Assembly: GCF_023824195.1 (NCBI RefSeq)
Contig: NZ_CP085442.1
Coordinates: 2,146,001-2,210,000, forward strand
Length of the DNA: 64,000 bases
Source: Priestia megaterium
Lineage (GTDB): Bacteria; Bacillota; Bacilli; Bacillales; Bacillaceae_H
Reading direction: 5' to 3'
Positions within the stretch are counted from its first letter, which is position 1. Each line of letters begins with the position of its first letter. The position numbers and the translations under genes were made by a program. The notes under the pieces were generated by a model. It saw only the letters and a list, made by a program, of their open reading frames with translations, did no database searches and was not told the origin of the DNA. Of this stretch, positions 1 to 64,000 are shown piece by piece.

Positions 1-2
1 CA

Positions 3-1151
3 TGGATTGCCGGAGGAGTTGTTCCTTCTCTTATTTATTTTGGATTAGAGTTTATTAATCCAACATTCTTTTTACTTGCTACACTTATCATTTGCTCTAT
101 TACCTCGATTTCAACAGGAACATCTTGGGGAACGGTTGGCACAGCTGGAATTGCGATGATGGGAATTGGACAGGGGCTAGGTATGCCGCTTCCTTTAGTA
201 GCAGGAGCCGTGATTTCAGGAGCTTATTTTGGAGACAAACTTTCTCCTCTTTCTGACAGTACCATTTTATCTGCGTCAATGGCTCGAGTGAATGTTATTG
301 ATCACGTAAAAGCAATGTTAGTTTTAGATATTCCTGCTTACCTCATTACGGCAGTACTATTTACCGTAACAGGATTTATGTATGGAGGTAAAGATTTTGA
401 TGCTGGACGTGTAGAAGAATTAAAGTCTTCGCTGTTGGATACATTCCATATCAGCGGGTGGATGCTGATTCCTGCTTTGGCTGTCATTGTCCTTTTAGCA
501 TTAAAGAAACCTTCTCTTCCAGCAATTGCAATTGGTTCATTGTTAGGAATTATATGGGCAGTTGTCTTTCAACATATGGATGTGGCGAGCGCATTTAATA
601 CCGCTTATGAAGGATTTAAAATTAATACCGATAATACATTTTTAAGTGAGCTGTTAAACCGAGGCGGGATTTTAAGCATGGTTGACTCTATTATTGTGAT
701 TATTTTCGGTCTAGGATTTGGCGGTTTATTAGATGAGCTGGGCGTCTTAGAAGTCCTGCTATCTAAATTTGAAAAAATTCTTGTCAATTCAGGAAACGTT
801 ACGGCTTCTACTATTTTCGTTGGGTTATTAGGAAATATATTTGGTTGTGCGATGTATGTTTCATTGATTTTAACACCGAAAATTATGGAGAAAAGTTATG
901 ACAAGTTAAGAATACAGCGTCTGGTGCTTGCCCGTAACTCAGAAGTAGGGGGAACCTTAACTTCAGGGATGGTTCCGTGGACGGACAACGGTGTATTTCT
1001 AGCTACAACGCTTGGGATTTCTACATTCGCTTATCTGCCGTTTATGTGGCTCAGCTTTGTCTCTATTATTTTGGCGATTATTTACGGATATACAGGGAAA
1101 TTCATTTGGTACGTAACCGAAGAAAAACAACGTTCTTCTATAGCGAAATAA
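3..1151 (+). CDS. nhaC: Na+/H+ antiporter, NhaC family (5' end outside window)
   Basis: The reading frame is open from the first bases of the window, so this is the C-terminal part of a longer gene. The visible part is a polytopic membrane protein with about eight hydrophobic segments. It carries the NhaC-type conserved stretch TGTSWGTVGTAGIA near residues 41-54 of the visible part, followed by a second conserved segment GDKLSPLSDST. NhaC proteins exchange cytoplasmic Na+ for external H+ at the cell membrane and help pH and sodium homeostasis; some relatives exchange malate/H+ for Na+/lactate, so the substrate is not certain. The stop codon abuts copy A of the dispersed repeat, whose hairpin probably terminates the transcript. 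Confidence 0.85.
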   Translation, partial: WIAGGVVPSLIYFGLEFINPTFFLLATLIICSITSISTGTSWGTVGTAGIAMMGIGQGLGMPLPLVAGAVISGAYFGDKLSPLSDSTILSASMARVNVIDHVKAMLVLDIPAYLITAVLFTVTGFMYGGKDFDAGRVEELKSSLLDTFHISGWMLIPALAVIVLLALKKPSLPAIAIGSLLGIIWAVVFQHMDVASAFNTAYEGFKINTDNTFLSELLNRGGILSMVDSIIVIIFGLGFGGLLDELGVLEVLLSKFEKILVNSGNVTASTIFVGLLGNIFGCAMYVSLILTPKIMEKSYDKLRIQRLVLARNSEVGGTLTSGMVPWTDNGVFLATTLGISTFAYLPFMWLSFVSIILAIIYGYTGKFIWYVTEEKQRSSIAK

Positions 1152-1303
1152 AAGAGGCTGGAACAAGAGTATTTTAGTTGAAGGAAAATCCGAACGATGA
1201 ATTGAGATTCTTGATGGAGAATCAACTTCGTTCGGATTTTTTTATTGGTACAATTTGATCGCCTTTAGATTGAATTGATTTAGTTATGTCTCGAGCTCTT
1301 TTT
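1151..1303 (+). repeat. Dispersed intergenic element, copy A (internally deleted)
   Basis: It begins AAAGAGGCTGGAACAAGAG at the nhaC stop codon and contains a long hairpin with arms ATCCGAACGA and TCGTTCGGAT followed by a T-run (about 1188-1241), which should act as a terminator. It then jumps directly to the element's tail (TTTAGATTGAATTGATTTAG, then TTATGTCTCG). The roughly 140-190 bp structured core found in the other copies (8391, 17431, 25878, 59714) is missing. The two ends are loosely inverted relative to each other. The tail stops at the 3' end of the convergent GntR gene. Confidence 0.75.
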
Positions 1304-1305
1304 GA

Positions 1306-1959
1306 TCAAATCATTTCTGGATATTCGATTTTCCAGTGAACATTTTGAAGGTAAAGCTGAACATCCGTCTTTTTTTTCTGCTTCAGAAGTTTCAGAATAT
1401 GTCGGTGATGTTCATTCATCACATGTAAAATGGCGTATAGCTCTTTATTGTCATCGCTAAAGTACGTTTGTCTGATGAATCCGTCTTGTAAAGACATAAG
1501 CTGTTCTTTTAAGGTCACATTATCGCATCGGTTCAAATATACTCGATGAAAATACGTTTGATATTTTTGATAATCCTGATAATTTTCTAATTCAATCGAA
1601 ACATCGATTTTTTTAATAAGCTCATCCATCTTCGTAAAATCTTCTTCAGTTAAGTGATCAATCGACAGGGCAGCTGCCAGACCATCTAAAGCACCGACGA
1701 TTTCAAATACTTCTAGTTTTTTTGGTGTATCAATTTCCTTTACAGTAAACCCTCTGCGCGGTCTGTATTCTAATAGGTTGTCTGAAGCCAATTTAATAAG
1801 CGCTTCTCTTACAGGCGTTCGGCTGACATTCAGCTGAGAACAAATACTGGCTTCATTTATTTTGTCGTTAGGCAGCAGTGTACCGTCTTGAATTTGACTT
1901 GCTATGTAGTTATATACATGATCTTTTAATGAATGATAAATCATAGGCCCCTTGTTCAT
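1306..1959 (-). CDS. GntR-family transcriptional regulator, FCD (FadR-like) subfamily
   Basis: The 217-residue protein has an N-terminal winged helix-turn-helix (about residues 8-75, with the GntR signature VSRTPVREALIKLA). An all-helical C-terminal ligand domain of FCD type follows (about 80-210), with the expected pattern of acidic and histidine residues (FHRVYL, HHRHIL) that often bind a metal. The start at 1959 is preceded by AGGGGG. It is divergent from the amino-acid permease at 2321. The perfect palindrome at 2190-2209, with core TTGTATACAA typical of FCD operators, makes this protein the likely repressor of the permease and perhaps of itself. The effector is unknown. Confidence 0.9.
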   Translation of the reverse strand: MNKGPMIYHSLKDHVYNYIASQIQDGTLLPNDKINEASICSQLNVSRTPVREALIKLASDNLLEYRPRRGFTVKEIDTPKKLEVFEIVGALDGLAAALSIDHLTEEDFTKMDELIKKIDVSIELENYQDYQKYQTYFHRVYLNRCDNVTLKEQLMSLQDGFIRQTYFSDDNKELYAILHVMNEHHRHILKLLKQKKKTDVQLYLQNVHWKIEYPEMI

Positions 1960-1991
1960 TGTTTCCCCCTAAAATAAATATCGCATCAGCT

Positions 1992-2046
1992 GTTCTTTCT
2001 CTTCATGTCATGGTGATGAAAGAGTATAAAAATAGCAAGAAAGAAC
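1992..2046. repeat. Inverted repeat in the leader of the GntR gene
   Basis: Arms GTTCTTTCT (1992-2000) and AGAAAGAAC (2038-2046) are perfectly complementary. An inner, slightly bulged pair CTCTTCAT / ATGAAAGAG lies between them. On the minus strand this falls just upstream of the gntR start and could form a stable hairpin in its 5' leader or serve as a protein site. No T-run follows in the gntR direction. Confidence 0.5.
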
Positions 2047-2141
2047 GTACAGGTATAAAAATAATCATATCATATCACTTCATTTAATCTTAGTTAGAAT
2101 ATAAAAAATAGAATTATTGAAATATTTTTTACTATTCATTG

Positions 2142-2169
2142 TTGTAAAAAATCTGAAAAATGATATAAT
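2142..2169 (+). promoter_or_regulatory. Probable sigma-A promoter of the amino-acid permease
   Basis: TTGTAA (2142-2147), 16-base spacer, TATAAT (2164-2169). The -10 is consensus and the -35 weak; an alternative -35 is TTGTTG at 2139. Transcription would start near 2176, upstream of the palindromic operator, leaving a leader of about 145 nt. Confidence 0.55.
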
Positions 2170-2189
2170 CGTAAAAAGATTTAAGAAGT

Positions 2190-2209
2190 GTATATTGTAT
2201 ACAATATAC
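2190..2209. promoter_or_regulatory. Perfect 20-bp palindrome, probable GntR/FCD operator
   Basis: The site is GTATATTGTA fused to its exact reverse complement TACAATATAC. The inner TTGTATACAA matches the T-N-GT-N3-AC-N-A pattern known for FCD-type GntR regulators. It lies between the divergent gntR (start 1959) and permease (start 2321), just downstream of the proposed permease promoter, so binding there would block elongation or promoter clearance. Confidence 0.75.
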
Positions 2210-2320
2210 AAAATTTATACATATCGAAGAAATAGAGCCTACTCCTGCAGAGAAGAGACTATAAAGAATATGTAAATAAACCGAGTTTTTAGATAGGTTT
2301 ACTATAAAAGGAGGAACACA

Positions 2321-3733
2321 ATGGGGGAGAATACAACATCTATGAATCAGTTACAAAGAAAAATGAAAAGCCGTCATTTATTTATGATTTCCCTTGGCGG
2401 TGTTATCGGTACGGGGTTGTTTCTTAACTCAGGCTACACAATTAATGCAGCAGGTCCTGGGGGAACACTCCTTGCTTATTTAATCGGTGGATTAATTATG
2501 TATTTAGTCATGATATGTCTAGGGGAACTAAGCGTAGCAATGCCTGTGTCAGGATCATTTCAAGTATACGCTACAAAGTTTATAGGGCCGGGAACTGGTT
2601 TTGCGGTTGGCTGGCTCTACTGGCTGACTTGGGTGGTATCTGTCGGATCGGAGTTTACAGCGTCTGGGTTGCTTATGCAAAGATGGTTTCCTGACGTTTC
2701 GGTTTGGATATGGAGCGCGCTGTTTGCCCTTTTATTATTTGGTTTAAATGCAACATCTGTACGTTTTTTCGGCGAAACAGAATTTTGGTTTTCAAGTATT
2801 AAAGTATTAACGATTATTGTATTTATTATTTTAGGCGCAGCAGCGATGTTTGGATTCATTCCTCTTAGCGGTCATGAAAAAGCGCCGATGCTTTCTCATT
2901 TTACAGGAGAAGGCGGTTTATTTCCAAATGGACTTATGCCTGTATTAATTACGATGGTTTCCGTTAGCTTTGCTTTTTCGGGAACAGAATTAATTGGTAT
3001 TACGGCGGGGGAAACAGAGGATCCGGAAAAGAACATACCTCGAGCAATTAAAAATATCATTTGGCGTACGTTCTTCTTCTTTATTGGCGCCATGTTTGTC
3101 CTATCTGGGTTGATTTCATGGAAACAAGCAGGAGTGTTAGAAAGTCCTTTTGTGACGGTATTTGATCAAATAGGTATTCCTTACGCAGCAGATATTATGA
3201 ACTTGGTTATTTTAACAGCTTTATTATCAAACGCTAATGCAGGATTATATGCATGTTCGAGAATGCTATGGTCATTATCTGATCAAAAAATGGTCAGCAC
3301 TTGGTTAGGGAAAGTAACGTCTAAAGGAGTTCCATTTAATTCGTTACTTATCAGCATGGGAGTGGCATGTCTGTCCTTGCTGTCAAGCGTAGTTGCACCA
3401 ACAACTGTTTACTTAGTATTAGTTTCTATTTCTGGATTTGCGGTTGTAGCTGTATGGATGGCTATTGCGGCTTCTCACTTTATGTTCAGAAGACGCTATA
3501 TTAAAGAAGGGAATGATGTATCGAAGCTTGTTTACAAAGCTCCTTTATATCCTATTGTACCTATCTTAGCGTTTGTTTTATGCTTTGCTGCTTGTGTAGG
3601 ACTGGCTTTTGATGAGAGTCAGCGTATCGCATTATACTGCGGTATCCCATTTGTCCTTTTTTGTTACTTGTTTTATTATTTGAAAAATAAAAAAGGAAAC
3701 AGAAAAAACGAAAGTCAGCCTATAGCAAAATAA
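2321..3733 (+). CDS. Amino-acid permease, APC superfamily (AAT family)
   Basis: A 470-residue transporter with about 12 membrane segments. The amphipathic start [17 protein letters not shown] (about residues 18-34) is the signature of the bacterial amino-acid permease family (RocE, LysP, AnsP, HutM types), where the GVIGTG loop binds the substrate backbone. A further conserved motif, [12 protein letters not shown], lies near residue 220. It should import an amino acid by proton symport; the specificity cannot be read reliably. The start has AAAGGAGG seven bases upstream. The gene is monocistronic, ends at a strong terminator, and is probably controlled by the divergent GntR regulator through the palindrome at 2190. 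Confidence 0.88.
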
Positions 3734-3766
3734 AAAGCAGAAGACCTAGGTCTTCTGCTTTTTTTG
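3733..3766 (+). terminator. Rho-independent terminator after the permease
   Basis: A perfectly palindromic stem, AAAAGCAGAAGACC with its complement, is followed by a run of T. It overlaps the last base of the stop codon. Confidence 0.9.
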
Positions 3767-3776
3767 CATACAAAAA

Positions 3777-3838
3777 CACCCTATCCATCCGTACTGGTTA
3801 AGTGTCCCGCAACAAGCGAAATTGAATTGGATAGGGTG
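3777..3838. repeat. 11-bp inverted repeat, unexplained
   Basis: CACCCTATCCA (3777-3787) and TGGATAGGGTG (3828-3838) are perfect inverted arms around a 40-base loop with no T-run. No coding frame is evident. It could be a remnant of a mobile-element end or a small structured RNA. The 296-base gap to the next gene holds nothing else firm. Confidence 0.35.
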
Positions 3839-4029
3839 CGTATCTATATAGTAGAGAAAGAGGCGCCATTTGTCAAACTTATTTAGCGTCGCCCTACTTA
3901 AAAATAGAAAAACGAAAGGTTTTCACTGTTTTTTCATTTTCACTATGTATAGTAAGGAATGTAAAGAAAAGATATTCGCAGCAGCACGTCGTACAAATCC
4001 ATAGAACGCAAAAGAAAGGAGGAAGTCAA

Positions 4030-5031
4030 ATGGCTAAGCGGGATGCGTATTTTGATAACGTAAAATTCATCTTAATTGTATTAGTAGTGTTTGGCCATTT
4101 GTTAACTCCCTTCATCAATGATGAACAGTGGTTACGAACGCTCTACATATTTATTTACACTTTTCATATGCCAGCGTTTATTTTAATAAGCGGATATTTT
4201 GCAAAGGGATACCGAAAGAAAGGATATATGTGGAAGATGGCGAAGAAAGTATTGTTTCCCTATATTATCTTTCAACTTATCTATGCGGTATATGATTATA
4301 AACTGTATGATGAATCGTCATTCGAAGTTTCAGTGTTTCAGCCAGCTTGGTCACTGTGGTTTTTACTAAGTTTATTTTGTTGGAATGCAATGCTGTTCAT
4401 TTTTACAAAGATCAAATATCCTTTAGCCGTCGCGGCAGTTTTAGGAATTATGATTGGCTTATGTGAGCCGCTGGAAACAACGTTAAGTCTTTCTAGAACA
4501 TTTGTATTCTTTCCCTTCTTCTTAGCAGGGTTTTATATGAAAAAAGAACATTTTAAAAAGTTGACGTCTGTTTCTTGTAAGAAAGTAGCTGGAGGCACAT
4601 TGCTGATTATTGCTCTGTGGATCCAGTATATAGCACCGGATTTTGAGAAGGAGTGGCTATTTGGTTCAAAATCTTATGCCTCCTTAGGTGTAAATCAAGT
4701 AGAGGGAATGATCATTCGTACACTATTTTATAGCATCAGCTTAGCAATGACGGTTTCCTTTCTAGCTTTGATCCCTACACAGACGATGTCTTTTACATCT
4801 CGAGGTGCTCAAACCTTTTATGTGTATTTGCTACATGGATTTCTAATTAAATATATTCGCTTATCTTCTTTTGGAGACTGGATAGAAAGTGTACAAGGAT
4901 ACAGCATTCTTCTGATTGGAGCTTGTGGAGTGGCGTGGTTGTTGTCGAGTAAATACGTATCTACGATTGCAAGGCCTTTAATTGAGCTTAAACCGTTACC
5001 AACGCGCAAAAGTTTAAGTTTAGGTAAGTAA
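4030..5031 (+). CDS. Membrane acyltransferase, acyltransferase-3 family (YfiQ-like)
   Basis: A 333-residue protein with about ten membrane segments. The N-terminus DAYFDNVKFILIVLVVFGH carries the family's conserved Asp and the HLL/H region (residues 9-25), with FHMPAFILISGYF near residues 45-57, as in OatA-like O-acetyltransferases and the B. subtilis YfiQ/YkrP group. Such enzymes move acyl groups from cytoplasmic acyl-CoA onto extracytoplasmic sugars or glycopolymers; the acceptor here is unknown. No extracellular SGNH domain is fused. The start follows AAAGGAGGAAG. The prsA-like gene follows after 25 bases, so the two may be co-transcribed. Confidence 0.8.
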   Translation: MAKRDAYFDNVKFILIVLVVFGHLLTPFINDEQWLRTLYIFIYTFHMPAFILISGYFAKGYRKKGYMWKMAKKVLFPYIIFQLIYAVYDYKLYDESSFEVSVFQPAWSLWFLLSLFCWNAMLFIFTKIKYPLAVAAVLGIMIGLCEPLETTLSLSRTFVFFPFFLAGFYMKKEHFKKLTSVSCKKVAGGTLLIIALWIQYIAPDFEKEWLFGSKSYASLGVNQVEGMIIRTLFYSISLAMTVSFLALIPTQTMSFTSRGAQTFYVYLLHGFLIKYIRLSSFGDWIESVQGYSILLIGACGVAWLLSSKYVSTIARPLIELKPLPTRKSLSLGK

Positions 5032-5056
5032 TGAGAAATGGAAAAGGAGTTTAATG

Positions 5057-5932
5057 ATGTCTAAAAACAAAATAATTATGATTATTGCAGCTGTTGTCAT
5101 TATTGCTGCAGTAGCTATTGGTGCCGTAGCAATGAATAAATCAAAGGTGGTTGCTACCGTTGGTGATGAAAAAATCACAAAAGATCAACTGTACGAAGCT
5201 CTTCTTGCCCAAGGAGGATCAAGCGTCCTTGATTCACTGATTGAACAAAAAGTCATTTCAAAAGAAGCAGCTAAACAAAATATTAAAGTAACCGATAAAG
5301 AAATTAATGCTGAATTGGAAAACCTTAAAAGTCAGTATGGGGGAGAAGATGCATTAAATCAAGCATTAACATCCAGCGGTGTAAAATTGTCAGAGCTGAA
5401 AAAAGACTTAAAGACAAATATCGAAGCAAAAAAAATGGTCGAGTCGACTATTAATATTAAAGATAGTGAAATCAAATCGTACTTTAATGAAAATAAAGAT
5501 TCACTAGCTACAGAAGCACAGGTAAAAGCTAGTCATATCTTAGTAGCAGACGAAAAAACAGCGAAAGAAGTAAAGGCAAAGCTTGATAAAGGAGAAGATT
5601 TTGCGAAGCTAGCAAAAGAGTATTCAACAGATACAGCTTCTAAATCAGATGGCGGAAATCTTGGATACTTCAAAAAAGGCGATATGGTCGAAGCATTTGC
5701 CAACAAAGCATTTTCAATGAAAGTAAATGAAGTGAGTGATCCTGTTAAAACAGAATACGGTTATCACATTATTAAAGTAACGGGCAAAAAAGAAGCGCAA
5801 AAAGCAACATATGAAAACAGCAAAGCAAAAATTAAGCAAACGCTGCTTGATCAAAAATACCAAACAGAGTATCCAACATGGTTACAAAAGCTAAAGAAAA
5901 AGTACGATATTACAAACAAACTTGATTCATAA
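5057..5932 (+). CDS. prsA: PrsA-like foldase, parvulin-type peptidyl-prolyl isomerase
   Basis: A protein of about 290 residues. A hydrophobic N-terminal segment (about residues 5-27) is followed by a SurA/PrsA chaperone region (35-140), a parvulin rotamase domain (about 145-245; HILV, GGNLGYF, EYGYHII) and a lysine-rich tail. PrsA proteins fold exported proteins on the outer face of the membrane. Unlike classical PrsA there is no lipobox cysteine after the hydrophobic segment (the sequence is AIGAVAMNKSK), so the protein is either anchored by an uncleaved helix or released. Start choice: AAGGAG at 5045 fits the second of two tandem ATGs (5054, 5057) better. Confidence 0.88.
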   Translation: MSKNKIIMIIAAVVIIAAVAIGAVAMNKSKVVATVGDEKITKDQLYEALLAQGGSSVLDSLIEQKVISKEAAKQNIKVTDKEINAELENLKSQYGGEDALNQALTSSGVKLSELKKDLKTNIEAKKMVESTINIKDSEIKSYFNENKDSLATEAQVKASHILVADEKTAKEVKAKLDKGEDFAKLAKEYSTDTASKSDGGNLGYFKKGDMVEAFANKAFSMKVNEVSDPVKTEYGYHIIKVTGKKEAQKATYENSKAKIKQTLLDQKYQTEYPTWLQKLKKKYDITNKLDS

Positions 5933-5962
5933 ATAATACCTTAACGAAATGAGGGGATGGAT

Positions 5963-6121
5963 ATGAAACAAACAGCGTCTTATAGCAAATTAGAAAAAAT
6001 CGTCGAACAATTGAAGCACAGAGGTGTACGAGCTGAGATATGCCGGCGTGTTGTAAAGGTCACAGAAACTGTTAATGGATCAAATCCTTCATATTCAAAT
6101 CAAATCGTTAGTCATTCATAA
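5963..6121 (+). CDS. Small protein of 52 residues, unknown function
   Basis: The ATG at 5963 is preceded at good spacing by GAGGGG (5951-5956), and the frame stays open for 52 codons. The product starts MKQTASYSKLEKIVEQLKHRG, has a basic amphipathic helix with one cysteine, and ends in a Ser/Asn-rich tail. It lies 30 bases after prsA on the same strand and is followed by a GC-rich hairpin. I do not recognise a family. The ribosome binding site and codon use support a real gene. Confidence 0.55.
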   Translation: MKQTASYSKLEKIVEQLKHRGVRAEICRRVVKVTETVNGSNPSYSNQIVSHS

Positions 6122-6134
6122 AAGTACAAAAGAA

Positions 6135-6158
6135 GCGAACTGCTGAACAGCAGTTCGC
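6135..6158 (+). terminator. GC-rich hairpin after the small gene
   Basis: GCGAACTGCTG and CAGCAGTTCGC form an 11-bp perfect inverted repeat with almost no loop. The T-run is lacking (CCCATTCTTA follows), so it may be a weak terminator or a 3' stabilising hairpin. Confidence 0.5.
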
Positions 6159-6215
6159 GCCCATTCTTAATACAGGTAGGGAAAATTAAAATGAAGAGAG
6201 ATCAGTAGAGGCAGC

Positions 6216-6243
6216 TTGTTTCTGCTGATTCTTTTTGTATAAT
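6216..6243 (+). promoter_or_regulatory. Sigma-A-type promoter of the two-component operon
   Basis: TTGTTT (6216-6221), 16-base spacer, TATAAT (6238-6243), about 57 bases upstream of the response-regulator start. Confidence 0.65.
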
Positions 6244-6299
6244 AAAGTAAACAAAAGGATGCAGGGAAATGTATCGGGTGAAGGAAGGAGTTACGCAGA

Positions 6300-6974
6300 A
6301 TGAATGTACTGCTAGCAGAAGATGATTTGCAGCTAGGTGAATTAGTTAGTTATATGCTGAAGAAAAAAGGAGGCTATAACGTCGAATGGGTGACAGAAGG
6401 GAATGATGCATATGATTATGCATCTGAAGCGCACTATGATGTGTTAATTCTTGACTGGATGATGCCCAATGGAGACGGAATCGATGTATGTAAACGTCTA
6501 AGAAAAGAAGGATACGCCGGAGCTATTCTTATGTTAACAGCAAAAGATGCAGTTCAAGATCGTATACAAGGCTTAGATGCGGGAGCGGATGATTACGTTA
6601 TTAAGCCATTTGAAATTGACGAGCTGCTTGCAAGGCTTCGCGCTTTGTCTCGCCGTAATTATGCGCCAATTTTAGAAGAAGAAGTAGAGATTGCCAGCAT
6701 GATATTAAAAAGAGCAAGTCAAACCGTGCAGTTTGACAAGGAGTTTATTCAATTAAGTCCTCGTGAATTTCAACTGCTAGATTTTTTAGTGAAAAACAAA
6801 GGACAAGTTCTTTCTCGAGATATTATTTTAGACCGGGTATGGGGATATGAATCAGATGTTTCGATTAAAACGATTGATGCGACGGTTAAACTTTTGCGAA
6901 AAAAACTAGAGAAATTCAACAAACAGGATCTTATTCAAAGCATTCGCGGAGTAGGCTACAAAATTGAAAGCTAA
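6300..6974 (+). CDS. Response regulator, OmpR/PhoB family
   Basis: A 224-residue regulator. The receiver domain spans residues 1-115, with acidic pocket D8/D9, phospho-acceptor D52 in VLILDWMMP, the Thr of LMLTAK and the conserved Lys of DDYVIKPFE. A winged-helix OmpR effector domain spans about 125-224 (LSPREFQLLDFLVKNKGQVLS; IRGVGYKI). It is the DNA-binding partner of the kinase at 6964, whose start codon lies inside the 3' end of this gene, indicating translational coupling. The start at 6300 is preceded by AAGGAAGGAG. Targets and stimulus are unknown. The closest family context is Bacillus OmpR-type systems for envelope or antibiotic stress. Confidence 0.9.
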   Translation: MNVLLAEDDLQLGELVSYMLKKKGGYNVEWVTEGNDAYDYASEAHYDVLILDWMMPNGDGIDVCKRLRKEGYAGAILMLTAKDAVQDRIQGLDAGADDYVIKPFEIDELLARLRALSRRNYAPILEEEVEIASMILKRASQTVQFDKEFIQLSPREFQLLDFLVKNKGQVLSRDIILDRVWGYESDVSIKTIDATVKLLRKKLEKFNKQDLIQSIRGVGYKIES

Positions 6975-8391
6975 ACTTCTTACGAGGGCTAAACAGAAAG
7001 TAAAACAAAAAGTAAAGCAAGATTTATTCAGCCAGACGCAAAATCGTTTAACATTCCGATACAGCGCATTACTAATGCTGTTTCTGCTTTTATTCGTATT
7101 TATTGTTTATGCATTGGTATATGTGGTTGTATCCAACAGTCAGCAGCAAAACTTAAATAGCATGTTAAAACAAGAGTCTCGAATTGTCCAAAGCATCTTA
7201 ATTAAACAAGCGATAAACAGCTCGGATCAACAGTCAAAAGAAGAGTACAAAAACATTGTCGTAGCCGGTGAAGATCAGTTTTTTTATTATGTAATCAGTC
7301 CTGAAGGGGACCTTATTATGGGAAACGAAGCGAGCGAGCGGCTTCGCTCTAACTTATTAGATTTAATTGATGGGTGGATCCCTATTGAAAATGAAGTGAG
7401 GAAAGAACGAATAAAAGCCCCGCGTCCTAGCTTTGAACACATTGAAGGAGTAAAAGGGCAAAACGGGGAAGGCAAAATAGATATTGATTTGATGATGGCG
7501 GGTGAACCTATTTTTTATAAAGGTCAATTTTTAGGGATGCTTTATATTGGAAAAGACGTTTCATTTCTTTATCAGCTGTTAAAGTGGCTCCTTATTATTA
7601 TGCTGAGCCTTACCGTACTGTTTGTAGGAGTAGCCATTTATATCAGCCGCTTAATGTCAAAACGTGCCATGGTCCCAATTGAAACAGCTTTCCAAAAGCA
7701 AAAAGAGTTTGTGGCGGATGCATCCCATGAGTTAAGAACGCCGCTTAGCGTTATGCTTTCTTCTATCAACGCTTTAGAAATGCAGGAGGAAGTAACAGAA
7801 GATCCTTTTTCTAAAAAATTAATCAATAATATGAAAGCTGAAGTGAAGCGGATGACGAGTCTCGTCAGTGATTTGCTTACGCTTGCACGCTCAGACTCTA
7901 ATAAAGTAGAAAAAGCAATGATGCCCTTTGATATTACAGATGCGGTGCAAAAGGTAATGGAATCCGTTGAAACCCTAGCGATTTCTAAACATATTGATTT
8001 GCAGCTGGATACGCCGGAAAAATTAGTGGTAACTGGAGATCAAGAGCGTCTAACTCAGCTGATTTACATTTTGTTAGACAATGCTATTAAATATACGACT
8101 CCTCATGGAAGTGTAAACATTCAAGTGGTTCAGCATGGGAGTGAATGTATATTAAAAGTACGTGATACAGGGGTTGGAATTCATCCCGACGAAAAGGATC
8201 GAATCTTTGACCGCTTTTATCGTGCTGATAAATCCCGATCCCGTCAAATGGGAGGTCATGGGCTTGGCCTAGCAATCGCTAAATGGATTGTAGAAACACA
8301 TAAAGGAAAAATTGACGTAGAAAGTGAACAAGAAAAAGGAAGTACATTTACAGTAAGGTTGCCAATGTCACAAAAAGTGAAAAAGAGTTAA
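6964..8391 (+). CDS. Sensor histidine kinase
   Basis: A 475-residue kinase starting with TTG and overlapping the regulator by 11 bases. It has a membrane segment (about 36-56), an extracytoplasmic sensor region of about 140 residues, a second membrane segment (about 201-222), and a dimerisation domain with the phosphorylated His near residue 255 in ADASHELRTP. An HATPase domain follows, with an N box (LDNAIKYT), a G1 box (DTGVGI) and a G2 box (GGHGLGLAI). It phosphorylates the regulator encoded just upstream. The sensor region is not one I can name. The stop codon runs directly into copy B of the dispersed repeat, whose hairpin should terminate the operon. Confidence 0.9.
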   Translation: MKAKLLTRAKQKVKQKVKQDLFSQTQNRLTFRYSALLMLFLLLFVFIVYALVYVVVSNSQQQNLNSMLKQESRIVQSILIKQAINSSDQQSKEEYKNIVVAGEDQFFYYVISPEGDLIMGNEASERLRSNLLDLIDGWIPIENEVRKERIKAPRPSFEHIEGVKGQNGEGKIDIDLMMAGEPIFYKGQFLGMLYIGKDVSFLYQLLKWLLIIMLSLTVLFVGVAIYISRLMSKRAMVPIETAFQKQKEFVADASHELRTPLSVMLSSINALEMQEEVTEDPFSKKLINNMKAEVKRMTSLVSDLLTLARSDSNKVEKAMMPFDITDAVQKVMESVETLAISKHIDLQLDTPEKLVVTGDQERLTQLIYILLDNAIKYTTPHGSVNIQVVQHGSECILKVRDTGVGIHPDEKDRIFDRFYRADKSRSRQMGGHGLGLAIAKWIVETHKGKIDVESEQEKGSTFTVRLPMSQKVKKS

Positions 8392-8689
8392 AAGAGGCTG
8401 TGACAAAATTAGTTGAAGGAAGATCCGAACGAGTTTGATTCTTGATGGGGAATCAAACTCGTTCGGATTTTTTTATGGTTAGGGTGAACGTAGGTTTCAC
8501 GTATGTAGTTGCTTCTAGCTGTTGATTGGAGGGCAAGGAGAAGACTCTTGCGGGAAAAGCGAAATAGGTGAGACCCCGCAGAAAGCGAAGGCTTGCACGG
8601 AAATCAACAGCAGTGTCACAAGCGATCTATACTTGCCCATTTATCCAATTTGTTCGTCCATTGATTTGGTTATGTCTCAATCTCTTTTT
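8391..8689 (+). repeat. Dispersed intergenic element, copy B (about 299 bp)
   Basis: It starts AAAGAGGCTGTGACAAA within the kinase stop codon. The terminator-like hairpin at 8422-8475 has arms ATCCGAACGAGTTTGATT and AATCAAACTCGTTCGGAT with a T-run. The core has outer arms CTGTTGATT and AATCAACAG enclosing GC-rich segments (GGAGGGCAAGGAGAAGACTC, GAGACCCCGCAG, AAAGCGAAGGCTTGCACGG). The tail is TTATGTCTCAATCTCTTTTT, an imperfect inverted match to the head. A short open frame inside it (8568-8756) has no ribosome binding site and is not counted. The remaining 220 bases before allB hold no clear feature. Confidence 0.8.
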
Positions 8690-8911
8690 AGTTAGTGAAA
8701 GTGACCAAATGAAAAAGAAAAGTTTAGACAAAATGGCGAGTGTGAAAATCAGATAATTCAGTTATATTTACTAGCGTAATAACCAGTCTATGTGGCAGGT
8801 TTCTTTACAAGGATAAAGACTTTTTAAAGGAAACAGTGCATGATAGAACAATAGCAGACTACTTCGTTTAATAAAAAGATGAAGTAATTAAGTAAAGGAG
8901 AGTTTGATAAC

Positions 8912-10276
8912 ATGTACGATTTAATTATTCGGGATGGTTCGGTCGTATTAGAAGACGAAATAGTAAAAGCGGATATAGGTATTAAAAAAGGAAAGATTGC
9001 AGAAATAGCGCAAGGTGTTAGCATACCAGCAAAAAAATACGTAGATGCTAAAGGCAAATATGTTCTGCCTGGAATGATTGATATTCACGTGCATTTTGAT
9101 GAACCGAGCCGAGGCCATTGGGAAGGGTTTGATTACGGTTCAGCATCTATGGCCGCAGGAGGCTGCACTACGTATTTTGATATGCCTTTAAACGGCGTTC
9201 CTCCTACCGTAACAGAAGCAGCGCTGTGGGAAAAGAAAAAGCTGGCTGATCAAAAGTCAGTAGTAGATTATGGTCTATGGGGAGGGTTGGTTCCTGGTAA
9301 TAAAGAAGAATTAGCCAAAATGGCTCATTCGGGTGTAATAGGTTTTAAAGCATTTATGTCAGAAGCCGGTTCTGAATTTGATTTCTCAGATGACCTCACA
9401 TTATACGAAGGAATGAAAGAGATTGCAAAACTAAATAAAGTGCTTGCCCTGCATGCTGAAAGAAATGACTTAATACAGCAGCTTGAAGAGGCTAAACAGA
9501 AGCAAAAGCAAACTGCTATTAAAGATTATTTGGAAACGCGACCTGTTGTAGCAGAAGTAAACGCAGTAAAGCAAGCGCTTGAGTACGGTGAAGAAACGGG
9601 ATGTCCGCTTCACTTTGTACACATTAGCAGCTATGAAGCAGTGCAGCTTATTACGGAAGCAAAGAAGAATGGAATGAACGTTACGCTGGAAACTTGTCCG
9701 CATTATTTACTTTTTACAGAGGAAGACTTTGAAGAAATTGGCGTAACGGCTAAGTGTGCACCTCCTCTTCGCAGCAGGAGTCAAAAAGAAAAATTATGGG
9801 CTTGTATTCAATCAGAGGAAGTAGATATGATTTCTTCGGATCATTCTCCTTGCCCGATTGAGTTAAAAACAGCTCATCAGAATGATTTATTTAAAGTTTG
9901 GGGTGGAATATCAGGCGGTCAATACTCTTTGCAAGCAATGATTAGTGAGGGAGCCATCACTAGAGGGATTTCTCTTTCTCACATTTCAAAGCTTGTATCA
10001 ACCAATCCTGCTAAACGATTCGGTTTATATCCTAAAAAAGGGAGCATTTTGCTAGGATCCGATGCGGATTTGGTTATCGTTGATCTGGATCAAACTGAAA
10101 AAGTGACAAAAGAAGGAATGGTTTTCAAACATAAGCACAGTATATATGAAGGAACGGTATTTAATAGCGTTATTTTAACTACCATTAATAGAGGAACGAT
10201 TGTATACAATAAAGAAGAAGGTGTGTTTCCTCTTCACAAAGGACAAATGGTAAACGGTGAATACGTAAAGTTGTAA
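8912..10276 (+). CDS. allB: Allantoinase
   Basis: A 454-residue cyclic amidohydrolase. Ring-opening of allantoin to allantoate is the expected reaction, a step in purine-ureide catabolism that releases nitrogen. The metal motif is HVH (H59, H61) in IDIHVHFDEP. The lysine expected to be carboxylated is in GFKAFMS (about residue 145), further His ligands are in LALHAE and HFVHIS, and the catalytic Asp is in SSDHSPCP. Length and motifs fit B. subtilis PucH rather than dihydropyrimidinase or dihydroorotase. The start follows AAAGGAG. It stands alone here, without the transport and allantoate genes often found with it. Confidence 0.88.
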   Translation: MYDLIIRDGSVVLEDEIVKADIGIKKGKIAEIAQGVSIPAKKYVDAKGKYVLPGMIDIHVHFDEPSRGHWEGFDYGSASMAAGGCTTYFDMPLNGVPPTVTEAALWEKKKLADQKSVVDYGLWGGLVPGNKEELAKMAHSGVIGFKAFMSEAGSEFDFSDDLTLYEGMKEIAKLNKVLALHAERNDLIQQLEEAKQKQKQTAIKDYLETRPVVAEVNAVKQALEYGEETGCPLHFVHISSYEAVQLITEAKKNGMNVTLETCPHYLLFTEEDFEEIGVTAKCAPPLRSRSQKEKLWACIQSEEVDMISSDHSPCPIELKTAHQNDLFKVWGGISGGQYSLQAMISEGAITRGISLSHISKLVSTNPAKRFGLYPKKGSILLGSDADLVIVDLDQTEKVTKEGMVFKHKHSIYEGTVFNSVILTTINRGTIVYNKEEGVFPLHKGQMVNGEYVKL

Positions 10277-10286
10277 GTACAGTGCA

Positions 10287-10325
10287 AAAAGAGGTAAAAA
10301 ATAAACCTTTTATCTCTTTTTTTAC
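10287..10325 (+). terminator. Terminator after allB
   Basis: AAAGAGGTAAAA pairs with TTTTATCTCTTT (one G-T pair) and is followed by a T-run. Confidence 0.75.
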
Positions 10326-10494
10326 ATAAAAAAATGAGGATGACTTATATTAAAGGTGCTACATAGACGAAAAAAGAGTATCTACTATAACAAAAGAGAC
10401 ATTTTTAAAGAAGCTTTTATTATTCTGAAAAAGTATATTTTCGGTTGAGGGAAGCATAATGAAAAAATAATAAAATTTCTTTTTTAATATAGAG

Positions 10495-10594
10495 AAAAAA
10501 TTCCCAAAAAGAAAAATATTATCTGATTGTATGAAAAGTAGATAATCAGATGCTTTGTAATCAAGGGTTTTGTATAAAAAAATTCCCAAAAAGA
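10495..10594. repeat. Pair of 18-bp direct repeats around a small dyad
   Basis: AAAAAATTCCCAAAAAGA occurs at 10495-10512 and again at 10577-10594. Between them lies the inverted pair ATCTGATT (10521) / AATCAGAT (10544). The stretch 10330-10680 is very AT-rich and non-coding. It may be a regulatory region for the peptide transporter, but no protein can be assigned. Confidence 0.4.
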
Positions 10595-10680
10595 TATTTT
10601 AAGAAAAGAAATCTTGATTTAAAGCTTTTTATAGGTGCAATTTTATAATGGAAAACCGTATTTTATGCACTCATTGTAAA

Positions 10681-10718
10681 ATTCTGATATTGACAGAATC
10701 ATTTTATAAGAATAAAAT
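10681..10718 (+). promoter_or_regulatory. Promoter of the peptide transporter with a dyad over the -35 box
   Basis: TTGACA (10690-10695), 17-base spacer, TAAAAT (10713-10718): near-consensus sigma-A. The -35 sits inside the inverted repeat ATTCTG (10681-10686) / CAGAAT (10694-10699), so a regulator binding the dyad would block RNA polymerase. The predicted start is near 10725. Confidence 0.65.
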
Positions 10719-10804
10719 TTTCTTGTTTCTATTTTTTTATATCATCATAATTTTTTGACAGTTTTGTCTATGGTGGTTTACGGTTGAAAGAGAGGTTAAG
10801 GAAT

Positions 10805-12295
10805 ATGTCGGTAGAGAGAGAAAAAGTGTATGAAACAGTTCCTCAAAAAGGATTCTTCGGACATCCTAAAGGGTTATTTACCTTGTTCTTTACAGAATTC
10901 TGGGAGCGTTTTTCATACTATGGAATGCGTGCGCTACTTGTATTGTACATGTACGATACAATTGCAAACGGTGGATTAGGAATGGAACAAGGAACCGCTT
11001 TAGCGATCTTTTCTATTTATGGTTCCCTTGTTTATATGTCTGGAATTATTGGCGGTTGGATTGCAGACCGCATTTTAGGTACGTCTAATACGGTGTTTTA
11101 CGGTGGTATATTTATTATGCTGGGGCATTTAGTGCTTGCGTTGCCAGCAGGTGTAACAGCGCTGTTTATTTCGATGTTCCTGATTATCATTGGAACAGGT
11201 TTATTAAAACCAAACGTTTCAAGCGTTGTTGGTGATATGTACAGTCCTACGGATAACCGTCGAGATGCTGGATTTAGTATCTTCTATATGGGTGTAAATG
11301 CAGGAGCATTTATCGCACCGCTAGTTGTTTCAACAGTAGGTGAAAAATATAATTATCACTTAGGTTTTGGAATCGCGGCAGTAGGAATGCTTTTAGGTCT
11401 AATTGTATTTATGGCTACACGAGGCAAAACTCTAGGTCGTGCAGGTAGACAAGTACCAAATCCTTTAAAACCAGAAGAACGCAAAAAAGTATTTGGTACT
11501 ATTGCACTTGTTGCAGTTGTACTTGCAATCTTTATTGTACTGACTTCTTTAGCGGGCATTTTAACAGTTGAAGGCGTTATTTTATTTGTAAGTATTTTAG
11601 CGATTGTTATTCCTATTATTTACTTTGTGGTTATGTATAAGAGTCCCAAGACAACAGCTGATGAGCGTTCACGCGTATTAGCTTATATCCCTCTTTTTAT
11701 TTCTGGAGTAATGTTCTGGGCAATTCAAGAGCAGGGGTCAACAATTTTAGCAACGTATGCAAAAGATCATACACAGCTAACGTATGGCGGCTTTAAAATT
11801 CCAGTTGGCTGGTTCCAATCGTTAAATCCGTTATTCATTATTATATTTGCACCAGTTTTTGCAGCACTTTGGGTGAAATTAGGAAACAGACAGCCTTCTA
11901 CACCAAAGAAGTTTTCATTAGGACTATTATTTGCAGGGCTTTCTTTCCTTGTCATGGTTATTCCAGCTAGTATTCATGGAAATGAAACGTTAGCGAGCCC
12001 GCTTTGGTTAGTGTTAAGCTTCTTCTTAGTTGTAGTTGGAGAGCTTTGTTTATCACCAGTAGGGTTATCAACTACAACAAAACTAGCACCTGCAGCGTTT
12101 TCTGCTCAAACGATGAGTTTATGGTTCTTAACAAGCGCAGCGGCGCAGGCAATCAATGCTCAGCTTGTTCAATACTATGAAAACATTTCGCAAGTTGTTT
12201 ATTTTGCTGCATTGGGCGGAGTGTCGGTCATTTTAGGTGTAATTGTGCTAATGATTTCGCCAAAAATTCAGCGTTTAATGAAAGGTGTTCAATAA
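10805..12295 (+). CDS. dtpT: Proton-dependent di/tripeptide transporter, POT/PTR2 family
   Basis: A 496-residue transporter with about 14 hydrophobic segments. The first helix carries FTEFWERFSYYGMRALLVLYM, the family's ExxERF motif needed for proton coupling, and the second signature FSIFYMGVNAGAFIAPL lies near residue 160. It matches L. lactis DtpT and B. subtilis YclF in length. It imports di- and tripeptides with H+. The ATG at 10805 fits better than an upstream in-frame TTG at 10784. Monocistronic, with its own promoter and terminator. Confidence 0.9.
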   Translation: MSVEREKVYETVPQKGFFGHPKGLFTLFFTEFWERFSYYGMRALLVLYMYDTIANGGLGMEQGTALAIFSIYGSLVYMSGIIGGWIADRILGTSNTVFYGGIFIMLGHLVLALPAGVTALFISMFLIIIGTGLLKPNVSSVVGDMYSPTDNRRDAGFSIFYMGVNAGAFIAPLVVSTVGEKYNYHLGFGIAAVGMLLGLIVFMATRGKTLGRAGRQVPNPLKPEERKKVFGTIALVAVVLAIFIVLTSLAGILTVEGVILFVSILAIVIPIIYFVVMYKSPKTTADERSRVLAYIPLFISGVMFWAIQEQGSTILATYAKDHTQLTYGGFKIPVGWFQSLNPLFIIIFAPVFAALWVKLGNRQPSTPKKFSLGLLFAGLSFLVMVIPASIHGNETLASPLWLVLSFFLVVVGELCLSPVGLSTTTKLAPAAFSAQTMSLWFLTSAAAQAINAQLVQYYENISQVVYFAALGGVSVILGVIVLMISPKIQRLMKGVQ

Positions 12296-12296
12296 G

Positions 12297-12324
12297 AAAA
12301 ACCGTCCTTAAGGACGGTTTTTTT
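12297..12324 (+). terminator. Terminator after dtpT
   Basis: The perfect palindrome AAAACCGTCC..GGACGGTTTT is followed by T7. It lies between convergent genes and may serve both. Confidence 0.9.
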
Positions 12325-12727
12325 ATGATTTATTTGAAAAAATATTCATGAAGGAGGCGTAGGTCTGATCGTCCTCACCCTCATAGAACGCAAGATTTAA
12401 AAGTCTGTTAAGTTCGTTTGTTGATTTTTCAGTTTCTGCAATAATTTGATGCATATGAGCAATCTTAGACATGGATCCGTTGCCATGAGCATTTTTGATT
12501 TGATTTAATGTTAAATGAAGCGATAAGACCTCTCGGCGAAGAGCTTGTCTTAATTCAGAGGAAGCAGGGATAAAAAAGCGTTTATAAAAATAACTGGCTT
12601 CTTCAAATACCAATTCTCCATTTTCTAGCTCTTTAGCCGCAATTTCTTTAATCTCTTGATCGTCTAATCGACTGGCCGCTTCTTCGATAAGAAATCCAAA
12701 AATAATAGCTGTATCTGGTTTTAACAT
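12323..12727 (-). CDS. Hypothetical all-helical protein, 134 residues
   Basis: Read on the minus strand from the ATG at 12727, which has GGAGG at good spacing; an upstream in-frame extension to 12799 lacks a ribosome binding site. The product starts MLKPDTAIIFGFLIEEAASRL, is predicted almost wholly helical, is rich in Glu, Leu and Lys, and has no signal peptide or membrane segment. I do not recognise a family. It is convergent with dtpT and divergent from maeA. Confidence 0.7.
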   Translation of the reverse strand: MLKPDTAIIFGFLIEEAASRLDDQEIKEIAAKELENGELVFEEASYFYKRFFIPASSELRQALRREVLSLHLTLNQIKNAHGNGSMSKIAHMHQIIAETEKSTNELNRLLNLAFYEGEDDQTYASFMNIFSNKS

Positions 12728-13046
12728 ACAATAACCTCCATTATTATAAAAAAGAACTATGTAGTTTATATGTATAGATAGAAAGGAAAAAATATTCATA
12801 GTAATTCACTAATCAGCATAGACAAAAAAATAAAAAATATTCTTTTATAGGTAAACTAAAATTATTTCAAAATAAATTTTTTATAATTAAACATTTTTTC
12901 CATATTAAAGGATTATTTTGGCTTTCAAAAAGAGATGAATAGAATAAAGAGGGTTCTTAGTCCTATATAAAAAGAAAATTGATAAAAGATATTAAATTCA
13001 GAAATTTCTACCTCTTTATAACTAAAAAATTGCTCTATTAAAATAG

Positions 13047-13075
13047 TTGACAGCAGAAATAGATAGGCATAAAAT
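13047..13075 (+). promoter_or_regulatory. Sigma-A promoter of maeA
   Basis: TTGACA (13047-13052), 17-base spacer, TAAAAT (13070-13075). A leader of about 140 nt follows, containing the pair TCAAATG (13085) / CATTTGA (13124) around a smaller hairpin. The upstream bases 12730-13040 are AT-rich with no gene seen. Confidence 0.7.
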
Positions 13076-13224
13076 ATACTATTGTCAAATGAATTAGCAA
13101 GCTATTCATAAAAAGTTAACGGACATTTGAATAATATGAGTAATATCCATATAAGGTATTAATTACTTAAATCTAACCAACTTGTATGCTTGTCATACAA
13201 GTCTACAGAAAGGAAGATAGTCGT

Positions 13225-14934
13225 ATGCGCAACGTATTTTTTGCAGATAATGAAACAATTGAAACGACTTTACGTGGGAAAGAAATTTTAGGAGCTCCAA
13301 TGTTAAACAAAGGAGTAGCTTTTACAAAAGAAGAGCGTAAAACGTTAGGATTAGAAGGTTTACTTCCTCCAATGACTTTAACTTTAGATGAGCAGGCAAA
13401 ACGTGCATATGAGCAATTTTTAGCTCAGGCAGATAACCTTGGTAAGAATGTGTATTTAAACGATTTACAGAACCGTAATGCTGTATTATTCTATCGTTTA
13501 TTGCAAGATCACTTAAAAGAAATGCTTCCAGTTGTTTATACACCAACAGTTGGACAAGCAATCCAAGAATACAGCCATGAATATCGCCGTCCGGGTGGCG
13601 TATACTTGTCAATCGATAATGTAGAAGGCATTGAAGAAGCTCTTAAAAATATCGATGCAAATAGTGAAGACATTGATTTAATGGTTATTACAGATTCAGA
13701 AAGTATTTTAGGAATTGGTGACTGGGGCGTTGGTGGTATTAATATTGCTATCGGTAAATTAGCCGTATACACAGCTGCAGCAGGAATCGATCCAAGCAGA
13801 GTACTTCCAGTTGTTCTTGATGTAGGAACAAACAACGAAAAATTATTAAATGATCCTCTATATATAGGAAACCGCCATGAACGTATCCGTGGTGAGCGCT
13901 ATGATAATTTCGTAGATCAATTCATTTCAAAATCTCTTGAAATATTCCCTAATGCACTGTTACACTGGGAAGATTTCGGTAATGTAAATGCTCGTAACAT
14001 TATTAACAAGTACGGAAAAGAAATTCTAACGTTTAATGATGATATCCAAGGAACAGGTGCTGTAACGCTTGCCGCTATTTTCTCAGCAGTTCAAGTGTCT
14101 AAAATGCCACTTCGTGACCACCGCGTTTTAATCTTTGGACCGGGTACAGCAGGTATCGGTATTGCAGATCAAGTTCGTGACGCAATGGTATTAGACGGTA
14201 TTACAGAAGAAGAAGCATACAAAAACTTCTGGGCAGTTGATTTCCGAGGCCTTTTAACAGATGACATGGACGACTTATTAGGTTTCCAAACTCCTTATGC
14301 ACGAAAAGCAGAAGAAGTAAAAGACTGGAACCGTGAAGAAGACAAAATTTCTCTTTTAGAAGTTGTCAGACAAGTTAAGCCGACAATCTTAATTGGTACT
14401 TCTGGCGTAGCAGGCGCATTCTCAGAAGAAATCGTAAAAGAAATGGCTAAGCATGTAGAACGCCCAGCTATTTTACCGATGTCAAATCCAACTCCGCTTG
14501 CGGAAGCTACTCCTGAAAACCTATTAAATTGGACAGAAGGAAAAGCGCTTGTAGCGACTGGAAGTCCGTTTGAACCAGTTAACTACGATGGTGTGGAATA
14601 TGAAATTGGTCAATCTAATAATGCTTTTGTTTTCCCAGGTCTTGGTCTTGGATCAATCGTGGTAAAAGCAGAAGTTATTACAGACAGCATGTTTGCAGCA
14701 TGTGCACACGCTGTAGCCCAAATGGTAGACAGCAGCAAACCAGGTGCTTCATTGCTACCACGCGTAGAAGAATTACGTGAAGTATCATATAACGTTGCTT
14801 TAGCGGTTGCTAACGCAGCAATTAAAGATGGCGTTGCAAAAGAAGTTCCAACAGATGTTAAAGCGGCAGTAAAAGCAGCAATGTGGGAACCAACATACAA
14901 AGAAATTAAAGCTTTAGAAACAGTAAATGCTTAA
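13225..14934 (+). CDS. maeA: NAD-dependent malic enzyme (malate to pyruvate + CO2)
   Basis: A 569-residue enzyme of the large malic-enzyme class. It has [29 protein letters not shown] split over residues about 95-125 (substrate Tyr and Arg), the metal-binding EDFGN (about 250) and FNDDIQGTG (about 270), and a Rossmann motif [11 protein letters not shown] (about 300). It oxidatively decarboxylates malate to pyruvate in the cytoplasm. The start at 13225 has AAAGGAAG upstream; an earlier in-frame ATG at 13186 lacks one. It is followed after a terminator by a malate-type transporter, giving an uptake-plus-catabolism pair. Confidence 0.93.
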
Positions 14935-14946
14935 TTTTTAGATAGA

Positions 14947-14986
14947 AAAAGCACAGCTTCTGAAAAAAGAAGCTGTGCTTTTTTTA
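14947..14986 (+). terminator. Terminator after maeA
   Basis: AAAAGCACAGCTTCT and its complement AGAAGCTGTGCTTTT are followed by T7. Confidence 0.9.
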
Positions 14987-15077
14987 GTTACAAAAAGAAT
15001 TCTTAAGTTACATAACGTATATAGTTTTTTAAAACTTGTGTATGATTCTCTATATTAGAACCACAGGGGGTTATGAG

Positions 15078-16421
15078 ATGAATACAGCACGTAAATTGGA
15101 AACGTTTACTCAAGATTCACAGCCTGAAAATAAGGGTTTTTGGAACCGAATCAACAATATTAAAGTGGGAGTTATTCCTCTGCCGCTATACATTTTACTT
15201 GCATTAATTGTATATGGCGCGGCCGTTTACAACGAGCTTCCTCCAGATATGATTGGCGGATTTGCGATTATTATGGTGATGGGAATGCTGCTTGGTGATT
15301 TAGGATTAAAAATTCCGATTTTAAAAGATATTGGCGGACCAGCTATTTTATCACTGCTTGTACCTTCCGTATTAGTTTTTTATAATGTTTTAAATCCCGC
15401 ATCTATGGAAGCGGTAACAACTTTGATGAAGACATCAAACTTTTTATACCTTTATATTTCTTGTTTAGTAGCCGGAAGTATCCTTGGTATGAACCGCAAA
15501 GTTTTAATTCAAGGCTTTACACGTATGTTCGTACCGCTTGTATTAGGTACGCTAGCCGCTGTAGCTGCAGGCGTAGCTGTTGGGATGTTATTTGGTTACG
15601 GAGCAAAACATACATTTTTCTATATTGTTGTACCAATTATTGGAGGAGGGATTGGTGAAGGTATTTTACCGCTTTCACTTGCTTATTCTCAAATTTTAGG
15701 TAGTTCAGCAGAATCTTTTGTGTCGCAAATGATTCCAGCTGCTGTTATTGGAAACATCGTTGCTATCGTATGTGCTGGCTTAATGAAACGTCTAGGAGAG
15801 AAAAAGCCAGAATTAACAGGTAATGGAGTTCTTGTGAAGACAAAAGGCGGAGATGGCATCTCAGAAGATACAAATATCAAGAAACCAGTGGATTTCTCGT
15901 TAATGGGCGCAGGTCTTTTAATTGCATGTAGTTTCTTTATTTTCGGAGGCTTAGCACATAAGTTTTTAGGAATTCCAGGTCCAGTTTTAATGATCGTAGC
16001 GGCAACGCTAGTAAAATGTTTACAAGTAATGCCTGCTAAAATGGAGCAAGGTGCTTATCATATGTACAAATTCATTTCTACGAGCTTAACATGGCCGTTA
16101 ATGGTAGGGCTAGGGATTTTGTATATTCCTCTTGAAGATGTAGTGAAAATTGTTACACCAGGTTATGTAGTCGTATGTGCAGCAGTTGTTATTGCTATGG
16201 TAGCAACGGGTTATTTTGTAGGTAAAATGATGAAAATGCATCCAGTGGATGCTGCAATTGTAACCGGCTGTCACAGCGGTTTAGGAGGTACGGGAGACGT
16301 AGCGATTTTATCAGCTTCCAATCGTATGTCACTTATGCCATTTGCTCAAGTAGCAACAAGACTTGGAGGCGCTTCCACTGTTATTTTAGCTACGCTTCTT
16401 ATGAAACTTTTAGGAGTATAA
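15078..16421 (+). CDS. maeN: 2-hydroxycarboxylate (malate/citrate) transporter, 2HCT family
   Basis: A 447-residue membrane protein with about 11 hydrophobic segments. It carries both GGxG-type re-entrant loops of the family: PIIGGGIGEGILPLS (about 195-210) and CHSGLGGTGDVAIL (about 400-413). Length and motifs match B. subtilis MaeN/CimH, which take up malate (or citrate) with Na+ or H+. The start at 15078 follows AGGGGG; an upstream in-frame TTG is unsupported. It lies just behind maeA, so imported malate would feed directly into the malic enzyme. Malate versus citrate preference cannot be told from sequence alone. Confidence 0.88.
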   Translation: MNTARKLETFTQDSQPENKGFWNRINNIKVGVIPLPLYILLALIVYGAAVYNELPPDMIGGFAIIMVMGMLLGDLGLKIPILKDIGGPAILSLLVPSVLVFYNVLNPASMEAVTTLMKTSNFLYLYISCLVAGSILGMNRKVLIQGFTRMFVPLVLGTLAAVAAGVAVGMLFGYGAKHTFFYIVVPIIGGGIGEGILPLSLAYSQILGSSAESFVSQMIPAAVIGNIVAIVCAGLMKRLGEKKPELTGNGVLVKTKGGDGISEDTNIKKPVDFSLMGAGLLIACSFFIFGGLAHKFLGIPGPVLMIVAATLVKCLQVMPAKMEQGAYHMYKFISTSLTWPLMVGLGILYIPLEDVVKIVTPGYVVVCAAVVIAMVATGYFVGKMMKMHPVDAAIVTGCHSGLGGTGDVAILSASNRMSLMPFAQVATRLGGASTVILATLLMKLLGV

Positions 16422-16430
16422 AATCAAAAC

Positions 16431-16467
16431 AAAAAAGCAGCTCGGTTCGTACGAGCTGCTTTTTTTG
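16431..16467. terminator. Bidirectional terminator between maeN and the HAD phosphatase
   Basis: AGCAGCTCG / CGAGCTGCT stem with A-run before and T-run after, placed between convergent genes. Confidence 0.88.
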
Positions 16468-16469
16468 TC

Positions 16470-17291
16470 TTATGAAACGCTAACAGGTTTTAAGATAAAT
16501 TCTTCCACAACTTTTGCCACACCGTCGTTCATGTTTGTATCTGTTACGTGGTTGGCTTTTTCTTTAATATCTTCAGGAGCATTTCCCATTGCTACGCCAA
16601 GTCCAGCAAATTCAATCATGGCAAGATCATTATAACTGTCGCCAATGGCAATCACTTCATCGCGTGTAATGCCAAGCTGTTGAATTAATAAGTGGAGACT
16701 TGTCCCTTTTGTGACGCCTTCTTCTGTAAATTCAAGGAAGTATGGTTTAGAGCGCATTACGCTTAGCTCTCCTTGAAGCTGCTTTTGAAGTTTCTTTTCA
16801 ACGTGAACCAGCATTTCCGGTTCTGCAAGCATGAGTACTTTTACAACAGGTTCTGTAACGGCATCAGTAAAAGATGAAACAACACGGATCGGCAGACCTG
16901 TAATGTCACTTTCAATATCCGTAAATTTATTTTCTACTTCGGTTATAATTTCATCTCCAACGTACGTATGAATTAAAACGCCTTCTTCGCGGCTAATATC
17001 GTCGAGACGTGCAACGGTTCTCGGAGATAATGTGCTGCTAAATAGCTCTTCATTTGTTAAGCAATTAATAATTTTCGCTCCGTTAAACGATAAAATAAAG
17101 CTTCCGTACTTTTCTAATTCTAGTTCTTTGGCGATGTGAACCATTCCGTAAGTTGGTCGGCCAGAAGCAAGTACAACTTTTACTCCCGATTCTTGCGCCT
17201 TCATTAATGCTTCTTTTGTGCGCGGAGAAATAGTGTGATCATCGCATAATAGTGTATCATCCAAATCTAAAACAATCATTTTGTAAGGCAT
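16470..17291 (-). CDS. HAD-superfamily (Cof-type) sugar-phosphate phosphatase
   Basis: A 273-residue enzyme with the nucleophile motif VLDLDDTLL (D9/D11), motif II LASGR (about 44), an inserted type IIB cap domain (about 85-190), a conserved Lys (about 195) and motif IV GDSYNDLAMIEFAG (about 217-230). Such Cof/YidA-type proteins dephosphorylate sugar phosphates or FMN-like metabolites in the cytoplasm, usually with broad specificity. The start at 17291 has AAGGGAA upstream. Convergent with maeN. Confidence 0.9.
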   Translation of the reverse strand: MPYKMIVLDLDDTLLCDDHTISPRTKEALMKAQESGVKVVLASGRPTYGMVHIAKELELEKYGSFILSFNGAKIINCLTNEELFSSTLSPRTVARLDDISREEGVLIHTYVGDEIITEVENKFTDIESDITGLPIRVVSSFTDAVTEPVVKVLMLAEPEMLVHVEKKLQKQLQGELSVMRSKPYFLEFTEEGVTKGTSLHLLIQQLGITRDEVIAIGDSYNDLAMIEFAGLGVAMGNAPEDIKEKANHVTDTNMNDGVAKVVEEFILKPVSVS

Positions 17292-17430
17292 ATTTGTAAA
17301 TTCCCTTCTTCTACTAGACTCATATCTTCATATGGTACTATAAAAAAACGTTTGATTCAATTTAATGATTTTTTGAAAAAAAGAAGCATGCGTATACTTT
17401 GTTTGAACTCCTTGTAAGTAGATGAAACAA

Positions 17431-17770
17431 AGAAATTGAGACATAACTAAATCACTCGAATCTATAGACGAACAAATGGGATAAATGATCTAGTATGGAT
17501 GACTTGTTACACCGCTGTTGATTTCCGTGCAAGACTTCGCTTTCCGCGGGCGACCGATGAGCCTCCTCGTCGCATACGCTCCTGCGGGGTCTCATCTGTT
17601 CCGCTTTTCCCGCAGGAGACTTCGCCTTGCTCTCCAATCACCAGCTAGAAGCAACTAAACACATGAAAGCTACGTTCATTTTAACAATAAAAAACACGAA
17701 CTAATAATCGAAAATTTTGATTGTTAGTTCGTATTTTACTTCGACTAAAATTCTTTTGTCCCAGCTTCTG
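17431..17770 (-). repeat. Dispersed intergenic element, copy C (about 340 bp, minus orientation)
   Basis: Read on the minus strand, it begins just after the ytmO stop codon with AGAAGCTGGGACAAAAG. It has a hairpin with arms ACGAACTAACAATC / GATTATTAGTTCGT, then the full GC-rich core (CTCCTGCGGG pairing with CCCCGCAGGAG; GATGAG pairing with CTCATC) and the tail TTAGTTATGTCTCAATTTCT. It is the longest copy and shares its hairpin type with copy D, not with A, B or E. A 61-codon frame within it (17452-17637) has no ribosome binding site and is not counted. Confidence 0.8.
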
Positions 17771-17772
17771 GA

Positions 17773-18798
17773 TTAGTAAGCAGCTAGAGTGTGATTAGTT
17801 TTCTGGGCATCTCCTTCACTGAATGCTTCTTTTAAGAGCGTGTAAGATCGCTTTTTTTGTTCGAAATTTTGAATAGCAGTAAGTATGATAAATTCATCAA
17901 TAGAAAACGCCTGTTTCAAAGCTTGGAGCTTTTGACGAACGGTTTCTTTTGTACCGTATATAACGTTTGCTTCTTTCTCTTCAATTCGATAGCTTTCTTT
18001 GGACTGTTGACCAAATTCTTCAGCTTTTTCTTTGGAGCCTAATGTAACGGACTTACCATTTTGTAAGTATACTTTAAATATTTTTGTGCTGGATGCTAAT
18101 GTTTTTGCTTCTTCTACGGTATCCGCTACGATGACGGAAAGCGCAACGACAAGCGAGCGAGCGTGAGATGAAACGTGCTGATTATAGGCAGAAATCGCTT
18201 CTTCTAGTACTTTTTGCTCCCCATTAATGAATTGAGCAAATACATATGGAAGGTTTAATGAAGCCGCAACTTCTGCGCTTGAAGCACTTGCTCCCAGTAA
18301 AAACATATCTGCTGATTTTTCCGGTTTTGGATAGGCTTTTAAACCGTAAAGAGGGTGATCTTCCGGCAGCGTATCGTTTAAGTATTGTTTAAGTTCTATC
18401 AGTTTGTCTGTTAAGGACTTAGTGGTCTGAGAGTTTTGTTGTAAGGCTTGAGTAGAATGAGGTAGTCCTCCTGGTGCTCTACCGATTCCAAGATCGATGC
18501 GATTTGGAGATAATGAGGCTAAAACGTTAAAATTTTCTGCTACTTTATAAGGGCTGTAGTGCTGAAGCATAACACCTCCTGAACCAATACGGATATGATG
18601 CGTTTTAGCGAGCAGGTGAGAAATTAACACTTCAGGTGATGATCCTACAACATGTTCAGAGTCATGATGCTCCGCTACCCAAAAGCGATGGTAGCCAAGT
18701 TCTTCTGCTAGCTGAGCTAATTGAATAGTATGCTGAAATGCATCTTCAGCACGCTCACCTTCATAACGCGGGCTTTGATCTAAAATACTTAATTTCAC
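17773..18798 (-). CDS. ytmO: LLM-class flavin-dependent monooxygenase, MsnO8 type (YtmO-like)
   Basis: A 341-residue bacterial-luciferase-like TIM barrel. The N-terminal pattern KLSILDQSPRYEG, the segment GYHRFWVAEHHDSEHVVGSSPEVLI and RIDLGIGRAPGG mark the MsnO8 subgroup. Such enzymes use FMNH2 and O2; the B. subtilis ytmI-operon members act in salvage of S-modified cysteines. The start is taken as GTG 18798, since AAGGAG overlaps the earlier GTG at 18807. In B. subtilis ytmO lies inside the operon, whereas here it is divergent from the operon starting at 19126. The 3' end meets copy C of the repeat. Confidence 0.82.
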   Translation of the reverse strand: MKLSILDQSPRYEGERAEDAFQHTIQLAQLAEELGYHRFWVAEHHDSEHVVGSSPEVLISHLLAKTHHIRIGSGGVMLQHYSPYKVAENFNVLASLSPNRIDLGIGRAPGGLPHSTQALQQNSQTTKSLTDKLIELKQYLNDTLPEDHPLYGLKAYPKPEKSADMFLLGASASSAEVAASLNLPYVFAQFINGEQKVLEEAISAYNQHVSSHARSLVVALSVIVADTVEEAKTLASSTKIFKVYLQNGKSVTLGSKEKAEEFGQQSKESYRIEEKEANVIYGTKETVRQKLQALKQAFSIDEFIILTAIQNFEQKKRSYTLLKEAFSEGDAQKTNHTLAAY

Positions 18799-18913
18799 TG
18801 AAAACACTCCTTAAAGTTGATAAAAAAGGTAAGAATAATTGGGATTAATTTTAGCAAAGGATTTTCCAGATGAAAAGAGTTTTTTTAAAGAAAAATATTT
18901 TTTGAAAAATAAG

Positions 18914-18942
18914 TTGACTTTGCCATTTTGAGGCTATATAGT
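18914..18942 (+). promoter_or_regulatory. Promoter P1 of the sulfur-salvage operon
   Basis: TTGACT (18914-18919), exactly 17 bases, TATAGT (18937-18942). The initiation region AATCATCAAAT (18945-18955) recurs at the same distance from the -10 box in promoter P2 at 23677, pointing to shared control. Confidence 0.72.
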
Positions 18943-18950
18943 TGAATCAT

Positions 18951-19103
18951 CAAATAGAAAAGCCGATAAAACAACTTGGATAAATAAGAATTAAGTGAGT
19001 ATGTTTCAAAGACACTTCACTTCATTCTCCGGTTTTATCAAAGAAACAGTTAAAGCTGATTGGTCTACCAAAGGCTCCTGAGTAAACTCCAGGAGCCTTT
19101 TTG
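18951..19103 (+). promoter_or_regulatory. Structured leader ending in a terminator (possible attenuator/riboswitch)
   Basis: A 5' leader of about 150 nt between promoter P1 and the first gene. The outer pair GATAAAAC (18965) / GTTTTATC (19032) is perfect and encloses AAGTGA (18993) / TCACTT (19017). A small TTGG-TCTA-CCAA hairpin follows near 19060. The terminator AGGCTCCTG (19072) / CAGGAGCCT (19090) with T5 stands directly before the ribosome binding site. None of the SAM (S-box), T-box or FMN riboswitch consensus blocks is visible. The layout suggests premature termination control. Confidence 0.6.
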
Positions 19104-19125
19104 CTGTAAAAAGGAGGGGGAAAAA

Positions 19126-19656
19126 GTGAGCGATGTATGTATTTTATATAACGGAAGCTCCCATAATTATCAACAAATAGCCTCAGTGAAAGGTGAGCTA
19201 GAAGCTTGCTTAACCTCAAAAGGAGTGCGGGCAGAAGCTATCTCGTATCATGATGTACACGCTTTAACAGAGAAAGCGCAGAAAGAAGTAAAGGCATTTA
19301 GTTCAAAAGTGAACCAAGCCAAAAGTATTGTCGTTCTGTTATCTGGCGTGAATGAAACATACGTACAGTCTTTTGACCAGCTGACAAAAATATTGCCAGA
19401 AGATTTATTGCATAAAAAAATACTTCTGCCAATTCTTATTGGTGAAAATGTGAATTCTTTACTAAAAGCTAAATATGACTTAAAGCTTTTAGCATCTTTT
19501 TTAGGTAGACCTTATTGGCTCAGCAGTCTTTTTCTGCTGCATGAATACGTCTCTTTTGCAGGAATCAACAATGCGAATGCCAAAAGTCGTTTAAAGGAAG
19601 CTGTGGATGAGCTGATTTATAGAGCCGATCTATCCCTTCAAACATTTATAAAATGA
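19126..19656 (+). CDS. NADPH-dependent FMN reductase-like protein (SsuE-like flavodoxin fold)
   Basis: A 176-residue flavodoxin-like protein. The GSS near residue 10 and the block LTKILPEDLLHKKILLPILI with ENVNSLLKAKYDLKLLASFL (about 95-130) match the SsuE/MsuE type, where the corresponding region reads LLPERALQGKVVLPLATGG. SsuE supplies reduced FMN to desulfonating monooxygenases. Here the protein would feed the two luciferase-like enzymes at 17773 and 24546. Conservation is weak in the first 60 residues, so catalytic competence is inferred. The start is GTG 19126 behind AAGGAGGGGG, just after the leader terminator. It overlaps nothing and precedes the acetyltransferase by 10 bases. Confidence 0.65.
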   Translation: MSDVCILYNGSSHNYQQIASVKGELEACLTSKGVRAEAISYHDVHALTEKAQKEVKAFSSKVNQAKSIVVLLSGVNETYVQSFDQLTKILPEDLLHKKILLPILIGENVNSLLKAKYDLKLLASFLGRPYWLSSLFLLHEYVSFAGINNANAKSRLKEAVDELIYRADLSLQTFIK

Positions 19657-19666
19657 GGTGAAGAAA

Positions 19667-20191
19667 ATGAGTGAATTATTTCGATTAGCAACCGTAGAAG
19701 ATGCTGAAGAACTGTTAGATTTAACACTTCGAGCATACGAGCCGATTCGAAAGCTAGGAATTAAGTTTCCCGCTGCAACGGCAACGATTGAACTTGTAAC
19801 AGAAAACATTCAAAACAGCCGCTGCTACGTGCTGGAAAGTGATAAAAAAATCGTAGCTACGATTACAGCAAGAACGTATAAAGAAATAACGAACTGGCCT
19901 TTCTTATGGTGGTTTGCGGTAGATCCTTTGGTTAAAAAGAAAGGAGTAGGTTCTAAACTCTTAACATGGGTTGAAGAAACAATTATTCGGGATCAATTGG
20001 GGGAACCTGCCGTTACATTGGCTACTTCTAATCGACATCCGTGGTTGATTCCTATGTATGAAAGGAAAGGGTATGAACGGTTTTTTGAAGTCGATCAAGG
20101 AGAAGAAGGAAAAGGCGTATTCTTAAGGAAAATCTTACATCCTGAAAGATATGAGTTAGAAAAACACAAGGAGTTACAAAAAGCTAATTAA
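19667..20191 (+). CDS. ytmI: GNAT N-acetyltransferase (YtmI/SnaA-like)
   Basis: A 174-residue acetyltransferase of the GNAT fold: substrate side RLATVEDAEELLDLTLRAYE at the start, and the acetyl-CoA loop VKKKGVGSKLL near residue 95 (Q/RxxGxG/A motif A). Operon position matches B. subtilis ytmI, whose product N-acetylates S-modified cysteines such as S-(2-succino)cysteine before oxidative cleavage. The start at 19667 is preferred over an in-frame GTG at 19658, which forms part of the GAGGTG ribosome binding site. The assignment to ytmI rests on gene order and general fold, since GNAT families look alike. Confidence 0.72.
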   Translation: MSELFRLATVEDAEELLDLTLRAYEPIRKLGIKFPAATATIELVTENIQNSRCYVLESDKKIVATITARTYKEITNWPFLWWFAVDPLVKKKGVGSKLLTWVEETIIRDQLGEPAVTLATSNRHPWLIPMYERKGYERFFEVDQGEEGKGVFLRKILHPERYELEKHKELQKAN

Positions 20192-20217
20192 TAATTTAAA
20201 AGAAAAGAGGAGAAACC

Positions 20218-20484
20218 ATGTCAGCAAAGATTTTATTATGGAATCGAAAAGGTTGTCATCATTGCGAGGAACTAAAAGCATATTTTCATGAGAAAGGATA
20301 TCAATATGAAAGTATCGACGTAGAGGGAAAAGATTATTTGCGGGATTTACTTGAAATTAAATACGGTATTCGCCATGTACCGGTCGTTGAAATTGGAGAC
20401 GAGGGGCAGTTTAAAGGAGTAATTGAAAAAGATTATGAACAAATAGAAAAATTGATTGAAGACTATTCACCAATAGTTAAATAG
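20218..20484 (+). CDS. ytnI: Glutaredoxin-like protein (YtnI-like)
   Basis: An 88-residue thioredoxin-fold protein with the active site CHHC (C13, C16) in WNRKGCHHCEELK, the cis-proline motif RHVPVVEIGD (about 55) and a C-terminal helix. In B. subtilis the matching gene lies in the ytmI operon. A thiol/disulfide or mixed-disulfide handling role in cysteine salvage is likely but not proven. The ribosome binding site AGAGGAG precedes the ATG. Confidence 0.8.
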   Translation: MSAKILLWNRKGCHHCEELKAYFHEKGYQYESIDVEGKDYLRDLLEIKYGIRHVPVVEIGDEGQFKGVIEKDYEQIEKLIEDYSPIVK

Positions 20485-20553
20485 CTGGGACATCCATTTT
20501 ATTAATTCATTAAAACAATAAATTATTTTGAGACATAGTGAGGGACAAAACAC

Positions 20554-21375
20554 ATGAAAAAACTAAAGCTGACAGCTATCTTTTTATCACTTCTTTTATT
20601 ATTAGCCGCTTGCGGAACACCCAATAAAGAAACAGCAGCTAACGCAAGCAAAGACAAAGTGCAAAAAATTATAGTAGGAACGGGTACGCAATTTCCGAAC
20701 ATTTGCTTTCTTGACGATAAAGGAAATCTAACAGGGTATGACGTAGAACTTGTTAAAGAAATAGACAAACGTCTTCCAAACTATAAGTTTGAATTTAAGA
20801 CAATGGATTTTTCTAATTTACTTTTGAGCTTAGAATCGAACAAAATTGATTTAGTAGCCCATCAGATGGAAGTGAATGAAGAGAGAAAACAAAAGTTCCT
20901 TTTTAATAAAGAACCTTATAATATTTTTCCGCTACATGTAGTTGTAAACGAAAAAAATACGTCAATTAAATCAATTAAAGATTTGAGTGGTAAAAAGGTA
21001 ATTGTAGGAGCAACAAGTAATTCTGCTAACTTAATCGATAAGTATAACAAAGAACATGGAAATAAAATTAATATCGTCTATTCAGGCCAAGGATCTGATG
21101 ATACAAAAACGCAGCTGAAAACAGGGCGTGCGGATGCCACGATTAGTACGCCGTTTGCAGTTGACTTTGTCAATAAGCAAGCGGACGCAGAGCAAAAAGT
21201 TGTAGGGCCTGCTATTTCAAATTCAAAAGTATATTTTATGCTTCGCAAAAATGAAACAGGTTTACAAAAAGATGTTGATAAAGCGTTAAAAGAAATAAAA
21301 GAAGACGGAACATTGACAAAATTAAGTAAAAAATGGCTGGGAGAAGATTATACAAAAGCAGCTGGAAATAACTAA
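20554..21375 (+). CDS. tcyK: Cystine/sulfur amino-acid ABC transporter, substrate-binding lipoprotein
   Basis: A 273-residue solute-binding protein of amino-acid family 3. The signal peptide ends in the lipobox LLAAC (Cys about residue 20), followed by a linker and the two-lobed binding domain (FPNICFLDDKGNLTGYDVELVKEI at the start; KKWLGEDY at the end). It should present cystine or S-modified cysteines to the permeases encoded downstream. B. subtilis has two paralogues (TcyJ and TcyK) at this place; only one is present here. A hairpin follows in the 74-base gap before tcyL. Confidence 0.85.
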   Translation: MKKLKLTAIFLSLLLLLAACGTPNKETAANASKDKVQKIIVGTGTQFPNICFLDDKGNLTGYDVELVKEIDKRLPNYKFEFKTMDFSNLLLSLESNKIDLVAHQMEVNEERKQKFLFNKEPYNIFPLHVVVNEKNTSIKSIKDLSGKKVIVGATSNSANLIDKYNKEHGNKINIVYSGQGSDDTKTQLKTGRADATISTPFAVDFVNKQADAEQKVVGPAISNSKVYFMLRKNETGLQKDVDKALKEIKEDGTLTKLSKKWLGEDYTKAAGNN

Positions 21376-21387
21376 AGCACTTACTGT

Positions 21388-21410
21388 GACCCAAGCCTTA
21401 AACTTGGGTC
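21388..21410 (+). other. Intercistronic hairpin after the binding-protein gene
   Basis: GACCCAAG (21388) / CTTGGGTC (21403) is an 8-bp stem without a T-run. Such hairpins 3' of binding-protein genes commonly protect that segment of mRNA, giving more binding protein than permease; that role is inferred here. Confidence 0.5.
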
Positions 21411-21449
21411 CTTTCGCTACCTGTAGAGGGAAACAAAGGAGAGAAAAAG

Positions 21450-22148
21450 ATGGGAAAAGCATTTGATATAGAGCTGATTTTCACCTCTATTCCTCAATTA
21501 TTATCTTATTTGCATATTACAATTTGGATTTTGGTTGCTTCACTTGTGATTGGCAGTACCTTGGGATTGTTTATTGCCCTGCCTCGTATTTATAAAGTAC
21601 CTGTGTTAAGTCAAATAGCAGCAGTTTATATTTCTTTTATGAGGGGGACGCCTATTTTAATTCAATTATTTTTAGTTTTTTACGGGATACCTGCCCTTTT
21701 ACAATTGATTCATATTGACGTTTCTAGAATGGCTCCGCTCGTATTTGTTATTATCACGTATTCACTGAGCACGGCGGCGTCTTTTTCTGAAATGATGCGC
21801 GGTGCCATTAATAGTGTAGATAAAGGGCAAACTGAAGCAGCTTATAGTATAGGAATGACCGGAAAACAAACGTTCACTCGAATTGTGCTGCCGCAAGCTC
21901 TCGTTGTAGCCTTTCCTAACTTTGGAAATCTTGTGATTGGGTCCTTAAAAGATACGTCTTTAGCCTTTACCATTGGTGTGATGGATATGATGGGAAGAGG
22001 AGATACCATTATCGCTGCAACGGCTCATGCAGTGGAGGTATATATTGCACTTGCCATTATTTATTATTTTGTGGCGATGATATTAGAGAAATTTTTTGTG
22101 AAATCAGAACAGAAGCTGCAAAAACATGATCAGCCTGTTCATGTATAA
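21450..22148 (+). CDS. tcyL: Amino-acid ABC transporter permease (TcyL)
   Basis: A 232-residue His/Glu/Gln-type permease with five or six membrane segments. SFMRGTPILIQLFLVFYGIP (about 62-81) and the ATPase-contact loop [22 protein letters not shown] (about 130-151, EAA motif) are diagnostic. It pairs with TcyM to form the membrane channel. The start is preceded by AAAGGAG. Confidence 0.87.
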   Translation: MGKAFDIELIFTSIPQLLSYLHITIWILVASLVIGSTLGLFIALPRIYKVPVLSQIAAVYISFMRGTPILIQLFLVFYGIPALLQLIHIDVSRMAPLVFVIITYSLSTAASFSEMMRGAINSVDKGQTEAAYSIGMTGKQTFTRIVLPQALVVAFPNFGNLVIGSLKDTSLAFTIGVMDMMGRGDTIIAATAHAVEVYIALAIIYYFVAMILEKFFVKSEQKLQKHDQPVHV

Positions 22149-22175
22149 AACGAGCTTACTAAAAGAGGTGTAAAC

Positions 22176-22886
22176 ATGATTATTGACGTACCGTTTATAT
22201 GGACAGCATTTGTAGAAATTTTAAAGGCATTACCTTTAACGCTCCTTATTACCATCGGTCCGTTACTAGGCGGGTTGCTTATTGGTATTGCTGTTGCGGC
22301 TGTGAGAATCAATTCAGTGAAAATAATAACGCCAATTGCCAACGTATACGTATCATTTTTCCGAGGAACGCCTGCTATTCTTCATATTATGGTTATTTAC
22401 CTAGGGTTCCCGCTATTTATTAATAAACTATCGAGTTACTATGGATGGGGCTTCAATGCAAACAGCATTCCTATTGTCGTATTTGTATTAATCGCTTTGT
22501 CTTTTACAGCGGGAGCTTATATGTCAGAGATTATTCGCTCTGGTTTGTTAGCTGTAGAAAAAGGACAAATTGAGGCTGCGTATTCCATTGGAATGAATCG
22601 TTTTCAATCGATGAAACGAATTGTTTTTCCACAGGCGTTTGCTTTGTCTTTACCGAATTTATGTAATATCTTCATCGGCTTTTTGCATACGTCTTCTATC
22701 GCATTCATCGTATCGCAAAAAGAGCTAAACGGTGCTGCTAATATCGTAGCTTCGAATAACCTCAAGTTTTTAGAAGCTTATATTGCTGCTGCTCTTATTT
22801 ATTGGATGCTGACGATGTTAATAGAAGGAATAACAGCGCTGCTTGAACGAAAATTAACTGTTTATAATCGAGGAGGGGTTGTATGA
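22176..22886 (+). CDS. tcyM: Amino-acid ABC transporter permease (TcyM)
   Basis: A 236-residue permease paralogous to the gene upstream: [20 protein letters not shown] (about 60-79) and the EAA loop [22 protein letters not shown]. It forms the heterodimeric channel with TcyL. The ribosome binding site is AAGAGGTG. Its 3' end overlaps the ATPase gene by four bases (ATGA-type), showing translational coupling. Confidence 0.87.
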
Positions 22887-23656
22887 TTACACTAACAAAT
22901 ATAAAAAAAACATTTGGTCATAATACAGTATTGGACGGTATTGATTTAATTGTTAAAAAAGGCGATGTTGTGACCATTTTAGGACCGAGTGGTTCTGGAA
23001 AGACTACGTTTTTACGCTGCATTAATTTCTTAGAAAAAGCAGATGAAGGAGAAGTTTCGATTGATCAATTTACGATTCAGTGCCAAAAGCCAAACCGCAA
23101 AGACATTTTAACTCTTCGACAAAAAACAACGATGGTTTTTCAGCAATACAATTTGTTCAAACACAAAACCGTTATTGAAAATATTATGGAGGGGCTAGTT
23201 ATTGTTCAAAAGCTGCCAAAGGAAGAAGCGAAACAACGCAGTTTAGACGTCCTTGAAAAAGTTGGGCTTGCTGAAAAAGCAAATGCTTATCCAAGTCAGT
23301 TATCAGGAGGTCAACAGCAGCGAGTGGGCATTGCTAGAGCGCTTGCTTTAAATCCTGAAGTCATTTTATTTGATGAGCCGACGTCTGCTTTGGACCCTGA
23401 ACTGGTGGGTGAAGTACTGTCTGTTATTCGTAAAATTGCTGAAGAAGGAATTACGATGATTATTGTTACGCACGAAATGAGTTTCGCCCGTGAAGTCTCT
23501 AATCACGTTGTATTTATGGACGGAGGAAAGATTGTCGAACAAGGTCATCCTGAAGACATATTTTCAAATCCAAAAGAAGAACGAACAAAGCAATTTCTCA
23601 AGCGTATTAACCCAACGCATTCTCCTTACTCTTATATTTATGAAAAAACAATCTAA
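22883..23656 (+). CDS. tcyN: Amino-acid ABC transporter ATP-binding protein (TcyN)
   Basis: A 257-residue ATPase: Walker [10 protein letters not shown] (about residue 34), Q-loop VFQQYN, signature LSGGQQQR (about 138), Walker [13 protein letters not shown] and H-loop VTHE. It powers uptake through TcyL/TcyM. The start codon lies inside tcyM behind GAGGAGG. The C-terminus continues past the usual end of about 250 with a short Tyr-rich tail. Confidence 0.9.
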
Positions 23657-23676
23657 TACTTTAATCTAAAACCCAC

Positions 23677-23705
23677 TTGACTCATAGGAATAATAAGTAT
23701 ATGAT
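23677..23705 (+). promoter_or_regulatory. Internal promoter P2 for ribR and ytnJ
   Basis: TTGACT (23677-23682), 17 bases, TATGAT (23700-23705). It shares with P1 (18914) the -35 box, the spacer length and the downstream AATCATCAAAT (23708-23718) at the same offset from the -10 box. Confidence 0.7.
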
Positions 23706-23742
23706 AAAATCATCAAATTAAACAAACCGACTAGATCACTAG

Positions 23743-23788
23743 AGGTTCTTTGCACAATGCGTGACATTGTGTAAAGAACCTTTTATTT
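23743..23788 (+). terminator. Leader terminator upstream of ribR
   Basis: A 17-bp stem, AGGTTCTTTGCACAATG (23743) with CATTGTGTAAAGAACCT (23765), has one G-U pair and a 5-base loop, followed by TTTTATTTTTT. It stands between promoter P2 and ribR, so transcription from P2, and read-through from tcyN, would stop here unless it is relieved. No competing antiterminator is obvious. Confidence 0.8.
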
Positions 23789-23821
23789 TTTACTAGACTT
23801 AAGGGAAGAAGGGTGAACGTA

Positions 23822-24544
23822 GTGAATAGAGGAGCATTAAAAGCTAAAACAAGCAAAAACCTTTTTATAAAAGGTCAGGTTGTACCTGGAAGGCAGCAAG
23901 GAAGACATTTGGGATTTCCAACAGCTAATATAGATACTCAGCATGAGGAATTAAAAAATGGCGTGTATGGTGTCCTCGTTCATCTGCGGGGACTTGAACA
24001 TATAGGAGTTATGAATGTAGGGGTTAAACCGACATTTGGATCGGAACTATCTAAAACATTTGAGGTTCATATTTTAGATTTTAACGACGTTATTTATGGA
24101 GAGACAGTTCAATGCGACGTAATCTTTCGGGTGCGAGGGGAAAAAAAGTTCCCTTCTATTGAGTTTTTAAAACATCAAATTAAAGCCGATACGCTACAAG
24201 TTAAGCAAAGATTTCAACATATGGGCTATGTATCTAGTGAACATACAGCTTCAAAGCTAGGGCAAGCGCGGTATTTAAATCTTCCTGATCTACAGTTTTT
24301 TAATTGGTGCCACAGTCAATTCAGAGTCAATAAAGGGATTTACAATACAATTGATCAATGGTTTTATGACGAAGGAATTGTAAATATTCACCCTAGAAGA
24401 GTTCACATTATCGCTTTTTTGCAATTTGCACAGGAAGGAAATGAAAGAAAGACAGAAAAAAAAGGAGTCCTTCGCTTTGGAGCAGGCGGTTTGACTAATC
24501 AATTACGAGAATTTATGAATGGATATGAAAAAGGAGAATGGTAA
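23822..24544 (+). CDS. ribR: RibR-like flavokinase with C-terminal regulatory domain
   Basis: A protein of about 240 residues. The N-terminal half (about 15-135) is a riboflavin-kinase domain: [20 protein letters not shown], the YGV and [11 protein letters not shown] segments, and FEVHILDFN with E. It would convert riboflavin to FMN. The C-terminal ~100 residues resemble the part of B. subtilis RibR that binds FMN-riboswitch RNA and relieves repression of riboflavin genes. In B. subtilis ribR also lies in the ytmI operon. Two GTG starts are possible (23813, 23822); the second has better spacing behind GGGAAGAAGG. It ends one base before ytnJ. Confidence 0.8.
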
Positions 24545-24545
24545 T

Positions 24546-25868
24546 ATGACACATCAAAGACAATTAAAGCTAGGGGCTATTATTCATGGAGTAGGAGGAA
24601 ACATGGGGGCATGGAGACACCCTGAAATTTTGTCAGATGCCAGCGTTAATTTCGGTTTTTACAAGCAGCAGGCTCAAAAAGCGGAAGAAGGAAAATTTGA
24701 TTTAGTGTTCATTGCCGATGGATTATATATCAATGAAAAATCGCTTCCGCATTTTTTGAATCGTTTTGAACCTCTTACTATTCTATCAGCACTTGCTTCT
24801 GTCACTTCTCATATTGGTTTAGTCGGCACTCTATCGACTTCGTATAGCGAGCCGTTTACGGTGGCTAGACAATTTGCTTCACTTGATCATATTAGCAGCG
24901 GCCGAGCGGGATGGAATGTTGTAACATCTCCATTAGAAGGATCTGCGCTTAACTATGGAAAAGAGCACCCCACCCATGATAAACGCTATAGAATAGCTGA
25001 AGAGTTTCTAGAAGTAACAAAGGGATTATGGGATTCTTGGGAAGATGATGCATTTATTCGAAATAAAGAAACCGGACAATTTTTTGAGGAGAAAAAGCTG
25101 CACCGCTTGCATCACAAAGGGGAATTTTTTTCTGTAGAAGGCCCGTTAAACATTGGCCGCTCAGTTCAGGGTCAGCCCGTAGTGTTTCAAGCAGGCTCTT
25201 CTGAAAGCGGCAAAGATTTAGCAGCGAAAACGGCTGACGCAGTGTTTACGGGACAAGACAATTTAGAAGAAGCAAAAGCTTTTTACCAAGATGTAAAATC
25301 AAGAGCCGTAGCGCAAGGACGCAATGAAAACGAACTTTTAATTTTCCCGGGAATTGGTCCTATCATTGGTAGTACAAATGAAGAAGCCGAAAGAAAATAT
25401 GAAGAACTTTCTCAATTGGTGACAATTGAACATGCGCTAAACTACTTAGGACGCTTTTTCGATCATTTTGATTTTTCACAGTTTCCGTTAGATGATCCAT
25501 TTCCTGACTTAGGAGATATAGGAAGTAATAGTTTCCGCAGTACAACCGACAAAATTAAAGAAAACGCCAAAAAATATAAGTGGACACTGCGAGAAGCAGC
25601 GCTGCGAATTGCTACACCTAAAACACAATTTATTGGGACGCCAGAGCATATCGCTAATTTGATGGAACAGTGGTTCGAAGAAAAAGGAGCTGACGGCTTT
25701 ATTATTCATTCAAGCGTTCCGCATGGCTTAGATGACTTTGTTGAACACGTCGTACCGATACTGCAAGAAAGAGGCTTGTATCGTACAGAATACGAAGGGA
25801 ATACATTAAGAAGTCACTTGGATTTGAATGTTCCGAAAAATCGCCACACACAGGTGAAAGTTAACTGA
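24546..25868 (+). CDS. ytnJ: LLM-class flavin monooxygenase, NtaA/SnaA/DszA type (YtnJ-like)
   Basis: A 440-residue luciferase-like oxygenase of the NtaA/SnaA/SoxA/DszA group: [20 protein letters not shown] at the start, [24 protein letters not shown] (about 90-113), [19 protein letters not shown] and the C-terminal ADGFIIH. It uses FMNH2 and O2. The B. subtilis counterpart cleaves N-acetylated S-modified cysteines. The start at 24546 follows AAGGAG; the frame upstream belongs to the ribR tail. The 3' end is followed by copy D of the repeat. Confidence 0.85.
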
Positions 25869-25877
25869 AGTAGATTC

Positions 25878-26215
25878 AAAGATACCGGGAAAAAAGTATT
25901 TTAGCTGAAGTGAAAAACGAACTATTAATCGAAATCTTTTGATTAATAGTTCGTTTTTTTGTTATGGTAAACGCAGGTTTCATCTGTTTAGTTCCCTTTA
26001 GCAGTTGATTGGAGGGCAAGGCGAAGACTCCTGGAAAAGCGGAACAGATGAGACCCCGCAGGAGCAAAAGCGACGAGGAGGCTCATCGGCCGCCCGCGGA
26101 AAGCGAAGTCTTGCATGGAAATCAACGGCCGTGTAACAAGCCATCCATATGAGCTCATGTATCCCATTTGCTCGTCTTTAGATTGAATTAATTTAGTTAT
26201 GTCTCGACCTTTTTT
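25878..26215 (+). repeat. Dispersed intergenic element, copy D (about 338 bp)
   Basis: The head is degenerate (GATACCGGGAAAAAAGTATT). The hairpin ACGAACTATTAATC / GATTAATAGTTCGT with T7 (25917-25961) has the same stem type as copy C. The core has full-length GC-rich pairs (GATGAGACCCCGCAGGAG and GAGGAGGCTCATCGG), and the tail is TTAGTTATGTCTCGACC. Copies C and D bracket the whole ytmO-ytnJ region in opposite orientation. Between its tail and the next gene lies an AT-rich stretch with no clear feature. Confidence 0.78.
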
Positions 26216-26313
26216 AATATTTTTAATATTAAAATATGGTAAAATTCTTTTTGTAGGTTATTCGTTTCAGTTCATAAGGCCTAAAGGGTTTTGAATACCC
26301 GGAAAGGAGTCAA

Positions 26314-26850
26314 ATGGAAAAAAGACATAAAAGTAAGAAGAAGCGTATGATCATTTCGATATCTTTATCCGTTATTTTAGTCGGGGGAGGAGCGACAGGA
26401 TGGATATTGTACCAAAACGGAAAAATTCCTTTTTTATCACAGCAAAGTATAAAGGCAAGTGCCATTAAAGTGAATCAACAAAAAGTTGATAAGCTGGAAA
26501 GCAGCGATCAGCAGGCAAAAGATTTTATAGCTGAACATCATGACGTACTAAATGATTTGACGGGGTGGAGTGCCATTGAGCACCCAGACTGGCCTGCCGT
26601 ACAAGAAGAAGCAGCAGCCATTAAAAATACGATTGGCACGATTAAAGTAAAAGATTCTGTTTTAAAGAAAGACTTTCAGCATATGGAGAAGCTCGCTGGA
26701 CAGCTAGAGCAGACTAAAGATCAAGCACTGTTAAAAGAACTTCATCGTTATTTTCATGACTTAGATGTTGTGATCAATGAAGACGATGGATCAAATACAT
26801 ATTTTGATGTTACCAGCTATGGTAAATCAGTTGTAAAGACTTCTAAATGA
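26314..26850 (+). CDS. Membrane-anchored extracytoplasmic protein, unknown function
   Basis: A 178-residue protein with a very basic N-terminus (RHKSKKKR), one membrane segment (about 12-32) and a helical, Gln/Lys-rich outer domain with coiled-coil character (about 50-150). There is no lipobox. It starts at ATG 26314 behind GGAAAGGAG. I do not recognise a family. It is followed at about 100 bases by a CwlC-like amidase, but the latter appears to have its own sigma-K-type promoter. Confidence 0.75.
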   Translation: MEKRHKSKKKRMIISISLSVILVGGGATGWILYQNGKIPFLSQQSIKASAIKVNQQKVDKLESSDQQAKDFIAEHHDVLNDLTGWSAIEHPDWPAVQEEAAAIKNTIGTIKVKDSVLKKDFQHMEKLAGQLEQTKDQALLKELHRYFHDLDVVINEDDGSNTYFDVTSYGKSVVKTSK

Positions 26851-26895
26851 GCCATAGCAAAAAGCTTTATACATAAAAGTAGTTTTGTATAACAA

Positions 26896-26923
26896 ACATC
26901 TTCGCTTATTCATGCATATGCTA
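26896..26923 (+). promoter_or_regulatory. Candidate sigma-K promoter of the CwlC-like amidase
   Basis: AC (26896-26897), 17-base spacer, CATATGCTA (26915-26923), matching the sigma-K pattern AC-N16/17-CATANNNTA. It leaves a leader of about 17 nt containing GGAGGAG. Confidence 0.55.
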
Positions 26924-26946
26924 CGGATAAGGAGGAGACAGGTTAT

Positions 26947-27945
26947 ATGAAAAAAATTTATTTAGATGCAGGTCACGGAGGAGCAGATCTAGGGGCTGTA
27001 GCCAGCGGGTTATATGAAAAAGACTTAGTGTTAGCTGTTCAACAGTACATCATCTCTTTTCTTTCTACTCACTATCAAGGATTTTCTCTTTGTACAACGC
27101 GTACAACCGATGTGTTTTTGTCATTAAATGAACGGGTCAACAAAGCCAATGCGTGGGGTGCTGATGTATACTTATCTATTCATATAAATTCAGGCGGCGA
27201 AACGGGATATGAAGATTTTATTTATAGCAAAAATATAAATAACCAAACCATTGTGTTACGAAACGATATTCACGATCATGTGAAATTTGTTCTCACTAAA
27301 TACAATCACTCTAACCGAGGCAGGAAATTGGCTAATCATAGTGTGTTAAGGCGTTCATATATGCCATCTGTACTAACTGAAATGGGGTTTATTGATACAG
27401 AACACGATGCAAAGCTCTTAAAAAATCCTCAATTTCTAAAAGATATGGGGGTGGCATACGCAAAAGGGATTGCGCAGTTTTTAAACTTGGAGCCTAAATC
27501 TACAAATCCTGCGGGAGATTCTGACGAGGAAAGTTTTCCGAAGCCTACTTTTTTATATAAACCTTTATGGATAAAAACAACCGAGGATACGGAGACGTAT
27601 AAGTATGCAAATATGTCAGAGAGAACAGGTTATTTAAAAAAGAATACCCTCTTTCAAGTTTATGGTGAAACGCGTGCAGCCTGGGTGATTGATGGACAAC
27701 ATTTTATTGGAAAAAAAGATACAATCATTGAAGGAGAAACCATCACAACTGAGGAATTAACAAAAGAGAATATGAAAACATTAAAAGTGTTTGTGACAAA
27801 AGAAAAATTAGAAACAGCCGTAACCTTTTCCAAAGAAGGAGCTGCGGTAGCCATCATTACACTTCACGATAAAAAAATACTGAATGTAAAAGCATTTTTA
27901 GATAGAGAAAAATGGTGGTACAAAGCTGAACGGATAAAAAAATAG
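26947..27945 (+). CDS. cwlC: N-acetylmuramoyl-L-alanine amidase, CwlC-like (mother-cell lysis)
   Basis: A 332-residue protein. The Amidase_3 catalytic domain (about 1-180) begins IYLDAGHGGADLGAVASGLYEKDL with the zinc His and Glu, then SIHINSGG and the catalytic Glu in VLTEMGFIDT. It lacks a signal peptide, as does B. subtilis CwlC, which cuts peptidoglycan stem peptides to release the spore. The C-terminal part (about 195-332) lacks SPOR repeats of the CwlC kind and looks like two short beta-rich modules of unknown binding function. The candidate sigma-K promoter supports a sporulation role; a prophage-lysin origin is the alternative. Confidence 0.78.
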   Translation: MKKIYLDAGHGGADLGAVASGLYEKDLVLAVQQYIISFLSTHYQGFSLCTTRTTDVFLSLNERVNKANAWGADVYLSIHINSGGETGYEDFIYSKNINNQTIVLRNDIHDHVKFVLTKYNHSNRGRKLANHSVLRRSYMPSVLTEMGFIDTEHDAKLLKNPQFLKDMGVAYAKGIAQFLNLEPKSTNPAGDSDEESFPKPTFLYKPLWIKTTEDTETYKYANMSERTGYLKKNTLFQVYGETRAAWVIDGQHFIGKKDTIIEGETITTEELTKENMKTLKVFVTKEKLETAVTFSKEGAAVAIITLHDKKILNVKAFLDREKWWYKAERIKK

Positions 27946-27949
27946 TGAA

Positions 27950-27969
27950 AAAACCTGCTTGTTTTTTGA
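27950..27969 (+). terminator. Weak terminator-like hairpin after the amidase
   Basis: AAAAAAC / GTTTTTT stem around CTGCTT, close behind the stop codon. AT-rich, so only moderately convincing. Confidence 0.4.
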
Positions 27970-28050
27970 AGCTTTCACCCTAGTAATTTTACTTATTTTT
28001 GATAGAATATAAAGAGCTGAATCGTAAAGATGCATAAAGGTGTGATGGAA

Positions 28051-28224
28051 ATGGAAGAGCAACAAGAAGCGATTGATTTAACAAAAGTATATGTATATGA
28101 GGAGTTTCCGGATAAAGTTGCAGGCAGATGCGATAACTGTGGACATGTGAAATTTAAAAGCTTAGTAAAAGACTTTATTTTTATCCGTACATGCGCAAAG
28201 TGCGGCATGAAAAAAAGCATTTAA
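28051..28224 (+). CDS. Small zinc-ribbon protein
   Basis: About 57 residues with two CxxC knuckles, RCDNCGH and TCAKCGM, spaced 19 residues apart, so a single zinc ribbon is likely. The start is taken as ATG 28051 because AAAGGTG at 28036-28042 gives good spacing; in-frame ATGs at 28030 and 28045 are alternatives. No partner is evident. The bidirectional terminator at 28241 separates it from the convergent gene. Confidence 0.7.
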   Translation: MEEQQEAIDLTKVYVYEEFPDKVAGRCDNCGHVKFKSLVKDFIFIRTCAKCGMKKSI

Positions 28225-28240
28225 ATCCCTACTTCTTTAT

Positions 28241-28278
28241 AAAAAACGCTCTTTTCTGAAATGAAAAGAGCGTTTTTT
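28241..28278. terminator. Bidirectional terminator
   Basis: AAAAAACGCTCTTTT pairs with AAAAGAGCGTTTTTT around a short loop, between convergent genes. Confidence 0.9.
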
Positions 28279-28280
28279 CT

Positions 28281-28661
28281 CTATTTAACGTATAAATGAT
28301 CGCTAAGCTGCTCTGAAATAGTCTCTACATCTTCTTGTACATGTTTTTGTTTTTTCATCATTTCTAATAGGATTTCTTCAAGATTCTGTGAATGGTTTTG
28401 CTTATCTTTTGGTTTATGTAAGTACTTTGCAATTTGATGCATATTATTGCTTAGCCGGCTTAGTTCAGACTCAATTTTCCGCAGGTTAACCAATAGTTCC
28501 ACACCTGCTTCTTTGCCGATTAAAGGCGGTTTAACTTTTCCATCCATAATAAATTTTCGAATGAGAGACGTTCGTTTTAGATTATAGTGTTCAATAAGTT
28601 CCTCTAATTTTTCTTTTTCTTCTTCATTCAACTTAATTGCTGGAATGCTGTGTCCTCTCAT
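28281..28661 (-). CDS. MobC-like / ribbon-helix-helix protein, orphan
   Basis: A 126-residue protein: a ribbon-helix-helix-like start (SIPAIKLNEEEKEKLEELIEH), a basic helix (KRTSLIRKFIMDG), and the block LLVNLRKIESELSRLSNNMHQIAKYLH, which is close to the relaxosome accessory family MobC (NLNQIAR-type motif). A coiled-coil tail follows. MobC helps a relaxase open oriT DNA, but no relaxase or plasmid gene is nearby, so this may be a relic or a chromosomal regulator. The start at 28661 has AAAGGAG upstream; an extension to 28700 lacks one. Confidence 0.65.
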   Translation of the reverse strand: MRGHSIPAIKLNEEEKEKLEELIEHYNLKRTSLIRKFIMDGKVKPPLIGKEAGVELLVNLRKIESELSRLSNNMHQIAKYLHKPKDKQNHSQNLEEILLEMMKKQKHVQEDVETISEQLSDHLYVK

Positions 28662-28743
28662 AAGGTATCTCCTTTCAAGAGCAGTTCTTGCTGCGTTCAA
28701 TCATATGTAAACATTCTCTTGTCTTTAATAATAGCAACCTTTT

Positions 28744-28759
28744 CCATGGTTAACTATGG
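28744..28759. promoter_or_regulatory. Near-palindrome upstream of the MobC-like gene
   Basis: CCATGGTTAACTATGG, 14 of 16 positions symmetric, lies 80 bases upstream of the MobC-like start. It could be an autoregulatory ribbon-helix-helix site. The rest of 28662-29133 shows no gene; a weak TTGAAT-N17-TATCTA at 28834 may drive the amidase gene. Confidence 0.35.
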
Positions 28760-29133
28760 TGAAAAGTTACTAAAATGTCGAACGTACAGTCTGTTAAAAA
28801 ACTGGTAAATTAAGAAATTTGGTTTAGTAATAGTTGAATTATAGAAGGAATGTAATTATCTACAATATTGCTGCTTTAATAAAAAGGCAGTAAAAGGGAT
28901 GAATGTACCGCCGTTGTACTCAACCATTTTTGAGAGCGCAGCTTTAAAGAAGAGGGATGATTTTTATCATTTTTTCCTCGTACCACATCTTTCCTCCTAG
29001 TAACTCTGTCGAATCTTCTAGACTATTGTCTCAAGGGAATAGAAAGAAAGAAGACGAAATGGTTGAGAACGAGGTAAAGTCATATTATGTCTTTATTGAC
29101 CTCATTTACATACTTTACGGGGGAGGAATACGT

Positions 29134-30996
29134 TTGAAACTAAAAAAACGATTAAAACTAAATAAGGTAGGGGTAGCCATGCTTGCGGCCGGGGTTATGT
29201 GTACAGCTTATACGTCTATTCATACGCTAGAAGCGCCTGTAGTCGCTTTGGCTGCAGAGAATCAGTCGGATTCTTTGGAGCTAGCATTTGCACAAGCATC
29301 TAAAGAATTTGATGTGCCAGCTTCGCTTTTAAAAGCAATTTCCTACAACAAGTCGCGCTGGGAAAGTCATAATGGAAAACCTAGTGCAGCCGGGGGATAC
29401 GGTCTTATGCATTTAACAGACACCCCGTTTGTAGAAGATGGAAAAGGAAACGGAACTGCACCTTCAAAACCAGCAGCATATGACAAACAGCAAACGCTCT
29501 CCTTAGCTGCTAAGCTGCTTAAGTCAGATAAAGAAAGATTAAAAAAAGATCCTGTGCAAAATATTCGCGGTGGCGCTGCTGTACTAGCTTTTATCGCAAA
29601 AGACAAAAATGGAAACGTACCGTCCACTGAGAAGAAATGGTACGATGCAGTCGCCGCTTACAGTTCTTCTCAGGATAAAGAAAATGCTCAAATATTTGCC
29701 GATGATGTATATGAAACGTTGGAAAAAGGAGCAGAGCATACAACATCAGACGGACAGCATCTTAAAATTCCCCCTCAAAATATAGATATGTCGATTCCTC
29801 GTGCTGAAAATTCCAATACGAATAAAGCGGATTGTCCGGCATCTTTAAAATGTGAATACATCCCTGCTTTTTACGGGAAATTTAGCGAAAGTCCTTCAGA
29901 TTACGGAAACTATGATATTGCAAATCGTCAAAAATCAGATGTTCGTTATATTGTTATTCATGATACAGAAGTAAGTTATGATGGAACGATTGATTTGTTT
30001 GCTAACCCTAATAGAGCAGCTGCAAACTATGTAATCCGTTCAAGTGATGGCCACATCGCACAGATGATTGATAACAAAGATGTAGCATGGCATGCAGGAA
30101 ACTGGTATTTTAATACGCACAGTATCGGAATCGAGCATGAAGGGTTTGCGCTTGAAGGATCCACGTGGTTTACAGAAGAAATGTACCGTTCTTCGGCAAG
30201 ACTCGTACGCCACCTTGCCAAAGAATATAATATTCCGTTAGATCGAGCTCATATTATTGGTCATGATGAGGTGCCGGGCTTGTCTCCTAAGGCTCAATCA
30301 GGTATGCATTCAGATCCAGGGCCGTTTTGGGATTGGGGGCACTATATGGATTTAGTAGGAAGCCCAGTCGAGAGCCAGCATACAAACAAACTAGCCGTTA
30401 CAATTAATCCCGTCTTTAAAAACAATCAGCCAGAAGTATCAGATGCACCAAAGCAGCCGGCCAACTTTGTGTATTTGCATCAAGCTCCTCGCCATGATTC
30501 ACCGCTACTGAATGAGCCTGCAGCTTCAGGACCAGGAACGAAACAAACGTTAGACTGGGGAAGCAAAGCTGTAACTGGACAAACGTATGCAGTGGCTGAG
30601 ACGAAAGGAGAATGGACAGCGATTTGGTACGGAGGACAAAAAGCGTGGTTTTATAATCCCCATAATAAAAATACAAGTAAAGGTACAGGCATATTATTAA
30701 CGCCAAAAGCAGGAAAAGAAAGCATTCAAGTGTACGGAGGAGCTTTTCCGGAAGCTTCAGCCTATCCTTCTGATATACCGGTTAAAGATATGATCCCACT
30801 TCAGTATACAATCTCTCCGGAGCAGGTGTACGTGGGGGTAGAAAAAGTAAGGAGTGACTATTACTATGCACCCACTTTTACAACAAATCCAAACGATCAC
30901 AAAATGATTGTTGGAAATGACGAATATTATCAAATTTATTTTAATCACCGCTATGCGTTTGTGAAAGCTTCGGATGTAGAGGTTAAAAGACAATAG
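29134..30996 (+). CDS. Secreted N-acetylmuramoyl-L-alanine amidase with degenerate transglycosylase-like N-domain
   Basis: A 620-residue exported protein. The TTG at 29134 follows GGGGGAGGAA. A long signal peptide ends near ALAAENQ. Residues about 45-200 resemble a lytic-transglycosylase fold (VPASLLKAISYNKSRW ... GGYGLMHLTD), but the usual catalytic Glu in the ES pair is replaced (NKS), so this domain probably only binds. An Amidase_2 domain (about 235-400) carries zinc/catalytic residues in RYIVIHDTE, WHAGNW, SIGIEHEG and HIIGHDEVPG. About 220 C-terminal residues form SH3-like beta modules likely to bind wall. It hydrolyses the MurNAc-L-Ala bond outside the cell. Confidence 0.85.
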   Translation: MKLKKRLKLNKVGVAMLAAGVMCTAYTSIHTLEAPVVALAAENQSDSLELAFAQASKEFDVPASLLKAISYNKSRWESHNGKPSAAGGYGLMHLTDTPFVEDGKGNGTAPSKPAAYDKQQTLSLAAKLLKSDKERLKKDPVQNIRGGAAVLAFIAKDKNGNVPSTEKKWYDAVAAYSSSQDKENAQIFADDVYETLEKGAEHTTSDGQHLKIPPQNIDMSIPRAENSNTNKADCPASLKCEYIPAFYGKFSESPSDYGNYDIANRQKSDVRYIVIHDTEVSYDGTIDLFANPNRAAANYVIRSSDGHIAQMIDNKDVAWHAGNWYFNTHSIGIEHEGFALEGSTWFTEEMYRSSARLVRHLAKEYNIPLDRAHIIGHDEVPGLSPKAQSGMHSDPGPFWDWGHYMDLVGSPVESQHTNKLAVTINPVFKNNQPEVSDAPKQPANFVYLHQAPRHDSPLLNEPAASGPGTKQTLDWGSKAVTGQTYAVAETKGEWTAIWYGGQKAWFYNPHNKNTSKGTGILLTPKAGKESIQVYGGAFPEASAYPSDIPVKDMIPLQYTISPEQVYVGVEKVRSDYYYAPTFTTNPNDHKMIVGNDEYYQIYFNHRYAFVKASDVEVKRQ

Positions 30997-31006
30997 AATA
31001 GAGTGT

Positions 31007-31065
31007 TAAAAGAAAAGGAAGAGGCAGGATGATTAAAGGATATGTCTCTTTCTTTTCTTTTAAAA
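31007..31065 (+). terminator. Imperfect hairpin after the secreted amidase
   Basis: TTAAAAGAAAAGGAAGAG pairs imperfectly with CTCTTTCTTTTCTTTTAA around a long loop. Possible terminator. Confidence 0.4.
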
Positions 31066-31152
31066 ACCACAAAAATTCAGAATGTTATTGATGATGTTTT
31101 CTTATAATGATTTTTTAGCTTATTATATTTTTAAAAAAGGAAGGAATGTCCC

Positions 31153-32055
31153 GTGATTATAATTAAGCCTCTAAGCCAGTGTTCTTTTTCTGATGCACTA
31201 CAAGCATTCAATAAGGGTTTTGAAGATTATTATCTTCCGATTGAGCTGTCACTAGATCAATTCACTTATAGGTTTGGTTTGGATCAGCTGTCTGTGGACC
31301 ATTCTTTTGTCGCTTTTTATAATGAAGCACCAGCTGGAATTATGTTAAATGGAATAAAAAAGTTCAAAGGAAAAAAACATGCTTGGAATGGAGGTACAAG
31401 CGTAGCATTCCCTTACCGAAAAATGGGGATTGGTGAAGCTTTGCTAAAAGCCACACTGGAGAGATATCAACAGCAAGGAGTAGCGGAAGCCAGTCTGGAA
31501 GCATTTAAAGTGAATGAAAAAGCCATTCACCTTTATCAGAAATACGGATATGAGATTGTAGATACGCTTTTATTTCTAAAGCATAGAGGTAGTTTTCACG
31601 CTCCTTTATCTAAAAAGAAGAATCCGTTTACGTATTTGCTAAAGCGAAAGGCTGCAAAAGATATTCAGAACCTATCTTTTTATACATATGATGTTCCGTG
31701 GAAAAATCAATTTGACTGTATTCAAGATGGAGAATCGTTTATTGCGTTAAATGAAAGAAACGAAGAAGTTGGCTATCTATTGTTTCAAAAGAATTTTTCT
31801 TCCATAGGCATCGTAAATTCCGTTACTTTTTATCAAGGAGGCGTTAAGGAACATATCTCAAATCAAGAGGAAGTTCTGAACTTTTTATTGATATCCATTT
31901 TTAATATGTATGGACCAATTGCTTACAATACATATAATATACCTGCAAAAAGGAATAGCTTACTTGTGAAAATATTAAAATCATTTGGCTTTCAAGATTT
32001 ATATACAGCTGAAGGAATCAAACTTGAGCAGGTGTTTATGAAAAAATACCTTTAA
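31153..32055 (+). CDS. GNAT-family acetyltransferase with extra C-terminal domain
   Basis: A 300-residue protein. The N-terminal GNAT domain (about 1-145) has the acetyl-CoA loop YRKMGIGEALL (about 97) and NEKAIHLYQKYGYE. The second half (about 165-300) looks like a degenerate GNAT copy without the motif-A loop. The substrate is unknown. The GTG start at 31153 follows AAAGGAAGGAA. Single gene with its own terminator, convergent with the lipoprotein gene. Confidence 0.78.
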   Translation: MIIIKPLSQCSFSDALQAFNKGFEDYYLPIELSLDQFTYRFGLDQLSVDHSFVAFYNEAPAGIMLNGIKKFKGKKHAWNGGTSVAFPYRKMGIGEALLKATLERYQQQGVAEASLEAFKVNEKAIHLYQKYGYEIVDTLLFLKHRGSFHAPLSKKKNPFTYLLKRKAAKDIQNLSFYTYDVPWKNQFDCIQDGESFIALNERNEEVGYLLFQKNFSSIGIVNSVTFYQGGVKEHISNQEEVLNFLLISIFNMYGPIAYNTYNIPAKRNSLLVKILKSFGFQDLYTAEGIKLEQVFMKKYL

Positions 32056-32079
32056 AAAGCGGCCACGGGCCGCTTTTAT
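32055..32079. terminator. Terminator between convergent genes
   Basis: AAAAGCGGCC / GGCCGCTTTT with a 3-base loop. Confidence 0.85.
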
Positions 32080-32621
32080 TGCATTTCTGTAATAGGATGT
32101 ACATCAAAAAACTGATCAATTTTTTCTTGTTGCCCTTCGTATTTTGTTTTCCATACTTGATTCACGTCACTATAATTCCGCAGATCTATTCCGTAGAAGT
32201 CGGTTAACTCTTTTCGAGTAATCGTGATGGTCTGAGGAACGGTCGTATTAATAGTAAAGTGAACGCTGTCAATACTTTGTACGGCAGAAAGTAAAATGGT
32301 TGCGTTATGTAAAAGTGTGCGTTTGGTTTTAACAGACGTCCAGCTTTTTTCAAACGTATGCTGATTATTTGTTGCAGCGTAGTTAATTGCTAAGTAGTAA
32401 GGTTTTTGCGCATTTTGAAAGGTTATACCTTTCAAATAAACATGTCCCGGAAGTTTATTTGTAATTTTCTCTATTGAAGTCTCATGTTTTAAAGAAGTAT
32501 GGTGAATAGAAGAAGCAGAGACTCTTTCAGCAGAAAGATTATTATGAGGCGCATAGGCACATCCTGATAGGCAAGTGAGTACAGAGCAAATTGTAAGAGA
32601 AGCATATATTTTTTTCATCAT
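32076..32621 (-). CDS. Lipoprotein with DUF4825-like domain
   Basis: A 181-residue protein with a signal peptide and lipobox LSGC (Cys about 21), so it is anchored to the outer face of the membrane. The domain from about 52 (NKLPGHVYLKGITFQNAQKPYYLAI begins it; later RTLLHNATILLSAVQSIDSV and ITRKELTDFYGIDLRNY) follows the DUF4825 pattern also seen next to BlaR-type sensors. Function unknown. Start: tandem ATGs with GGAG upstream. Confidence 0.75.
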   Translation of the reverse strand: MMKKIYASLTICSVLTCLSGCAYAPHNNLSAERVSASSIHHTSLKHETSIEKITNKLPGHVYLKGITFQNAQKPYYLAINYAATNNQHTFEKSWTSVKTKRTLLHNATILLSAVQSIDSVHFTINTTVPQTITITRKELTDFYGIDLRNYSDVNQVWKTKYEGQQEKIDQFFDVHPITEMQ

Positions 32622-32701
32622 TGTAACTCCTTTTATTTATATCTATTTGTAAAGACGAAAGACCTATATTTTTTGTTTCATAAAAAATATAAGTTTATTC
32701 A

Positions 32702-33433
32702 TTAAAAAGACATATAATCCAAAATAATAGAAGTTAATAACCCTAATGAAGCAATAAAACCGATCACAGGACCACCTTCTTCAAAAGCTTCCGGCAACAT
32801 CGTAGAAGCCGCCATTGCAATAATTCCTCCACCGGCGAATGAGGCAATAAAACCCATCATGTTTGGGGTAGCGTCTTGAAGAAATAGGTATCCAATCCAA
32901 GAGCAAAGAGCTGATATAAAAAAAACGGAAAGCCATAATGAAAAAATTTTCTTTTGGTTGTATTGACTTTTTAGTAGTCCGCTTGTCCCGGAGATTCCTT
33001 CGGGTATATTGCTTATAAAAATAGATACAACAAGCAGCCAGCTAACGTGGTGCTGTTCAATCAGACTTGCGCCAATCATAAGTGACTCAGGTATAGCATC
33101 CATAATGGTACCTATAAAGATGGCTAGTCCCGAGCTAGCGGGAGCAAGGTGGTTAGAACGTTTTCTTTTGTGAGCGCCTTTTTTAGCTAAGGACATGTCA
33201 AGAATAGTAAAAAGTCCTGCGCCAGTTAAGAAGCCTGAAGAAGCAGCAATAATCCCCGCTTCTTTTACCGAATCTTGAATAAGCTCATAGGCAGCAGCTC
33301 CTAACAAAACGCCTGTGCCAAAAGCCATAATATAAGCAGTCAACTGTTTTTTTAAAGGTACAAAGGTAGCTATAATAGCGCCGATTAATACAGCTGAGCC
33401 TGAGACACCACCCCACATAAGGGCATCTATCAC
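32702..33433 (-). CDS. ZIP-family metal transporter
   Basis: A 243-residue membrane protein with eight predicted segments. The metal-site helices are visible: IMDAIPESLMIG (about 110-121) and ISNIPEGISGT (about 138-148), the HxxxE-like pattern of the family with Asn/Asp/Glu variants, plus a histidine-containing cytoplasmic loop (KKGAHKRKRSNH). It probably takes up zinc or another divalent metal. The start is GTG 33433 with a weak GGGATCT upstream. Confidence 0.8.
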   Translation of the reverse strand: MIDALMWGGVSGSAVLIGAIIATFVPLKKQLTAYIMAFGTGVLLGAAAYELIQDSVKEAGIIAASSGFLTGAGLFTILDMSLAKKGAHKRKRSNHLAPASSGLAIFIGTIMDAIPESLMIGASLIEQHHVSWLLVVSIFISNIPEGISGTSGLLKSQYNQKKIFSLWLSVFFISALCSWIGYLFLQDATPNMMGFIASFAGGGIIAMAASTMLPEAFEEGGPVIGFIASLGLLTSIILDYMSF

Positions 33434-33631
33434 ATGAGATCCCTACTTTCTTACGTACTTACTTGTAGTGTAACCATCTCTATGATTATTATGAAACAAG
33501 ATAAATGAACTAAAAAAATGGGAAAAAATCACTTATTTAGACCTTGAATAAAATAAGTCTTCGGTATAATTGACAAAATTTTCTGTCTATGTCCGTTGAA
33601 AGTGCAAAACCCTTGTGATAGGCTTATCAAA

Positions 33632-33662
33632 AGATAAAAGATGGAAAAAAATTCTTTTATCT
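33632..33662. repeat. 10-bp inverted repeat upstream of the P450 gene
   Basis: AGATAAAAGA (33632) / TCTTTTATCT (33653), perfect, 11-base loop, no T-run. It may be an operator or leader hairpin. A possible promoter upstream (TTGAAT, 15 bases, TATAAT at 33565-33570) has a short spacer. Confidence 0.45.
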
Positions 33663-33717
33663 ATAGTCGATTAAAACCTTACCGAGTTTTACTTTTAAAC
33701 GAAAGAAGGAAGACGAA

Positions 33718-34929
33718 ATGAACCCAAAAGCAGTGAAAAGAGAAAATCGTTATGCTAACTTAATTCCTATGCAAGAAATTAAATCCGTTGAACAGCAGCT
33801 TTACCCATTTGATATTTATAACAGTCTGCGTCAGGAGGCACCTATTCGTTACGATGAAAGCCGAAACTGCTGGGATGTATTTGATTATGAAACAGTAAAG
33901 TATATTTTAAAAAACCCGTCGCTTTTTTCATCCAAACGAGCAATGGAAGAACGTCAAGAAAGTATCTTAATGATGGATCCTCCAAAACACACAAAATTAC
34001 GAAACTTAGTGAATAAAGCTTTTACGCCAAGAGCTATTCAGCACTTGGAGGGTCATATTGAAGAGATTGCAGATTATTTATTAGATGAAGTAAGCAGCAA
34101 AAAAAAGTTTGATATAGTAGAAGACTTGGCTGGACCACTGCCGATTATTGTAATAGCAGAGCTACTGGGAGTACCAATACAAGACCGAGCACTGTTTAAA
34201 AAGTACTCCGATGACTTAGTGAGCGGTGCTGAAAATAATTCAGACGAAGCTTTTGCGAAAATGATGCAAAAGCGTAATGAAGGCGTGATTTTTTTGCAAG
34301 GGTATTTTAAAGAAATTATCGCCGAGCGTCAGAAAAATAAACAAGAAGATCTTATTTCGCTGCTTTTAGAAGCAGAAATTGACGGTGAGCAATTAACAGA
34401 AGAGGAAGTACTGGGGTTTTGTATTTTATTGCTAGTAGCAGGCAATGAAACAACAACAAACTTAATTACGAACGGAGTCCGGTATATGACAGAAGACGTA
34501 GACGTGCAGAATGAAGTTCGTCAAGACATATCGCTAGTGCCGAACCTGGTGGAAGAAACGCTTCGCTATTATCCTCCTATTCAAGCGATTGGACGCATAG
34601 CTGCTGAAGATGTAGAACTTGGAGAGTGTAAGATTAAAAAAGGGCAGCAGGTAATTAGCTGGGCAGCAAGTGCAAATAGAGATTCAGCTAAGTTTGAACG
34701 CCCTAACACTTTTGTAGTGCATCGTAAAACGAATCCTCACGTAAGCTTTGGATTTGGCATCCATTTTTGCTTAGGAGCACCGCTAGCAAGAATGGAAGGG
34801 AAAATTGCTTTTGCTAAATTACTAAAAAAAGGGGAATTTCGTAAAGTTCAGAATCAGTCTTTAAAGCCAATAGATAGCCCTTTTGTTTTTGGCGTAAAAA
34901 AATATGAAATTGCTTTTAATAACGCTTGA
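33718..34929 (+). CDS. Cytochrome P450, CYP109-type
   Basis: A 403-residue soluble P450. It has the I-helix motif AGNETTTN (about 242-249), the K-helix EETLRY (about 279), and the heme loop FGFGIHFCLGAPLAR with the axial Cys at residue 351. Overall resemblance is to the CYP109 group known in B. megaterium, which hydroxylates steroids, terpenoids and fatty acids. A ferredoxin and reductase would be needed; neither is next to it. The ATG follows GAAGGAAG. Confidence 0.88.
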   Translation: MNPKAVKRENRYANLIPMQEIKSVEQQLYPFDIYNSLRQEAPIRYDESRNCWDVFDYETVKYILKNPSLFSSKRAMEERQESILMMDPPKHTKLRNLVNKAFTPRAIQHLEGHIEEIADYLLDEVSSKKKFDIVEDLAGPLPIIVIAELLGVPIQDRALFKKYSDDLVSGAENNSDEAFAKMMQKRNEGVIFLQGYFKEIIAERQKNKQEDLISLLLEAEIDGEQLTEEEVLGFCILLLVAGNETTTNLITNGVRYMTEDVDVQNEVRQDISLVPNLVEETLRYYPPIQAIGRIAAEDVELGECKIKKGQQVISWAASANRDSAKFERPNTFVVHRKTNPHVSFGFGIHFCLGAPLARMEGKIAFAKLLKKGEFRKVQNQSLKPIDSPFVFGVKKYEIAFNNA

Positions 34930-34961
34930 AAAGCGAGCGCAAATTATGCGCTTGCTTTTTA
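34929..34961. terminator. Bidirectional terminator
   Basis: AAAAGCGAGCGC / GCGCTTGCTTTT stem (one G-T pair), starting at the P450 stop codon and reaching the stop of the convergent gene. Confidence 0.85.
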
Positions 34962-35546
34962 GCGTTCAGTGTTCCATTTTTGGCCCTCTGAAGGGGACGT
35001 GTAGGTGTCCATTGAAGAGATAAGCTGTTCGGGAGTATCAGAAATGTTGATTAGACGAATAGCAGAATCCGTAGAAAACCCTTCATCTACGGCATGCTGA
35101 ACCATTTGCATAAGCGGGTTGTAGTAGCCGTTCACATTTAATAACCCTACTGGTTTTTTATGTATACCAATTTGAGCCCAGCAAAGAGCTTCAAACAATT
35201 CTTCAAATGTCCCGAAACCTCCAGGAAGTGCAATATAACCATCAGCTAGCTCGTGCATAGTTGCTTTTCGCTCATGCATGCTCTCTACTTCGATGAGTTC
35301 TGTCAGCGCGGTATGAACAATTTCACCGCTAAACAAACCGCGGGGCATAATACCGATGACTTCGCCTCCATGCTGAAGCATTTCATTTGCGACTTCTCCC
35401 ATCAGACCCATTCGTGAGCCTCCGTAAATCAGCCGGTAGTTTTTCTGGGCCATGTAGCGTCCTAGCGAGACGGCGGCCTCTTTATATTCTGTTTTTATTC
35501 CAGCGCTTGATCCTGCAAACACACAAATTGATTTCAATTGCTTCAC
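34959..35546 (-). CDS. yvdD: LOG-family protein (cytokinin-riboside-monophosphate phosphoribohydrolase-like)
   Basis: A 195-residue Rossmann-fold protein: [10 protein letters not shown] at the start, [10 protein letters not shown] (about 41-50), the catalytic [10 protein letters not shown] and the family motif PGGFGTFEE (about 107-115). LOG proteins cleave nucleoside 5'-monophosphates to base and ribose 5-phosphate; B. subtilis YvdD is the likely equivalent. The start has GGAGTG upstream. Confidence 0.88.
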
Positions 35547-35634
35547 TCCTTTGTTTCTTCTCTATATAAGTCTTTTCTGTTTATGAAGAACAAATTCCTT
35601 CTTAATAATTTATGAATTTTCACAATGTCATCGC

Positions 35635-35663
35635 TTGATTATTCTAAAAACTTTGCTTATAAT
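35635..35663 (+). promoter_or_regulatory. Sigma-A promoter of the ACT-domain malic enzyme
   Basis: TTGATT (35635-35640), 17 bases, TATAAT (35658-35663). The expected start is near 35670, giving a leader of about 175 nt. Confidence 0.65.
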
Positions 35664-35691
35664 CAAAGCGAAACGTCTGTTTGAAAGCGTT

Positions 35692-35705
35692 ATCTATTGC
35701 TTTTC
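35692..35705 (+). promoter_or_regulatory. Candidate cre site (CcpA)
   Basis: TGAAAGCGTTATCT agrees with the cre consensus TGWAANCGNTNWCA at every fixed position except the last. It lies about 20-35 bases downstream of the proposed start, where CcpA would act as a roadblock. Confidence 0.6.
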
Positions 35706-35846
35706 TTTTGATGGAAAAGAGAGTAGGTATAGATCTACTTGTAAGATAAGTAGATAACATGGACTTATGAGAAATTTGACTGTTTTAAACGCTTCATTTA
35801 GTAAGCATACGTACTTGCAGGATTAGGACAAGGGGGATATGGGGAT

Positions 35847-37178
35847 ATGCTGAATAATTTAATACGCACATTAATGGTACAAACGCCGACCGTACCGGGA
35901 AACTTAGGAAGAGTAGCAACAGCTATCGGAAATGTTGGAGGAGACATTGGCGAGGTTGAAACCGTTAAAGTAGGACATAACTACACCATGAGAAGCATTA
36001 CGGTTCAAGTAGAAAGTGAAGACCAGCTTGAGGAATTGCTTGAAGCGGTTCGCAGTTTAGAAGGTATTACTTTACATACAGTATCAGATGAAGTTCTTCA
36101 CGCGCATGAAGGCGGTAAAATTCAAATGAAAAGCAAAATGAAAATTGAGTCGATTGCTGACTTAAGAAGAGTGTATACACCAGGTGTAGCAAACGTTTGC
36201 CGTGCTATTCAAGAACAGCCCGACAAAGCTAAAATTTATACGAGCATTGGAAACACGGTTGCGATTGTAACGGATGGTACCGCTATACTAGGATTAGGAA
36301 ATATTGGTCCAGTTGCAGGAATGCCCGTTATGGAAGGAAAAGCTGCGTTATTTGATCAACTTGCCAATGTAAACGCTATCCCCATTTTGTTGAATGTAAA
36401 TGAGCCGGAAGAAATCATTCAAACGGTTAAAAATATTTCACCGGGATTTGGCGGTATTTTACTAGAAGATATAGGGTCGCCTCACTGCTTTGAAATTGAA
36501 GAACGTTTAAAAGAAGAGCTCGATATTCCAGTTATGCATGATGATCAACACGGAACAGCAGTTGTGACGCTAGCAGCAGCTATCTCAGCTTGTCGCAGCA
36601 CAGGTGTGAATTTGAAAGAAGCAAAAGTAGGGCAGATTGGCTTAGGAGCAGCCGGTATCGCTACTTGCAGAATGTTCATGGCTTACGGTGTCAAACAGGT
36701 GATAGGAGCTGATAAGTCTCCTGAAGCGAATGAGCGCTTAGTCAGCTACGGTGGAAAAGTAGCGGATTCGTTAGAAGAGCTTATGGAGAACTGTGATATT
36801 GTTATTGCGACAACAGGTGTACCTGGCCTAATACAAAAAGAATGGATCCGAAAAGGGCAAATCATTCTAGCACTTTCTAATCCAAAGCCAGAAATTGAAC
36901 CTGAAGATGCTCTTGAAGCAGGAGCTATTTACGCTACTGACGGAAGGTCAGTGAATAATGTACTTGGCTTCCCAGGTATTTTCAGAGGAGTGTTAAATGC
37001 GGGGGTGCGCGATATTACGCATACGATGCTTTTAGCTGCAGCTGAAGCCATTGCGAATTCAACGCGTCCAGGCGATTTAGTTCCTCACCCTCTTAATCTA
37101 GCTGTACATGAAGCAGTATCTGAAGCAGTTGAAAGAGCGGCTGTTGTACACGGAGAGAAAGACGGCGTTTATCGATAA
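35847..37178 (+). CDS. mleA: Malic enzyme with N-terminal ACT domain (YqkJ/MleA-like)
   Basis: A 443-residue enzyme. Residues about 1-85 form an ACT regulatory domain ([19 protein letters not shown]), the rest a short-type malic enzyme: [10 protein letters not shown] (about 112), the metal-binding [12 protein letters not shown] and [10 protein letters not shown] (about 233), and the nucleotide motif GLGAAGIA (about 269). It decarboxylates malate to pyruvate. The B. subtilis ACT-bearing member is YqkJ (MleA); YtsJ lacks this domain. Together with maeA it makes two malic enzymes in the window, of different size classes. The cre site suggests glucose repression. Confidence 0.88.
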
Positions 37179-37182
37179 CAAA

Positions 37183-37216
37183 CAAGGCTGCCTCGAAATA
37201 GGCAGCCTTGTTTGTT
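37183..37216 (+). terminator. Terminator after mleA
   Basis: CAAGGCTGCCT / AGGCAGCCTTG with a CGAAAT loop and T-rich tail. Confidence 0.9.
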
Positions 37217-37320
37217 TTTTATCAAAAAATAATAAGAAAATAGCAAACTATGAAACTTTTTTCCTTTTTTAACGTAATATAGTAATAGAGATAGCAAAAA
37301 AGGTAGAGAAAGGAGTTTTT

Positions 37321-37803
37321 ATGGAGTTTGAACATTTAAAGGGCAAATTGCCCCTCGAGGCTAAAAAAGCGATGCGCTGGCAATCCATTTTTACGCATAG
37401 CCTGTGGCTTCTTGCAACAGCGGGTTATTTTCTACTCGTTCATTTTTTTGATTGGTGGTCAATTATTGGATGGATATCAGCTGGACTATTAGTCGTGAGC
37501 TTTATCATATATACAATTATAGCTCCAAATGTATATATGAATGTATATTCATATGAAGTAACAGATACTCAAATTGATGTACAAAGAGGGCTATTCATCT
37601 GGTATCATACGAAAATTCCGCTTGTGAAAGTGCAGCACGTTGAAACTTTGACAGGGCCGATTTTTCGAAAATTTGACTTGGCATCTGTTAAAATCATCAC
37701 AGCAGCCGGAAGCGTCGAAATTCCTGCACTTGTACAAAGAGATGCTGAAGCACTGCGAGAGTATATTGCTAGACTAGCAGAGGTAGATGATGAAGATGAG
37801 TAA
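37321..37803 (+). CDS. ydbS: Bacterial PH-domain membrane protein YdbS
   Basis: A 160-residue protein with two membrane segments (about 24-65) followed by one bacterial PH (bPH2/DUF304) domain (about 70-155; YEVTDTQIDVQRGLFIWYHTKIPLVKVQHVE in two parts). The B. subtilis ydbS-ydbT pair has the same order and is linked to resistance against a bacteriocin (amylocyclicin). It overlaps ydbT by about 17 bases. The start follows AAAGGAG. Confidence 0.88.
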   Translation: MEFEHLKGKLPLEAKKAMRWQSIFTHSLWLLATAGYFLLVHFFDWWSIIGWISAGLLVVSFIIYTIIAPNVYMNVYSYEVTDTQIDVQRGLFIWYHTKIPLVKVQHVETLTGPIFRKFDLASVKIITAAGSVEIPALVQRDAEALREYIARLAEVDDEDE

Positions 37804-39178
37804 GCGGCTGCATCCGCTATATATTGCAATAGCATTTATTGAACATATAAAAAATAATATCCTGCCTTTTGTGTTTGTATTTATTGTCAATCGGCACCTG
37901 TTGTTTACATATTGGTGGGCAACGCTATTAGCGGGAGGCGTAGTCGCTTTATTTGCTTTTTTTACTTGGAGGGAATTTCGTTATGAAGTAACGGAAACGG
38001 AAGTGCGTCTGTATAAAGGGATTTTAAAAAAAGAAAAACGATTTATTCAACGAAATCGCATTCAATCGATTCAGTTAGATCAGCCGTTTGTTTTTAGAAT
38101 TCTTCGCTTAGCCCGGCTTCGTATTGACACGGCCAGCAGTGGTACGGATGCTGAAATTGATTTATCTGGTATTTCACTAAAAGAAGCGCACCATCTTAAA
38201 GATACGTTAAAGCTGTCAGGAAGTCAGCCGGAAATAAGGGAAAAAAGTCCTGAACGTACGATGAAAGTTTCGGTGAAACAGCTGGCGTTAGCTGCTGCGT
38301 TTTCCGGGAATTTTGGCTATATATTTGCTGCTCTTGGTTTTCTCTATCAGTATATTGATACGTATATCAACCGCTGGGTGAAGACAGCTTACGAAGAAGT
38401 GATTCACCAATCGATGCTTGGTTTAGTTGTATTAGTGGCTGTAATTGTGGTGTTTGCTTATTTGCTGTCTATCGTTTTATATGTGATACGATTTGGCGGT
38501 TTTACAGTGGAACGCTACGATCATTATCTACATATTAAATACGGACTGTTAAATAAGAAATCCCTTACGATTCCTTTTCATAAAATACAGGCTGTTACGA
38601 TAGAGGAAGGGTTGGTTCGACGCTTATTTGGATGGTCTGCCGTTTCGTTAAACGTCGTAACCTCTGATTTAAAAGAAAAAGTTTATTTGCACCCGTTTAT
38701 CCAGCAAAAAGAGATTTCAGCATTAATGAACGTATATGTGCCGCACTATGAATATATAAAGTGTCCAAGAAATACAGCTATTCAATATGCATGGTACCCA
38801 TTACTAGTACCGCTCTTGTTATTTGCAGCGGCAGGGATTGGCATCAGTTTTTGGAAATCACTGTTTGTGTGGGTTATTGCCATGCTATGCCTCGCATACG
38901 TACTTATTCACTGGTTGGGCTATCGCCAAGGCGGCTTGATGATGAACGATGTATTTGTCAGTATTCGATCGCAGTTTTTAACACGAAAAACAACGATTAT
39001 TAGAAGAAAGAAAGTGGAAGAAATTGAGGTGTTTGCAGGCACCTTTTTATGGAAAAAAGGATACCGGAAAGTGAAAATTTCAACTATGGGTACAAGCGGC
39101 AGCTATAAGTCGGGATATTTTCCATTTGAGATTTGGCATCCTATCTTTCTGCGAGCTGCTTCGTCTAAAAAGGCATGA
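37787..39178 (+). CDS. ydbT: Bacterial PH-domain membrane protein YdbT
   Basis: A 463-residue protein with several membrane segments (near 20-60, 165-240 and 340-380) and three bPH2 domains: YEVTETEVRLYKGILKKEKRF (first 20 shown: about 67), YDHYLHIKYGLLNKKSL (about 248) and VSIRSQFLTRKTTIIRRKKV (about 395). It forms a conserved pair with YdbS. Two in-frame starts (37787, 37796) lie inside the ydbS 3' end, indicating translational coupling. Confidence 0.87.
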   Translation: MMKMSKRLHPLYIAIAFIEHIKNNILPFVFVFIVNRHLLFTYWWATLLAGGVVALFAFFTWREFRYEVTETEVRLYKGILKKEKRFIQRNRIQSIQLDQPFVFRILRLARLRIDTASSGTDAEIDLSGISLKEAHHLKDTLKLSGSQPEIREKSPERTMKVSVKQLALAAAFSGNFGYIFAALGFLYQYIDTYINRWVKTAYEEVIHQSMLGLVVLVAVIVVFAYLLSIVLYVIRFGGFTVERYDHYLHIKYGLLNKKSLTIPFHKIQAVTIEEGLVRRLFGWSAVSLNVVTSDLKEKVYLHPFIQQKEISALMNVYVPHYEYIKCPRNTAIQYAWYPLLVPLLLFAAAGIGISFWKSLFVWVIAMLCLAYVLIHWLGYRQGGLMMNDVFVSIRSQFLTRKTTIIRRKKVEEIEVFAGTFLWKKGYRKVKISTMGTSGSYKSGYFPFEIWHPIFLRAASSKKA

Positions 39179-39206
39179 AGAACATCATTGTTCTCCATGC
39201 CTTTTG
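39169..39206. terminator. Bidirectional terminator
   Basis: AAAAGGCATG ... CATGCCTTTT with inner AGAACA / TGTTCT pairing, overlapping the ydbT stop and facing dsdA. Confidence 0.85.
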
Positions 39207-39209
39207 ACG

Positions 39210-40568
39210 TTATTTATTCTTTAACTTTTTTCCTTGCTCGTAATAACGATTCATCACATCAGCAGGCACCATACTTCCTCCAGTTGACCATACAAGGTGA
39301 GTAGCTTTTGACATATCGTTTTCTAGTCCTTGCGCTTGTATATAGGAAGATCCGCTTTCCATCAGGTGAAGAGGCCCTTGTAAACCAGCCGCTGCTGAAG
39401 GTTCTATATACATATTTTCACGATTGGCTAGCTCATAAATAAATCGGAAAAGCTGATCATCTTCTACGGTATAAATTCCACTAATAAGCGATTTTATCGT
39501 TTCGCCCACAAAGCTAGATGGCCTTCCTACAGCTAGTCCATCGGCAGCTGTTACGTTATCAAGTCCAATATCCGTAACGGAAATGCCATCATGCAGCTCG
39601 GTCATTAAGCCAAGCAGCATGCAAGGAGAGTGAGTAGGTTCAGCAAAAAAGCAGTGAACGTGATCACCGTATATTGCTTTTAATCCAAACGTAATACCGC
39701 CAGGACCCCCGCCTACTCCGCAAGGTAAATAGACAAATAAAGGGTGTTCGGCGTCTACTTGAATCCGCAGCTCGGCTAGCTGCTTTTCCAAATGTAAAGC
39801 AGCCACGGAATAACCAAGAAATAAATCTCTAGACTGCTCATCGTCAATAAAATGACAGGTAGGGTCTGCTTCGGCTTGCTTTCGTCCTTCTTCCACGGCT
39901 TTTCCGTAGTCAGACTGATATTCAATAACGGTTACACCTTTAGAACGAAGCAGATCTTTTTTCCATTTTTTAGCGTCCGCTGACATATGGACAGTGACAT
40001 TAAAGCCGAGAGTGGCGCTCATAATACCAATGCTTAAACCTAAATTACCGGTAGATCCTACTGCAATAGAATAAGAAGAAAATAACTTTTTACATCGTTC
40101 TTCCGTTAGAAGAGCGTAGCTGTCTTCCTCCGTAAGCAGTCCTTCTTTGATAGCAAGACTTTCAGCAAATTTTAATACTTCATAAATGCCGCCTCTTGCT
40201 TTAATAGAACCTGATATGGGAAGGTCATGATCGCATTTCATCAGTAATTTTCCTTGCAACTTGTTATTCATTTGTTGATTTAAATAGTCTTTCATATATG
40301 TAATTTCTTGAAGAGGTGATTCAATTATTCCTTGTGATGCTTTCAGCTCCGGAAAAGCGATTTGAAGAAAAGAAGAAAAGCGAGAAAGTCGCTCTTTTGC
40401 ATCTTTTATATCTTTGGTATGTAAAGAAAGAGACGAAAGTGCTTTTTGAGCAGGTTTTATATAAGGATTTATCCAAAGTATTTCCTGTTTATTGATTAAA
40501 GGTGTTAATAAAGGATATTCACGCATCCATGTAGCAAGGGGTTTTTGGTGAAATAAATGTGTTGTCAT
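39210..40568 (-). CDS. dsdA: D-serine dehydratase (ammonia-lyase)
   Basis: A 452-residue PLP enzyme of fold type II. The PLP Lys is in [13 protein letters not shown] (about 115-127), the phosphate loop is [11 protein letters not shown] (about 166-176), and GVGGGPGG lies near 280. It converts D-serine to pyruvate and ammonia, removing a toxic D-amino acid. Length and motifs match DsdA. The ATG at 40568 has AAAGGAG at ideal spacing. Confidence 0.93.
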
Positions 40569-40731
40569 AAAGGCTCCTTTCGCAATATGTTATTTCCTTT
40601 ATACGTATAGTATCAAGAATAGGAGAAGTTGAAAATGAAAATATCAAAAAGCAGAAAGCACATTTTAACCACCTCTTGTATACTAATAAAGATAATCTAT
40701 ACAACTGCATAGAAAAAAAGGAGAGGAATTC

Positions 40732-40941
40732 ATGGCATTTTCAGGAGATGATAGCAGATGTCCTATCTGCGGAGAAAAAAATAACTGTGCTTCTATACAA
40801 GGCAGAGAAATAGAAAAGTGTTGGTGCATGCAGAAAGTTTTTACTCCTGATCTGTTTAAACAAATTCCTTTAGAAAGCAGAGGAAAAGCATGTGTATGTG
40901 TCAAATGCGTTGGGAGACAGAAGAAAGAAGGTGAGGATTAA
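40732..40941 (+). CDS. Cysteine-rich CWC-family small protein
   Basis: A 69-residue protein with eight cysteines: CPICGEKNNC near the start, CWC (about 31-33) and the closing CVCVKC. The CxxC...CWC...C.CxxC layout is that of the CWC family, presumed to bind zinc. The ribosome binding site is AAAGGAGAGG. It ends one base before the kinase start codon, so the two are co-translated. Confidence 0.8.
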   Translation: MAFSGDDSRCPICGEKNNCASIQGREIEKCWCMQKVFTPDLFKQIPLESRGKACVCVKCVGRQKKEGED

Positions 40942-40942
40942 C

Positions 40943-41881
40943 TTGAAAAAAGGAATTATTTCATACGGTGAGGCATTTATTGATTTTATCGCGAAAAACG
41001 AATCTAACACTAGCTTTGACCCTTTTTTAGGAGGCACAACCGTTAATGTAGCAGTCGGAGTTCAGAAGTTAGGAGCAAAAGCATATTATATCTGCAAGTT
41101 AGGCAGTGATGAAACAAGTGATTTTGTAAGAAAGAAACTTTTAAGTGAAGGAGTAAATCAAAGCGGCTGTGTAATATCGGAGACTAAAAAAGTTTGTGAA
41201 GTGTATGTACATAAAAGTAAAGAAGGAGATCGTTACTTCCATTCCTACATAGATTCTACACCTCATGAGCAAGTGTATAAACATGAGCTGCGGGAATCTT
41301 TATTTGAGGAGGCAGCGATTTTTTATTTTGGATCAGGTACGTTGTTTCAGCCGATTTCTCAGGAAACTACAAAAGAAGCTGTGAAGCTCGCAAAAAAACA
41401 TCGTATGCTTGTAGCTTTTGATCCAAATCTTCGAATGAAAAGATGGAAAAGTGAAGAAGCATGTAGAAATATCGTGACACCGTTTTTGTACGAAACAGAC
41501 ATTTTGAAAATCTCTCAAGATGAGCTTCTATTTTTGATGAATTCAGCAGACCTGACAGAAAGTCTAGAAAAACTGAGAGCGTATCATGTTCCGTACGTAT
41601 GGGTCACTCAAGGAGAAAACGGCGCAGTAGTCGTTACTGCAAATCAAACGCTGCATGTGAGTGCAAAAGAAGTGCAGGCGATAGACACGACGGGAGCGGG
41701 TGATGCATTTATGGCAGGCATTTTATGGTGTGTTCACATAAAAGGGTTACCTGAAAGTGAGGAGTCACGGAAGCAGTACACAATGTTTACTAATGCGTTA
41801 GGTGGAGCAGTTTCGGCAAGGTACGGAGGAATGATTTCGCTTAAAGCAAAAGATGTATCTAGTATAAAAGCAGGTAGCTGA
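40943..41881 (+). CDS. PfkB-family carbohydrate kinase (fructokinase-like)
   Basis: A 312-residue ribokinase-fold enzyme: GEAFIDFI near the start, the substrate GG motif LGGTTVNVAVG (about 31), and the ATP/anion-hole signature DTTGAGDAFMAG (about 250-261) with catalytic Asp. It probably phosphorylates fructose or a similar sugar; specificity cannot be read. The start is TTG 40943 behind AAGGTGAGG, immediately after the CWC gene; the longer frame from 40892 lies inside that gene. Confidence 0.82.
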   Translation: MKKGIISYGEAFIDFIAKNESNTSFDPFLGGTTVNVAVGVQKLGAKAYYICKLGSDETSDFVRKKLLSEGVNQSGCVISETKKVCEVYVHKSKEGDRYFHSYIDSTPHEQVYKHELRESLFEEAAIFYFGSGTLFQPISQETTKEAVKLAKKHRMLVAFDPNLRMKRWKSEEACRNIVTPFLYETDILKISQDELLFLMNSADLTESLEKLRAYHVPYVWVTQGENGAVVVTANQTLHVSAKEVQAIDTTGAGDAFMAGILWCVHIKGLPESEESRKQYTMFTNALGGAVSARYGGMISLKAKDVSSIKAGS

Positions 41882-41897
41882 TAGCTACCTGCTTTTG
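41867..41897. terminator. Bidirectional terminator
   Basis: AAAAGCAGGTAGCT / AGCTACCTGCTTTT, loop GAT, spanning the kinase stop codon and facing ctaB. Confidence 0.88.
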
Positions 41898-41905
41898 AAA
41901 GTTTA

Positions 41906-42823
41906 TTATTTGAAAAATGACAGTATAATCATAAGGGCAAAAATAATCGTAAGGTGGTTCAATGAGAACACAAACATTAAAGTGGCCCATTTTGTATCTT
42001 CTAATTTTTTAAATCCAACAATCCCAAGAAGCATCCACACTAGTGTTAAACCGAACATTGTAAATGCGATAATTTTACTAAACGATAAAAATAAGAAAGA
42101 TGCCGCTAGTAAAATAACTAGGTATACAAGGGTTTGGACTTTGGAACGACGGATACCTTTTACTACAGGAAGCATTGGTACACCTGCGGCTTTATATTCC
42201 TCAAGTCTTCTAATCGCAATAGCGTAGAAGTGAGGAGGCTGCCATAAAAACATAAATACAAACAATCCAATTGCTACCGGATGAAATAAGTCTGGTGAAA
42301 TAGCGGCCCAGCCAATGATTGGAGGCATAGCTCCAGAAATACTTCCGACTTCGGTATTATAAATGGTTGTACGTTTTGTAAGCATAGTATAAGGCACTAC
42401 ATAAAAGAAAAATCCTAAAATACCCATGATCGCGGCCATGTTAGAAACTAAAAATAAAATACCTACACCGATAACAAATAAAGCCAGTCCTAACCATAGA
42501 GCAAATTTAGGGTTGACCGCTCCTGTTACCGTCGGTCTGTCTTTCGTACGTTTCATGATCGCATCAATATCACGGTCATAGAAGTTATTAACTGCCCCAG
42601 CTCCTCCTACGACAAAGGATGTCCCAATTAAAGCCAAAATAATGATAGGAATTTGTGTCACAAAGCTTAAGTCATTAACAGCAATTGCGAGACAAAGCCC
42701 GGCAACCATTCCTAGTGAGTTCGATTTAATAATCCCAGTTTTTATAATAGCACTGATTACTTCCCGGGAAAAATACTGATTGATAGGAAGTGATTCCTTT
42801 GTGATAACTTCGGTATTTTTCAC
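41906..42823 (-). CDS. ctaB: Protoheme IX farnesyltransferase (heme O synthase)
   Basis: A 305-residue UbiA-type prenyltransferase with about nine membrane segments. The first Asp-rich motif NNFYDRDIDAIMKRTKDRPT (about 81-100) and the second region around IRRLEEYKAAGVPMLPV are diagnostic. It adds a farnesyl group to heme B, giving heme O for terminal oxidases. The start is GTG 42823 behind AAGGAG. No other cta gene is adjacent, whereas in many Bacillus ctaA/ctaB head the cytochrome oxidase cluster. Confidence 0.92.
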   Translation of the reverse strand: MKNTEVITKESLPINQYFSREVISAIIKTGIIKSNSLGMVAGLCLAIAVNDLSFVTQIPIIILALIGTSFVVGGAGAVNNFYDRDIDAIMKRTKDRPTVTGAVNPKFALWLGLALFVIGVGILFLVSNMAAIMGILGFFFYVVPYTMLTKRTTIYNTEVGSISGAMPPIIGWAAISPDLFHPVAIGLFVFMFLWQPPHFYAIAIRRLEEYKAAGVPMLPVVKGIRRSKVQTLVYLVILLAASFLFLSFSKIIAFTMFGLTLVWMLLGIVGFKKLEDTKWATLMFVFSLNHLTIIFALMIILSFFK

Positions 42824-43120
42824 AGCAATTCTCCTTTTTGAGCTTATTCTTGCATGAATAAACCTAATCTTTATTAATCAACTAAACTATTTTAACAAAA
42901 AAATATCGTAATTACATCAAGGTTGCTCGTAAAATTTGTTAACATTCCTTGAACTTTTTAAAAAAACAAAGAATAATGTCGAATTACCAATTAAAAATAA
43001 GTACATCCTTTATTATAAGATAAAAATGGAATGCTTAAAAATGAAAATTTTGACTATCTGGTGAACTTTTAACGAGCAAGAAACTCGAACTTAATCGTAC
43101 CATATTTATTGGTAATTGCA

Positions 43121-43137
43121 ATCACATAGTATGTGAT
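43121..43137. promoter_or_regulatory. Palindrome upstream of the PGA-hydrolase-like gene
   Basis: ATCACAT-AGT-ATGTGAT, perfect 7-bp arms, about 75 bases before the gene. Possible operator. The surrounding 42824-43211 region is AT-rich without any gene seen. Confidence 0.4.
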
Positions 43138-43211
43138 GAAAGAAAAGATGTGGTACATTAAAGAAAGGACTAATAAGTTTATTTACTATGTCTTATTCAC
43201 AAGGAGGATAT

Positions 43212-43829
43212 ATGATGCCAGATAAATATGCTAGCTTCTCTGAACTTGCCTCTTATGAAGTATACAACCAAGACTACAAAATTCAGTTTGAAATCAGACC
43301 TTCTAACATTATTATGCTTGCGATACACGGCGGAGGTATCGAAACTGGAACATCCGAACTTGCTGTTGGCCTAGCAGGAAACGAATACTCGTACTATATA
43401 TTTGAAGGGTTAAAGAAATCAGGAAATGCCGACCTTCATATCACATCCACTCATTTTGATGAACCTCATGCGCTAACTATTATATCGAAAGAAGACTATG
43501 CAGTATCTTTTCATGGATACAATGATAAAAGTGAAAAACACACTAAAATCGGCGGTGCTGACAAAACGTTAAGGTCCAAAATACATGAAGCGCTTGTTTC
43601 CAAAGGTTTTAGTACAGAAATTTTATCAGATCAAGACCCTTTTTCCGGTACAAGCCCTAGAAATATAACCAATAAAACAGCTAGGCGGATGGGTGTGCAA
43701 ATTGAGATAAGTAAAGCGCAAAGAGAAGCTTTTTTTGCAACTAACACGAGAAATGAACGTAAAAATTCTAAAACCCAGGAATTTTTTGAGTATATATCAG
43801 CTATTAGAAGTGCATTTCCTCTTAGATAA
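43212..43829 (+). CDS. Poly-gamma-glutamate hydrolase family protein (PghP/YjqB-like)
   Basis: About 205 residues. Zinc-peptidase-like motifs are visible: MLAIHGGGIETGTSE (about 34-48, His and Glu ligands), SFHGYN (about 103) and VQIEIS (about 173). This is the family of the phage enzyme PghP and B. subtilis YjqB, which cleave gamma-linked polyglutamate. No signal peptide is present, as in phage relatives. The start is ATG 43212 or 43215, both behind AAGGAGG. No phage or capsule genes adjoin it. Confidence 0.8.
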   Translation: MMPDKYASFSELASYEVYNQDYKIQFEIRPSNIIMLAIHGGGIETGTSELAVGLAGNEYSYYIFEGLKKSGNADLHITSTHFDEPHALTIISKEDYAVSFHGYNDKSEKHTKIGGADKTLRSKIHEALVSKGFSTEILSDQDPFSGTSPRNITNKTARRMGVQIEISKAQREAFFATNTRNERKNSKTQEFFEYISAIRSAFPLR

Positions 43830-43924
43830 ATCAGATACGTTTAGTATTTATTAAACAGGTTAGATTTATTACGGACATGTTTGTGGTATACATATAGTAA
43901 CTACATATACTGGAGGAGATAATC

Positions 43925-44101
43925 ATGAAAACATTTGACCAAGAAGATACCCTAGAACGTCTCAAAGCCTCTTATCGATATTTAAAAAGCGTAGACGTAC
44001 GGGGAATCAGCACATTAGATGATCAAAAACGAGCAGAAGCTGTGCAGTTAATCGAAGAGATTGGTCTTAAAATATCAGAAATGCGTGTGAAAGTAGAGTG
44101 A
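43925..44101 (+). CDS. Small protein of 58 residues, unknown function
   Basis: ATG 43925 is preceded by TGGAGGAG, with an open frame to TGA 44099-44101. The product starts MKTFDQEDTLERLKASYRYL, is charged and almost wholly helical, and has no membrane segment or cysteine. A terminator follows at once. Family not recognised, but the ribosome binding site and terminator argue for a real gene. Confidence 0.65.
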   Translation: MKTFDQEDTLERLKASYRYLKSVDVRGISTLDDQKRAEAVQLIEEIGLKISEMRVKVE

Positions 44102-44106
44102 GAAAA

Positions 44107-44141
44107 AAGAGAAGGACATCTGTCCTTCTTTCTCTTTTTCA
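44107..44141 (+). terminator. Terminator after the 58-residue gene
   Basis: GAAGGACA / TGTCCTTC with flanking AAAGA / TCTTT pairs, then a T-run. Confidence 0.75.
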
Positions 44142-44165
44142 ACAACTATAAACAGGAGATTGACC

Positions 44166-44774
44166 ATGAATGAGCAATATTATGACGCTTTATTAAATAT
44201 AAAAACAACGGGAGAACAAAAGGGATTTAATGATTCATTTCATTACCATCGTTATGAACCCACGCCTTATAGTGCATTAGAAACACTTTTCACTCAGTAT
44301 GAGCTAACAAGCAGCGATAGAATTGTTGACTTCGGGTGTGGAAAAGGAAGGCTGAATTTTTATGTGAACTACCTATGCAATGCCACCGCTGTAGGGGTAG
44401 AAATGAACGAGCACTTTTATGAGCAGGCCATAGATAATCAGAGGCGCTATTTAAAAAAAGCCAAGGGCCGCAAACATCATATTCATTTTCAGTGTTGTTT
44501 AGCCCAGAAATATAAGATTCATCCACTAGACAACTGCTTTTATTTTTTTAATCCTTTTTCAGTTCAAATTTTTATCCAAGTAGTGAACAATATTTTGCTT
44601 TCGTGGGAAGAGAATAAGCGCGAGATTGATTTGATTTTATATTATAGTTCGGAGGATTATCTTCATCATCTCGAAAAACACCCTTCTTTCATTTTAAAAG
44701 AAGAAGTAATGCTGCCAGAGTTGGATCGTAAAAACCCATATGAACGGTTTTTGATTTATAAAGTAGCTTATTAA
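44166..44774 (+). CDS. SAM-dependent methyltransferase
   Basis: A 202-residue class I methyltransferase: the SAM loop VDFGCGKGRLNFY (about 53-65), the acidic residue in VGVEMNEH (about 76) and CFYFFNPFS at the motif IV position (about 123). The NPF motif resembles methyltransferases acting on amino or amide nitrogen, but the substrate is unknown. The start at 44166 follows AGGAG; the earlier TTG at 44160 is too close to it. Confidence 0.8.
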   Translation: MNEQYYDALLNIKTTGEQKGFNDSFHYHRYEPTPYSALETLFTQYELTSSDRIVDFGCGKGRLNFYVNYLCNATAVGVEMNEHFYEQAIDNQRRYLKKAKGRKHHIHFQCCLAQKYKIHPLDNCFYFFNPFSVQIFIQVVNNILLSWEENKREIDLILYYSSEDYLHHLEKHPSFILKEEVMLPELDRKNPYERFLIYKVAY

Positions 44775-44825
44775 GACGACTTATTTACTATTTGATAAAG
44801 CTGTATCGTGCTGGTTCTATTTAAC

Positions 44826-44863
44826 AAATCAGCAGGGGCTGAAAAAAGACCTGCTGATTTTAT
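44826..44863 (+). terminator. Terminator after the methyltransferase
   Basis: AAATCAGCAGG / CCTGCTGATTT around a 13-base loop, followed by TTATTTAT. Confidence 0.75.
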
Positions 44864-44901
44864 TTATAACTTTTTAGAAATTAAAGCATAACACTTTATT
44901 A

Positions 44902-44923
44902 TGTAAGCGCTTTCTGTTATAAT
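44902..44923 (+). promoter_or_regulatory. cre-like site overlapping a promoter
   Basis: TGTAAGCGCTTTCT (44902-44915) matches the cre consensus except at its last base. It lies directly before TATAAT (44918-44923), whose -35 region would be covered by a bound CcpA. Confidence 0.5.
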
Positions 44924-44935
44924 AAAACTAGGTTG

Positions 44936-45059
44936 GATAGCATGCGTGGCTATCGGTGTACTCAGCGCAGGCGGGGCTAGTACAGAAGGAGAAGGCTACA
45001 TACAAGTTAATAAACATTTAGTGGATAGAAATAAGAAGTCTCAAAAACAAATTTATTAA
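44936..45059 (+). other. Structured transcript or 37-codon ORF under a cre-like promoter
   Basis: Two consecutive hairpins follow the promoter: GATAGC (44936) / GCTATC (44949), and GTACT...AGTAC around a GC-rich loop (about 44959-44985). The same stretch has an open frame from GTG 44946 to TAA 45057, starting VAIGVLSAGGASTEGEGYIQ and lacking a good ribosome binding site. It could be a small RNA or the truncated remnant of an exported protein. Bases 45060-45200 hold a further AT-rich stem (CTTATTTA / TAAATAAG) and no gene. Confidence 0.35.
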
Positions 45060-45211
45060 TTTGTATGCTAAATCGTAAATTAACAAAAACGGCATTTATG
45101 ATAAGGTTTTAGAGAAAAGAACTCAGCATATACTGTAAAAGCAATTTTTTTACTCTAAACAAGGGTGAAGAAATTGCTTATTTATTTTTAAATAAGTGCA
45201 CAGCTTTTCAG

Positions 45212-45243
45212 ATTTGTTTTGAGATATCTAGCGTTAGTGTATA
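45212..45243 (+). promoter_or_regulatory. Possible MerR-type promoter
   Basis: TATAAT (45238-45243) is preceded by TTGTTT (45212-45217) at a long 20-base spacing, as in MerR-activated promoters, or by TTTTGA at 17. AGATATCT lies in the spacer. Confidence 0.4.
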
Positions 45244-45298
45244 ATAGTAACAAGTACGAAAAAGTTGACATTGTTAATTGATTAAAGGGGATTTAAAA

Positions 45299-45733
45299 AT
45301 GAGTGAACTAAAAATAGATGATGTAGCGAAGCAAAGCGGTTTAACAAAACGCACGATTCGTTATTATGAACAAATTGGACTGATGCCAGCACCTCCAAGA
45401 AGTGAAGGTGGATTTCGTCTGTACACCGAAGAACATGTAGAATTTTTAAAGAAAATTACCAATGCCAAAGAAGTCATGGGTTTTTCACTTCAAGAATTAC
45501 AGGAATTTCTTGCTTTAAGTGATACTCTTGAAATACAAAAGATGGATTATAGGCAAGTGAAAGGAACAAATCAACAAAAAGAAAAGTTAGAGCAAGTGTT
45601 ACATACGGTAGAAGAGCAGCTCAAGCTGATTGAACAGAAAAAGAAAAATATCTTAAAAGTAGAGTCTGACCTTCTGTCACTGAGAGATCGTGCTAAGGCT
45701 GCAATTGTAAAATTTGAGCAGGAAGAATCATAA
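45299..45733 (+). CDS. MerR-family transcriptional regulator
   Basis: A 144-residue regulator. The winged helix-turn-helix is at the N-terminus (IDDVAKQSGLTKRTIRYYEQ, about 5-24, then GLMPAPPRSEGGFRLYTEE), followed by a long dimerising coiled coil (about 85-140). The short C-terminus lacks Cys or His metal ligands, so an organic or redox effector is more likely than a metal. The ribosome binding site AAAGGGG precedes ATG 45299. No efflux or target gene is adjacent. Confidence 0.88.
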   Translation: MSELKIDDVAKQSGLTKRTIRYYEQIGLMPAPPRSEGGFRLYTEEHVEFLKKITNAKEVMGFSLQELQEFLALSDTLEIQKMDYRQVKGTNQQKEKLEQVLHTVEEQLKLIEQKKKNILKVESDLLSLRDRAKAAIVKFEQEES

Positions 45734-45772
45734 AAAGCAGGCGCATTCACCAGAAGAGTGCGTCTGCTTTTA
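45733..45772. terminator. Terminator after merR-type gene
   Basis: AAAAGCAGGCGCA / TGCGTCTGCTTTT, one G-U pair, between convergent genes. Confidence 0.85.
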
Positions 45773-45793
45773 CGGTTTTTATAGGGCATTCAT

Positions 45794-46006
45794 TTATGAT
45801 TGTGAAGTGTTTTCTTCTAGCTGTACCCCTAAAAGAAGTAGAATAGCCTGTATCCCATCGGCTTTTCCACTGTGAAAGCTTCTTGTTTCAGCATCCAAAG
45901 CTTCATTTACAGATTCCATCATATTTGATTCGTACAAGTCTAAAATTAATTGTTTTCCTTCGGGACTCAAATGCAGCTGCCCGCGTTCCTTCATTTTAAA
46001 CTTCAA
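45794..46006 (-). CDS. Small hypothetical protein, about 70 residues
   Basis: Starts at TTG 46006 (nine bases after GGGAG) or possibly ATG 45994; a TTG at 46015 is too near the ribosome binding site. The product has a basic N-terminus, then LSPEGKQLILDLYESNMMESVNEALDA, and an aliphatic C-terminal helix (AILLLLGVQLEE). Soluble and helical; family not recognised. Convergent with the MerR gene. Confidence 0.6.
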   Translation of the reverse strand: MKFKMKERGQLHLSPEGKQLILDLYESNMMESVNEALDAETRSFHSGKADGIQAILLLLGVQLEENTSQS

Positions 46007-46135
46007 CTTCTTCAACTCCCTTTCCCATAATACTATCAGTATACAAAATTAATAACATTTACGTAAACGTTAATTTTTGTATGTGGACAGAAGAACGTAT
46101 TGAGTATAGGTACTAAGTGAGGTGAGAGATACTGA

Positions 46136-46282
46136 TTATCCTTTGCTTGTTTTAATGTTTGTCAGCTTATAGCCGCAAGCTGAGCATGTATAGATAACGT
46201 TTTGATTGGACTGAGCAGTTAAAACGGTAGCAAGCTCTTTTTGAGAATGACAGTTAGGACAAATAACAACAGGGGATTTCAT
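46136..46282 (-). CDS. Small zinc-ribbon protein, 48 residues
   Basis: On the minus strand, ATG 46280-46282 follows AAGGAG at eight bases. The frame runs 48 codons and starts MKSPVVICPNCHSQKELATV. Two CxxC pairs (CPNC, CSAC) separated by about 25 residues form a typical zinc ribbon. Such mini-proteins are common in Bacillus and mostly uncharacterised. Confidence 0.7.
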   Translation of the reverse strand: MKSPVVICPNCHSQKELATVLTAQSNQNVIYTCSACGYKLTNIKTSKG

Positions 46283-46423
46283 GTGATTTTCTCCTTTTCT
46301 TTTTCATAGTCAAATTTTATTTTATGTAAAGTTTAATCAAATATCCTTCGTGCTATCAAAAACGACGGAAGACATGTAAAAAAGCATTCTCGCTCAAAAG
46401 AAACGGGAATGCTTAAGGTGAGT

Positions 46424-46732
46424 TTAAAATCCGTCCTGGCTTGCTGTAAATGGAATGTTAAGTCTTCTTTCTACATTGCGTAAGCGCTGATTTAATCTGT
46501 TTATACGGTCAGTATGTCGCTCCACAACTCGATTTAAACGAGTAATTTCTCTGACTTGCTCCTCATTTTGTCTCTCAAGGGCACGAATTCTTCGTTCAAA
46601 TCCTCCAAGATTTTGAAGCTGCTGTCTTTCATCGTATTCTTCATGCTGTGGTACGTAAGGGGGATAGTATTGTTGAACTGAGTAATCAACTTGCTGAGGA
46701 ATGTATCCAGGGTTGAAATAATAAGGGTTCAT
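46424..46732 (-). CDS. Tyr/Pro-rich coiled-coil protein, probable spore coat-associated
   Basis: A 102-residue protein. The N-terminal third (MNPYYFNPGYIPQQ... to about residue 32) is rich in Tyr, Pro and Gln, as in Bacillus coat proteins; residues 45-95 form an Arg/Glu-rich coiled coil. The start at 46732 follows AAGGAG; upstream extension is unsupported. A sigma-K-like -10 element lies 47 bases upstream, fitting late mother-cell expression. Exact family not recognised. Confidence 0.65.
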   Translation of the reverse strand: MNPYYFNPGYIPQQVDYSVQQYYPPYVPQHEEYDERQQLQNLGGFERRIRALERQNEEQVREITRLNRVVERHTDRINRLNQRLRNVERRLNIPFTASQDGF

Positions 46733-46778
46733 TAGGGCATCGCTCCTTTTAAATAGTAATTTCAAATCAAACACGATA

Positions 46779-46787
46779 TAACGTATG
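46779..46787 (-). promoter_or_regulatory. Candidate sigma-K -10 element
   Basis: On the minus strand this reads CATACGTTA, matching CATANNNTA. The -35 position 16 bases further upstream reads GC rather than AC, so support is partial. Confidence 0.4.
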
Positions 46788-46952
46788 CGAAGATAAGAAA
46801 AATGCTATAGGCACATACCTAAAGACATTCTGTATTTAAAAAAGGGAAGTATTTTTAAAAGTCAAAAGGAGATAGGCGGTCCTTTCTTGAATATGCAAAA
46901 TAGAAAAGCTTCTTTTTTAGACACTTTATTTAAGAAAGAGGGAAAGTGACCG

Positions 46953-47312
46953 ATGGCTCAAGGAAAACAAAAACCAGCACCTAAAATAGAAGAATCAAAA
47001 GCTCCGCCTGCAAAGAAACAAAAGTCGAAGAGCCGAAGCACCAAAAAAGCGCAGCCTCCTACATCACCCTGGGTAAAAGCTGCTTCCGTTTTATCTAACA
47101 TTGATTTCATTCGTTTGTTTCGAGTGCTGTTTCTTGCTTTAGTGGTTGCTTTTATTGTGTATCAATATATTTTACTCACAAAGGGAATCTTCATCAAAAC
47201 ATACGCGGCCCTTTGGCATCATCACAAAATGCTCTTGCTGGCTGGAGCTGCTTTTATTACCTATACTTCTTTCGTTTTTTACCTTGGTTACCGCACCGCT
47301 AAAAAACGGTAG
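46953..47312 (+). CDS. Small membrane protein with basic N-terminal tail
   Basis: A 119-residue protein. Residues 1-40 are rich in Lys, Pro and Ser (low complexity), followed by two membrane segments (about 56-76 and 91-112) and a basic end. ATG 46953 follows GAGGGAAAG. Family and function not recognised. Confidence 0.7.
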   Translation: MAQGKQKPAPKIEESKAPPAKKQKSKSRSTKKAQPPTSPWVKAASVLSNIDFIRLFRVLFLALVVAFIVYQYILLTKGIFIKTYAALWHHHKMLLLAGAAFITYTSFVFYLGYRTAKKR

Positions 47313-47389
47313 AACTGCTCTAGGGGACGAATAGCATCTATTCTTTAAGCAAACCTTATATGTATATCAGCATAGAGGGGGGAAGAAAC

Positions 47390-47569
47390 GTGGACAAGCA
47401 GCGAGCAAAACAAATTGCTGATTCACCCGTTATGGCTAACGTTACGTATAACGATACGGCCGTTTATATTCAACATGTAAGCGAAGAAAATGATACGGTA
47501 AGAATTTATCCGCTAGGTCAGCCGGAGAATGAACAAAATGTTTCCGTGAGCCAATTAGTAGAGAATTAA
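47390..47569 (+). CDS. sspH: H-type small acid-soluble spore protein
   Basis: A 59-residue protein starting at GTG 47390 behind GGGGGGAAG. It begins VDKQRAKQIADSPVMANVTY and continues with AVYIQHVSEENDTVRIYPLG, matching the SspH family (IQHVDESNETARIY in B. subtilis). These minor SASPs accumulate in the spore core, under sigma-G. No clear sigma-G promoter could be drawn with confidence. Confidence 0.88.
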   Translation: MDKQRAKQIADSPVMANVTYNDTAVYIQHVSEENDTVRIYPLGQPENEQNVSVSQLVEN

Positions 47570-47598
47570 GGTGGATAAATAGAGCTGCTTTTTCAGTT

Positions 47599-47642
47599 AA
47601 ATAAAAGCCAGAGAGCTATGTTGTACTCTCTGGCTTTTATTT
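47599..47642. terminator. Bidirectional terminator between sspH and the DUF3900 gene
   Basis: A long stem, AAATAAAAGCCAGAGAG with its complement around a 10-base loop, reaching the stop of the convergent gene. Confidence 0.88.
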
Positions 47643-48711
47643 ATTCTTCCCATTTCTTACTGCTGATCTTTTCAATAATCCCGTGCAAATCATCCGGCTT
47701 ATGAAACTCAATCGGAGACGCGCCTTTTTCAAACAGAATCGATTCTGCTTCAATTAAAGCCACGTAGCGTCCGTTCACTTTTGCTAAGTGAATATTTTCA
47801 CCAAAATCAGCTAACAGTCCTTTAATCTCTGTTTCGCCAAGCTTCATTTTAAGCTCTGCATCAGGCGTATGCTCGACGATATGTGCAGCAGCTTCCATGA
47901 CTTGATGCGTATCTAAACGTTCTTGAAGCTCACGCTTTTCACTTGTTGCCCACAATTCTATGTCCGACTCAAACTGTTCGAGTTCTACGCTTTCTGCTTC
48001 AAACGTTTCGCTGACATGTTCACGCACCATATCCATCACTTGTGTTTTCATAATCTCAGGCATCGGCTCGTTGTAGTCAATGAATTTTAAAAAGTCTTCA
48101 AAGTAACGGGCGTGAGATGCTTGGTGGATGACAAGCTCGCTTTCTTCGACCATGCCTTCTTCAGGCATGTAGGGGTATTGAATAGATTTCATGTTTTTAG
48201 TAGTAATCGCCATTTCTACGTGGCGAATAAGGGTTGATTCATCTGAAATTGAAGCCACTTTTGGTTCAAAGTCACATTTTAAAATAAACACAAAAGCATG
48301 ATCAAAATATTTTCTTGGAACAGCAGATACAACTAAAAATGCTCCTCCTCGAACGGCTGCAGTATCAAGGTACGCATTGATAAACTGTTCGCTGTTTTCT
48401 TCAAATTCTTCTTTGGTTGTGGCAAAACGAGTGCGGTGAAATAAATTATAATTAGGGTTTGAGTCGAGAGCGTGTCCTGGTTCAACTATAAAATACCCGA
48501 GCTTTGTAGGCACTTGTTCTGCTTTGGGGTGTCGCTCTACTTTGCGCTTTACAATTTTTTTAAATTCACCGTCTAAAAAATCTTTAATGGAACTTTCTTC
48601 ATATTCTTCCGTATCAAGCGTTTGAAAATGCTTATATTGTTTAGAAGCCTGTTCTTCTTTTCCTTCTACTTGTATCACGTAAAATGATAAAAAATTAATT
48701 TTAAAATCCAT
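47641..48711 (-). CDS. DUF3900-family conserved Bacillus protein
   Basis: A 356-residue soluble acidic protein, MDFKINFLSFYVIQVEGKEE at the start, that I recognise as the DUF3900 family confined to Bacillus relatives. No catalytic motif is evident and its function is unknown. The general shape (a long N-terminal domain and a helical C-terminal half) resembles nucleoid-associated NdpA-type proteins only vaguely. ATG 48711 is preferred: the GTG at 48720 is part of the AAGGTG ribosome binding site. Confidence 0.78.
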   Translation of the reverse strand: MDFKINFLSFYVIQVEGKEEQASKQYKHFQTLDTEEYEESSIKDFLDGEFKKIVKRKVERHPKAEQVPTKLGYFIVEPGHALDSNPNYNLFHRTRFATTKEEFEENSEQFINAYLDTAAVRGGAFLVVSAVPRKYFDHAFVFILKCDFEPKVASISDESTLIRHVEMAITTKNMKSIQYPYMPEEGMVEESELVIHQASHARYFEDFLKFIDYNEPMPEIMKTQVMDMVREHVSETFEAESVELEQFESDIELWATSEKRELQERLDTHQVMEAAAHIVEHTPDAELKMKLGETEIKGLLADFGENIHLAKVNGRYVALIEAESILFEKGASPIEFHKPDDLHGIIEKISSKKWEE

Positions 48712-48847
48712 AGCAGTCACCTTGTTTCTTTTTAGTCAGTTACTTCAGTATAAGAAAGAGTCCGGTAAGCGTCAATGCCTGTTAGCTTTAGGGACAGAAG
48801 ATCTATTTATACGATTGATCAGCTGAGAAATAGTGTGTAAAGCAAAG

Positions 48848-48876
48848 AATAAGAGAGGCAGGGGGCCTCTCTTATT
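48848..48876. terminator. Terminator at the 3' end of gltC
   Basis: AATAAGAGAGGC / GCCTCTCTTATT around AGGGG, overlapping the gltC stop codon; T-rich on the minus strand. Confidence 0.75.
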
Positions 48877-49774
48877 TATACTGCTCCAACCGTTCAAAAA
48901 AGGTTTTGACAAACTTATAAAAAATTTTATCAGAAGGTGCTAAATCACGATTTCTAGGAATAATCATCCCGACTGTACGCTGAAGCTGCGGCGTATGAAT
49001 AGGAAGTTTAGTCGTAAAACGAGGAGTCGTTTCAGACACTGTGCTTTCAGGAAGAAGCGTGACGCCGATTCCTGCGGATACAAGACCTTTAATCGCATCT
49101 AAATCTTCTCCTTCAGATGAAATATTGGGCATGAACCCTGCTTGTTTGCAAGCGTCAAAGGCCATTTTATGTAAAATGAATCCCTTTGGAAATAGCACAA
49201 AATCTTCATTTCTTAAATCCCGCAGCCGGATGTTATCCCGTTCAGCGAGCGGATGATGAGAAGGAACAAGGGCTAAAAGATTTTCAGTGAATAGAATATG
49301 CCCTTCTATACTCTGGTCCTCTACAGGTACAGGGCCTAAAAAAGCGATATTAATATCTCTTTTTTTAACCGATTCAATTAAAAATTTGTACGAACCTTGT
49401 CTAAGATGAAAAGCAACATTTGGGTGTTCTTCTTTAAAGGCTGATATGATAGTAGGAAGAAGGTGACTAGCAAGGCTTGTTGGAAATCCGATTTTAATCG
49501 TTCCTCTTTCGGGATCCAGGTATTCATCAATTTGTTCTTTCGCATAGTCAATAGCTTTCATAGCCGTCTCCGTATGCTCAAGAAAGACTTTTCCTATTGT
49601 TGTTAACTTGACATTTCTTCCTTCGCGTTTGAATAAACTAACACCTAGCTCAGACTCCAGGTTCGCGATTTGACGGCTGATCGCTGATTGAGCTACATGC
49701 AGATATTCTGCTGCCTCAGATACGTGTTCTCTTTTTGCAACTTCCATAAAATAGCGTAATTGACGCAGTTCCAT
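48872..49774 (-). CDS. gltC: LysR-type regulator GltC, activator of glutamate synthase
   Basis: A 300-residue LysR regulator, nearly co-linear with B. subtilis GltC. The helix-turn-helix is in MELRQLRYFMEVAKREHVSE and HVAQSAISRQIANLESELGV (residues 1-45), with linker IDYAKEQIDEYLDP and an effector domain from about 90. It activates gltAB when 2-oxoglutarate is high and is turned off when glutamate is plentiful. Start at 49774, since the ATG at 49780 abuts the ribosome binding site. Divergent from gltA with LysR-type dyads between them. Confidence 0.95.
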   Translation of the reverse strand: MELRQLRYFMEVAKREHVSEAAEYLHVAQSAISRQIANLESELGVSLFKREGRNVKLTTIGKVFLEHTETAMKAIDYAKEQIDEYLDPERGTIKIGFPTSLASHLLPTIISAFKEEHPNVAFHLRQGSYKFLIESVKKRDINIAFLGPVPVEDQSIEGHILFTENLLALVPSHHPLAERDNIRLRDLRNEDFVLFPKGFILHKMAFDACKQAGFMPNISSEGEDLDAIKGLVSAGIGVTLLPESTVSETTPRFTTKLPIHTPQLQRTVGMIIPRNRDLAPSDKIFYKFVKTFFERLEQYK

Positions 49775-49802
49775 AGGCATCCTCCATCTATATATATCAA
49801 AA

Positions 49803-49821
49803 TTAGATTAGTTTTATCTAA
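49803..49821. promoter_or_regulatory. GltC box (LysR dyad) between gltC and gltA
   Basis: TTAGAT-N7-ATCTAA, perfect symmetry with the T-N11-A core expected for LysR regulators, immediately upstream of the gltA -35 box and over the probable gltC promoter. Confidence 0.75.
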
Positions 49822-49829
49822 ATTATATA

Positions 49830-49882
49830 TTGTTTATATTGATTTGAAAACTTACAATGTAAACAGGTGATCTTAAAAAGAT
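49830..49882 (+). promoter_or_regulatory. gltA promoter and downstream GltC-like dyad
   Basis: TTGTTT (49830-49835), 17 bases, TACAAT (49853-49858). Just downstream, ATCTT-AAA-AAGAT (49870-49882) resembles the third GltC box of B. subtilis, used for repression. The -35 is weak, as expected for an activated promoter. Confidence 0.65.
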
Positions 49883-49908
49883 AAAGAAAACGAACGGGGG
49901 AGAAGAAG

Positions 49909-52900
49909 ATGACATACAATCAAATGCCAAAAGCTCAAGGTCTCTACCGTCCTGAATTTGAGCACGATGCATGTGGAATCGGATTATACGCTCAATTGAA
50001 AGGCGTAGCGTCACATGATATCGTTAAAAAAGGACTAAATATGCTTTGTCAGCTTGACCATCGAGGCGGACAGGGAAGCGATCCGCTAACAGGAGATGGA
50101 GCTGGATTAATGGTGCAAATTCCACACGCGTTCTTTAAAAAGACATGCGTTGAATTGAACTTGCCAGAAAAAGGTCGTTATGGAGTTGGAATGATCTTTT
50201 TCTCAAATAACGAAGACGAGCGTCGAGAAATCGAAGCTTATATTAATAAATTAATTGAAGAAGAGGGACAAACGTTACTAGGTTGGAGAACTGTACCTGT
50301 AAATGCCGGAAAAATCGGAAAAGTTGCAAAAGAAAGCTGTCCGTACGTACGACAAGTATTTATTGGGGCAAATGACAGTATTCAAGATGACTTAGCGTTT
50401 GAACGCAAGCTATATGTTATTCGTAAGCAAGCGGAAAATTGGGCGCAGGCGCGTCAAAATCGTTTTTATTTTACGAGTCTTTCAAGCAGAACAATTGTGT
50501 ACAAAGGGTTATTAACGCCTGAGCAAGTTGATGCTTTTTATCTTGACCTACAAGATGAAGACTTTACTTCAGCGTTTGCTTTAGTGCATTCTCGCTTTAG
50601 CACAAACACGTTCCCAAGCTGGGAAAGAGCACATCCAAACCGTTATTTAATTCACAATGGTGAAATTAATACGCTTCGCGGTAATCAAAACTGGATGAGA
50701 GCGCGTGAACAGCAGTTTGTTTCGGACGCATTTGGTAAGGATTTGCCGAAGGTTCTTCCAATTTTAGATGCTGAAGGAAGCGACTCATCCATGCTAGATA
50801 ATGCGCTAGAGTTCTTTGTATTGGCCGGCCGCAAGCCAGCACATGCAGCGATGATGCTTATTCCAGAGCCTTGGTCTGAGAATCCGCACATGTCAAAAGA
50901 AAAACGTGCTTTCTATGAGTATCATAGCGCATTAATGGAGCCATGGGATGGTCCGACTGCTATTTCGTTTACGGATGGAAAGCAAATCGGTGCTATTTTA
51001 GACCGTAACGGTTTACGTCCAGCTCGCTATTATGTTACAAAAGATGATTACATCATACTTTCATCAGAAGTAGGCGTCATTGATGTTGAAGATGAAAATG
51101 TATTATATAAAGATCGTTTAAGCCCAGGTAAAATGCTTCTAATCGATTTAGAGGAGGGCCGAATTATTTCAGACGAAGAAATTAAATCTGAAATGGCACA
51201 GGCTGAGCCTTATCAAGAGTGGTTAGATGAACAGCTGGTAACGTTGCCAGAAGTGCAGGAAGAAAAATCTGAATACTTCGATGATTTGGTCATTCGCCAG
51301 AAGTCATTTGGCTACACGTATGAAGATATTCATAAATATTTAGTTCCAGTTATTACAGAAGGAAAAGATCCGCTTGGTTCAATGGGTAATGATACTCCAT
51401 TAGCCGTGTTGTCTGATCGTCCTCAATCGCTGTTCAATTACTTTAAGCAGCTATTTGCTCAAGTAACGAATCCACCGATTGATGCTATTCGTGAGCAGTT
51501 GGTTACATCGACAATGACATTGCTTGGTGCAGAAGGGAATTTACTGCATCCAACCAAAGAAAACATTCATCGAATTCAGCTTGAGACGCCGGTTTTAACA
51601 AACGATCAAACTGATCAGCTGAAGTCTGCAATTCATCCGGATTTCAAAAGTGCCGTTATATCTGCTGTATTTACAAATGATTTAAAAGCAGATCTTGATC
51701 GCGTATTTGCTGAAGCTGAAGCGGCAATTAACGCAGGTGCTAGCATTCTTGTTCTGACAGACCGTGAAGCGGGAGCTCAATCTGTAGCTATTCCAGCTTT
51801 ATTAGCGGTCAGCGGGCTGCACCAGCACCTAGTGCGAAAAGGAAACCGTACAAAGGCGAGCATTGTAGTGGAAACGGGAGAAGCGCGTGAAGTGCACCAT
51901 TTTGCAGCGCTGATTGGTTACGGCGCAGACGCAATTAATCCATATCTTACTTTTGCAACATATCAAAATGAAATTAACGCAGGTACGTTGAACGTATCGT
52001 ATGACTATGCTGTTGAGAAATATGTAAAAGCCGTTACTGAAGGTGTCGTAAAAGTAATGTCTAAAATGGGTATTTCAACGGTGCAAAGTTATCGGGGCGC
52101 ACAAATTTTTGAAGCAGTTGGAATCAGTGCAGAGGTTATCGAGCAATATTTTACAGGTACTGCTTCGCAGCTTGGCGGTATCGGTTTAGATGTTATTGCA
52201 AAAGAAGCGAAAACGCGTCATGACAATGCTTATGTTGAAACAATTGAGCAAACGTTAGAATCAGGAAGTGACTTCCAGTGGAGACACACTGGCGAGCATC
52301 ATGCGTTTAATCCAAAAACAATTCACACGCTGCAGTGGGCTTGCCGCAAGGGAGATTACAGCTTATTTAAAAAATTCTCTGAATCGGCTAATGAAGAACG
52401 CATCGGTTTCTTGCGCAACCTGTTCTCGTTTAATGCATCGCGTTCATCTATCTCCATTGATGAAGTGGAATCAGTTGATTCGATTGTAAAACGTTTTAAA
52501 TCAGGTGCTATGTCGTTTGGATCTTTAAGTCAAGAAGCTCATGAAACATTAGCGATTGCGATGAACCGTTTAGGGGCACGCAGCAACAGTGGAGAAGGTG
52601 GCGAGCATCCTAGCCGCTACACTCTGGATGAGAATGGAGATAATCGCCGCAGTGCGATTAAACAAATCGCTTCTGGGCGTTTTGGGGTGAAAAGTCACTA
52701 CCTTGTGAATGCGGATGAGCTTCAAATTAAAATGGCACAAGGTGCAAAACCTGGAGAAGGCGGTCAGCTTCCAGGAAACAAAGTATATCCATGGGTGGCA
52801 GATGTGCGTGGATCAACGCCAGGAGTAGGCTTAATTTCACCTCCTCCACACCACGATATTTATTCGATTGAAGATTTAGCGCAGCTTATTCATGACTTGA

Positions 52901-54462
52901 AAAATATAAACCGTGATGCACGAATCAGCGTCAAGCTCGTTTCAAAAGCAGGTGTAGGAACGATTGCTGCCGGAGTAGCAAAAGGAGTAGCGGATGTTAT
53001 TGTCATTAGCGGTTACGACGGAGGTACGGGAGCATCTCCAAAAACAAGTATTAAACATACTGGACTACCGTGGGAACTTGGCTTAGCAGAAGCTCATCAA
53101 ACGCTTATGTTAAACGGTCTTCGTGAAAAAGTAGTGCTTGAAACAGACGGGAAACTAATGACGGGTAAAGATGTAGTCATGGCAGCACTTCTAGGAGCAG
53201 AAGAGTTTGGTTTTGCTACGGCGCCTTTAATTGTTTTAGGCTGTATCATGATGCGTGCGTGTCACTTAGATACATGCCCAGTTGGAGTGGCAACGCAAAA
53301 TCCAGAGCTTCGTAAAAAGTTCCTGGGAGAAGCGGACCACATCGTTAACTATATGAAATTTGTTGCACAAGAAGTGCGCGAAATTATGGCTGAACTTGGA
53401 TTTAAAACAGTGGATGAAATGGTTGGACGTACAGACGTATTAAGCGTTAGCGAACGTGCAAAAAATCACTGGAAGGCTCAGCACTTAGACTTAACAACTC
53501 TTTTATATCAAGCTGAAGGTGTCCGTACCTTTAAAACACCTCAAAATCATAAAATTGACGAATCTCTTGATATGCAAAAGATTTTGCCTGCGGTACAGCA
53601 AGCAATCGAGCATAAGTATCAAGTCGAGTTAGAACTTCCAATTTCTAATATTAACCGTGTAGCTGGAACAATTGTAGGAAGTGAAGTTACAAAACGTTAC
53701 GGGGAGAAAGGTCTGCCAGAAGATACGATTACCCTTCGATTCACTGGCTCTGCAGGACAAAGTTTTGGTGCGTTTGTTCCAAAAGGGATGTCTATGTATC
53801 TAACTGGAGATGCAAACGATTATATCGGAAAAGGTTTATCAGGAGGTAAAATCATTGTTGCTCCACCTAAGGAAACAACAGCTGTGTCAGGTGAGAATGT
53901 TATCGTCGGGAACGTTGCATTTTACGGTGCAACAAGCGGTGAAGCCTATGTTAGCGGGCTAGCAGGAGAACGTTTTGCAGTTCGTAACAGCGGTGTGAAC
54001 GTAGTGGTTGAAGGAATTGGCGATCATGGCTGTGAATATATGACTGGCGGACGTGTTGTCGTATTAGGCGATGTAGGTAAAAACTTTGGTGCAGGAATGT
54101 CAGGCGGTATTGCTTACGTATTTGCTGATGATCAAGAAGCATTCAAAAACCTTTGCAATAAAGACATGATTGGGTTTGAGAGCTTAAAAGGCGAAGAAGC
54201 AGAAGAAGTAAAAGAGATGGTTTCAAATCATCTGAAATATACGAACAGTCATAAAGCAGCATTTGTCTTGGAAAATTGGGAACAATCACTTTCAAAATTT
54301 GTAAAAGTGATTCCGAATGATTATAAACGCATGATGAATCGCATTGAAGAGCAAAAAGCAGCTGGACTAACGGAAGAAGAAGCAGCTATGAGTGCGTTTG
54401 AGGAAAATGCAAAACAAGAAAAGAAAGCATCGGCAAAACAACAAGAAGCGGTAGCTCAGTAA
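49909..54462 (+). CDS. gltA: Glutamate synthase (GOGAT), large subunit
   Basis: A 1517-residue protein with the GOGAT domain order. An N-terminal class II glutaminase has the catalytic Cys22 in HDACGIG, exposed after removal of a short propeptide. A central domain (about 430-750) precedes the FMN/Fe-S synthase barrel (about 800-1200; GEGGEHPSRY, GAKPGEGGQLPG, and the CxxxxxC cluster CHLDTCPVG at about 1123) and the C-terminal GXGXG beta-helix (about 1240-1480). It makes glutamate from glutamine and 2-oxoglutarate. The start follows GGGGGAGAAG. Induced by GltC. Confidence 0.97.
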   Translation: MTYNQMPKAQGLYRPEFEHDACGIGLYAQLKGVASHDIVKKGLNMLCQLDHRGGQGSDPLTGDGAGLMVQIPHAFFKKTCVELNLPEKGRYGVGMIFFSNNEDERREIEAYINKLIEEEGQTLLGWRTVPVNAGKIGKVAKESCPYVRQVFIGANDSIQDDLAFERKLYVIRKQAENWAQARQNRFYFTSLSSRTIVYKGLLTPEQVDAFYLDLQDEDFTSAFALVHSRFSTNTFPSWERAHPNRYLIHNGEINTLRGNQNWMRAREQQFVSDAFGKDLPKVLPILDAEGSDSSMLDNALEFFVLAGRKPAHAAMMLIPEPWSENPHMSKEKRAFYEYHSALMEPWDGPTAISFTDGKQIGAILDRNGLRPARYYVTKDDYIILSSEVGVIDVEDENVLYKDRLSPGKMLLIDLEEGRIISDEEIKSEMAQAEPYQEWLDEQLVTLPEVQEEKSEYFDDLVIRQKSFGYTYEDIHKYLVPVITEGKDPLGSMGNDTPLAVLSDRPQSLFNYFKQLFAQVTNPPIDAIREQLVTSTMTLLGAEGNLLHPTKENIHRIQLETPVLTNDQTDQLKSAIHPDFKSAVISAVFTNDLKADLDRVFAEAEAAINAGASILVLTDREAGAQSVAIPALLAVSGLHQHLVRKGNRTKASIVVETGEAREVHHFAALIGYGADAINPYLTFATYQNEINAGTLNVSYDYAVEKYVKAVTEGVVKVMSKMGISTVQSYRGAQIFEAVGISAEVIEQYFTGTASQLGGIGLDVIAKEAKTRHDNAYVETIEQTLESGSDFQWRHTGEHHAFNPKTIHTLQWACRKGDYSLFKKFSESANEERIGFLRNLFSFNASRSSISIDEVESVDSIVKRFKSGAMSFGSLSQEAHETLAIAMNRLGARSNSGEGGEHPSRYTLDENGDNRRSAIKQIASGRFGVKSHYLVNADELQIKMAQGAKPGEGGQLPGNKVYPWVADVRGSTPGVGLISPPPHHDIYSIEDLAQLIHDLKNINRDARISVKLVSKAGVGTIAAGVAKGVADVIVISGYDGGTGASPKTSIKHTGLPWELGLAEAHQTLMLNGLREKVVLETDGKLMTGKDVVMAALLGAEEFGFATAPLIVLGCIMMRACHLDTCPVGVATQNPELRKKFLGEADHIVNYMKFVAQEVREIMAELGFKTVDEMVGRTDVLSVSERAKNHWKAQHLDLTTLLYQAEGVRTFKTPQNHKIDESLDMQKILPAVQQAIEHKYQVELELPISNINRVAGTIVGSEVTKRYGEKGLPEDTITLRFTGSAGQSFGAFVPKGMSMYLTGDANDYIGKGLSGGKIIVAPPKETTAVSGENVIVGNVAFYGATSGEAYVSGLAGERFAVRNSGVNVVVEGIGDHGCEYMTGGRVVVLGDVGKNFGAGMSGGIAYVFADDQEAFKNLCNKDMIGFESLKGEEAEEVKEMVSNHLKYTNSHKAAFVLENWEQSLSKFVKVIPNDYKRMMNRIEEQKAAGLTEEEAAMSAFEENAKQEKKASAKQQEAVAQ

Positions 54463-54478
54463 GAAAGGGGAGAGTACG

Positions 54479-55960
54479 ATGGGAAAACCAACAGGATTTA
54501 TGGAAATCAAACGTGAAAAAGGGAAGGAACGTGACCCGTTAAAACGTTTAGGTGATTGGAAAGAGTATGCTGCTCCTTTATCTGATGAAGCGCTAAGCCG
54601 TCAAGGGGCACGATGTATGGATTGTGGCACACCTTTTTGCCACATGGGAATGGATATTAATGCTTTTACTTCTGGATGTCCAATCTATAACTTAATTCCA
54701 GAGTGGAATGATTTAGTTTATAAAGGACGCTGGAAAGAAGCTTTAGAGCGTTTAATGAAAACGAACAACTTCCCGGAGTTTACAGGACGAGTTTGTCCTG
54801 CTCCGTGTGAAGGTTCCTGTACGCTTGCTATTTCAGATCCAGCGGTTTCGATTAAGAATATCGAACGCGCTATTATTGATAAAGGCTTTGAGAATGGGTG
54901 GATTACTCCGCGTATTCCCGAGAAAAGAACAGGCAAAAAAATTGCTGTTATTGGCTCTGGGCCAGCAGGCTTAGCAAGCGCAGATCAGCTGAACCAAGCG
55001 GGTCATTCAGTAACAGTATATGAAAGAGCAGATCGTGCTGGCGGTTTATTAACATATGGAATCCCAAATATGAAGCTAGATAAAGAAGTAGTGGAAAGAC
55101 GTGTTCGTTTATTGACGCAAGAAGGTATTGATTTTGTAACGAATACGGAAGTTGGAAAAGACATTACTGCTGAAGAGTTAAAAGAACAATATGATGCTGT
55201 GATTTTGTGCACAGGAGCTCAGAAGCAAAGAGATCTAGTATTAGAAGGTCGTGAAGCAAAAGGAGTTCACTTTGCAATGGACTACTTAACAACTTCAACA
55301 AAAAGCCTTTTAGACTCTAACTTCAAAGATGGTCAATTTATTGATGCTGAAGGAAAAGACGTTATTGTTATTGGAGGCGGAGACACGGGAGCTGACTGTG
55401 TAGCTACTGCTCTTCGTCAAAAATGCCGCAGCGTTGTTCAGTTTGGTAAACATCCTCAGCTTCCTGCTGAGCGTACGGAAGATAATATGTGGCCTGAATA
55501 TCCACATGTATTTAATCTTGAATATGCTTATGAAGAAGCACAGGCGAAATTTGGGGACGATCCACGTGAATATTCAATTCAAACGAAAAAAATCGTGGCA
55601 GATGAGCAAGGCAATCTAAAAGAACTTCATACGGTTCAAATGGAAAAAGTAAAAGGTGAAAATGGACAGTACATCTTTACCGAAATTCCAGGAACAGAAA
55701 AAGTATGGCCAGCTCAGCTTGTCTTTATTGCGATTGGGTTTGAAGGTCCAGAGCATCCGGTTCTATCAGCGTTTGGTGTTGAAACGAAAAACCGTCGCGT
55801 AGATGCAGCGTATGGAAATTACAAAACAAATGTTGAAGGTGTTTTTGCTGCTGGTGATGCTCGTCGTGGGCAAAGTTTAATTGTATGGGCTATTCATGAA
55901 GGTCGTGAAGTAGCTAAACAAGTTGATAGCCATTTAATGGGAGCAACTGTATTACCATAA
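54479..55960 (+). CDS. gltB: Glutamate synthase, small (NADPH) subunit
   Basis: A 493-residue flavoprotein. It has N-terminal Fe-S cysteines (CMDCGTPFCHMG, about 43-54, then CPIYN and RVCPAPCEGSCTL about 105-117), an FAD-binding GSGPAGLASA (about 160), an NADPH-binding GGGDTGADCV (about 300) and the C-terminal GDARRGQSL. It passes electrons from NADPH to the large subunit. It starts 16 bases after gltA behind AAAGGGGAG, one operon. Confidence 0.96.
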   Translation: MGKPTGFMEIKREKGKERDPLKRLGDWKEYAAPLSDEALSRQGARCMDCGTPFCHMGMDINAFTSGCPIYNLIPEWNDLVYKGRWKEALERLMKTNNFPEFTGRVCPAPCEGSCTLAISDPAVSIKNIERAIIDKGFENGWITPRIPEKRTGKKIAVIGSGPAGLASADQLNQAGHSVTVYERADRAGGLLTYGIPNMKLDKEVVERRVRLLTQEGIDFVTNTEVGKDITAEELKEQYDAVILCTGAQKQRDLVLEGREAKGVHFAMDYLTTSTKSLLDSNFKDGQFIDAEGKDVIVIGGGDTGADCVATALRQKCRSVVQFGKHPQLPAERTEDNMWPEYPHVFNLEYAYEEAQAKFGDDPREYSIQTKKIVADEQGNLKELHTVQMEKVKGENGQYIFTEIPGTEKVWPAQLVFIAIGFEGPEHPVLSAFGVETKNRRVDAAYGNYKTNVEGVFAAGDARRGQSLIVWAIHEGREVAKQVDSHLMGATVLP

Positions 55961-55961
55961 C

Positions 55962-55991
55962 AAAAAACCGTCACAATTGTGGCGGTTTTTT
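55962..55991. terminator. Terminator after gltAB
   Basis: AAAAAACCGTCACA / TGTGGCGGTTTTTT (one G-T pair), facing the convergent gene. Confidence 0.9.
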
Positions 55992-55993
55992 GT

Positions 55994-56473
55994 TTATCTA
56001 GGATTTGGTACTTCATTTCCTCTACGTAAATTTTCAAATGAAACGGTTAAAATCGTGTTGGTAATTCGAACTTGTGAAGCGGGGGAAACGCTGTATAAGT
56101 TAAAAAGTTCAAATATCCAGGGATCACGTTTTTTTAGCTGTCGCGCGGCTTTTTCGACGCGTTCGTTAATAGATCCGCTGTAATTGTTATAGTTATCATC
56201 AACAAACCTTACAATGGAACGAAATAAGTATTCTGTTAGTTTGCTATCCATCCCGCCTCGTTGAGCATCTCTGTAGATGGACTGATACTGGCGTTTTAAA
56301 ATTTTCATCACTCTGTCTACATCGCGTGTTGATCTAACTTCCTCTTCTTCATGCAGGACATAAGAAAATAAGTCTTCATTGTATCTATAAGGTTCTAAAT
56401 AATTTTCATTCGTAGTAGGAACCACTGGATGGTAGTAGCGTGGCATATAGGGGTAAACCCATTGACTGTACAT
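55994..56473 (-). CDS. Hypothetical protein with Tyr/Pro-rich N-terminus
   Basis: A 159-residue protein. It starts MYSQWVYPYMPRYYHPVVP, a composition seen in spore-coat-type proteins, then a charged helical domain (about 45-145; RVMKILKRQYQSIYRDAQRG). Start at ATG 56473 behind GAAGGTG. It follows the staygreen gene by about 50 bases on the same strand and may share its transcript. Family not recognised. Confidence 0.65.
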   Translation of the reverse strand: MYSQWVYPYMPRYYHPVVPTTNENYLEPYRYNEDLFSYVLHEEEEVRSTRDVDRVMKILKRQYQSIYRDAQRGGMDSKLTEYLFRSIVRFVDDNYNNYSGSINERVEKAARQLKKRDPWIFELFNLYSVSPASQVRITNTILTVSFENLRRGNEVPNPR

Positions 56474-56525
56474 GAAACATTCACACCTTCCTCGTTCATT
56501 TCCCATTAGTTTATGCACTAGAGTG

Positions 56526-57002
56526 CTAGCTACTGCATGTTTGTTTTAAATAAAATTTAGGAGTTTGATAATAGGACCACCCTCTAAATTCTTGATAAGT
56601 CGATGCAAAATAAATGTAAATCGGTGTATTTAGCAAGTCTGGATAATGTTGAAAAAACGCTTGGTCTCCGTAAAATATTGCTTCTAAAGCAAGCGGGAGC
56701 TCCCGGCGGAAAATGTGATAACGAAGCTGTGCTTGCTCGCGGCTGAACTCACCTCCGCTAACAAAAACTTCGCCTTGAATAACTGCTTGTCGGTCTGTTA
56801 CGTGAAGAGCAGCTAGTACTTCATCACGCATATTTTCATCTATCGCCTTGTTGTTATATGAGCATCCGATGCTTAAAAAAAGCTGACCGGTTGTATCAGA
56901 ATGAGTAAGAGTATATTTTCTTCCAGAAACCGGATAGGAGGAAGTAGCAGGGGGAATAAGAGTCGTAGAAAGTTTTGAAGAATTAAACGAACTCATAGTC
57001 AT
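56526..57002 (-). CDS. Staygreen-family protein
   Basis: A 158-residue protein. The segment GRKYTLTHSDTTGQLFLSIG (about 27-46), RDEVLAALH, and the later FRRELPLALEAIFYGD correspond to the staygreen family, named for plant chlorophyll (Mg-dechelatase) proteins but also present in Bacillus with unknown role. No tetrapyrrole genes lie nearby. Start at ATG 57002, five bases after AAGGAG; 56996 is an alternative. Confidence 0.75.
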   Translation of the reverse strand: MTMSSFNSSKLSTTLIPPATSSYPVSGRKYTLTHSDTTGQLFLSIGCSYNNKAIDENMRDEVLAALHVTDRQAVIQGEVFVSGGEFSREQAQLRYHIFRRELPLALEAIFYGDQAFFQHYPDLLNTPIYIYFASTYQEFRGWSYYQTPKFYLKQTCSS

Positions 57003-57198
57003 TGACACTCCTTTTTTTGAATAAATTTCAATATTATACGGCGCTATGGGCTCAGTTGTGATAAATGTCTACTTTCTTTCTGCAAGAAAGGCGTTTTGAT
57101 GTACTTTTTGAGAAATGGATGGTAATATTTAACTAAAATTATGCGTGTACAGTCCCCCAAGATTGTCTTCAAAAGCAAATGTGAATGGAGGTTATCAC

Positions 57199-58599
57199 TT
57201 GAATATCACGACGTTTGACGGTAAGTATGGAAACTGGTTAACGACTAAAAACCCTCTTCAATTTCAAGCAGCGACTGCCTATGGGAACATTGGGCTGGCT
57301 CCTATCTATTGGGGAACGAAAGAAGAAAAAAATGGATGGTATTACATGTATCAGCCTGAAGAAATAACGGGCGTTCAAGTAGAAGGTGAAGTTGACGGTG
57401 GTAAATTTCTCATTCGAATTCCTGATGACTGGAATGGAAAGTTAGTTATGTCAGGAGTTCCAGCTACCCGAGATGAGAAATCAACGGATTTACTGTTCAG
57501 CGACTATGTGTTGGCAAAAGGGTTTGCGTTTGCTGCTTCTGATAAAGGAACTCAGGGAGAAGAAGTGAGAGATGATCCATTTGCTAAAGCAAAGAACGCT
57601 CTAGTCAAAGAAGAAGACTCCATTAGAAAATGGCATATTCAATACCGAGAAGTGACAAAAATAGCTCAGAGATTTTTGTTTGAAAATTATCGTCACAAAC
57701 TTCAAAAAGAATTGACAGAATATTTTGATATAAAAACGTATGCGTTAGGTATTTCTAATGGGGGTTATGTTGTTCGCTATGCTTTAGAAAACGATGGAAA
57801 AAATGGAGAGCCTCAGCTTTTTAATGGAGGCGTTGAATGGGAAGGGGTTATGTGGCGAGCTGATCACGATAACTTGATTACTTCCCTAACACCTGTTGTA
57901 AATCATGCCGAAGAAGCACTGTATACGGTAGGTGAATCGCAAAAAGAAGCTTTGCATCGTTTGTATCAAGCAGGGTTGCCAAAAGGATCTGAGTTTTTAT
58001 GGCCATATCATGACCAGTATTATTGGTTTTTAACGCTTAATATATATAGAGATGAGTTTGACAGTCAAGCACCTAGAAGCATTCCATGGCAAAAATACTT
58101 GACGCTTTTTGAAAACGGAGTCAGAGATCGTTCGTTAGATTCTATTTTTGAAAAGTATGATTATCAAGAAAGGCCGCAAGATGTAAAGCAAAGAGTTCGT
58201 GAAATTGAAAATACAGGTGATATTTCCGTTCCGTTGATAAGCATTACAGGGTCGTTAGATGCTCTTATTTTTCCGGATATTCATGCTTATCCTTATGAAC
58301 AACTGGTAAAAGATTCTGGTAAGCAGCACCTTCATCGTCACTATGTAATTGAAAATGGAAACCACATTGATAGCTTAGTATGGAATCATCAAATTGACCC
58401 AGATCGAAAGCTTCAGCCTCTCCTGCCTTATGTGTATCAAGGATTTGAACTGCTATGTGATTGGGTGGAGAATTTTGAAGAACCTCCGAAAAATAAGAAA
58501 ATAAGTGCGCCTCTCAAGGAAATGCATGTAAAGGATCTAAAAACAGAGGAAGACGTGCTGCCGTTGACTACAAAGAAAAGCATATCAACAGAAAAATAA
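57199..58599 (+). CDS. Alpha/beta hydrolase (esterase; tannase/PHB-depolymerase-like)
   Basis: A 466-residue protein starting at TTG 57199 behind GGAGG. The nucleophile elbow GISNGGYVV gives the catalytic Ser (about residue 180), the likely acid is Asp in ITGSLDALIF (about 353) and the His is in ENGNHID (about 391). A large insertion between them (about 200-330) forms a lid. There is no signal peptide, so a cytoplasmic esterase is likely. The substrate is unknown: tannase-like or hydroxybutyrate-oligomer hydrolases are the nearest types by layout. A terminator follows. Confidence 0.72.
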   Translation: MNITTFDGKYGNWLTTKNPLQFQAATAYGNIGLAPIYWGTKEEKNGWYYMYQPEEITGVQVEGEVDGGKFLIRIPDDWNGKLVMSGVPATRDEKSTDLLFSDYVLAKGFAFAASDKGTQGEEVRDDPFAKAKNALVKEEDSIRKWHIQYREVTKIAQRFLFENYRHKLQKELTEYFDIKTYALGISNGGYVVRYALENDGKNGEPQLFNGGVEWEGVMWRADHDNLITSLTPVVNHAEEALYTVGESQKEALHRLYQAGLPKGSEFLWPYHDQYYWFLTLNIYRDEFDSQAPRSIPWQKYLTLFENGVRDRSLDSIFEKYDYQERPQDVKQRVREIENTGDISVPLISITGSLDALIFPDIHAYPYEQLVKDSGKQHLHRHYVIENGNHIDSLVWNHQIDPDRKLQPLLPYVYQGFELLCDWVENFEEPPKNKKISAPLKEMHVKDLKTEEDVLPLTTKKSISTEK

Positions 58600-58606
58600 A
58601 TCGTCG

Positions 58607-58633
58607 AAAACCGTGCCGAAGGTGCGGTTTTTA
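58607..58633 (+). terminator. Terminator after the hydrolase
   Basis: AAAACCGTGCC / GGTGCGGTTTT, GAA loop, T-run; two G-U pairs. Confidence 0.82.
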
Positions 58634-58759
58634 ATTTGGAAAAGCAACGTTTGAATAAAAACAGCTTTGGTGAATACAAAATATTATAGTACGATAAGAA
58701 CGGAACATACGTTATTTGTTGTTTATTTTCATCTATTTAAAATAAAAATTATAAAAACA

Positions 58760-58809
58760 TTGAACAAAACCGAACTTTTGTGTTAGATTAATAACTATAA
58801 TTCGTACAT
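58760..58809 (+). promoter_or_regulatory. folD promoter with PurR PurBox pair
   Basis: TTGAAC (58760-58765), 17 bases, TTAGAT (58783-58788). The spacer holds AAAACCGAACTTT (58766-58778), a full match to the PurBox AWWWCCGAACWWT. An imperfect inverted partner, ATAATTCGTACAT (58797-58809), lies 18 bases further on. PurR would repress when adenine nucleotides are abundant and PRPP is low. Confidence 0.75.
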
Positions 58810-58847
58810 TTATTAAATGGCTACAGTTGAAAGGAGCAAAAAACATC

Positions 58848-59702
58848 ATGACAGCGAAAGTAATTAAAGGAAAAGAAGTAGCGCAAGAACTGCGCGCCGC
58901 ATTAAAAGAAGAGGTAGCTCAATTAAAAACAAAAGGTATCGTTCCTGGTTTAACCGTGATTTTAGTAGGAGAAAATCCTGCTTCCCAATCATATGTAAAA
59001 GCAAAAGCAAAGGCTTGTGAAGAAATCGGTGTTGCATCTGAAATTATCAAACGTGACGTAACGATTACTGAAGAAGAGCTTTTAAACGAAATCCATCACT
59101 TGAATGGAAATCCATCTGTTCATGGTATTCTGATTCAACTTCCATTACCAAAACATATTGATGAAAAGGCAGTATTAAATGCTGTATCTCCTAAAAAAGA
59201 TGTAGATGGCTTCCACCCAGTAAGCGTAGGGAATATGGTTATTGGCGATGAGTGCTATTTACCATGTACACCACACGGTATCGTTGAGTTAATTAAACGT
59301 TCAGGTGAAGAAATTTCAGGTAAACATGCGGTAGTAATTGGACGAAGCAATATTGTTGGTAAACCAGTATCCATGCTGTTACTTCAAGAAAGTGCAACGG
59401 TAACAATTGCTCACTCTCGCACAAAAGATTTATCTTCTTTAACAAAACAAGCTGATATTCTTGTGTCAGCTGTAGGACAACCTAGACTTATCAAAGCAGA
59501 TGATATTAAGCCGGGTGCCATTGTAATTGATGTGGGTAACACAATGGAAAATGGTAAACTCGTTGGTGATGTTGATTACGAAGCGGCTTTAGAAGTTGCA
59601 GGTTATATCACACCAGTACCAGGCGGAGTTGGTCCGATGACCATCACAATGTTATTAAAAAATACGGTAGACGCTGCTAAAACAATTAACAACGTAAAAT
59701 AA
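58848..59702 (+). CDS. folD: Methylenetetrahydrofolate dehydrogenase / methenyl-THF cyclohydrolase
   Basis: A 284-residue bifunctional enzyme: LTVILVGENPASQSYVKAK (about 34-52, catalytic Tyr and Lys), GILIQLPLPKH (about 96), the NADP motif VVIGRSNIVGKPVSMLL (about 160) and the end PVPGGVGPMTITMLL. It interconverts one-carbon folates that feed purine and formyl-methionine synthesis. ATG 58848 follows AAAGGAG. The PurBox supports purine control. The stop runs into copy E of the repeat. Confidence 0.96.
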   Translation: MTAKVIKGKEVAQELRAALKEEVAQLKTKGIVPGLTVILVGENPASQSYVKAKAKACEEIGVASEIIKRDVTITEEELLNEIHHLNGNPSVHGILIQLPLPKHIDEKAVLNAVSPKKDVDGFHPVSVGNMVIGDECYLPCTPHGIVELIKRSGEEISGKHAVVIGRSNIVGKPVSMLLLQESATVTIAHSRTKDLSSLTKQADILVSAVGQPRLIKADDIKPGAIVIDVGNTMENGKLVGDVDYEAALEVAGYITPVPGGVGPMTITMLLKNTVDAAKTINNVK

Positions 59703-59713
59703 TAAGAAGTTAA

Positions 59714-59999
59714 AAAGAGGCTGAGACAAAGATATTTTCGTTGAAGGAAGATCCGAACGAGTTTGATTCTTGATTGAGAATCAAACCCGTTCGGATTTTT
59801 TTCATTGATAGGGTCAACATAGGTTTCATGTATGGAGGTGCTTCTAGCCGTTGATTGGAGGGCAAGGCGAAGACTCCCGCGGAAAGCGAAATCTTGCACG
59901 GAAATTAATAGCGGTGTTACAAGCGATCAATACTAGAGCATTTATCCAGTTTGTTCGTCTTTAGATTGGATTGATTTCGTTATGTCTGAATCTTTTTTT
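59714..59999 (+). repeat. Dispersed intergenic element, copy E (about 286 bp)
   Basis: It starts AAAGAGGCTGAGACAAAG 11 bases after the folD stop. The hairpin ATCCGAACGAGTTTGATTC / GAATCAAACCCGTTCGGAT (one mismatch) with T7 is of the same type as A and B. The core is shortened relative to C and D: the segment with ATGAGACCCCGCAGGAG is missing. The tail is CGTTATGTCTGAATCTTTTT. Head and tail are imperfectly inverted. Confidence 0.8.
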
Positions 60000-60066
60000 G
60001 TTTCAGTAATGGAATAAAAGCTAAAAGAATAGAATGTAACAACCTGTATAGAAAGAGGAGGAAGCG

Positions 60067-60666
60067 ATGGTTACATTACCTGCAACCGTATATTCTCAAC
60101 AAATGGTGAAGAAAAAGTTAAACGTTTACTATCCAGTTGTACATTTGACTAATCAAGCTGTTCAGCACAGCATGAACAGTAAAATTTTGCAGCGTACGAA
60201 TGAATTAATACGTCAGCAGGGATATGGAGAAAATCCGGATACAGAAGAAACGGGTTATTATGAGTTGAAAACAAACGAGCGAAATGTGCTCAGCTTAACA
60301 CTTGTCAATTTTGCTTATTCCGGGGGAGCGCACGGATTGACCGTGGTAGTTCCGTTAACGTTTAATGTGCTGACTGGAAAAACGTATCAACTCAAAGATC
60401 TATTTAAAAAAGACAGTAATTACGTGAGCGTTCTTTCTAAAATAGTAGGAGAGCAAATAAAAGAGCGCGATATTATGGTTCTTGGAGAATATAAAGGAAT
60501 TAAACCAGATCAAGATTTTTATATCGCCGATAAATCACTTGTGCTATTTTATCAGCTGTATGACCTGGCTCCTTACGCATATGGAATTCCTTATTTTCCA
60601 ATTTCTATCTATGCTATTCAAGATATTATTGAAGATGAAAGTCCACTTGGACAAATGTTTGGATAA
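60067..60666 (+). CDS. DUF4163/DUF3298 (RsiV-like) domain protein
   Basis: A 199-residue protein. A short N-terminal region (KKKLNVYYPVVHLTNQAVQHSMN) is followed by the DUF3298 pattern NFAYSGGAHGLTVVVPLTFN (about 88-107), TGKTYQLKDLFKKDSNYV, and YGIPYFPISI at the end, as in the outer domain of the anti-sigma factor RsiV and PdaC. No signal peptide or membrane anchor is visible, unlike those relatives. Ligand unknown. The start follows GAGGAGGAAG. Confidence 0.8.
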   Translation: MVTLPATVYSQQMVKKKLNVYYPVVHLTNQAVQHSMNSKILQRTNELIRQQGYGENPDTEETGYYELKTNERNVLSLTLVNFAYSGGAHGLTVVVPLTFNVLTGKTYQLKDLFKKDSNYVSVLSKIVGEQIKERDIMVLGEYKGIKPDQDFYIADKSLVLFYQLYDLAPYAYGIPYFPISIYAIQDIIEDESPLGQMFG

Positions 60667-60668
60667 AG

Positions 60669-60935
60669 TTATAAAAAATTGCGGTGCGGCCGTACGTATC
60701 TTTTTAATTCGGCCGCTAACTGCTGACGAAGCGAACGAACGCCAATCGCTTCAGCAATATCTTTTGCTACAGGAAATACCCCGATTTTAGTGATATGAAC
60801 ACGAAGATAACCCTCATACAAGCATCCTCGCTCCACATGCTTGATTTTGGTGCGTACAACAGCTTCTATTTTATCGTTTTCATTTTGCAAAGGGTAAGAA
60901 TCTGTAATATGAAAACGAAAAGAATATTCCTCCAT
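60669..60935 (-). CDS. Small hypothetical protein, 88 residues
   Basis: Begins at ATG 60935 (MEEYSFRFHITDSYPLQNEN), nine bases after AAAGG; the longer upstream frame is hydrophobic, lacks a ribosome binding site and is rejected. Predicted beta-strands come first, then a C-terminal helix with many Arg/Lys (LRQQLAAELKRYVRPHRN). Family not recognised. Its stop is three bases from that of the convergent DUF3298 gene, with no terminator between them. Confidence 0.6.
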   Translation of the reverse strand: MEEYSFRFHITDSYPLQNENDKIEAVVRTKIKHVERGCLYEGYLRVHITKIGVFPVAKDIAEAIGVRSLRQQLAAELKRYVRPHRNFL

Positions 60936-61107
60936 CACCATCATCCTTTTTTCTATGATATGTACTAGCATACTATACAAATAGTGAATCAGAAAAAATA
61001 AATGTGTCAAAAAGACAAAGCGCAAAGCAATCAAGGAAGCAGTTTCTTGCATCTAATGATCATTATTTGTGAACGATAACAGAAAAAGACAAAAAGCTGG
61101 AGTTGCG

Positions 61108-62532
61108 ATGATAAAAATAGCATTCAAAGGATTACTTATTATTTTATCTTTATATATTCTGTATGTGGTTATAACGGCGGTGGTTCTCTTTTATGTACCT
61201 TTAAAAACAGGAGAGGAAACGACCTCAATTAAACCGGCTAGCTTTTTTGGTCACAGTGAGTCTACGGACCGAGTCAGACTTCTTGAAGATGGTTATGAGG
61301 CAGGAAGAGTTCGTATTCAAATGATTCAAGAAGCTGAGAAATCGATTGATATTGCTTATTACTCAATAGGAAAAGGAGAGTCAACTGATTTAATTATGGC
61401 CGCTCTTTTTAAAGCAGCTGATCGAGGCGTCCATACTCGCGTTCTTTTAGATGGGATAGCTAACGGCTTACGGGGAAACCGAAGAGGCGTGCTCTATGCA
61501 TTAGCTTCACATCCTAATATTGAAGTAAAGTATTACGAACCGTTTCAATTGTTTAAACCTTGGGCGTGGCATAATCGTATGCATGACAAAATAATGATTG
61601 TAGACGGGAGACTAGGTATAATAGGAGGACGGAATATAGGGGACAAATATTTGGCTAAAAAGCCTCCTCCAGACTTCGTCTATGATCGTGATGTCTTTAT
61701 TACAAACAGCAAACATAAACAAGATAGCGTCATCACTCAAATGCAAAATTATATAAATGAATTATGGGCTCATCCTTACACTAAAAAAGCTTTTCATCAT
61801 CTCACCCAGTACCAGGTCGATCAGGGAAAGAGGATGAAAGCTTTGCTGCTGCAGCAATATGATAAAGCTAAGCAAGTAGGAGAAACGTTTGCGACGCCTA
61901 AGATTAATTGGAATGCTTCCACCGTTCCTACAAAGCGTGTTTCTTTTATTCATAATCCAATTGAACGCTTTAATAAAAGACCTTTTATGTGGAAAACGTT
62001 TATTAACCTGGCAGAAGGAGCTAACCGCTCTGTTCTTATTCAAAGTCCTTATGTGGTGCCAACTAATGCGATGAGAAAGTATACAGCAATGAAAAAGAAT
62101 CCAGCTGTTCAATGGACACTACTCACAAATTCAGTTACATCTACGCCCAATGTGTTGGCTTTTTCCGGGTATATAAGTATGCGTGATACGATTATGAAGA
62201 CAGGTGTAAAGCTTTACGAATACCAAGGACCTTATTCGATCCATGCAAAGTCTGTGATTTATGATCAAAGACTCAGCGCCGTAGGCTCTTTTAATTTAGA
62301 TTCCCGTTCTACATTTTTGAATAATGAATCAATGGTCATTATCGATAGTCAAGAATTTGCAAAAAAGTTGACGATAGCGATGGAAAACAAAATGGATAAA
62401 AGTATCCTTATTGCCAACCATAAGCGATGGATTAAATCTCCTGACATCCAAAAGAAAGAAGAACCTGTTATGAAGCGAACCTTCCTATACGCCCTTGCAA
62501 AAGTGACGAGGTTTTTTAAGGAATTTATTTAA
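61108..62532 (+). CDS. Phospholipase D-superfamily membrane enzyme (cardiolipin synthase-like)
   Basis: A 474-residue protein: one N-terminal membrane segment (about 4-30) and two PLD half-domains. HKD motif 1 is HDKIMIVDG (about 157-165) with GGRNIGD; motif 2 is HAKSVIYD (about 378-385) with GSFNLDSRS. This is the layout of cardiolipin synthases and related phosphatidyltransferases acting at the membrane, but the single N-terminal helix suggests a PLD-type hydrolase/transferase whose substrate is uncertain. ATG 61108 follows TGGAG. Confidence 0.82.
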   Translation: MIKIAFKGLLIILSLYILYVVITAVVLFYVPLKTGEETTSIKPASFFGHSESTDRVRLLEDGYEAGRVRIQMIQEAEKSIDIAYYSIGKGESTDLIMAALFKAADRGVHTRVLLDGIANGLRGNRRGVLYALASHPNIEVKYYEPFQLFKPWAWHNRMHDKIMIVDGRLGIIGGRNIGDKYLAKKPPPDFVYDRDVFITNSKHKQDSVITQMQNYINELWAHPYTKKAFHHLTQYQVDQGKRMKALLLQQYDKAKQVGETFATPKINWNASTVPTKRVSFIHNPIERFNKRPFMWKTFINLAEGANRSVLIQSPYVVPTNAMRKYTAMKKNPAVQWTLLTNSVTSTPNVLAFSGYISMRDTIMKTGVKLYEYQGPYSIHAKSVIYDQRLSAVGSFNLDSRSTFLNNESMVIIDSQEFAKKLTIAMENKMDKSILIANHKRWIKSPDIQKKEEPVMKRTFLYALAKVTRFFKEFI

Positions 62533-62549
62533 ACAACCGGCAGTAGAAC

Positions 62550-62586
62550 AAAAAGCACTCAATGAACATTCATTGAGTGCTTTTTG
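62550..62586 (+). terminator. Terminator after the PLD gene
   Basis: AAAAAGCACTCAATGA / TCATTGAGTGCTTTTT, near-perfect stem, T-run. Confidence 0.9.
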
Positions 62587-62703
62587 TTACATATCTTATA
62601 AATAAGTGAATAAACACACTTATCACATGATGTAAATTATCCTCTTTTATTTACTGGGGAAAATAGGTAGTATAAACATAATAAACAAAAAGGAGGAAGG
62701 CAC

Positions 62704-63234
62704 GTGGAAACCGCTGTTTTGATGAAACCAGATGTAGCCTACCGGAAGGCTTATATGAGCTTTTATAATGAATGGAAAGAAAGCGGAGAAAAAATGATTC
62801 CGTGGGTAATTGCTAAAGATCCTGCTTACTTTGAAAAAATGGTTCAAGAGTTGTTAGATGCAGAAAAAGGGATCGGATTAAAAAAAGGATATGTACCCGA
62901 TTCCACCTACTGGCTAATGCATCACGAAAAAGTAATAGGCGTAGTTAATATCCGCCATGAGCTAAGTGAAATACTTCGAAACAGCGGAGGACATATAGGT
63001 TATGGCATTCGGCCAAGCGAAAGACAAAAAGGATATGCGAAGCTGCTACTGAAGTTATCTCTTCAAGAAATTAAAAAGCTGGGGGTTCAACGGGCATTAG
63101 TTGTGTGTGATGATTGGAACACCGCTTCTCATCGAACTATTCTGGCAAACGGTGGTATACAAGACGAGGATTATATAGAAGAGGACGGAGCTGTTGTTCA
63201 ACGCTTTTGGATTCATACGGATAAAATGGCATAA
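62704..63234 (+). CDS. GNAT-family acetyltransferase
   Basis: A 176-residue protein with the GNAT fold: an HIGYGIRPSERQKGYAKLLL core (about 100-119) including the acetyl-CoA loop RQKGYA, and VCDDWNTASHRTILANGG (about 138-155). The substrate is unknown; the type resembles predicted acetyltransferases of small molecules. GTG 62704 follows AAAGGAGGAAG. Confidence 0.82.
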   Translation: METAVLMKPDVAYRKAYMSFYNEWKESGEKMIPWVIAKDPAYFEKMVQELLDAEKGIGLKKGYVPDSTYWLMHHEKVIGVVNIRHELSEILRNSGGHIGYGIRPSERQKGYAKLLLKLSLQEIKKLGVQRALVVCDDWNTASHRTILANGGIQDEDYIEEDGAVVQRFWIHTDKMA

Positions 63235-63266
63235 GAAAGAGGTGAATTTTTCAATTCTCCTCTTTT
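63235..63266. terminator. Terminator between convergent genes
   Basis: AAAGAGG / CCTCTTT with inner GAATT / AATTC pairs, one mismatch. Confidence 0.65.
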
Positions 63267-63270
63267 ATGC

Positions 63271-63558
63271 TTAGTCATATTGTTTTAAAGCTAGCTTCAA
63301 CCGCATATAGGTATACATGGCGTATGCCTGTCTTCCTTCTAAACTGTACGGATTTGCTTTGGAGCAAAGACAGTCAAGAAATTGCTCATCACATGAGCGG
63401 CATGATCCGTAATCTTCATAGCATAAATCATGGTATTTACAGCAGCAGTCTACATCATTTACAGGACATCCGGGACCACTGCATCCGGGACCACACCATT
63501 TATAGCCAGGGAAGAGGCAGGGCGTGGCTTTCCGTTTGTTCGGAACAGACATAATCAT
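63271..63558 (-). CDS. Small phospholipase A2-like protein
   Basis: A 95-residue cysteine-rich protein. The segment VDCCCKYHDLCYEDYGSC (about 36-53) carries the phospholipase A2 CCxxHDxC active-site pattern with His-Asp, preceded by the glycine-rich CGPGCSGPGCP, where secreted PLA2s bind Ca2+. There is no signal peptide, and the length is below that of eukaryotic PLA2s. It could be a true esterase or a structural relative, such as a spore-associated protein. Start ATG 63558 or 63552 behind AAAGG. Confidence 0.65.
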   Translation of the reverse strand: MIMSVPNKRKATPCLFPGYKWCGPGCSGPGCPVNDVDCCCKYHDLCYEDYGSCRSCDEQFLDCLCSKANPYSLEGRQAYAMYTYMRLKLALKQYD

Positions 63559-63657
63559 ACATCCTTTTCAATAGTCTCTTTACATTAAATGCAAGAAAAA
63601 GAAAAGAGACAGGGACAAACACCTTGCAGCAGCAGCCTAATTTTCATGAATTTCTAT

Positions 63658-63999
63658 TTAATCGATAAATGCGTCATTCATCCGCATTAATAGTTTGCCA
63701 AAAAGCTCCTTTTCTTCACTTGACCATTTTTTTAACATACTATGATAGCGTTCAAGACGCATTTGCTTATCAGTTTGCAGCATTTGTTTTCCACGTGGTG
63801 TGATGTCAAATAGGCTGACGCGTCCATCCGAAGGATCAGAGGAGCGGGAAATAAGCTTTTTATTTTCTAAAGCAGCTGCTTGTCTAGACAGAGTTGAAAT
63901 GTCAAGTTTAAATGCTTCTGCTAGCTCTTTTACACGCGCTGGTCCAAATTCATCTAATTGCCGTAATAATAAATAAGCTGATCTTTCTAGGTTTCCTAT
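63658..63999 (-). CDS. MarR-family regulator (5' end outside window)
   Basis: The frame is open to the window edge on the minus strand; the last 114 residues are visible. The winged helix is recognisable: LAEAFKLDISTLSRQAAALENK (recognition helix) and the wing SSDPSDGRVSLFDITPRGK. A C-terminal dimerisation helix ends in FID. MarR proteins usually repress efflux or stress genes; the partner genes lie beyond the window. Confidence 0.85.
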   Translation of the reverse strand: MGNLERSAYLLLRQLDEFGPARVKELAEAFKLDISTLSRQAAALENKKLISRSSDPSDGRVSLFDITPRGKQMLQTDKQMRLERYHSMLKKWSSEEKELFGKLLMRMNDAFID

Positions 64000-64000
64000 T

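Follow-up and report, generated by a model that had tools for sequence, protein, structure and literature searches.

Structured repeats interspersed through intergenic DNA are known in the Bacillaceae from the bcr repeats of the Bacillus cereus group, and the element described here resembles these, by description, in being an interspersed, structured intergenic repeat in the same bacterial family. IS1272, which we take to be a member of the IS1182 family of insertion sequences (IS), reportedly moves by 'inverted repeat-replacing' transposition, in which the IS is substituted for an inverted repeat. Our element likewise replaces an inverted repeat, but it differs from IS1272 in being a miniature element with its own terminator, in its high copy number and in its occurrence in another genus. 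With IS1182-family IS it shares the same terminal inverted repeats (TIR), hairpins inside the ends, proximity to stop codons (5 of 8 IS copies) and the replacement of a native terminator (one case for the IS), whereas the copies in the DNA analyzed here are only ~153-340 bp long and contain no transposase gene.

Among the literature consulted, the nearest described repeat is SPRITE of Streptococcus pneumoniae, which, according to the available parts of its description, resembles a Rho-independent terminator, is enriched near the 3′ ends of genes, is present in 30 copies in the strain studied, has AAAA/TTTT ends and has no established target duplication (PMC3049150). The likeness to our element is one of description, in that both are terminator-like, lie near gene 3′ ends, are bordered by A and T runs and have no established target duplication, and the authors of the SPRITE description found no comparable empty site (PMC3049150). 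The main text of a MITE review, in the part available, makes no mention of IS1182 or Bacillus (PMC10969869), and our limited literature search returned nothing on this element, which is not a claim that it is absent from print. As far as could be told, what is new is a miniature form that carries a terminator, the scale on which it occurs and the logic of exchanging one terminator for another on insertion.

The window, a 64,000-nucleotide stretch of the 5.98-Mb genome of Priestia megaterium (the source genome, G000; C1:2146001-2210000), contains five copies of this element at about the places where an earlier note on this DNA had located them. We read the family, with a probability of about 0.9, as a non-autonomous MITE that is derived from IS1182-family IS and moves by inverted-repeat replacement of native terminators. 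The copies and their parts, in window positions, are:

1149 to 1303, plus strand: copy 1, an element without a core; head 1150-1168, tail 1284-1303
about 1187 to 1243, plus strand: terminator hairpin and T-run of copy 1
8390 to 8689, plus strand: copy 2; head 8390-8408, tail 8670-8689
about 8420 to 8474, plus strand: terminator of copy 2, with an internally shortened core at about 8519-8610
17429 to 17770, minus strand: copy 3, a full element; head 17770-17754, tail 17446-17429
about 17737 to 17687, minus strand: terminator of copy 3 (its stem sequence differs), with a core at about 17644-17514
25877 to 26216, plus strand: copy 4, a full element; head 25878-25895, tail 26197-26216
about 25914 to 25961, plus strand: terminator of copy 4, with a core at about 26002-26129
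59712 to 60000, plus strand: copy 5, with a shortened core; head 59713-59731, tail 59980-59999
about 59749 to 59802, plus strand: terminator of copy 5, with a core remnant at about 59849-59911

As the note had described, all five heads lie 0 to ~11 nt from a stop codon and are co-oriented with the upstream ORF, these ORFs ending at 1151, 8391, 17773 (minus strand), 25868 and 59702. The GC-rich core that it assigned to every copy is present in four of the five (shortened in copy 5) and missing from the copy at 1151-1303. An alignment of 33 G000 copies reveals a common plan of head (AAAGAGGCTGGGACAAAA), terminator hairpin, T-run, linker, GC-rich core and tail (TTATGTCTCAATCTCTTTT, an imperfect inverse of the head), and most of the 16 full cores measure 128 bp.

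In the whole G000 genome, a 16-base head pattern with at most one mismatch gave 84 matches, compared with 0 for a reversed control pattern; first-look searches listed 192 and 206 candidates, 40 of the first set and 11 of the second being scored, and the 40 yielded 63 matches. The element also matched 17 plasmid records, 6 of them from P. megaterium, and in NZ_CP140268 it occupies the gap that separates lipA from a convergent gene, leaving 7 nt next to lipA and 6 nt at the opposite end. No match was found in the phage records searched, and a scan of named genomes with an exact 29-base pattern returned 0 matches. Elsewhere in the window, a strong palindrome at 62537-62598, 3′ of an ORF ending at 62532, gave a sub-threshold Rfam match to mir-1271 on both strands and is probably a native terminator.

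Syntenic stretches of G000, G008 and G001 (400 kb each) and of G003 (351 kb) were searched with a profile of the element; G008, G001 and G003 match an 11-kb piece of the window at 96-98% identity. This search called 71 copies of 68-366 bp (23, 19, 22 and 7 in G000, G008, G001 and G003) at 30 orthologous sites, numbered by their first copy, and the counts include site 10, whose four low-scoring copies (17-27 bits) may be non-members. The bias in orientation and stop-codon distance claimed from the five window copies held in this larger set: 68 of the 71 copies lie behind a co-oriented ORF, as called by a simple greedy script rather than by annotation, with 55 of the 68 no more than 16 nt from the stop codon and the remaining 13 at 24-269 nt. 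The ORF calls put copy 52 in a divergent gap, an arrangement that accounts for 270 of the 1058 gaps longer than 40 bp, but place its orthologues (3 and 25) behind a co-oriented ORF at 28-31 nt. Two copies, that of G008 at site 21 and that of G003 at site 43, are reversed, so that their terminator is directed against the gene beside them.

At 26 of the 30 sites, at least one genome has no called element and has flanks that align directly, which provides 44 empty alleles, and nearly every one of these contains a short intrinsic terminator composed of an A-run, a stem-loop and a T-run. Sites 0 and 10 are filled in four of four genomes, and sites 4 and 22 cannot be mapped in G003, so these offer no empty-site evidence. 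In 43 of the 44 comparisons, covering the 26 sites, the target inverted repeat is lost and the element is in its place, the exact native stem arm being missing from the filled allele; the lone exception is a degraded element remnant in G001 at site 13 and not a true empty site. Perfect stems of at least 9 bp occur in 39 of the 44 empty alleles (read in windows of varying length) versus 87 of 340 gene 3′ ends in G003, where gene 5′ ends (7 of 339) and random 60-nt windows (9 of 600) served as controls. Both junctions can be placed within the outer A-T pairs of the stem in seven comparisons (5 sites), and there the removed DNA coincides with the palindrome, for example GAACAGCGCCTACAGCTGTTC or ACCCGCATAAAGCGGGT; in the other 37, A/T runs and point changes blur the junctions so that they cannot be fixed to the stem. 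In G008, the empty allele of site 19 consists of 115 bp of other sequence, a hairpin included.

The direction of the change can be read where a single genome has the element. This genome is G000 at sites 14 and 18 and G003 at sites 43, 47 and 48, and one related native terminator per site is common to the other three genomes, so the event is a gain. Within the window, copy 4 is filled in G000 alone of the four genomes and faces the native terminator AAAGAGACTCGAAGGAGTCTCTTT in G008, G003 and G001. The empty site of copy 1 in G003 is AAAAGCAAGCACTTCGGTGCTTGCTTTT, that of copy 2 in G003 is AAAAAAGGAATGCCAGCAGGCATTCCTTTTTT, with shorter copies (~164 bp) at this site in G008 and G001, and the empty sites of copy 5 in G008 and G003 are AAAAATCCCGTGCGTATATGCACGGGATTTTT. 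The site of copy 3 has no empty allele in the four genomes, being filled in G003 too, shortened in G008 and reduced in G001 to a 71-bp remnant of head and terminator.

Loss of the native hairpin might instead have followed insertion of the element beside a terminator, the redundant native copy then being selectively deleted. Deletion does occur in this family, as seen from the many copies that lack internal parts, but we consider this route quite improbable, given that the exact native stem arm is retained in only 1 of 44 comparisons (the degraded element), with single-genome sites included in that count, and that no target site duplication was noticed by eye at 24 sites, where the target hairpin is missing instead. 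Replacement of the terminator also accounts for the positional bias, since an element that takes the place of a native terminator will lie at the gene 3′ end where that terminator already was.

The source of the ends was traced by searching 151 genomes of the class with the 16-base head pattern, which matched in 47. Inverted pairs of the head at a fixed spacing of ~1.8 kb were found in G103 and G118, and these represent intact IS (5 and 6 copies, respectively) whose TIR, GAGGCTGGGACAWAA, equals the element head, making this TIR common to the window elements and to intact IS of 1.8-2.0 kb. The G103 and G118 transposases carry PF05598, PF01609 and PF13751 and score 414 and 428 bits against NF033551 (transpos_IS1182), for which the cut-off is 270. 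The same TIR is present in annotated IS1182-family IS on plasmids of Cytobacillus pseudoceanisediminis and Kurthia gibsonii, a Terribacillus IS has the variant TIR GAGAGCGGGACA, and ISSau3 is labelled IS1182 family (NCBIfam NF033551) among the 439 records with a transposase match, of which 3 named IS records were examined. The window family is thus MITE-like in being short, multi-copy, bounded by TIR, free of a transposase gene and matched in its ends to an autonomous element, and departs from a MITE in that no target site duplication was noticed.

These dedicated ends, common to the family and to intact IS1182 elements, bear on a second alternative, ectopic gene conversion or template switching through microhomology of the A-run and T-run, with no transposase involved. 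In its favor, many junctions fall within A and T runs and no transposase is found at present, but the transposon ends count against it, and sites 8 and 20 have no clear A-run ahead of the stem; we therefore judge it improbable.

The intact IS resemble the miniature element in further respects. Among 8 distinct IS copies of G103 and G118, 5 lie within 0-8 nt of a stop codon and 3 do not, using ORFs of at least 75 codons and flanks that are short on one side. A perfect hairpin of 15-21 bp is found just inside the right end at 7 of 7 IS loci, and a long hairpin just inside the left end at 7 of 7 (a perfect 19-bp stem at 3 loci, one containing mismatches or G-U pairs at the other 4), compared with perfect stems of 3-7 bp in internal IS windows; the 7 loci represent 6 distinct ones, as L243 is identical to L280, and L242 and L278 share their left hairpin. 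At one G118 IS site, the one site tested and in a genus other than that of the window, the relative G208 keeps a native terminator at the same spot, which argues that the full IS replaced a hairpin too. The occupant of this site in G207, where the flank is 98% identical, is a miniature element of 162 bp that shares the head and contains a hairpin followed by a T-run, whereas the L200-type relatives G206 and G209 are too diverged to be read there. The full IS of G118 and the miniature of G207 at one gene end (L273 versus L224) represent either two separate hits or a swap in which one took over from the other.

An IS1182 transposase was not found in G000, G001, G003, G007 or G008 by PF13751 above its cut-off or by a protein query at an E value of 1e-10, G003 and G007 being drafts of ~130 and ~70 contigs in which an IS could be lost at contig ends. 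One PF13751 match in G000 (C1:4765071; 9e-4) falls below the cut-off, lies in an ORF that is not transposase-like by eye and looks like chance. No longer autonomous copy was seen in G003, where the pattern matched 41 heads and 38 tails: a tail lies no more than 400 bp from 37 of the heads, the tail nearest to one head, at 2.7 kb, is that of a different head, and for 3 there is no tail within 5 kb. A broken IS1182 element is present in G006, of the same genus (L212; G006:C15:4770-8144), carrying a core copy at each end and, within the ends, a hairpin with a T-run. The element profile matches the ends of this relic at 1e-32 and 5e-18, and its broken frame scores 234 bits against NF033551, under the 270 cut-off. 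Because the five genomes yielded no transposase and G006 retains such a relic, the window family is best read, from sequence comparison, as an orphan derivative of an IS such as that of G006. A REP/RAYT-type element moved by a Y1 transposase would also produce high-copy, hairpin-rich intergenic repeats, but Y1_Tnp (PF01797) is absent from G000, G001, G003, G007 and G008 while present in 46 of the 61 genomes searched, and the ends match a DDE transposon, so the chance that this family is of that type is close to negligible.

The GC-rich core is also found with other outer ends. A 340-bp element query matched 44 of 61 genomes, and among the matches listed, those outside the Priestia group and G018 cover the core only. 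Of 63 IS loci scanned, 7 have a core close to a match to a transposase of IS1182-like or related type (G006, counted twice, G054, G044, G018, where the two are ~1 kb apart, and G038, which is weak) and 56 do not, the latter including the intact IS of G103, G118, G053 and G028. Cores with different outer ends were observed in many Bacillales genomes (G042, G025, G060; L282-L301); in G025 the core is enclosed by the ends GGCCACTGAAAAA and is mostly not near stop codons, and in several copies this core unit seems nested in another core-like repeat.

Within the 71 copies, the terminator is the part best kept. An internal hairpin followed by a T-run is found in 69, compared with 7 on the reverse strand and 9 after shuffling, and the parts retained number 71 for the terminator, 66 for the head, 45 for the tail and 41 for the core (counted as kept when the element is at least 200 long), a count open to bias from the profile search, in which copies with core and tail minus the terminator should have been detectable. 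Decay has thus removed head and terminator less often than core and tail. The compensatory base changes that the earlier note had set as a test are present to a modest extent: of the 57 orthologous pairs in which the hairpin was usable, indels or divergence led us to set 37 aside, and in the remaining 20 the changes on both sides of the stem preserved pairing 5 times and broke it 0 times, while single stem changes kept pairing in 15 cases and broke it in 10.

These data also bear on the two roles that the note had offered, a mobile terminator or a 3′UTR RNA. A conserved regulatory RNA, with ends and core selected as one structured transcript, would be consistent with the folding of copy 3, which is far better than that of shuffled sequences (z of -5.5). 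Such a role is nonetheless very improbable, as many copies keep the terminator but have lost core and tail, RNAalifold finds nearly no consensus fold for the whole element (5 weak pairs in a gappy 36-row alignment) and no Rfam family matches in the window at the gathering score (0 matches), with nothing at the element under permissive thresholds. The data point instead to the mobile terminator, for which the presence and absence of copies in sister genomes, the transposon ends and the retained hairpin and T-run all speak, and the position behind genes, which had suggested either role to the note, comes from native-terminator replacement.

Orientation does not seem to be fixed at insertion. At site 21 (G000 stretch 375773-376132; G008 stretch 380503-380781), the copies of G000 and G001 are 94% alike, and the G008 copy, which is reversed, is 78% and 76% like them but up to 89% like copies elsewhere; because of this resemblance the terminator at site 21 appears to have been hit twice, independently and in opposite orientations. 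More broadly, the nearest relative is the orthologous copy for 39 of the 57 copies that have one, and the 18 for which it is not reflect either repeated hits or noise from decay or poor alignment. The strong co-orientation of the family is probably the result of selection for a working terminator.

Taken as a mechanism, the element would take the place of the native terminator stem-loop, leaving the A-run and T-run at its borders, and would supply, directly internal to the head, a terminator hairpin of its own; the upstream gene would keep a terminator because the element brings one. An IS1182 transposase, since lost from this genome, may have acted in trans and may recognise the target hairpin as a DNA structure, and the internal hairpins are predicted to terminate transcription in the cell. 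Terminator replacement, the sharing of TIR with IS1182 elements and the better retention of head and terminator appear directly in the sequence comparisons, the assignment of the transposase rests on matching ends in other genomes, and transposition is seen as alleles, not as an event.

On balance, we lean toward a more general proposal, that IS1182-type transposases of Bacilli target the hairpin of an intrinsic terminator, remove it and install a terminator-bearing element, which would lead to a near-neutral, genome-wide turnover of terminators in which dead copies are kept as host terminators. Transposon insertion usually carries a cost through damage to the host, and a terminator-for-terminator exchange would allow very high copy numbers. 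A hairpin target would be a clear and testable property of a transposase family, and the empty-site comparison could be applied to other terminator-like repeats such as SPRITE. In this way, mobile DNA would become a source of transcription terminators.
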